Positions 1 to 32,352 of a stretch of 32,352 nt of DNA are shown piece by piece. Under the pieces are notes generated by a model. It saw only the letters and a program-made list of their open reading frames with translations. It was not told the origin of the DNA and searched no databases. A program made the position numbers and the translations under genes. The stretch is from assembly GCA_030916545.1 (NCBI GenBank), contig JAUPWI010000033.1, forward strand, positions 1 to 32,352, in the 5' to 3' direction. This DNA is from Patescibacteria group bacterium. Its GTDB lineage: Bacteria > Patescibacteriota > Minisyncoccia > Moranbacterales > UBA1568. The first letter of the stretch is position 1. Each line of letters starts with the position of its first letter.

Positions 1-435
1 AATGCCGGTATTAGCGGCGAGACTACCGCTGGTCTTTTAGAGAGAGCGGAATTTATCTCTCAGCAGAAGCCGGATCTATTGCTTATCAGTACCGGAGGGA
101 ATGATTTTTTCCGTAACCTTCCTATAGAAAGTACCCGGGAAAATATAGAGAGATCTATCGAAATATTCAAGCAGACAATAAAAGCCGAAAATATTTATCT
201 CTTGAAAATAGAAGCCACTGCGAATTTGGGCTTGAAGTATCGTGGTGAATTCAATGCAATTTATAAGGAGATAGCCGACAAACAAAAAATCAATTTGTTG
301 CCGTTTGTGGTGAGCGAAGTATTTCTGGACTCTCGTAAAATGTTGCCTGATGCGATACATCCCAATAGGGACGGGTATGAGTTTATTGTCGATACATATA
401 TCTTTCCGGAGATGAGTAAAAAAATAAGCCGATAG
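1..435 (+). CDS. SGNH/GDSL-type hydrolase (TesA-like), 5'-truncated by window edge
   Basis: Frame +1 is open from base 1 to the stop at 435: NAGISGETTAGLLERA...PDLLLISTGGNDFFRN...DAIHPNRDGYEFI. It has the GND block and the DxxHPNxxGY catalytic block of SGNH hydrolases. Confidence 0.85.
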   Translation, partial: NAGISGETTAGLLERAEFISQQKPDLLLISTGGNDFFRNLPIESTRENIERSIEIFKQTIKAENIYLLKIEATANLGLKYRGEFNAIYKEIADKQKINLLPFVVSEVFLDSRKMLPDAIHPNRDGYEFIVDTYIFPEMSKKISR

Positions 436-481
436 GGAAGACCGAAGTCAGTCGCGGTCTGATTAAAAGAGTTGCCTTATT

Positions 482-1285
482 ATGAACCAAAATACGTCTA
501 TGAAACAAGGAATTATCCGGCTCGTTGAATCAAAAGGATTCGAATGGAGTATCGTTGCGGTTATCGTTGTTAACGCGATAACACTCGGGCTTGAGATAAC
601 ACCGGGCGCGGATTCTCTGCTGCCACTTCTCTCGGTAATTGATAAAATGGCTTTTACTGTCTTCGTGGCGGAACTCGGGCTCAAGCTGTACGCGTATAGA
701 AGGGCGTATTTTAGAGAAGGGTGGAATATTTTTGACTTCACCATTGTGGTGTTGACGGCTCTACCGTATCTCGACATAGTCGGTCTGGGTAATCTCACCA
801 TACTGCGTGCCCTTCGTATCTTGCGTGCCCTCCGACTCATAACGGTTGTGCCAGCATTTCGTCAGGTCATTGGCACGCTTGGGCGCTCTTTCTCGGGAGT
901 GGGTGCCGTAGGAGCTGTGCTTTTTGTAGCGATGTATGTGTCGAGCGTACTTGCCGCAAAGCTGTTTGGAGGGGTTGCGCCCGAGAATTTTGGCACCCTT
1001 GCCGCTTCGTTGCTTTCGATGTTTACTGTCATGACCATGGAAGGGTGGAGGGAGATTGTGGATCCGATCGCTGCGCAGATGCCTTTCGTATATCCATTTT
1101 TCATCCTCTACATTCTCGGTTGCGCCTTCGTACTCTTCAATCTGCTTATCACCGTGCTGGTATCGGCTTCAGAAAAACAGCAACAAGAAGAGCGTCTTCA
1201 TGATGAAGCCGAAACGAGAGCAATCGAAGCCAAGATAGATGAACTCCAAAACACGCTGAATAACTATCTGTCGAAGAAGGGCTGA
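482..1285 (+). CDS. Voltage-gated cation channel, NaChBac/Cav-like single-domain 6TM protein
   Basis: S4 segment RALRILRALRLITVVPAFRQ with Arg every third residue; pore FTVMTMEGW; S6 FVLFNLLITVLV; C-terminal coiled coil. Matches the prokaryotic voltage-gated Na/Ca channel architecture. Confidence 0.92.
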   Translation: MNQNTSMKQGIIRLVESKGFEWSIVAVIVVNAITLGLEITPGADSLLPLLSVIDKMAFTVFVAELGLKLYAYRRAYFREGWNIFDFTIVVLTALPYLDIVGLGNLTILRALRILRALRLITVVPAFRQVIGTLGRSFSGVGAVGAVLFVAMYVSSVLAAKLFGGVAPENFGTLAASLLSMFTVMTMEGWREIVDPIAAQMPFVYPFFILYILGCAFVLFNLLITVLVSASEKQQQEERLHDEAETRAIEAKIDELQNTLNNYLSKKG

Positions 1286-1505
1286 GGAAGCGGCAGCAGC
1301 GTGCCAATACGTAACCGGCTCGACGCATCTGTATTCAAGCTACGGCCGGGAAAATATTCGGCAACAAAAAAGAAAGGTTCAAAGCCCGACCACCTTTGAC
1401 TCGTCTTTGAAAAGTATCCGGAGGCATTGTGGTTTTTGGCATGGATGGAATGGGGGAGCCGGGCCTTTCGGAGAGGAGTTTTCTGAAAGGGTGCGGGGTG
1501 TTACT

Positions 1506-3380
1506 ATGAGGAATATGCAAAAAAGACCATCAGAATCGCTTCTCGGCGCTATTAAAGTATCGGTAGATGTGAGTGTATTGTCGCACGATCAACTTGGGGA
1601 GCTCTGTCAGGAGTTGCGACATTTTCTGATTGATACGGTCTCACGAGTGGGAGGACACTTCGGTTCGAATCTCGGCGTTGTTGAACTGACGGTCGCATTG
1701 CATCATGTGTATGATGCGAAAAAAGATAGGATCATTTGGGATGTCGGTCATCAGGCGTACGCGCATAAGGTGTTGACTGGGAGAGGAGGACAGTTGCACA
1801 CGATCCGGAAGAAGGGTGGACTCGCACCGTTTCCCAAGAGACACGAAAGCGAAAGTGATGCGTTTGGTGTGGGGCATGCGTCGACTTCCATCAGTGCCGG
1901 AGTTGGGATGACTCTGGCGCATCGGGATAAGGTCGGAGCACCACATGTGATCGCGATTATCGGAGACGGATCGCTGACCGGTGGTATGGCATTTGAAGCG
2001 TTGAATCATGCGGGTGATGTGGAAGCGGATATGCTCGTCATCGTCAATGACAACAAGATGTCCATTTCCCCGAATGTGGGCGCGATGACTCGCTATTTGA
2101 CTCGTCTGATTTCATCATCTGAATATTTGCATGCTCGGGAGACAGGGGGAAAACTTTTGGAAAGCATTCCGGCGCTCAAAGAAGTGGCCAGGCGCGTTGA
2201 GAAGCACGCCAAGGGAATGGTGACGCCAAGTACTATTTTTGAAGAAATGGGATTCCAGTATTTTGGTCCTGTGGATGGACACGATGTCTCCGCTCTTGTC
2301 GAACTTCTCAACAATTTGAAAAAGATAAAGGGTCCGCGGCTTCTGCATGTGGTGACAAAGAAAGGGAAAGGGTGTGTCCATGCTGAAAACGATCCGTTGG
2401 CACTGCATGCAGTCGCTTCGTTTGATAAGCTGACGGGGAAAAAGTGTGGAGAGAAGGAGATAGATAAGACGTTCACGTCATTTTTTTCCTCGTGGGTTGT
2501 TGCGAAAGCGAAAACGGATGAGCGTCTGCACGTCGTGACCCCGGCGATGCGGGAGGGTTCCGGTTTGGTGGAATTCAGTGCTTTGTATCCGACGCGATTT
2601 CATGATGTGGGAATCGCTGAACAGCATGCCGTGACTTTTGCGGCTGGTTTGGCGTGTGAGGGAAAGAAGCCAGTCGTCGCCATATATTCCACGTTTCTTC
2701 AGCGTGCGTATGATCAGTTGATTCATGATGTAGCGATACAGAATCTCGATGTACTGTTTGCCATCGATCGCGCCGGCATGGTCGGTCCTGACGGAGAAAC
2801 ACACGCTGGGTCTTTTGATCTTTCTTTTCTCCGGTGTATTCCGAATATGGTTATTCTGGCGCCGTCTGATGGAGATGAATGTGAGAGAATGCTCGATTTT
2901 GGTTTCGAGTATAGCGGACCTGTCGCCGTGCGCTATCCGAGGGCATGCGCGGTTACGGGAGAGGGTGCGAATGGGGACGAAAAGGCAATCGAAATGGGAA
3001 AGGCTCTCATGGTACGGAAAGGCACTCGGGTCGCAATACTTTCATTTGGAGCTCTCCTTGATCGGTGTCGTGACGTCGCGAATGCTCTCGACGCTACACT
3101 TGTCGATATGCGTTTCGTGAAACCGATTGACTATGCGATGGTGGAAGAGCTGGCAAAAACGCATGGGCAATTTATAACAGTCGAGGAAAATGTCGTGGCC
3201 GGTGGGGCGGGGAGCGCGGTAAATGAATACCTTTCCGCGAAGAACATTGCTGTCAGCGTGAAAAACATCGGACTCCCGGATCGCTTTCTCTCCCATGGAA
3301 CGCGCGATGAGGTGCTAGCGAGCGCGTGTCTGGACGCCGACGGTATCGAGCGGCAGATACGCGAATTTCTCAAACAATGA
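1506..3380 (+). CDS. dxs: 1-deoxy-D-xylulose-5-phosphate synthase
   Basis: GGHFGSNLGVVELTVALHHVYD, WDVGHQAYAHKVLTGR, IIGDGSLTGGMAFEALNHAG, DVGIAEQHAVTFAAGLA. The ORF track opens at 1407, but homology begins after the Met at 1506. Confidence 0.95.
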   Translation: MRNMQKRPSESLLGAIKVSVDVSVLSHDQLGELCQELRHFLIDTVSRVGGHFGSNLGVVELTVALHHVYDAKKDRIIWDVGHQAYAHKVLTGRGGQLHTIRKKGGLAPFPKRHESESDAFGVGHASTSISAGVGMTLAHRDKVGAPHVIAIIGDGSLTGGMAFEALNHAGDVEADMLVIVNDNKMSISPNVGAMTRYLTRLISSSEYLHARETGGKLLESIPALKEVARRVEKHAKGMVTPSTIFEEMGFQYFGPVDGHDVSALVELLNNLKKIKGPRLLHVVTKKGKGCVHAENDPLALHAVASFDKLTGKKCGEKEIDKTFTSFFSSWVVAKAKTDERLHVVTPAMREGSGLVEFSALYPTRFHDVGIAEQHAVTFAAGLACEGKKPVVAIYSTFLQRAYDQLIHDVAIQNLDVLFAIDRAGMVGPDGETHAGSFDLSFLRCIPNMVILAPSDGDECERMLDFGFEYSGPVAVRYPRACAVTGEGANGDEKAIEMGKALMVRKGTRVAILSFGALLDRCRDVANALDATLVDMRFVKPIDYAMVEELAKTHGQFITVEENVVAGGAGSAVNEYLSAKNIAVSVKNIGLPDRFLSHGTRDEVLASACLDADGIERQIREFLKQ

Positions 3381-3942
3381 CTCCCCAGGCCGTCGCGTGG
3401 GGCAGACGTTCTCTTCTCGTCAGCGTGAGCTGATAGGTGCCGAATACCGCCGAGACGATGATGATCATGATCTTCGCGACGACCCAGTCTTCGGGAGAGA
3501 GGTTGAGCCGGACCCATTCGTTAATCAGGGCGAGAATGAGGAAGAAGATTCCCCAGCGCAGGCTGAGCGTGCTCCATCCCCGATCGGTAATGGCGAAGAC
3601 GTTGCTGAAGATATATTTGAAGAGCGGTTTTCCTCGCCAGACTGAAACGAGGAGGGCTGAGCCGAAAATGCCGTCGAAGAGGGTGTCCCTCAGGATGAAG
3701 ATGCCCGGGATGCTGATGAAGAGCGAGGTGCCGCCGAAGAGAAGTACCGAGCCGGAGGAGAGCAGGGCGAAGATCGGCGTATGTTTCTCGAGATGCCGGA
3801 GGACTATCAGGGATATGACTGTCGCTATCATCATGACGATCACCCCGGCCATAAAGTTCCCGCTGAGCTCGAAAGCCACCAGAAAGCCGAGAATGGGCCC
3901 GAATTCGCAGAGCGTATTGACGAACAATCTTTTGCTAATCAT
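3370..3942 (-). CDS. Septation protein A / YciB family inner membrane protein
   Basis: From Met at 3942: MISKRLFVNTLCEFGPILGFLVAFELSG...LLFGGTSLFI...KYIFSNVFAITDRGWSTLSLRWGIFFLILALINEWVRLNLSPEDWVVAKI. Has YciB-like W..L...W..FF...N..V and W..FK-like blocks. Confidence 0.8.
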   Translation of the reverse strand: MISKRLFVNTLCEFGPILGFLVAFELSGNFMAGVIVMMIATVISLIVLRHLEKHTPIFALLSSGSVLLFGGTSLFISIPGIFILRDTLFDGIFGSALLVSVWRGKPLFKYIFSNVFAITDRGWSTLSLRWGIFFLILALINEWVRLNLSPEDWVVAKIMIIIVSAVFGTYQLTLTRRERLPHATAWGVIV

Positions 3943-4021
3943 ATGCGTACGATAGCATGTCGTGGTACTGTATTGAAACAGGGTGGCGTGCCATCCAGGT
4001 AATCTCTTCAGGCTGTCGAGT

Positions 4022-4777
4022 ATGTGGATGAAATTGTCCGTGGGAGTCGCGTATATTGCTATGGTCGGCGTCAATTTTCTGGCCAACGGGCTGCCGATCA
4101 ATGATCGTTCTACCGGAGCGATATCGGACGCGTATCCCAATCTTTTCGCGCCGGCCGGGGTGACGTTTTCCATCTGGGGACTTATATATCTCTTGTTGGC
4201 CGGGTATGTAGTGTATCAGTTCGGGAAAGGCAGTCGGGGGACGAAAGAAATATTCGATCGAATCAATCCTCTCTTTCTCGCTACTTCCCTTGCGAATATT
4301 TCATGGATCTTCGCCTGGCATTACGACTATATCGGTTTGTCGGTGATCATCATGGCGGTATTGCTCGCGCTTCTCGTGAGAATCGCCGATATCCTTCGTG
4401 CGGAGCGGTTCACTCCCGCGAAAAAATTACTGATCCGGACTCCTTTCAGTGTGTACTTCGGTTGGATCACTGTCGCGGCGATCGCCAACGTGACGGTATT
4501 TCTGGTGAGCATCGGCTGGAACGGATTCGGCATAGCTGATTCCATCTGGACGAGTGTTATCCTGTTGGTCGGGGCACTGATTGGGGTCTTGCGGATGCGT
4601 AAGGATAGGAATATCGCTTATGGTCTGGTGCTCGTCTGGGCATATCTCGGAATATTGCTCAAGCATGTTTCAGCGGAGGGTTTCGATGGGCGCTACCCGA
4701 GCATCATCGCCACCGTTCTCGTCTGTCTCGTATCGTTCATCGTTTTTCTTTGGAAAATTTTTTATCAGAATAAGTAA
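4022..4777 (+). CDS. TspO/MBR-like polytopic membrane protein
   Basis: VGVNFLANGLPINDRSTGAISDAYPNLFAPAGVTFSIWGLIYLLLAGYVVYQ is characteristic of a Trp-rich TspO-related family; multiple TM segments. Start chosen at the internal ATG. Confidence 0.7.
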   Translation: MWMKLSVGVAYIAMVGVNFLANGLPINDRSTGAISDAYPNLFAPAGVTFSIWGLIYLLLAGYVVYQFGKGSRGTKEIFDRINPLFLATSLANISWIFAWHYDYIGLSVIIMAVLLALLVRIADILRAERFTPAKKLLIRTPFSVYFGWITVAAIANVTVFLVSIGWNGFGIADSIWTSVILLVGALIGVLRMRKDRNIAYGLVLVWAYLGILLKHVSAEGFDGRYPSIIATVLVCLVSFIVFLWKIFYQNK

Positions 4778-4786
4778 AGAAAGAGT

Positions 4787-5185
4787 ATGTTTATTAAACT
4801 CTACGCGATCGCCCTCCCGGTTTTCTTCGCTATCGATATGGTCTGGCTCGGGCTCGTGGCGAAGGATTTCTACCGGGGCCAGATCGGTTCGTTGATGAAG
4901 AGTGATATCAATTGGACGGCCGCAATTATCTTCTATCTGCTTTTCATCGTCGGGCTCGTGGTATTTGTCATCACGCCGGCGGTCGAGAAAGGTTCATGGA
5001 CATATGCACTCGTGTTCGGGGCGTTTTTCGGACTGATCACCTACGCGACGTATGATCTCACGAATCTCGCCACGCTCAAGGATTGGCCGATCCTGGTGAC
5101 GCTGGTGGATCTGGCGTGGGGCGCGGTGCTCGCGGCCTCGGTATCGGTCGTCACCTATCTTATCGCCGGCAAGATCGGAGTATGA
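4787..5185 (+). CDS. DUF2177 family membrane protein
   Basis: 132 aa: ALPVFFAIDMVWLGLVAKDFYRGQIGSL...FGAFFGLITYATYDLTNLATLKDWP...DLAWGAVLAASVS matches the DUF2177 pattern. Confidence 0.85.
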   Translation: MFIKLYAIALPVFFAIDMVWLGLVAKDFYRGQIGSLMKSDINWTAAIIFYLLFIVGLVVFVITPAVEKGSWTYALVFGAFFGLITYATYDLTNLATLKDWPILVTLVDLAWGAVLAASVSVVTYLIAGKIGV

Positions 5186-5961
5186 ATGACTATCTGATAC
5201 TCGCTCTCATACTGTTCGTGTACATGAGCCTCTGGTTCATCGTCTCCCTTCTCAAGAGGAGGAATGATGTGGCTGATGTGGCATGGGGCTTGGGGTTCGT
5301 GCTTCTCGCGTGGAGCGCGTTCGTGCTTTCGGACGGGCCGGGCGTGCGTGGGTTGCTCGTCAATGTCTTGGTCAGTATCTGGGGCGTGCGTCTGGCGTGG
5401 CATATCCATTCGCGGAACAGGGGTCGGATGGAAGACTATCGTTATCTCGCGTGGCGCACGGAGTGGGGGAAATGGTTTTACGTCCGTTCGTACGCACAGG
5501 TATATCTGTTGCAGGGATTCTTGCTTTTTCTTGTCGTCTCGCCGGTGCTCCTGATTAATGGGAGTGTGGCGATGGGGCTCGGTATGCTCGATGCGCTCGG
5601 CATGGCTGTCTGGCTTGTCGGTTTTTCATTCGAGGCGGTGGGTGATGCGCAACTCGCTCGGTTCATCAAGGACCCCACAAACAAGGGTAAGCTGATGCAG
5701 GGTGGACTGTGGGCATACACTCGTCATCCGAATTATTTCGGCGAAGTGGCACAGTGGTGGGGACTGTGGCTGGTCGCGCTTTCCGTGCCGGGTGGCTGGC
5801 TTGGTATCATCGGTCCGGTGACGATCACTTTTCTCATCCTGAAAGTTTCCGGCGTTCCGATGCTTGAGCGGAAGATGCGGGAGCATCCGGAATTCGCAGC
5901 ATATGAGCGGAGGGTGAGCATGTTTATCCCTCTACCCCCACGCAACATTTCTGAAACGTGA
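5182..5961 (+). CDS. DUF1295 / steroid 5-alpha-reductase-like membrane protein
   Basis: ATGA overlap with the upstream stop; NDVADVAWGLGFVLLAW, GLWAYTRHPNYFGEVAQWWGLW, and the C-terminal ERKMREHPEFAAYERRVSMFIPLPP are typical of DUF1295. Confidence 0.9.
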   Translation: MNDYLILALILFVYMSLWFIVSLLKRRNDVADVAWGLGFVLLAWSAFVLSDGPGVRGLLVNVLVSIWGVRLAWHIHSRNRGRMEDYRYLAWRTEWGKWFYVRSYAQVYLLQGFLLFLVVSPVLLINGSVAMGLGMLDALGMAVWLVGFSFEAVGDAQLARFIKDPTNKGKLMQGGLWAYTRHPNYFGEVAQWWGLWLVALSVPGGWLGIIGPVTITFLILKVSGVPMLERKMREHPEFAAYERRVSMFIPLPPRNISET

Positions 5962-6102
5962 AAATTCATGGAGATGTGCATATATCGTTGGGCACCTCCC
6001 GCTTGTTTTTGGGTGGAAAAAATGGGATAGTTGACCTTGGAGTTTCATGGTTAAGTGTTTGAGCGCGCGAAGAGAAGCCTTTTTGAGGGATATGATTGAT
6101 GT

Positions 6103-8139
6103 ATGCAACCACCGATTGCCAAAAAAATTCTTCACGTGACCGAGATTCATGGCTATCGAGAAATCGATGAGTATGCCTGGTTGGCCGACCGGACAAAAAC
6201 CAATCAGGCGGTGCTCGATTATTTGATTAGTGAGAATCTCTATACCGATGAAGCAACACGAGAGAGTGCCGGACTGCAGGAAAACTTGTATCAGGAAATG
6301 CGTTCGAGAATTCAAGAGGAAGATAAGGGCGTCCCCTATCGTGCTGGGGATTTTTTCTATTACACACGTACGGAAACTAACAAACAGTATGCAATATATT
6401 GTCGGAAACATAGAAGCACCGAATCGACTGAGGAGGTTGTGCTTGATCTCAATGAACTCGCTTTGGGACATCAGTTTTTTGATCTTGGCACGTATGAAGT
6501 AAGTGATGATGGTTGCTGGCTTGCGTATACGACCGATGTATTGGGATTCCGTCAGTACGGTTTACATATTAAGGATTTACGGACTGGGGAGACACGCTCA
6601 TCAGTAGCTGAGCGAGTCACTTCCGTTGTGTGGGCGGCTGATAGCGAAACACTTTTTTTCACCGAGGAAGATGAATTAACGAAGCGCTCAGATCGTTTTT
6701 TCCGCATGCGGCGTGATGGTGGTTCCCGCGAACTTCTCTTTGAAGAGCGAGACGATCGTTACGATATATACTGCGAGAGAACGCGCAGCTTGTCATATAT
6801 TTTTTTGATTTCACAAAGCTCGACTACGACGGAAACGTGGTATATCGAAGCGACCCATCCTGAAGACGTGTTGCATTCGGTGTATGTTCGAGAGGAAGGA
6901 CGGAAATATTTTTGCGATCATTCCGGTGACCATTTCCTCATTCGTATCAATGACACCGGTAAAAATTTTCGTCTTATATCAACCCCAGTTTGCAATGTCG
7001 GCCTGGCAGAAAAGGAAGAAATTGTTGCTCACCGTGAGGAGACGATGATGGAAGATGTTCTCTGTTTCGAACGTCATTTTGTTGTTGTCCGACGCCAGAA
7101 CGGTCTGACCGAATTGACGATTTTTGACTCATCGCGGAATCAGCGGACCATTTTGTTTCCGGAATCAGCGTATGAAGTTTCCTTGATAGATAACTGGTTT
7201 TTCGAAGCCAAATTCGTTCGTTTGAGGTATGAATCGCTTGTGACACCACCGTCCATCTTTGATTATGATATGGAAACAGGCGAACGTGTTTTGAAAAAGC
7301 AAAGAGTGGTTCTCGGGTACGACCAGAGTCAGTACTTTTCGGAGCGAATTTTCGTTGAGGCATCGGATGGTGCGCGAGTTCCGATTTCGCTGGTCTCAAA
7401 AAAAGGATATGCGTCAGACATTCCCCGGCCGATGTTGCTTGATGGGTATGGGTCATACGGTCTTTCTAATGGAGTCTTTTTTTCTTCAGATCGACTCAGT
7501 CTCTTGGACCGAGGAGTGATTTTCGGAATTGCGCATATTCGCGGTGGTGGTGAGATGGGTGAGGCATGGCATGAACAGGGGAAAATGATGCATAAAAAGA
7601 ATACGTTCACGGATTTTATTTCGTGTGCCCTCTATCTGGTACAGGAAGGGTATACGACCACTGATCAGATGGCTATTACCGGAATGAGTGCTGGCGGATT
7701 ACTTATGGGTGCAGTAGCCAATATGCGTCCTGATATCTGTCGAGCGATAGTCTCCAAGGTACCTTTCGTCGATGTCATAAACACGATGCTTGATGCGACG
7801 CTTCCGTTGACGACGGGCGAATATCTCGAATGGGGAAATCCGCATGAGCGCGAGGCATACGAATATATGCAGAGCTATTCTCCTTACGATAACATCGCGG
7901 CGAAGCAGTATCCGGCTATGCTCATTCTTACTTCATTGCACGATAGCCAGGTGATGTATTGGGAGCCGGTTAAATATGTCGCGAAGTTACGCGCTCTGAA
8001 GACGGATAACCGTCCTTTGCTTCTTCGGACCAAGCTCGAGCCGGCGGGCCATGGAGGGGCTTCGGGACGATTTGATCAGTTGCGGGATACGGCCTTCGAG
8101 TATGCTTTTATTCTCACACAAGTCGATCAAAGACACTGA
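6103..8139 (+). CDS. Oligopeptidase B-like S9A prolyl-oligopeptidase family serine peptidase
   Basis: N-terminal YAWL block, beta-propeller region, then GYGSYG, HIRGGGEMGEAWHEQGKMMHKKNTFTDF, nucleophile elbow ITGMSAGGLLMGAVANMRPD, LTSLHDSQVMYWEPVKY and AGHGGASGRF. Confidence 0.93.
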   Translation: MQPPIAKKILHVTEIHGYREIDEYAWLADRTKTNQAVLDYLISENLYTDEATRESAGLQENLYQEMRSRIQEEDKGVPYRAGDFFYYTRTETNKQYAIYCRKHRSTESTEEVVLDLNELALGHQFFDLGTYEVSDDGCWLAYTTDVLGFRQYGLHIKDLRTGETRSSVAERVTSVVWAADSETLFFTEEDELTKRSDRFFRMRRDGGSRELLFEERDDRYDIYCERTRSLSYIFLISQSSTTTETWYIEATHPEDVLHSVYVREEGRKYFCDHSGDHFLIRINDTGKNFRLISTPVCNVGLAEKEEIVAHREETMMEDVLCFERHFVVVRRQNGLTELTIFDSSRNQRTILFPESAYEVSLIDNWFFEAKFVRLRYESLVTPPSIFDYDMETGERVLKKQRVVLGYDQSQYFSERIFVEASDGARVPISLVSKKGYASDIPRPMLLDGYGSYGLSNGVFFSSDRLSLLDRGVIFGIAHIRGGGEMGEAWHEQGKMMHKKNTFTDFISCALYLVQEGYTTTDQMAITGMSAGGLLMGAVANMRPDICRAIVSKVPFVDVINTMLDATLPLTTGEYLEWGNPHEREAYEYMQSYSPYDNIAAKQYPAMLILTSLHDSQVMYWEPVKYVAKLRALKTDNRPLLLRTKLEPAGHGGASGRFDQLRDTAFEYAFILTQVDQRH

Positions 8140-8244
8140 TACGAAGCGAATGATATTTTTTTTCGAGGTTAGTCTATTTGGAATGACTCGTAGTTATTCG
8201 TGGTAAAATAAATATTAGTTTAATGGGATGGTATTTTAACGTAC

Positions 8245-9615
8245 GTGAATCGTTTTTTTGCGATAGAAAAAAACTTCCGTCGGGGACTGAAGAAAACGGA
8301 ACGGCAGGCGGTCCACTTCGGAAAAGGGATGCTCAATTACAAGCGGTACAACCGCTTTTTGCGCGTGCTGGGACCCGGATTGGTGACGGGCGCGGCTGAC
8401 GATGATCCATCGGTTATCGCGACGTATTCCCAGGCGGGTGCGGAGCACTGTCTCGGGCTCCTGTGGGTTTTCCCGTTCATGTATCCGATCCTGCTCGCGG
8501 TCCAGGAAAGCTGTTCCCGTATCGGTGCGATCACTGGCATGGGTCTCGCTGCGGTCATCAAGGAGCACTATAGCCGGAAGCTGCTTTATCTGTCGGTCGG
8601 ACTGGTCGTCGTGGCCAACACGCTTAATATCGGTGCCGATCTGGGAGCCATGGCTGCGGCTGCTCAGCTCTTTGTCGATATTCCGTTTGCGATTCTGGCG
8701 GTTTTTTTCGCGCTTCTGATTATCCTGCTTGTCGTATTCGTGAGTTACAAGACCTATGCCAAGATCCTCAAGTGGTTGGCGCTGACGCTCTTTGTATATC
8801 CGGTCACGGTATTCATGGTCGGGCAGGATTGGGGGGAAATACTGCGGGCGACATTTTCGTTTCGTCCAGCAATCACGCCCGAGACGATGTACATCCTGGT
8901 CGGTATCATCGGAACGACCATCTCACCTTACCTGTTCTTCTGGGATACTTCCGAAGTCGTAGAGGAGGAAATCGCCAAGCACAACAAATCGAAGATCGGA
9001 GAGGAGCCGAAGCCGACTAGGCGCTTCCTTCGCAACTTGAGAGTGGACAATTTCGTCGGTATGACGCTTGCGAGCGTGACAGCTTGGTTCATTGTTATCG
9101 CATGTGCTTCGACGCTTTTCAAGAATGGGATTTTGGAGATCGATTCGGCCGCCGATGCGGCGCGGGCTCTCGAACCCTTGGTTCAGAGTTTTCCGAATTC
9201 AGGATTCATCGCCAAGTTGATATTCTCCGTAGGAATCATTGGACTGGGTCTTCTGGCGGTTCCGGTGCTTGCCGGGTCGTCGTCCTACGCGATCAGCGAG
9301 GCGCTCGGGTGGAGGGAAGGTCTGTATCGGAAATTCCATCGGGCACGCGGTTTCTATATCATCATCATTCTGGCAACCTTCGTCGGACTGGGGATGAATT
9401 TCATCGGACTTGACCCAATCAAGGCGCTGGTCTTCGCCGCCGTCTTCAATAGTATCGCCGCGGTTCCGCTCCTGTTCATTCTGGCCAGGATCGGTAACGA
9501 CGAAAATATCATGGGGGAGTACCGAAACGGTCCTTTGTCGAATTTTTTTGTGAAGCTGGCGGGGGGCGTCATGGCTCTCGCGGTGTCGGTGCTTTTGTTC
9601 CTGACGGTAATCTAG
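8245..9615 (+). CDS. Divergent NRAMP-like divalent metal transporter
   Basis: GTG start at 8245. GPGLVTGAADDDPSVIATYSQAG at TM1, about 11 TM segments, GIIGTTISPYLFFWDTSEVVEEE at the TM6 position. Confidence 0.85.
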   Translation: MNRFFAIEKNFRRGLKKTERQAVHFGKGMLNYKRYNRFLRVLGPGLVTGAADDDPSVIATYSQAGAEHCLGLLWVFPFMYPILLAVQESCSRIGAITGMGLAAVIKEHYSRKLLYLSVGLVVVANTLNIGADLGAMAAAAQLFVDIPFAILAVFFALLIILLVVFVSYKTYAKILKWLALTLFVYPVTVFMVGQDWGEILRATFSFRPAITPETMYILVGIIGTTISPYLFFWDTSEVVEEEIAKHNKSKIGEEPKPTRRFLRNLRVDNFVGMTLASVTAWFIVIACASTLFKNGILEIDSAADAARALEPLVQSFPNSGFIAKLIFSVGIIGLGLLAVPVLAGSSSYAISEALGWREGLYRKFHRARGFYIIIILATFVGLGMNFIGLDPIKALVFAAVFNSIAAVPLLFILARIGNDENIMGEYRNGPLSNFFVKLAGGVMALAVSVLLFLTVI

Positions 9616-9708
9616 AGTCTACGCGGTATCGGGCTGCAGATGATTGCCAAGAGAGCGTGAAACGTGGTATGGGAGAAGAGGAGTTCTTGGACAATCGAGG
9701 AGACAATC

Positions 9709-10302
9709 ATGAAGATGTTGAATGGGCTCGTTTCGGGTATGACCGAAAGAGAGGCGCTTGCCCGTGTGTTCGGGAAGCATATGGATTCGTTGTCTCCCCT
9801 CGTCGGGATTCCTTGCGGGTATGGAGCGCAAGACCTGAAGCTGATGTTCGCTATCTGGCTCGACGGTCTGACGGAGTTGCTGGAAGGAAGTCATTCCATG
9901 CCTCAGGTGGTATGCGATGATTGGCAGAGAAAGTATCTGGCCCGTTGGAAGCAGGAAAGAGTATCATCTCGGAGGGAGAATCAGCGTGTCTGGTCCGCGA
10001 TCAAGACCTTGTCCGATGAGGCTAAATGGATGCTCGGGTGGAGCAGGATGTTTCTTGAAGCGTTTTACGTGGAGCGCCTTCGTACCGTGTATCCTTCCGC
10101 GGCAGAAATCATCGCGCCGTGTCTCGTGGAATTGGCACTTCTTGCTGTCGTCGATCTTCTTCTTGCGCAACGTGCGGTATTCTTCTGCGCGTATGTTGAG
10201 CCGGAATTTCAAGCGAGTAGGAAGGCCTGGAAACAGGCGGAGCGGCGAGCGCGAAGGGCATGGGGGATGTCCCGCCATGATAGGCAGGTGAGCGTGCACT
10301 GA
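9709..10302 (+). CDS. Hypothetical protein
   Basis: Open frame; ATG at 9709 is preceded by AGGAG. No recognised family. Confidence 0.65.
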   Translation: MKMLNGLVSGMTEREALARVFGKHMDSLSPLVGIPCGYGAQDLKLMFAIWLDGLTELLEGSHSMPQVVCDDWQRKYLARWKQERVSSRRENQRVWSAIKTLSDEAKWMLGWSRMFLEAFYVERLRTVYPSAAEIIAPCLVELALLAVVDLLLAQRAVFFCAYVEPEFQASRKAWKQAERRARRAWGMSRHDRQVSVH

Positions 10303-10338
10303 GGTAATTTTCTGCGCGGGGGGGCGTCCTGCGGACTC

Positions 10339-10367
10339 TTGACAGATTTTGCTAGGCGTGGTATCTT
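10339..10367 (+). promoter_or_regulatory. Sigma70-type promoter: TTGACA-N17-TATCTT
   Basis: TTGACA at 10339-10344, 17-nt spacer, TATCTT at 10362-10367, upstream of the ORF at 10404. Confidence 0.7.
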
Positions 10368-10403
10368 CTGAATTCAAGTTCTTTACTTAGGGAAGGGAAA
10401 AAT

Positions 10404-10919
10404 ATGGAGGCAGCATCGTCTTTTGAAACAGGTGCTGCTTTCGCAGCGTTTTGTGTCAACTTCCGGTCTTTGCTGGAAAAATATGGACTTTGTCTCGAGG
10501 CGTCGGACTCGGATGCTCGGCCCAATTCGGACTGGATGTACCAAAACATGTTTGCTTTCTATGGAAGCGCCATGGAGACCTACTTTGAAAACCTGAAGTA
10601 TCGTGGCCTCAATTTGTCTCCCGAAACGCGTGAGCGGTGGCAGAACGGAGTCATGACCGCCGAACTTGGCGATCAGGATCGGCCCGGGGTTCTTCCGGAA
10701 GGCTGTCGGGCGTTTCTTGATTACGCGGGGAGGAGTTTTTTCCCCATCTTTTTCGGGAACGCTTTCGCAATCGGCAAGACTCAGATGTCAACGGACCGGA
10801 CTTTGGCACTGGTATTGACGGAATTGGCTCTCAAATCCCTTGCTGCCCTTTTCGCTCGGGAAGTAGCAGCGTTCCTTCCGGTATCTTCCGATATGCAGCA
10901 GCATGTCGTTTTGCACTGA
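10404..10919 (+). CDS. Hypothetical protein, possible paralog of the ORF at 9709-10302
   Basis: 171 aa ORF flanked by a strong promoter and a Rho-independent terminator. C-terminal [26 protein letters not shown] resembles IIAPCLVELALLAVVDLLLAQRAVFF of the upstream ORF. Confidence 0.7.
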
Positions 10920-10941
10920 AGATACGTGTGCTGTTTTTTTT

Positions 10942-10979
10942 GGCACTGGCTGGTAGTATCGGCCGGTGCCTCTTTTTTT
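10942..10979 (+). terminator. Rho-independent terminator
   Basis: GGCACTGGC(10942-10950)/GCCGGTGCC(10962-10970) stem followed by TCTTTTTTT. Confidence 0.85.
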
Positions 10980-11004
10980 GTCCGATTTCCGAAGCGTTCC
11001 GGGG

Positions 11005-11033
11005 TTGACTGAAATCGGGAAAATCGGTATACT
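11005..11033 (+). promoter_or_regulatory. Sigma70-type promoter: TTGACT-N17-TATACT upstream of typA
   Basis: TTGACT at 11005-11010, 17-nt spacer, TATACT at 11028-11033. Confidence 0.75.
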
Positions 11034-11104
11034 CATTTTGATAGAGAGCGGTGACGCCTCTTTTTTTGACCTTCACCTCCTTATTTTTTTGACGGGAAAT
11101 ATCT

Positions 11105-12901
<1,797 letters not shown>

Positions 12902-12938
12902 AGGGGGGAGAAAAAATATCGCAGTCTGGGAAATTACG

Positions 12939-12969
12939 AACCGCCACGACCTTCTGTCGGGCGGTTTTT
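12939..12969 (+). terminator. Rho-independent terminator downstream of typA
   Basis: AACCGCC-(A)-CGAC CTTCT GTCG-GGCGGTT stem-loop followed by TTT. Confidence 0.85.
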
Positions 12970-13075
12970 CCGATTCATCCGGGCGGGGGAAGAGGCTTGT
13001 GGAGAAGGCTTCCGGTCTACCCGAATAATCCGAAACCATGTATACTGTCGGGGTAACCAGTGAAACTGAAAAAAT

Positions 13076-13912
13076 ATGGAAGAGAAGTGGGAGGATGTGG
13101 ACGATGCGGTTGAATCGAAGTCGACCAGCAAGGATGCTTTGACGATAGCAGGAGCGATACTCCTCGGGTGTTTGATCATTTCGGGTACCTTGGCCTATGT
13201 CTCCGCTCGGGGAGTGAAGACCATCGGACAGGCCGGATCAGCGACCGCGGATCAGGCCGCCAAGCAGCCGGATGCGGTGAAGGTGGATCTGAATCAGATC
13301 AAAGCGCTTTTTACGGATAAGAATATCATGTTCGGTAAGAAGGACAGTAAGGTGTTGTTCGTGGAATTCAGCGACCCGAGCTGCCCGTTCTGCCACGTGG
13401 CTGCCGGGAAGAATCCGGAGCTGAACAAGCAGGCCGGCGCGCAGTTCACGATGGAGAAGGATGGCGGCACGTATTTGCCACCGGTTCCGGAAATGAAGAA
13501 GCTGGTCGATTCCGGAAAGGCGGCGTTCGTCTGGTTGTACGCGAACGGGCATGGCAACGGGGAGCTGGCTACCAAGGCTTTGTATTGCGCCAAGGAAAAA
13601 GGGAAGTTTTGGGAGGTGCATGATCTCCTGATGTCGGCTGCTGGGTATGATCTCGTGAACAATACGGTGAAGAATGATACTGCCAAGGCTGGTGAAATGG
13701 CCGATTTCCTGAAGAGCGCGACCAAGGCTGATGACATGAAGAAATGTCTTGAAAGCGGAAAATACGATGACCGTATCGCTGGTGATATGGCGATTGCGCA
13801 GCAGATCGGTTTCAAGGGGACGCCGAGCTTTTTCGTCAATACGACGAATTTCGCCGGAGCATACAGCTACAAGGATATGGCTTCAGCAGTGGAAGAGGCT
13901 CTGAAGAAATAG
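13076..13912 (+). CDS. Membrane-anchored DsbA-like thioredoxin-fold oxidoreductase
   Basis: N-terminal TM (ALTIAGAILLGCLIISGTLAYV), VLFVEFSDPSCPFCHVAAG (CPFC active site), FKGTPSFFVNTTNFAGAYSYKDM (cis-Pro loop). Confidence 0.9.
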   Translation: MEEKWEDVDDAVESKSTSKDALTIAGAILLGCLIISGTLAYVSARGVKTIGQAGSATADQAAKQPDAVKVDLNQIKALFTDKNIMFGKKDSKVLFVEFSDPSCPFCHVAAGKNPELNKQAGAQFTMEKDGGTYLPPVPEMKKLVDSGKAAFVWLYANGHGNGELATKALYCAKEKGKFWEVHDLLMSAAGYDLVNNTVKNDTAKAGEMADFLKSATKADDMKKCLESGKYDDRIAGDMAIAQQIGFKGTPSFFVNTTNFAGAYSYKDMASAVEEALKK

Positions 13913-13948
13913 TCCGCCTTCCGGGTAGCCGGTATCGGTCAAAAAAAA

Positions 13949-13979
13949 CGCCCCGACGGAATTGCGGGGCGGTTTTTTT
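13949..13979. terminator. Bidirectional intrinsic terminator between convergent genes
   Basis: CGCCCCG(13949-13955)/CGGGGCG(13965-13971) stem, A-run on the 5' side and T-run on the 3' side. Confidence 0.85.
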
Positions 13980-14931
13980 ATTTCTTTTTCCGTCGCTTAT
14001 CGTGGAATGTCCGGTGTATCTCCTTGAGATGTTCATCGGTGACGTGAGTGTAGATCTGCGTCGTGGTGATGGAGGCATGTCCGAGCATCGCCTGGACGCT
14101 TCGGATATCCGCTCCGTTGGCAAGGAGATCGGTCGCGAAGGTATGTCGGAGCGTATGTGGATGGACATCCTTGATGATACCGGCCTTGGTGGCGGAATAC
14201 TTGACGATGCGCTCGATGCTGCGGGGTGTCAGGCGGAGACTTTCTCGACCGCCGTCGCCAGGCTTTTGTGTGGATGAGAGAGCGATGAACAGGGCCGGGT
14301 CGGTGTCCGTCCGTTTGCTCAAATACCGTTCCAGTGCTCCTTTGGCGGAAGGAGAAATGAAGACGATGCGGAGTTTGTCTCCTTTGCCACGGATGGAAAA
14401 TTCCTCTTTGGTGAGATCAATGTGTTGACGATCGAGATGGGTGAGTTCTGAGACCCGGAGTCCGGCGGAAAAGAGCAGTTCAAGTATCGCCCGATCGCGA
14501 AGTGAACGGAGCGTGGAGCCGGCCGTCGCCAGGATAAGGCGTTCTATTTCGTCTGGTTCCAGGAAGTCTACCTGACGTATCGGCGTACGACCGACCTCGA
14601 TCTTTTCCGGAGGGAGTGTCTCTATATCCTGTTTGGTGAGGAATCGGAGAAAGGAACGCAGGACGACCGCGTGGTGGCTCTGAGTGTTTTTTTTCAGGGT
14701 ATTTCCCAGTCGGGTCTCCCTTCGGTTCAAGGCGAGCCGGTATTCATGGACGATATCGTACGTGATATCTTCCGGTCTTGTGAGTTGGGTCGTTCGGATG
14801 AACCGGTTCAGGCAATGGGCATAATTTTCCAGGGTCCGAGCGGAACGCCCGAGTTCGATTTCCAGGTGGTCCAGGAAGCGTTTTATTTGTTTTTCGAGTG
14901 GGGTAGAGGGCTTTCGGAAGAGCGCGTCCAT
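13978..14931 (-). CDS. Xer-family tyrosine recombinase
   Basis: LELLFSAGLRVSELTHLDRQHIDL, HPHTLRHTFATDLLANGADIRSVQAMLGHASITTTQIYTHVTDEHLKEIH; contains the R...HxxR...H...Y catalytic set and the SAM-like N-terminal domain. Confidence 0.94.
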   Translation of the reverse strand: MDALFRKPSTPLEKQIKRFLDHLEIELGRSARTLENYAHCLNRFIRTTQLTRPEDITYDIVHEYRLALNRRETRLGNTLKKNTQSHHAVVLRSFLRFLTKQDIETLPPEKIEVGRTPIRQVDFLEPDEIERLILATAGSTLRSLRDRAILELLFSAGLRVSELTHLDRQHIDLTKEEFSIRGKGDKLRIVFISPSAKGALERYLSKRTDTDPALFIALSSTQKPGDGGRESLRLTPRSIERIVKYSATKAGIIKDVHPHTLRHTFATDLLANGADIRSVQAMLGHASITTTQIYTHVTDEHLKEIHRTFHDKRRKKK

Positions 14932-15047
14932 AGGATTGGGAAGAGAAAGGCGGATTTCGTCGGATTCAAAGCAGCAGCTGCTGTTCGCGTGAGGTATCTA
15001 TATCAGACAGTATACCGCGGGAGAAGCGCTTCCTGAAGTCTGAGGGG

Positions 15048-15056
15048 TTATCCACA
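15048..15056 (+). other. Single consensus DnaA box TTATCCACA
   Basis: Exact TTATCCACA in the intergenic region between the xer gene and the LysM-CHAP gene. Confidence 0.4.
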
Positions 15057-15107
15057 GACTAAATGCATTATTAAAGCCAAAAAACGGGAATATGTTCGGA
15101 TTTTTGA

Positions 15108-15136
15108 TTGACGCGAAACGGGAGCTGGGATAGAAT
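15108..15136 (+). promoter_or_regulatory. Sigma70-type promoter: TTGACG-N17-TAGAAT
   Basis: TTGACG at 15108-15113, 17-nt spacer, TAGAAT at 15131-15136, upstream of the ORF at 15167. Confidence 0.7.
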
Positions 15137-15166
15137 CTGCTGTGTAATTCTTAGGGAAAAAGCCCC

Positions 15167-16510
15167 ATGTCGCTTCCGATACCCGAGGGGGGTATCTGGC
15201 TGGCTCAGGCTGGTTCCAAGGAAAGGAAAACGAGTATTCGTTTCCCGACATTCTTCAGGAGGAAGACCGAAAATGATGAACCGGCGGACGGGTGTGACGC
15301 GGTTGATCATGAGCCGGCAAGTCTCGCGGACTTGCTGTCCCGTCTGCATACGAAAATCCATCATGGACAATCGAAAGCGTTGATCTGCATCAAGGAGGCA
15401 TCCGGATACCGGGTAGTGCACTGGTTTCGGAATTACGCAGCGTTTTCAGTCGTCGCCTCGAGCGCGTTGCTCGTTTCCGCGACGAATTTCGCTCATGGGA
15501 AGGATGTCGATTCATTGCTGTTCGGATATGCCGATGGCGCGGAAACGGCGGATGCCAGCGGGGATATCCCTGTCCGCAGAGCCGCGCAGGTTGGAGCGAA
15601 AGAGAATCTGTCACTGGTGCCGTTGGCGGCGGTAAGTCTGAACGCGGATCCGGACCAGAAAGACGACGCGACGCTTTTCGATATGGATGGCGTTTCTCTT
15701 CAGAATCAGATCGTGCTCTCCTCGCAAGCCGGAGGTCACCTGGCAATGGCGAAGGATCCAGAGGAAGACGGCGGGGTGAAGATCTATACGGTAGCTTCGG
15801 GCGACACCGTGAGCGGTATTGCGGCCAAGTACGGTATCACCTCGAATACGATCCTGTGGGCGAACGATCTCGATAATCCGGATGAGATCAAGCCGGGGGA
15901 TCAAATCTTCATCCTGCCGGTCGCCGGTCTTTCATACGTTGTCCAGTCGGGGGATACGATCGATTCGGTAGCGTCGAAGTATAAGGCGGACAGAGAAAAG
16001 ATCATCGCATTCAACAGCCTTCCGGCCAATGGGGAGCTTGCGATCGGAGATTCCTTGATCATTCCTGATGGGCAGAAGGAGGTTGTCGCATCGGGTTCGC
16101 TGGCGACCTCGGGGAGTCTTTCCCGGAGGCAGTACGCGACGACTGGTGGCGGTACGGCGACGGATATCTCGGGATCCCGAGTACTTGATGGACGCGCGGG
16201 GACGGGGCATCGGTTCCCGTACGGGTGGTGTACCTGGTATGTCGCTCAGAAACGCTATGTTCCTTGGGGAGGGAATGCCGGTACCTGGCTCTACAACGCG
16301 AAGTCTCTCGGATATAAGACGGGGAGGAAGCCTCAGCCGGGAGCCATCATGGTGACAACCGAGAATCGGTACTATGGTCACGTCGCCCTGGTCGAGAAGG
16401 TGAATGGCGACACGATCACGGTGAGCGAGATGAACTATGTTCGATGGGGGAAAACGAGCCGGAGGACCCTCTCAGCCTCGAGCCGGGCGATCAAGGGTTT
16501 CATTTATTGA
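15167..16510 (+). CDS. Secreted/anchored peptidoglycan hydrolase with two LysM repeats and a C-terminal CHAP domain
   Basis: LysM1 KIYTVASGDTVSGIAAKYGITSNTILWANDL...IKPGDQIFIL; LysM2 LSYVVQSGDTIDSVASKYKADREKIIAFNSL...LAIGDSLIIP; CHAP PYGWCTWYVAQKR...GAIMVT...GHVALVEKVNGDTITVSEMNY. Confidence 0.93.
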   Translation: MSLPIPEGGIWLAQAGSKERKTSIRFPTFFRRKTENDEPADGCDAVDHEPASLADLLSRLHTKIHHGQSKALICIKEASGYRVVHWFRNYAAFSVVASSALLVSATNFAHGKDVDSLLFGYADGAETADASGDIPVRRAAQVGAKENLSLVPLAAVSLNADPDQKDDATLFDMDGVSLQNQIVLSSQAGGHLAMAKDPEEDGGVKIYTVASGDTVSGIAAKYGITSNTILWANDLDNPDEIKPGDQIFILPVAGLSYVVQSGDTIDSVASKYKADREKIIAFNSLPANGELAIGDSLIIPDGQKEVVASGSLATSGSLSRRQYATTGGGTATDISGSRVLDGRAGTGHRFPYGWCTWYVAQKRYVPWGGNAGTWLYNAKSLGYKTGRKPQPGAIMVTTENRYYGHVALVEKVNGDTITVSEMNYVRWGKTSRRTLSASSRAIKGFIY

Positions 16511-16550
16511 TTCGACCGTATCTTCGATGATATATTCCTCTCTGTCCGCG

Positions 16551-16596
16551 AAAGAACGCGCGTGATTCGTCCGGGTCATCGCCGTTCTTTTTTTTT
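16551..16596 (+). terminator. Putative intrinsic terminator
   Basis: AAAGAACG(16551-16558)/CGTTCTTT(16583-16590) stem with a large loop, followed by a T-run. Confidence 0.5.
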
Positions 16597-16632
16597 CATT
16601 TCCTTTGGGGTATACTGTGGAGGGAATCGTCT

Positions 16633-18732
16633 ATGGGAAGAAACAAAAAGATATTCATATTTTTTGGGGCGGTGTTTTTTTTGTGCGCCGTTTTTTGGTT
16701 GGTGCCGGACATTGGTCTAGCCGCTGATTCGGGTGAGAATGAAGGTGGTTTTTTTGCTCCCGTGTCGAATGCTATTAAGGGGGCGATCGCCTGGGTTCTT
16801 TATAAGATTTTCACGGTGTTCGTCTGGCTGGCCGCGGCAGCGATCGCGCTGTTCAGCTTCGCGATCAATGCCGATTTGATTTCTGGGCCGACCGGACTCC
16901 TGAATCAGCCGGAAATCTACGAGCTCTGGAAATTCGTCCGTGATTTCTGCAATATCTTCTTCATCCTGATGCTCCTGATCGGGGCCTTCTCGATGGTGTT
17001 TCAGCTCTCGAGCTACAATGCCAAGAAGACGCTCCTTAGCATCATCCTTGCGGCGCTGTTCGTGAATTTCAGCTTTCCGCTTTCCCGGGTATTGATCGAT
17101 GTCTCGAATGTCCCGACGTACTTCTTCGCCCAGCAGATAATGGGATCGAGCGGCGGCAGTTCGGTTTCCGAGGCGGTGAGTGCGTCCTTCGTGAGCGCGA
17201 CGGGTATGGAGAAGCTCTTGTTGGGGGATAAGGGAGACGACGCGGAGGTATCGACCCTGATCGTGGCCATCGTTTTCATCTTCATGTTTGCCGTGGCACT
17301 GTGCATCCTCGCGGTATTGTTCGTGATCCGGGTGGTTTCATTGACCGTACTCGTGATTTTCTCGCCGGTCGGATTCATGAAATTCATGCCTGGTGTCAGC
17401 GGCTATGCCGATGAATGGTGGAAAAAATTGGTCGGAAACCTGATATTCGCGCCGGCCGCCATGCTGATGCTGCTTGTATCGGTCCGTTTCGCCAATGTTT
17501 TCCAAACGTACAACACGACGCTTACCGGTGAGGCATCCACGGTGTCGGGAGATCCGGGATTGACACAGATATTCAGCGTCATGATGAAATCCGCCATTCC
17601 CATCATTCTCATCATGATGACCATTTCCGTCGCTCTGAGTTCCAAGGTAGCCGGAGTGGGCATCGCCAAGAAAGTGAATGACAAGATGATGGGCTGGGGG
17701 AAGAAAGCCTCTCTTTTGGCAGCCGGGGGTCTTGCGGGAGCTGGAATGTACTTGGGTGGACGCAAGGCCAAGGGCGCCGCGCTTGGGTGGAAGGAAAGAT
17801 ATATCGATAAGACCTGGCTTTCCGCGAAGACAAGAGAATCACGACGGAAAGACAAGGAAGAGGAGTGGAAGGGATATGGTCGCGGCGGCGCGGATGGTCG
17901 GAAAGCCGCCCTGGAAACCATTCAGAATCGGAAGATCTTCGATGCGGTCAAGGATAATAAGGATCGGAATACCAGCAATTCTGAGTTGTTGAAAAACTTG
18001 AATGAGGGTGATCCGGTAAAGGCCGCCGCCGCCGCACTTTCCTTGTCCGAGAATAAGGCGATTTCTAATCCGGAGGACCTTCAGAAGGCGACGAAGGCCT
18101 TAGAGGTCTTTGGAAAGAATGCTCCGCGTGAGACGAGCAAGCTGCTTGAAAACGCCCGATCGGGAGCATTCAGAATGAAAGCCGGAGAAATCGGGGATCT
18201 GTTGAATAGCGAGACGTTCGCGCAGCGTGATGCGAACGGCCAGGCGATGAAGAACGCCGATGGGAGCTATGTCATCGATACGAGTTCGAATCTGTATCGG
18301 GATTTCTCCTCCAAGATGCGCAGTGAAGGCCAGATCAAGTCTTTTGCGGATTATCAAATCCAAGGAGAAATGGCCCGTGTGGCGGCGACCGGCGCGGCTC
18401 CGGACGAGGCGAAGATCCGGAAGGACATCTACAACGATACGATCGGCAAGCTTTCATCGATCGATCTGGCGAAGCAGGGCAGTATTCATGATGCCGTAGG
18501 GTCGGACAAGGAATTGGCGAATTATATGAAAGAGTACGCCAAGAACAGGAAGAATTACGAGAAGACGATGGAGAGGATGTCAGCGGTCGATCAGGCCAAA
18601 GGGATTGACGCCGAGATTACGCCGACTGGGACAGCCGATTCCGCTGATGCGGATTCCGCTTCCGCGGCAGCCGCGCAGAGTCAGAGAGAGAAGCTCCGTG
18701 AGGTCGGACGACGGAATAATCGTCGAGCCTAA
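16633..18732 (+). CDS. VirB6/TrbL-like polytopic membrane protein with a long charged C-terminal tail
   Basis: Signal/TM N-terminus, about 6 TM segments including a VVSLTVLVIFSPVGFMKFMPGVSGYADEWWKKLVGNLIFAPAAMLMLL block typical of VirB6/TrbL-like proteins, then about 330 aa of soluble Lys/Ala/Glu-rich tail. Confidence 0.75.
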   Translation: MGRNKKIFIFFGAVFFLCAVFWLVPDIGLAADSGENEGGFFAPVSNAIKGAIAWVLYKIFTVFVWLAAAAIALFSFAINADLISGPTGLLNQPEIYELWKFVRDFCNIFFILMLLIGAFSMVFQLSSYNAKKTLLSIILAALFVNFSFPLSRVLIDVSNVPTYFFAQQIMGSSGGSSVSEAVSASFVSATGMEKLLLGDKGDDAEVSTLIVAIVFIFMFAVALCILAVLFVIRVVSLTVLVIFSPVGFMKFMPGVSGYADEWWKKLVGNLIFAPAAMLMLLVSVRFANVFQTYNTTLTGEASTVSGDPGLTQIFSVMMKSAIPIILIMMTISVALSSKVAGVGIAKKVNDKMMGWGKKASLLAAGGLAGAGMYLGGRKAKGAALGWKERYIDKTWLSAKTRESRRKDKEEEWKGYGRGGADGRKAALETIQNRKIFDAVKDNKDRNTSNSELLKNLNEGDPVKAAAAALSLSENKAISNPEDLQKATKALEVFGKNAPRETSKLLENARSGAFRMKAGEIGDLLNSETFAQRDANGQAMKNADGSYVIDTSSNLYRDFSSKMRSEGQIKSFADYQIQGEMARVAATGAAPDEAKIRKDIYNDTIGKLSSIDLAKQGSIHDAVGSDKELANYMKEYAKNRKNYEKTMERMSAVDQAKGIDAEITPTGTADSADADSASAAAAQSQREKLREVGRRNNRRA

Positions 18733-18747
18733 TCTTTTTCGAACGTT

Positions 18748-19980
18748 ATGCCAATCGAACTTCCGAATGAATTCTATCCCTTGCTGGCGGATTATGATCC
18801 GTCGGACCTTCAATCATATCGATCGGTATGGATGGCCTTTCGGGAACTTCCGGAGTTTTCTCGGAATCTTCTCACATCGGATGAGCTGCCGCTTGCCCTC
18901 AGGGATCTCTCCATAAAGTTCGACTTCGCTCAGTCGACGACGATGTTCGTTTCGGTGATGGTCAGGAAAATGATTTTTCGGGAGTGGGATGAAGAGCGGT
19001 CTCGGGCGGAATTGGTCGCCTGGTGCCAGGAGTTCGATCCGAAGAACGCCGCTCGCTCCACGGAAATATTTTCGGCAGTAAAGAGTGATATCCTGACGAT
19101 CATTCCGCGGGAAGAAGGGAAACCGGCGGAAGCGGAAAAACGCGTGACGGTGCAGATGACCCTTTTGGAAGCGCTCTCCCGGTATCCGCAGCTCGGACAA
19201 CAGACGATCACTGAAACACGCATCAAGCTGAAGACCAGTGTCGATCTGGTGCGTGGGTCATTGATAAACTGGCTGAAATGCTATCGCGAGGAGCTCGGTG
19301 TCGGGTATCATGACGCGATGCTGCGAGGGCAATTCCTTTTCCGCTCGCAGAACGGGATCAGGTTGACGGATGAGGAGCACGGACGAATCGGACTCATCCT
19401 TCGTTCCATCGAAGATCGGGAAGCGGTCGAAATCGATACGGAACACCAGACACTTCTCTTTCCTCCGTATTCCGGCCCTCAGAGTCCTCAGTCTGAACGG
19501 AAAGAAACTCCGGTATCGGAAGCTTCTGTGTCGGGAGTATTTCCTGTGGCGAAGGTCGCGGCGATGGAGGCTGGATCAGCACCATCTTCTGAGATTTCGC
19601 GGGCGGAAGTACGGAATCAGACCCTTGGTGAAACCGGATCCATGCATGTGTTGAGCGGTACCCGGTTTTCTCCGTCGAATCAGACCCTCGGAACGCTGCA
19701 TTTCTCCTCGAAACATGTACTTCCCGTGGAAAAGGAAATACGACCCGGGAGTGAGCCGTCGGGGAATGCCCTGAGCGCAGGGAATTTGTCATCGTCAGGA
19801 GGACCGGAGACTCCGAGTCAGGCTGTTCCTTCCGGTGCCGGACTGCCTGTTTTGGATCCTGCAATTCCGGATAGGGTCATCCGTCCGACGCCAGCGCCGA
19901 AGCGGGATGTGAACCTGAATTATATTCCGAAACCTTTCCGTATCGATCCGACCAAACGCGAACTGCCGGAGAAAGAATGA
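18748..19980 (+). CDS. Hypothetical cytosolic protein of the T4SS-like cluster; helical N-terminal half, Pro/Ser-rich low-complexity C-terminal half
   Basis: 410 aa ORF between VirB6-like and PrgI genes with short spacing; no recognised domain. Confidence 0.75.
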   Translation: MPIELPNEFYPLLADYDPSDLQSYRSVWMAFRELPEFSRNLLTSDELPLALRDLSIKFDFAQSTTMFVSVMVRKMIFREWDEERSRAELVAWCQEFDPKNAARSTEIFSAVKSDILTIIPREEGKPAEAEKRVTVQMTLLEALSRYPQLGQQTITETRIKLKTSVDLVRGSLINWLKCYREELGVGYHDAMLRGQFLFRSQNGIRLTDEEHGRIGLILRSIEDREAVEIDTEHQTLLFPPYSGPQSPQSERKETPVSEASVSGVFPVAKVAAMEAGSAPSSEISRAEVRNQTLGETGSMHVLSGTRFSPSNQTLGTLHFSSKHVLPVEKEIRPGSEPSGNALSAGNLSSSGGPETPSQAVPSGAGLPVLDPAIPDRVIRPTPAPKRDVNLNYIPKPFRIDPTKRELPEKE

Positions 19981-20016
19981 TAAGCTCATTCCGTGGTATA
20001 CTTTTCTTGAGTCCGT

Positions 20017-20436
20017 ATGATGCAATCATCAGTCCCGCAATACATCGATGTCGAAGACAAGATCGTCGGACCATTCACTTGGAAGCATATCGGTTGGCTT
20101 TTGGGGATGTGCGCGGTGCTTTTGGTCATGTATACGGCTTTCGATTTCCAGCTTTTTCTGATCGCTGGCGGGCCGACGGCGCTGACTTTTCTCGCTTTCG
20201 CGTTTTACCGGCCGTCCGGTATGCCGATGGTGAAATTCGTCTTCCACGGCCTTTTCTTTCTCTTCCGTCCAAAAGTGTCCGTATGGGAACGGCCCGTGCA
20301 TGTATCGAATACGCCGACGGCGGTGATGAAGCGTCCTGGATCAGCCGTGGTCGAATCAGCCAGCGGGTCGCGCGAGATTACCGAGGAAAAACTCAGGGCC
20401 CTCGCCGCCGTTCTTGATCGCCGGGGGAGCAGATGA
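20017..20436 (+). CDS. PrgI family protein
   Basis: SVPQYIDVEDKIVGPFTWKHIGWLLGMCAVLLVMY...LTFLAFAFYRPSGMPMVKFVFHGLFFLFRPKVSVWER, the typical PrgI pattern in conjugation-type systems. Confidence 0.88.
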   Translation: MMQSSVPQYIDVEDKIVGPFTWKHIGWLLGMCAVLLVMYTAFDFQLFLIAGGPTALTFLAFAFYRPSGMPMVKFVFHGLFFLFRPKVSVWERPVHVSNTPTAVMKRPGSAVVESASGSREITEEKLRALAAVLDRRGSR

Positions 20437-20491
20437 TCATCGGAAGAAGGTCTTTGGGCGAGGGGAATTAATATCGGAAAGTAGGAATGAC

Positions 20492-21181
20492 ATGGAATTT
20501 TTGAATCCGAAAAATCAGAATCCCGGAACGGTATCGAAGAGCAGTACGCAGCAGTACGTCGATGTAGAGGAGATCCGTGATGGAGTGGTCGTGCTGAAGA
20601 ACGGTTCGTTGCGTGCGATACTCCTGGTTTCTTCCTTGAATTTCGACCTGAAATCATCGGATGAGCAGGAGGGAATCATCCTGCAGTATCAGAACTTTCT
20701 CAACTCGCTTGATTTTCCCGTGCAGATAGTCGTGAGCTCTCGTCGGTTGAACATCGAACCGTATTTGGCGCTCTTGTCCGCGCGTGAAAAAGAGCAGGAA
20801 AACGATCTGCTGAGGTCTCAGATTTCGGAATACCGCGGATACGTGAAGGAATTGACCGAGGTGTCCAATATCATGTCGAAGTATTTCTACGTGATCGTGC
20901 CGTTTTCGGCCGTCGAGGATGAGCGAGGTGATCTGAAAGAGAAGTTGTTCGGATTGTTCAAATCGAAAGAGGCGGTCGAGACCCGTCCCGAACTTTTCCA
21001 GACCTATCGGAGCCAGCTTTTGCAACGCGTCGGACATGTGACGGCGGCGTTGTCGGGGACCGGAGTCCATGTCACAATGCTCCAGACGGAAGAGGTGATA
21101 GAATTGCTGTACAACAGCTACAATCCGTCCGTTTTCAGCTCGGCTATCCTGAGAAACATCGACCAGGTGGAGTTGAAATAG
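20492..21181 (+). CDS. VirB4/TraC N-terminal-domain-like protein, separate ORF
   Basis: TQQYVDVEEIRDGVVVLKNGSLRAILLVSSLNFDLKSSDEQEGIILQYQNFLNSLDFPVQIVVSSRRLNIEPYL resembles the VirB4-family N-terminal module. Start taken at the ATG at 20492. Confidence 0.75.
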   Translation: MEFLNPKNQNPGTVSKSSTQQYVDVEEIRDGVVVLKNGSLRAILLVSSLNFDLKSSDEQEGIILQYQNFLNSLDFPVQIVVSSRRLNIEPYLALLSAREKEQENDLLRSQISEYRGYVKELTEVSNIMSKYFYVIVPFSAVEDERGDLKEKLFGLFKSKEAVETRPELFQTYRSQLLQRVGHVTAALSGTGVHVTMLQTEEVIELLYNSYNPSVFSSAILRNIDQVELK

Positions 21182-21206
21182 GAGCGGATGCGATCAAGAT
21201 AACAGG

Positions 21207-23075
21207 ATGATGGTAAAGGCGATGAATCTGTTTAATCGGGGACAACAGGAAACAGCTCAGGGCTCCTCGGCGGCCGATTTTTCCTTGGCTTCTATGACGG
21301 CGCGCGATACGGAAGCGCTTTATCAGAAAGGAATCGCCACGGTTCGCGACCTTATTGCGCCGCCCGCTGTGCGCCTGAGCCCCAACATGATGCAGGTTGG
21401 CGACGTGTTCGTCCGGACCTATTTCGTCATCGCTTACCCGCGTTATCTTTCGACGAATTGGTTTTCTCCGATCATCAATCTCGACTTCTCCATGGATACG
21501 GCACTCTTCGTGCACCCGATCGATACGGCGAATATCCTGAAGCAGCTACGGAAGTCGTCCACGCAGGTGCAGTCACAGATATCCATCGAAGCCGAAGGAG
21601 GGAAAGTACGCGACCCGATGCTGGAGACGGCTTTCCAGGATATCGAGGCGCTTCGTGACAAGCTGCAACAGGGAACGGAGAAGTTTTTTCGGTTCGGACT
21701 CTATATCACCGTATACGGGAAAGACCAGGACGATCTGAGTGAGAAATCAAGCGCGGTGGAGTCGCTGCTCGAGGCGCAGCTGGTGTATGTTAAACCGGCC
21801 ATCCTACGTATGGATCAGGGCTTCGCCTCCACCCGTCCCCTCGGGACCGATACGCTGGACGTCGCGAACAATCTCAATACCGAGCCGCTTTCGACGACTT
21901 TCCCCTTTGTTTCATCGGATCTTTCGTCGGGTGACGGCATACTGTACGGCATCAACCGACATAACCATTCGCTGATCCTTTTCGATCGTTTCAAACTGGA
22001 GAACGCGAACATGGTCGTCTTCGCGAAGTCCGGAGCCGGAAAAAGCTATACGGTCAAACTCGAGGTGCTGCGTTCCATGATGTTCGGGGCGAGTATCATC
22101 ATCCTCGATCCGGAGAATGAGTACAAGCACCTGTGTGAAACGGTCGGAGGCAGCTTCATGAAGATCGCTCTCAATTCGACGGTCCATCTCAATCCGTTCG
22201 ATCTTCCTCGGAAAAATGATGAGGATGACGCGGAGAGCGTGCTTCGGAGCAATATCGCGAACCTGGTCGGTCTGCTTCACCTCATGCTCGGGATGGTCAC
22301 TCCGGAAGAGGACTCCATTCTTGATCGGGCCATCCGTGAGACGTATGCCATCCGCGATATCACCGCGCAGACCGATTTTTCAAAGCTGACCTCCTCATCG
22401 TATCCGACCATGTCCGATCTGTACGCCGTTCTCCAGAATATGGACGGGGCGGATTCGTTGGCGATACGGCTGGAGCGATACACGGAAGGTATATTCGGGG
22501 GATTCCTGAACAAACAATCGAATGTCGTGTTGAACAGTCAGTTGGTCGTCTTCAATATCCGCGACCTGGAAGAGGAACTCCGTCCAATCGCCATGTATAT
22601 CATCCTTCAGTTCATTTGGAATGAGATTCGGACGGAGATGAAGAAACGGGTGGTCGTGGTGGACGAAGCATGGGTGATGATGCAGCATGAGGATGCGGCG
22701 GCGTTTTTGTTCGGAATCGCGAAGCGGTGTCGGAAGTATTATACGGGTTTGACGACCATCACTCAGGATATCAGCGACTTCATGAACTCGCGTCATGGCA
22801 AGTCGATCGTGACGAATTCCTCGTTGCAGTTGTTGCTTCGCCAATCACCTGCCTCGATTGAGACCGTGGCGGAGACATTCTACCTCACCGATCATGAGAA
22901 GTTCCTTCTGCTTGAATCATCGGTCGGGGAAGGGATATTTTTCGCCGGGACGAAGCATGCGGCCATCAAGGTCGTCGCGTCGTTCAGCGAAGATCAGATC
23001 ATCACGTCCGACCCGCGCCAGCTCCTGGAAATAGAACAGGCGAAGAAGGATTTCGACGCGGGAGCCATGGAATAA
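21207..23075 (+). CDS. VirB4/TraC-type T4SS ATPase
   Basis: Walker A MVVFAKSGAGKSYTVKLEVLRSM, IIILDPENEYKHLCETVGGSF, Walker B KRVVVVDEAWVMMQHEDAAAFLFGIAKRCRKYYTGLTTITQDISDFM. Confidence 0.93.
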   Translation: MMVKAMNLFNRGQQETAQGSSAADFSLASMTARDTEALYQKGIATVRDLIAPPAVRLSPNMMQVGDVFVRTYFVIAYPRYLSTNWFSPIINLDFSMDTALFVHPIDTANILKQLRKSSTQVQSQISIEAEGGKVRDPMLETAFQDIEALRDKLQQGTEKFFRFGLYITVYGKDQDDLSEKSSAVESLLEAQLVYVKPAILRMDQGFASTRPLGTDTLDVANNLNTEPLSTTFPFVSSDLSSGDGILYGINRHNHSLILFDRFKLENANMVVFAKSGAGKSYTVKLEVLRSMMFGASIIILDPENEYKHLCETVGGSFMKIALNSTVHLNPFDLPRKNDEDDAESVLRSNIANLVGLLHLMLGMVTPEEDSILDRAIRETYAIRDITAQTDFSKLTSSSYPTMSDLYAVLQNMDGADSLAIRLERYTEGIFGGFLNKQSNVVLNSQLVVFNIRDLEEELRPIAMYIILQFIWNEIRTEMKKRVVVVDEAWVMMQHEDAAAFLFGIAKRCRKYYTGLTTITQDISDFMNSRHGKSIVTNSSLQLLLRQSPASIETVAETFYLTDHEKFLLLESSVGEGIFFAGTKHAAIKVVASFSEDQIITSDPRQLLEIEQAKKDFDAGAME

Positions 23076-23215
23076 TGGAGGAGTGCCGTGCCCGACTTGC
23101 GGTAAGCAAGCAGGTAGTTGCCCTCGTCATCTCGGTCATATCGGGAACGTGGTTGGGCAGGGTCGACGGACGTTTCCGGGGAACAAGGTTCGACATCGAT
23201 AATGGAGTTCCGAAT

Positions 23216-23872
23216 ATGAAGAAAAGTATGTTCGCAGAGCGGGAGAAGATGGTCATGACCACCCTGTTCGTCTTCATGTCTCTCGGTCTTTTGTATGGCC
23301 TTCCCGAGAGCCAGTCGCTTGATTCGGTCACGCAGGAGATTATTGCGAGCATCATTTTTCTCTTGGTACTCCCGGTGATTTATTGTAAAATGATATTGAA
23401 AGAACCTCTTTCTTCTCTCGGAATCCGTGAAGCCCGCTGGTTGCCGGCTTTCTTCTGGGGAGGAGCGATGGTATCAGTGGGTGGCATCCTCCTGTTCTTT
23501 CTGTTGCCGGTAGAGGGTTTCCGGTCGGCATACGAACTTCCTTCTTTTCTCGAGAAGAGCTTCCTCTGGTTCGTCGTATACGAAGTCGTAGCCGTGGGTG
23601 GAATAGCCTTGTTGTACGAATTGTTCTTTCGAGGGTTGGTTATGAAACTCTGGCTCGGTTCGCTCGGCCCTATTGCCATCGTGCTGCAGTCGGCAATTTT
23701 TATCGGTTTTATCGGAATTTCAAGCGGTTTTTCCTGGCAATACGCGGTTCTCTGTTATTCAAGTCTGTTTTCAGGGGCGGTCGCCTATTTTTCCCGATCG
23801 ATATACGCGTCATGGTTGGCGAACTGGACTCTCTTTTTCTTGGTAGACCTCGTCTTTCTCGTTCTGCATTAG
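23216..23872 (+). CDS. CPBP (Abi/CAAX-protease-like) family membrane protein, probably catalytically degenerate
   Basis: Multiple TM segments and GGIALLYELFFRGLVMKLW, matching the EExxxR-containing CPBP helix. Start chosen at the ATG at 23216. Confidence 0.7.
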   Translation: MKKSMFAEREKMVMTTLFVFMSLGLLYGLPESQSLDSVTQEIIASIIFLLVLPVIYCKMILKEPLSSLGIREARWLPAFFWGGAMVSVGGILLFFLLPVEGFRSAYELPSFLEKSFLWFVVYEVVAVGGIALLYELFFRGLVMKLWLGSLGPIAIVLQSAIFIGFIGISSGFSWQYAVLCYSSLFSGAVAYFSRSIYASWLANWTLFFLVDLVFLVLH

Positions 23873-23888
23873 CTGTGAAAAATCAAAT

Positions 23889-26651
23889 ATGAGGGAAGTA
23901 CCATTGGTAGGAATCTCGCGGCGATATATTGCCGTTATCGGTCTGATCGGCATGCTTCTTGCGCCTTTTTCGTCAGCGCAGGCCGCCAGCGTCCCTTCGG
24001 TCGGCAAGGTGGCCAGCAAACTTGAGAAGCGTTACAACATCAATGGAGACAGCGTCCGGGATGTGATGCAGGGTTTCAACGTCAACAGTAGTAAGAAAAC
24101 GACCCCGGAGGTTTCGGTTTTCTTTTCGCCTTCTGATCCGAAGAGCGGAGAAAAGATAACCGCGCGCGCCATGCCGATCTATTTCAGTAACCCATCCGAG
24201 TCGTTGTATTATACCTGGTATCTGAAACGGAAGGATTGCAACGCGGCCCGCTGCGATTATAACGGTGACGGTGCCTACAATTCGAAGGATTGGCGGATCG
24301 AGGCCGCGAGCATACTGGTCCAGAACGGATACGATAGTGTCGATCCGGGGACGAGCTATATCGTGGATGATGACAATGACGGATATAAGGCTCGTTTCGG
24401 TGGGGATAACAAGGAGGGAAAAGCTGACTACTGTGCCGTGTATGATCCGAGGTCGGGCGATGTGTATGAACTCGTCGATTCGGGCTCGTCGGTTTCTTTC
24501 TCTTGTCCGGCCGGCCTTTCCGCGACTTGCCTGGAAGGAGAGACTCAGATCAATCCTGAGACGAGTGTAGTCACGTTCGGCGGCGGCGGTCTGGATATTT
24601 TTGGAGATCCGGCACCTAATTCGGGAGGAGGGACGATTACTCCTTTTTCCGAAACACCACCGGATTGTAACGTGGGAGGGTGTTCATCGGTCGGCGCCCC
24701 TGTCTGTAGCGGCGGATCCGTACCGACTTGCACTTCCGGTACTCCCTGCTGCGTGGCTGACCCGGTTACCGCTACGGTTTGCGCGGCGCCTCTGAATCTG
24801 TGCAGCGCCACTACGAGCGGCTCTATCAAGGATCTCTGCACGCATGTATTCGCTCAACCGAGAGGCGGTCTGGTATCCGGAGACGGGGCATTCGGCGCGG
24901 GCGAAGAAAGTTTCTGGAAAACGAATCCTCGCGACCCGAGTACGGCAAATAACGGACAAAAAGACGAGGCTACGGTCGTTGGTCTCGGCATGGATGAATT
25001 CTCTTGGACGTATTTCAGCGGTGATGAGGTGGGTGTCGCCGTCGAGGGGACATCCATGATTCCGACCAAACACGATGATTCTTCGTCGTATGTCATGTGG
25101 GCGTTCCCAAAAAATAAGTGTCACCCTTCATTGGTAGGAGGATCGACTGACCAGTATGTACAAACGATCAAGGGTTACCAGGTGACGTTTCCAACCGCGA
25201 ATATGGATCCGAATGACTGTATCTCGCATAACCTGGTCAATCCTGCCGAAGGAGGGCAGTCATCGAACCTGTCCATACAGCTGAGCGTCAGTCCAGGAAG
25301 TTTGACGAACGATGAGACATCCGACAAGAGCGGGGATATCGTGACCGTGCAGGCGGCGATCGACAATGCCTCGCGGGAGAATGGCAGTCTGCATTATGAC
25401 TGGATCATCGACATCAGCGATAATCCGCGTTTCACGATTCCGAGAAATATCACGGCCGCAGCGATCAATTCGGAACTCACGACGCGCACGAAGGGGAACG
25501 ATCTTGGTACGCTGCACTTCAAGATGAATATACCGGCCGCTTTGCTCGGACCCATGTCGGGAGGAACGGGGTATATCCGTTTTCGCCTGCGGGCCGAGGA
25601 GAGCATCGAAGGCGGGGGGATCAGGAAGGGGAATTCCGAGGTGATCGCGAGATTCGTTTCGACCGGAAAACGTATACAGGCGTACCTGGTGGATCCGGTC
25701 GTCGTTGGACCGAGGACGCACGTGAAGCTGGGCGCGAACATGATCTGTAACGGCTCTCCGCTTGAACGAACTGCGTGTCAGGTGATCAAGAACGAGGTCA
25801 TCGGCCTCAAGATCGACGGCGCCGGCCTTCGGGATTTCTCATGGCAGATCAATCAGAAGCCGCTTATATGCAATCGGGTCGGTGTGTCGCCTGATTGTTC
25901 CGACACGGAACAGGGGAACATCGTATTTTTTCCGGTCACCGGGAAGACCGGCGACAGCTATGAGGTGACCGTGACGGCCGTCAATACGGCGACCGACCAG
26001 GCGGTGACGATGTCACGATTGTTTTACGTCATCGATCCCTACGCGCAGATCGTCTCTTCGGATACTGATGTCGCCTGGAAGAAGCTCCTGGGATTCTATC
26101 GTGACGTCCTTGGTACAGCGGCCGTAAATTGTCCAGCGGGCCTCTGCCCGAATTATTCGGAGGAAGCCCTGCAGACATTCGCCGGTTCGGTAGTCGTGCT
26201 GAAAGCGGAATATCTGCCGAGATTCATCGCGTCTCATCCTGGGTTGCATACCGAGTGGCGAGTGGACGGGGAGGTGGTCGAGCAATCCGCGACGGATACG
26301 ATTTCATTTCCGATCAGGAAATACGGGGGAGCTTCCTATGATATTTCCTTTCAGGCAATCATCCTGCAGACTGATCTGATGCGTCGGGCACTGTACGATG
26401 TGTGGGATATCTCTCCTCTCGATTCCACGGAGTCGAATTTCACCGGGAAGATGCAGGTCGAGGTTCAGGATGCGACCATGGCTGCCGGAGACCAGAAAGG
26501 GATAAAGAAGTATTATGCTCTCATTTCAAGTTATGTCCCGGAAACGTTCCTGTTCACGTTCCGGGTGCTTCTCCTCGGGTTTCTTGCTTTGTTCGTGACC
26601 TCCTTTTTTGGATCGCTGGTTTCCACTCCTCGTTTTTCGAGAAGAAGATAA
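23889..26651 (+). CDS. Large Cys-rich surface protein: signal peptide, one dockerin-type Ca2+ loop, C-terminal TM anchor
   Basis: Signal YIAVIGLIGMLLAPFSSAQAAS; DYNGDGAYNSKDW loop; Cys-rich region CNVGGCSSVGAPVCSGGSVPTCTSGTPCCVADPVTATVC; C-terminal TM FRVLLLGFLALFVTSFFGSLV. Confidence 0.85.
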   Translation: MREVPLVGISRRYIAVIGLIGMLLAPFSSAQAASVPSVGKVASKLEKRYNINGDSVRDVMQGFNVNSSKKTTPEVSVFFSPSDPKSGEKITARAMPIYFSNPSESLYYTWYLKRKDCNAARCDYNGDGAYNSKDWRIEAASILVQNGYDSVDPGTSYIVDDDNDGYKARFGGDNKEGKADYCAVYDPRSGDVYELVDSGSSVSFSCPAGLSATCLEGETQINPETSVVTFGGGGLDIFGDPAPNSGGGTITPFSETPPDCNVGGCSSVGAPVCSGGSVPTCTSGTPCCVADPVTATVCAAPLNLCSATTSGSIKDLCTHVFAQPRGGLVSGDGAFGAGEESFWKTNPRDPSTANNGQKDEATVVGLGMDEFSWTYFSGDEVGVAVEGTSMIPTKHDDSSSYVMWAFPKNKCHPSLVGGSTDQYVQTIKGYQVTFPTANMDPNDCISHNLVNPAEGGQSSNLSIQLSVSPGSLTNDETSDKSGDIVTVQAAIDNASRENGSLHYDWIIDISDNPRFTIPRNITAAAINSELTTRTKGNDLGTLHFKMNIPAALLGPMSGGTGYIRFRLRAEESIEGGGIRKGNSEVIARFVSTGKRIQAYLVDPVVVGPRTHVKLGANMICNGSPLERTACQVIKNEVIGLKIDGAGLRDFSWQINQKPLICNRVGVSPDCSDTEQGNIVFFPVTGKTGDSYEVTVTAVNTATDQAVTMSRLFYVIDPYAQIVSSDTDVAWKKLLGFYRDVLGTAAVNCPAGLCPNYSEEALQTFAGSVVVLKAEYLPRFIASHPGLHTEWRVDGEVVEQSATDTISFPIRKYGGASYDISFQAIILQTDLMRRALYDVWDISPLDSTESNFTGKMQVEVQDATMAAGDQKGIKKYYALISSYVPETFLFTFRVLLLGFLALFVTSFFGSLVSTPRFSRRR

Positions 26652-26683
26652 GTCAAGAGTGAAAGAGGAATGGAAACTCATGT

Positions 26684-27232
26684 ATGAATGATGAAGAATT
26701 CGGTCTTAGTCAGTTGTATCAGGCCCGCGCTCTCGACCTGCAGGCTGATCATCAGCGGCAGCGGGAAGTGGAGGGGGTGATAGGGAGGGTCCGGGAGATC
26801 TTCCGTAACCGAGGTGAGGATTTCGACGAGGGCGACGAGCGGTTGCTGTCATCGGAACCGGCCAAGGAACCAGGTTTTCCCGTTATCATCTTTACGTTCG
26901 CGGTGATCAAAGACTGTTTGGACCTTCCTTTGGAACTTTCGGTCATCGGGATACTCCTCACCACCCTCCTGTCAGTGCTCCTGTCGGTGATTCTGTTTCT
27001 GTGGGTCTTGGGGAAATTGAGCGGCGGCTGGTGGAAGAAAAAAATAATCCGCTGGTTGTGGGTGAGGTATTTGGCGGTGGTCGTCATAGAGCTTTTCCCT
27101 CTTTTCAAGATAGTGCCAGCTACCACCATCTTTATCCTGATGGCTCATTATCGAGAGAAGAAACTCGTGAAATTGTTCGATCTCGCACTCGAAGAATTCA
27201 AGCGTGCTGGCGTCCTGAAGTACATCAGGTGA
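26684..27232 (+). CDS. Hypothetical membrane protein, 2-3 TM
   Basis: 182 aa: charged N-terminus, LELSVIGILLTTLLSVLLSVILFLWVLGKL and WLWVRYLAVVVIELFPLFKIVPATTIFILMAHY; last gene of the plus-strand cluster. Confidence 0.7.
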   Translation: MNDEEFGLSQLYQARALDLQADHQRQREVEGVIGRVREIFRNRGEDFDEGDERLLSSEPAKEPGFPVIIFTFAVIKDCLDLPLELSVIGILLTTLLSVLLSVILFLWVLGKLSGGWWKKKIIRWLWVRYLAVVVIELFPLFKIVPATTIFILMAHYREKKLVKLFDLALEEFKRAGVLKYIR

Positions 27233-27336
27233 TCCTCGGCATCCGGATGCCATGATGTTCTTCGGATACTTGTTTCACCGGGGAGGAAATACCGATGGGA
27301 ATATGATACGCGTATGCGGGTAAAGAAAACACATAA

Positions 27337-27360
27337 GCCACCAGCTGTATGATTGGTGGC
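27337..27360 (-). terminator. Putative intrinsic terminator downstream of tRNA-Leu (minus strand)
   Basis: GCCACCA(27337-27343)/TGGTGGC(27354-27360) stem; read on the minus strand it is followed by TTATGTGTTTTCTTT. Confidence 0.6.
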
Positions 27361-27371
27361 CTTGTGTCTAT

Positions 27372-27457
27372 TGGTGCCGAGGAGAGGACTTGAACCTCCA
27401 TGGGATCGCTCCCGCTAGCGCCTAAAGCTAGTGTGTCTACCATTTCACCACCTCGGC
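27372..27457 (-). tRNA. tRNA-Leu (anticodon TAG), CCA encoded
   Basis: Reverse complement GCCGAGG...CTAGC-TTTAGGC-GCTAG (anticodon TAG), class II variable arm GGGA-GCGA-TCCC, T-loop GGAGG-TTCAAGT-CCTCT, acceptor CCTCGGC-A-CCA. Confidence 0.95.
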
Positions 27458-27520
27458 GGTTTATTGATTGTCGTCTTGAGTCTTCTGCCTGAATGGGCGA
27501 GGGGAGATGTGACTTCGGGT

Positions 27521-27600
27521 GAGAGACGTCGCCTCCTCTTTTTTCTTTGCGATGTGCTCGGAAGCACCAGCATCAGAAAAAAGAGGAGGCGACGTCTCTC
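27521..27600. repeat. 80-bp hairpin element: 24-bp perfect inverted repeat, 32-nt loop
   Basis: GAGAGACGTCGCCTCCTCTTTTTT(27521-27544) and its exact reverse complement AAAAAAGAGGAGGCGACGTCTCTC(27577-27600). Confidence 0.95.
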
Positions 27601-27618
27601 GTTTTTCGTTCACATGAC

Positions 27619-27930
27619 TTATGCGATGCGCGCATTCGGTCCGAACATACGAAGCAGATGGGCTGATTCTTCCCTGAGCGGGCCTTCGTTGGCATACTCG
27701 CCGTGATGGCGGGTGTCCTCACCGTAGGTTTCACGTTTCTGGTCAAGGTGGAAGTTCACGAGAAAATCACCGTTTTCGGTCTTGACGTAGGCATGGAAGC
27801 GCGGATAGCCCGCTCGGGCGAGCGGCCGGATAAAGCTCTGTTCGCCGTTTTCCGCCCGTTGGAATATATAGCCCGCTCGGCGCATGAGCGAGACGGAATT
27901 TTCGCTCGGATGAGGGATGATGATCTTCAT
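27619..27930 (-). CDS. Small conserved-looking hypothetical protein (103 aa)
   Basis: MKIIIPHPSENSVSLMRRAGYIFQRAENGEQSFIRPLARAGYPRFHAYVKTENGDFLVNFHLDQKRETYGEDTRHHGEYANEGPLREESAHLL; resembles a small protein I recognise from Patescibacteria, not verified. Confidence 0.75.
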   Translation of the reverse strand: MKIIIPHPSENSVSLMRRAGYIFQRAENGEQSFIRPLARAGYPRFHAYVKTENGDFLVNFHLDQKRETYGEDTRHHGEYANEGPLREESAHLLRMFGPNARIA

Positions 27931-27951
27931 AGAGGGGAGAGAATATCACTG

Positions 27952-28022
27952 TCGGAACACCGGGAATCGAACCCAGACTTCACGCACCCGAAGCGCGCGT
28001 ACTACCACTATACTATGCTCCG
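27952..28022 (-). tRNA. tRNA-Pro (anticodon CGG), CCA not encoded
   Basis: Reverse complement CGGAGCA...CGCGC-TTCGGGT-GCGTG (anticodon CGG)...CTGGG-TTCGATT-CCCGG-TGTTCCG-A followed by CAG. C1-G72/A73 fits bacterial tRNA-Pro. Confidence 0.93.
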
Positions 28023-28050
28023 CACATTGAGATGATGACAGCGAAATGGA

Positions 28051-29583
28051 TTATTGCACGAAGTGCTGTCGTTTGATGCCTTGGTCATCAGTACTCCGTT
28101 TTTCCTCGATTTTTTCCTTGGCAAGAGAACGGAGGTCATCGAGGTCGTGATCGAGAAGTACCGTGGCTCTGGCAAGAAGCGTTTCTCGGGTATTGATCGA
28201 TGGATCCTCGATCGTTTCCGCAAGCAACACGTCGAGAATGGCCCCGATTTTCGGGCCGGGGGCGAGCGAGCAATCCCGCATCAGGTCCTGCCCGTTTATC
28301 TTGAGCATCTTTACCGAAATCGGATCCCGAGAAACCTTGTCTATCATATACTCCAAATGGCGGAGCTTGTAGGGTTTTGCTTTGGGGACGCCCGAACCGA
28401 GTCGATCGCTGATGCGGACGTCCATGAGATCGTGCATATTCTCGAGTCCGACTTTCCTGATGAGCCGTCGGACCGATGCTTCGGTTACTTCTCCTACATT
28501 ATAGTAAAACAGGTGGTTGTCAACCAGGAGGGTCGTTTTTTCGATGATGTCTTTCGGATACCGGAGTCGCGCCAGGATAATCTTGGTCATGCGGGCGCCG
28601 ACGTGGTCGTGGTTGTAGAACGTCGAACGGTATCCGTCGCCCTGTTTGGTACGGGGTTTTCCGACGTCATGGAGAAGTGCGGCGAGTCGGACGTGTAGTT
28701 TCGGCGATGGACAGGTTTCGAGCGCGCGGAGATTGTGTTCCCAGACCGTGTAGATATGGTGGAGATTCTGTCCGACACCGATCCCTTCCTCGAGTTCCGG
28801 AATGATGTATCGGAGCAGGCCGGTCGATCGCAGGAGGTCGACACCGAAAGCTGGATTCTGAGAGAGGATGATGCGGGAAAATTCATCCCGGATGCGTTCG
28901 AGAGAGATGACATTGAGGCTTGCAGCGTATTTTTTGACGGCTTCGAGCGTCGGTTCATCGATATGCCAATTCGAGGGCGCCGTCTGCTTCTCCGGAGTAC
29001 GGAGTTCGCTCGCGAAACGGATGGCGCGCATGATGCGGAGCGCGTCTTCCTCGAAACGCTGTTCCGGGTTTCCGACCGCCCGGATGACCTTCTTTTCGAT
29101 ATCGGTCAGACCGCCGAATGGATCGATGATGGAAATTTCGGAGACGGCGGTCGGTCGGGTTTCCTGGGATGGAATCCACCGGTCGATGGATGCCGCGAGC
29201 GCATTGATGGTGAAATCGCGACGGGCGAGGTCTTCGGCAATCGTCGTGACGAAGGTGACCTGGTCCGGACGACGATGATCACTGTAGCCGGTTTCCGTCC
29301 GATAGGTCGTCACTTCGATGATGTCATGCTCGTACCGCGAGGGTGTCAGCGGGTGGAAGCGCGGGACTTTCACGCCGATGGTTCCGAAGGTGTTCTCGTA
29401 GACGTGGTCGGGAAAAATCGCCTGAATCTGTTCAGGCAAGGCGTTGGTGGTGATATCCCAGTCCTTGGGCGCGCGACCGATCAGGATATCGCGGACGCAT
29501 CCACCGACGATGTACGCCTCGAATCCGGCCTTCTTCAGACTCTCGATCGTTTCGATAACGGGGAGGGGAAGGGCGAATTCCAT
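28051..29583 (-). CDS. tRNA nucleotidyltransferase / poly(A) polymerase family protein with HD domain (CCA-adding-type)
   Basis: GFEAYIVGGCVRDILIGRAPKDWDITTNALPEQIQAIFPD, RRDFTINALAAS, FEEDALRIMRAIRFASEL, ARLAALLHDVGKP. Confidence 0.94.
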   Translation of the reverse strand: MEFALPLPVIETIESLKKAGFEAYIVGGCVRDILIGRAPKDWDITTNALPEQIQAIFPDHVYENTFGTIGVKVPRFHPLTPSRYEHDIIEVTTYRTETGYSDHRRPDQVTFVTTIAEDLARRDFTINALAASIDRWIPSQETRPTAVSEISIIDPFGGLTDIEKKVIRAVGNPEQRFEEDALRIMRAIRFASELRTPEKQTAPSNWHIDEPTLEAVKKYAASLNVISLERIRDEFSRIILSQNPAFGVDLLRSTGLLRYIIPELEEGIGVGQNLHHIYTVWEHNLRALETCPSPKLHVRLAALLHDVGKPRTKQGDGYRSTFYNHDHVGARMTKIILARLRYPKDIIEKTTLLVDNHLFYYNVGEVTEASVRRLIRKVGLENMHDLMDVRISDRLGSGVPKAKPYKLRHLEYMIDKVSRDPISVKMLKINGQDLMRDCSLAPGPKIGAILDVLLAETIEDPSINTRETLLARATVLLDHDLDDLRSLAKEKIEEKRSTDDQGIKRQHFVQ

Positions 29584-29684
29584 AGGAACATGAACATGAT
29601 GTCAGGAATACGAAGGATACGCGGCGAAGAATGGAACAGGAAAGTGCGGGTCAGCCGGCCTGATGGGAAAGATGAGGGGTATCA

Positions 29685-31442
29685 TCAGAGGCTGCGTCGC
29701 TTCTCCTCTTCCTTGTAGCAGATCAGCGTATCGCCTACCTGGATTTTCATGGAGCCGTCGAAGACGACGCCGCACTCATTGCCTTGTCCGACTTCATCGG
29801 CATTTTCCTTGTTGCGCTGGAGATTGCCCATGGCACCGTTTCCGATGATCTCATCGTCGCGTTTGATTTCGAGCAGGGATCCACGCACGATTTTGCCTTC
29901 GGAGACCCGGCCGCCGACGATCATGTCACGTTTTCCGGTCTTGAACACCGCGAGGACGGACAGTCGGCCAAAATCGGTACGGATCGTTTCAGGAGGGAGC
30001 AGAGCGGACATATGGCCCTTGACCGCCTCGACCAGTTTGTAGATGATATTGAAGGTCTCGATATCGACATGGGCGTTTTCGGCCATGCGCTTGGCGACGG
30101 CGGTCGGTTCGACATTGAATCCGAGTATCATGGCGCCGGCGCTTTCGGCGAGTTTGACATCACTCTCAGTGATCGCGCCGACCCCGGAGCTGATTTCCTC
30201 GAGCACGATTTCCTCGTTTCCTACACCGGAAAGAATCTGTTCGAGTGCTTCGACCGATCCCTGGACATCGGCCTTGATGATGATCCGGAATCGCTTCACA
30301 TTCTCATCTTCTTCGGAACGGATCTTCTTGAGTGAGGTATGATCGCCCTGCTCCTGTGATTTGAGACGGGCAAGAGCCTTGCTGCTGACCACCTGGACGA
30401 TGTCATTGACAGCCGGGGGTTCATTGAAGCCGAAAATGGTAGCCGGAACCGATGGGAGAGCCGCAGCTAGGTTTCGTCCGGCGAAGTCTTCGATGCGTCG
30501 GATGCGGCCGAATGTGCCTCCGGCGATGATGTCCTGGCCGACTTTCAAGGTACCTGTGCGGATCAACACCGTCGCGACCGGACCCTTCTGTGGATCAAGG
30601 TTCGACTCGAGCACGACAGCCAGGCCGTCGCGTTTCTGGTTGGCGCGGAAATCCTCGACCTCGGCTACCAGGAGGATGCTGTCCAGGAGCTTGTCGATAT
30701 TGATATTGTTCTTCGCGCTCACGTAGTTGCAGATGACATCACCTCCCCAGTCCTCGAAAAGGATGCCGTATTCAGCTAGTTCCTGTTTGACGCGGTCCGG
30801 TTTGGCTTCCGGCTTGTCGATCTTGTTGATGGCGACGATGACGGGAATCTTCTTTTCCTTGATGAACTCGATCACTTCCTTGGTCTGGGGGCGGACGCCA
30901 TCTTCGGCCGAAACGACCAGGATGGCGATGTCCGCGATGGACATTCCACGTTTGCGCATGCCGGAAAACGCTTCATGGCCGGGAGTATCGATGAAGGTGA
31001 TCATCTTGCCGTGCTTCTTCACCTGGTACGCGCTGATGCGCTGAGTGATGCCACCGGCTTCTCCGACGGCCACGTTGGTCTTGCGTATCGTGTCGAGCAG
31101 GGTGGTCTTGCCGTGGTCGACGTGACCGAGAATGGTGACGACGGGCGCACGGGGAGCGAGCGGTTCTTCGCCTGATTGTTCGGCGGCGAGGATTTCCGGG
31201 AGATTCTCAAGCGTGATTTTGCCTTCGAGTTCCGCCTCTTCCGGTTTCGTGTCGAATCCGAGATCGGAAGCGATGACGCTCGCGGTATCGAAATCGATCT
31301 CCTCATTGATGGTGGCGATGATGCCGTTTTTCATGAGTTCGGTGATGACGGCGGATACCGGGACATGAAGCACATCCGACAGCTTTTTGACACTGACGGT
31401 TTCCGCGATAGTCACGATCTTTTTCGGTTCCGATTCGCTCAT
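29685..31442 (-). CDS. infB: Translation initiation factor IF-2, short N-terminus
   Basis: [81 protein letters not shown]-terminal domains present. Confidence 0.96.
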   Translation of the reverse strand: MSESEPKKIVTIAETVSVKKLSDVLHVPVSAVITELMKNGIIATINEEIDFDTASVIASDLGFDTKPEEAELEGKITLENLPEILAAEQSGEEPLAPRAPVVTILGHVDHGKTTLLDTIRKTNVAVGEAGGITQRISAYQVKKHGKMITFIDTPGHEAFSGMRKRGMSIADIAILVVSAEDGVRPQTKEVIEFIKEKKIPVIVAINKIDKPEAKPDRVKQELAEYGILFEDWGGDVICNYVSAKNNINIDKLLDSILLVAEVEDFRANQKRDGLAVVLESNLDPQKGPVATVLIRTGTLKVGQDIIAGGTFGRIRRIEDFAGRNLAAALPSVPATIFGFNEPPAVNDIVQVVSSKALARLKSQEQGDHTSLKKIRSEEDENVKRFRIIIKADVQGSVEALEQILSGVGNEEIVLEEISSGVGAITESDVKLAESAGAMILGFNVEPTAVAKRMAENAHVDIETFNIIYKLVEAVKGHMSALLPPETIRTDFGRLSVLAVFKTGKRDMIVGGRVSEGKIVRGSLLEIKRDDEIIGNGAMGNLQRNKENADEVGQGNECGVVFDGSMKIQVGDTLICYKEEEKRRSL

Positions 31443-31468
31443 AGAGTGTGATTCAGGGGGATAAGATT

Positions 31469-31972
31469 TTACGAAGGAATGATTTTCGCGGCGGCTGCTC
31501 TCAGGATGACACTTTTTTCTTCTTCGGTAAACGGGAATCCGGCGTCCTTCCCTTTTTGGATCGGTTTCGCGTAGACGCGCGTCCCTTCTCGCGTGTGCAG
31601 GGAGGAGATGACGACACCCGAATCGTCTCCGTCCAGGAGGGCGACGCTGAAGCTCTGATTGCTCCCTACTTCCTTGAAAGGATTGAAGCGTAAGACGGCG
31701 TGCTTATGAAGACCCTTGAGACTGAGCGCCCGGAGCTTTTCGAGGGCATCGAAGAGTTCCTGGATTTCTCGGTCGAGTTCCCGCGTCCGTCCGAGCTGCT
31801 CGATAAGAATTGTCTCGAGTGTCTTCGCGCTTTTGCCGGAAAAGAAGAGCGCGAGTTTCGTGTCCAAGGTACGTTGTCTGAAGAACAGAAACAGAGTCAG
31901 ACAGAAAGCGGAACCGGCCAGAACGGCACTTCCGATCGTGAGCATTCCGGAGGGTGAATCGATCTGAAACAT
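31469..31972 (-). CDS. DUF4446 family protein
   Basis: N-terminal TM, then HKHAVLRFNPFKEVGSNQSFSVALLDGDDSGVVISSLHTREGTRVYAKPIQKG, the characteristic DUF4446 block. Confidence 0.88.
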   Translation of the reverse strand: MFQIDSPSGMLTIGSAVLAGSAFCLTLFLFFRQRTLDTKLALFFSGKSAKTLETILIEQLGRTRELDREIQELFDALEKLRALSLKGLHKHAVLRFNPFKEVGSNQSFSVALLDGDDSGVVISSLHTREGTRVYAKPIQKGKDAGFPFTEEEKSVILRAAAAKIIPS

Positions 31973-32013
31973 GATGAAATACGCTTAATCGACTTGCCTG
32001 AAATGGTATCATG

Positions 32014-32040
32014 ATTTTTCCCTTCTGTAAAGGGAAAAAT
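32014..32040. repeat. 11-bp perfect inverted repeat between divergent genes
   Basis: ATTTTTCCCTT(32014-32024) CTGTA AAGGGAAAAAT(32030-32040). Confidence 0.85.
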
Positions 32041-32041
32041 G

Positions 32042-32070
32042 TTGGAAAGTTCGGCCGGAACGGCTATGAT
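32042..32070 (+). promoter_or_regulatory. Sigma70-type promoter: TTGGAA-N17-TATGAT
   Basis: TTGGAA at 32042-32047, 17-nt spacer, TATGAT at 32065-32070, upstream of the ATG at 32099. Confidence 0.65.
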
Positions 32071-32098
32071 ACAGAGGTATCTTTTGAAGGGTATTCAT

Positions 32099-32352
32099 AT
32101 GGACGTGCGCGGAATGCTGTGGCAGTGGCGGAGAGAGCAGGCGGCACAGGAGGGCGTGGAAGTATTCCGCGTCCTGCCGAATGCGGTCTTGGAAGCGCTT
32201 TTGGCTGCCGAACCGCGGACGAAGGAAGAATTGCTTGCGATCAAGGGGATCAAGGAGGCGAAGTATCGGAAATACGGGAAGGCGATACTCGGGATACTCG
32301 CCATTTCCTCCGAGCGGAAGCCTGTTGTCGAACAGGTGGAGTCATCGACGCG
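32099..32352 (+). CDS. HRDC-domain protein, 3'-truncated by window edge
   Basis: MDVRGMLWQWRREQAAQEGVEVFRVLPNAVLEALLAAEPRTKEELLAIKGIKEAKYRKYGKAILGILA is an HRDC domain. Open to the window end, so absent from the ORF track. Confidence 0.88.
   Translation, partial: MDVRGMLWQWRREQAAQEGVEVFRVLPNAVLEALLAAEPRTKEELLAIKGIKEAKYRKYGKAILGILAISSERKPVVEQVESST

Follow-up and report, generated by a model that had tools for sequence, protein, structure and literature searches.

A single-domain voltage-gated channel gene with an unusual, possibly Ca2+-permeable selectivity filter in a genome of the Patescibacteria group

Analysis of a 32,352-nucleotide stretch of DNA from a Patescibacteria group bacterium (referred to here as the window) detected a complete gene for a single-domain voltage-gated cation channel, which is ordinary as a member of its family and unusual in its host and in its selectivity filter. 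We put at about even the chances that the product is a homotetrameric, voltage-gated, Ca2+-permeable channel, perhaps one that is not Ca2+ selective. The features of the window referred to below, all on the + strand, were as follows.

482 to 1285, +: single-domain voltage-gated cation channel of 267 amino acids (PF00520, phmmer, AlphaFold)
806 to 835, +: S4 gating arginines R109, R112, R115 and R118 (alignment)
998 to 1033, +: P1 pore helix, residues 173 to 184, with T182 at the place of NavAb Gln172 (AlphaFold secondary structure, alignment)
1034 to 1054, +: selectivity filter T1 M2 E3 G4 W5 R6 E7, residues 185 to 191 (sequence, alignment)
1061 to 1063, +: D194, aligned with NavAb Arg185, a residue that supports the NavAb filter through Gln172 (PMC12919392) (alignment)
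1088 to 1279, +: S6 running without a break into the C-terminal helix, with a predicted neck and coiled coil like those of BacNavs (AlphaFold helix 203 to 266)
4787 to 5185, +: DUF2177 membrane protein, whose homologue in a second channel-carrying genome lies directly 3' of the channel gene
5182 to 5961, +: DUF1295 membrane protein, present in 4 of 28 genomes of the family, both channel carriers among them

The open reading frame has an ATG start and no internal stop. Residues 18 to 237 of the product matched the Pfam Ion_trans domain (E value, 6.9e-43), and phmmer searches with the protein gave E values of 5e-48 for NavMs and 1e-39 for NavAb, to which it was 37% and 34% identical, respectively. 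An AlphaFold model obtained with an alignment of 12 sequences (mean pLDDT, 83; pTM, 0.53) contained the expected membrane helices, with a pore helix that runs up to the filter and with S6 and the C-terminal helix continuous, and its nearest solved folds were NavMs, CavAb and NavAb. By comparison with BacNav structures, the C-terminal helix would form a coiled coil. The S4 segment, LTILRALRILRALRLI, has an Arg at every third residue (n = 4), which confirmed the four regularly spaced arginines reported in an earlier note on this DNA. Of 62 aligned channels, 58 to 62 retained these arginines, and all of them had F61, E64 and D85, the partner residues in the voltage sensor; the counts take in one NavAb row with a wrong S3-S4 region. 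One Ion_trans domain and S4 arginines are the features of a BacNav, and the four linked domains of a eukaryotic Cav were not present in this protein of 267 residues. The channel would be expected to assemble as a tetramer and to be gated by voltage.

The filter TMEGW, previously noted at 1034 to 1048, proved to be exact (residues 185 to 189; codons ACC ATG GAA GGG TGG). It aligned without ambiguity to T175-W179 of NavAb, and hence the motif reflects homology and not chance. The filter runs on past the Trp as R190-E191, and shortly past the Trp the alignment with NavAb has a one-residue gap at the place of Met181. Also absent was the Gln172-Arg185 pair by which the filter of NavAb is braced, with T182 and D194 found instead. 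The typical BacNav arrangement of TLESW followed by SM or AS was replaced by TMEGW-RE, which lowers the case for a canonical Na+ BacNav but not for clade membership, since several other members of the clade depart from it too. With respect to prokaryotic Cavs of the CavMr type, the Gly at filter position 4 was present as G188, and the uncharged Val at position 6 was not, R190 occupying that place. An Arg directly after the filter Trp was also observed in channels from two other genomes (L063 and L064; TMDGWRFE), a second case of a positive position 6 that branches elsewhere in the clade of the window channel.

Phylogenetic analysis was performed on 60 sequences with the seven filter residues removed; CavMr itself was absent from the set, and the NavAb, NavMs and NaChBac sequences had been checked letter by letter against PDB chains. 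The window channel fell within a NavAb/NavMs-like clade of 37 rows (support, 99/99), inside the TLESW channels, and grouped with three other channels of its own phylum (93/90). This is the placement that the earlier note had itself named as counting against a calcium channel, and phylogeny alone does not settle selectivity. Joining the window channel to the AnclNav-like rows (TLEDWTD and kin), whose assignment to AnclNav was based on TLEDWTD-type filters, was rejected (AU p, 0.0017) in this set without CavMr, itself assigned to the AnclNav group. Grouping with eukaryotic Cav domains alone, where branches are long, was not rejected (p, 0.156), and neither was a sister relationship to the clade member L026 (p, 0.24). 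A single group made up of the 15 Gly-4 channels in the clade was rejected (p, 7e-6), and parsimony required at least seven changes between Gly and other residues at position 4 on a tree with some open forks. These results indicated that the Gly-4 filter arose several times inside this clade, whose filters include TLEGWTS, TLEGWPD, TLEGWVEG, TLDGWSGE, TMDGWRFE, TMEGWPD and TTEGWPT. A link between the post-filter deletion and the loss of Ser-4 was tested and was not demonstrable with only two independent pairs. The branch of the window channel was long (2.04), and its filter has drifted to a calcium-channel-like form on a sodium-channel backbone.

The source genome (0.9 Mb; 92 contigs) is 96% complete. 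The earlier note had regarded a voltage-gated channel as unexpected in a small-genome lineage, and such channels were indeed rare there: the genomes with a clear relative, that of the window among them, amounted to 2 of 131 in the order, 3 of 384 in a sample of the class and 3 of 380 in one of the phylum, with 1 of 55 in another class of the same phylum, weak phylum matches at 23 to 29% identity (L017 and L019 to L023) not being counted as members. The channel was absent from the three other genomes of the same genus. One of these, G002, has in order an SGNH hydrolase, DUF2177 (84% identity), DUF1295 (70%), an NRAMP transporter (84%) and TypA (94%), and no channel or channel remnant was found at this locus (best tblastn E value, 1.6). 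Between the SGNH gene and DUF2177, the window carries the channel, dxs, an IspA-family gene on the minus strand and an unassigned membrane-protein gene; dxs (1506 to 3380), which adjoins the channel, is missing from the matching G002 stretch. In a genome of another genus of the same family (G018), a 44%-identical channel is located directly upstream of DUF2177-DUF1295 (71% and 59%). The chance in a random draw that both channel genomes carry DUF1295 is 6/378, ignoring kinship. Elsewhere in the window, a LysM-CHAP peptidase, a PrgI-family gene and a TraG-type P-loop ATPase occur in a row at 15167 to 23075, an arrangement suggestive of a cluster for type IV secretion or a conjugation-like process.

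The family is common in the phylum to which Mariprofundus belongs (matches in 94 of 249 genomes, some weak) and rare here, as would be expected if the contig had come from a proteobacterium through contamination or misbinning. We consider this scarcely credible, as the flanking genes are arranged as in the same-genus genome G002, with identities reaching 94%, and the same gene pair adjoins a channel in a different genus of the family. The synteny with both genomes thus indicated that the channel gene is native. The channel travels or is retained with the DUF2177-DUF1295 membrane gene pair; a functional link to that pair is unproven.

Published work on filter position 4 has given differing outcomes in different backbones. 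In CavMr (TLEGWVD), G4S, G4D and V6T each lower Ca2+ selectivity, NavPp gains Ca2+ selectivity by D4G, and the CavMr filter swapped into NavAb gives no current (PMC7041947); according to a review, Gly at position 4 makes one-domain channels Ca2+ selective (PMC10120453). In February 2026, no prokaryotic Cav other than CavMr of Meiothermus ruber was said to have been identified, and the NavAb S178G mutant "LivAb" (TLEGWSM) was reported to have a PCa/PNa of <0.05 and to prefer Li+, while M181A mutants reached values of 0.36 to 0.47 and Q172N, which alters the Gln172 held by Arg185, gave no current (PMC12919392). The Gly-4 that had been put forward as a determinant of Ca2+ selectivity is therefore insufficient on a NavAb backbone.

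Comparison with the characterized channels detected both shared and differing features. NavMs and NavAb have the same clade, six-helix fold, S4 and C-terminal helix as the window channel, whereas in their filter, TLESWSM, the window channel has Gly for Ser178 and Arg for Ser180 and lacks the Met181 residue, with Thr for Gln172 and Asp for Arg185 nearby. The T-x-E-G-W core, the acidic position 7 and the single domain are common to CavMr; CavMr differs in having Val and not Arg at position 6, in its clade (on the evidence of the rejected AnclNav-like rows, CavMr itself not being in the tree) and in an extended disulfide-bearing loop after the filter (PMC10120453) that the window channel does not have. 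LivAb likewise has Gly-4 on a NavAb-like backbone but retains Met181, Gln172 and Arg185 and excludes Ca2+ (PMC12919392), whereas the window channel is without those three residues. The filter differs from that of Cav3.3 domain I (TLEGWVE) at positions 2 and 6 only and has the same length after the Trp, although eukaryotic Cavs are four-domain proteins and the window channel has one domain and branches with bacterial channels. Because of G188, R190, E191, T182, D194 and the missing Met181 residue, the window channel is neither a CavMr nor a LivAb, and the published mutants do not predict its selectivity. No electrophysiology was found in the literature for any natural EGW relative in the NavAb/NavMs-like clade.

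In the reading that we prefer, a homotetrameric, depolarization-activated cation channel that belongs to the NavAb/NavMs-like BacNavs and occurs in a few Patescibacteria-like genomes would have undergone a filter shift from TLESWSM to TMEGW-RE. Gly-4 would open the outer filter entrance, the Met by which NavAb discriminates between Na+ and Ca2+ would be lost and Glu-7 would form a second acidic ring above Glu-3; these changes would most likely admit Ca2+, such that depolarization would lead to Ca2+ entry, alone or with Na+. We favor Ca2+ permeability on account of the loss of two side chains, those of Ser178 and Met181, and the gain of an acidic residue. The filter suggests, and does not show, Ca2+ passage, since the same Gly in NavAb yields no Ca2+ channel, and high Ca2+ selectivity is not to be assumed, given Arg-6 and the lost Gln172-Arg185 brace. 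Arg-6 is the main reason for doubt about Ca2+ permeability. As Q172N kills the NavAb current and the Gln is absent here, either the filter must have another kind of brace or conduction may be poor.

At the mouth, divalent ions would be repelled by a ring of positive charge at position 6, and it is possible, if doubtful, that the protein is an EGW variant without Ca2+ entry that is selective for monovalent ions (Na+ or Li+). The position inside the TLESW clade and the exclusion of Ca2+ by NavAb S178G are consistent with such a channel, but that mutant retains the three residues that are replaced or missing here, and position 7 of the window channel is acidic. The strong form of our preferred reading, which overlaps it, is that of a highly Ca2+-selective native prokaryotic Cav independent of CavMr. 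The near match to Cav3.3 domain I and the role of Gly-4 in CavMr and in NavPp D4G argue for this; we nevertheless consider it unlikely, given an Arg at position 6 where CavMr needs Val, a clade that is wrong for simple descent from CavMr-like channels and the absence of current when NavAb carries the CavMr filter. The earlier proposal of a native Cav-type channel was thus upheld in part, for a complete voltage-gated channel in a small-genome lineage and for the resemblance of the filter to those of CavMr (PMC7041947) and Cav3.3 domain I; a native Cav is possible but unproven because of the TLESW-clade placement, the insufficiency of Gly-4 on the NavAb backbone and the Arg at position 6, and the claim of Ca2+ selectivity was a fair hypothesis resting on one residue.

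It is improbable that the channel is decaying or non-conducting through reduced-genome drift that broke the filter brace (Thr in place of Gln172, Asp in place of Arg185 and one deletion). The long branch, the brace loss and the absence of the gene from the three other genomes of the genus would fit decay, but the frame is full length, all voltage-sensor residues and the TxEGW core are intact, and L026 has a similar Gln-to-Lys and Arg-to-Asp change together with EGW, which suggests a second way of bracing.

With regard to calcium handling, a sodium-calcium exchanger (PF01699) was not found in the source genome. Three P-type ATPases were present, one of which (L121) scored best against PMR1-type Ca2+ ATPases, below the curated cutoff, and hence a Ca2+ efflux pump is possible. 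Our guess at the role of the preferred, Ca2+-permeable channel in the cell is a burst of cation entry that is reset by pumps.

Other EGW channels were observed during these analyses. In 4 of 249 genomes, two complete single-domain channel genes lie in tandem and differ in their EGW filters, one having TMEGWPD or TSEGWPD and the other TTEGWPT or TTEGWPS (L115:5902-7608, L117:53-1782, L119:5091-6902 and, in G923, L039/L057). Each of the two kinds of subunit has a clade of its own (98/88 and 100/98), and the two are 46 to 58% identical, which indicated that the tandem duplication predates the split of these genomes; their sequences suggest a bacterial hetero-tetramer with two filter kinds. Saprospiraceae one-domain channels (L011:3456-4058 and L012:6001-6567) have the filter TVEGWNE, a long post-filter loop and a very long branch and match the window channel only up to the filter region. 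A contig of a Verrucomicrobiaceae MAG (L013) encodes fragments of a eukaryote-like Cav/Nav with four domains, spread over several frames, and is probably eukaryotic contamination.

The Gly-4 rule drawn from CavMr fails once Gly-4 is put into NavAb, and natural NavAb-like EGW channels with further filter changes can show what else Ca2+ selectivity requires. Tentatively, Cav-like filters may have evolved several times in the NavAb/NavMs clade, the window channel being one native Ca2+ channel with a filter brace and a position-6 Arg that are not seen in the characterized channels compared. No report of a reduced, probably host-dependent bacterium with a voltage-gated cation channel was found in the literature searched, and such a channel would raise the question of its use there.
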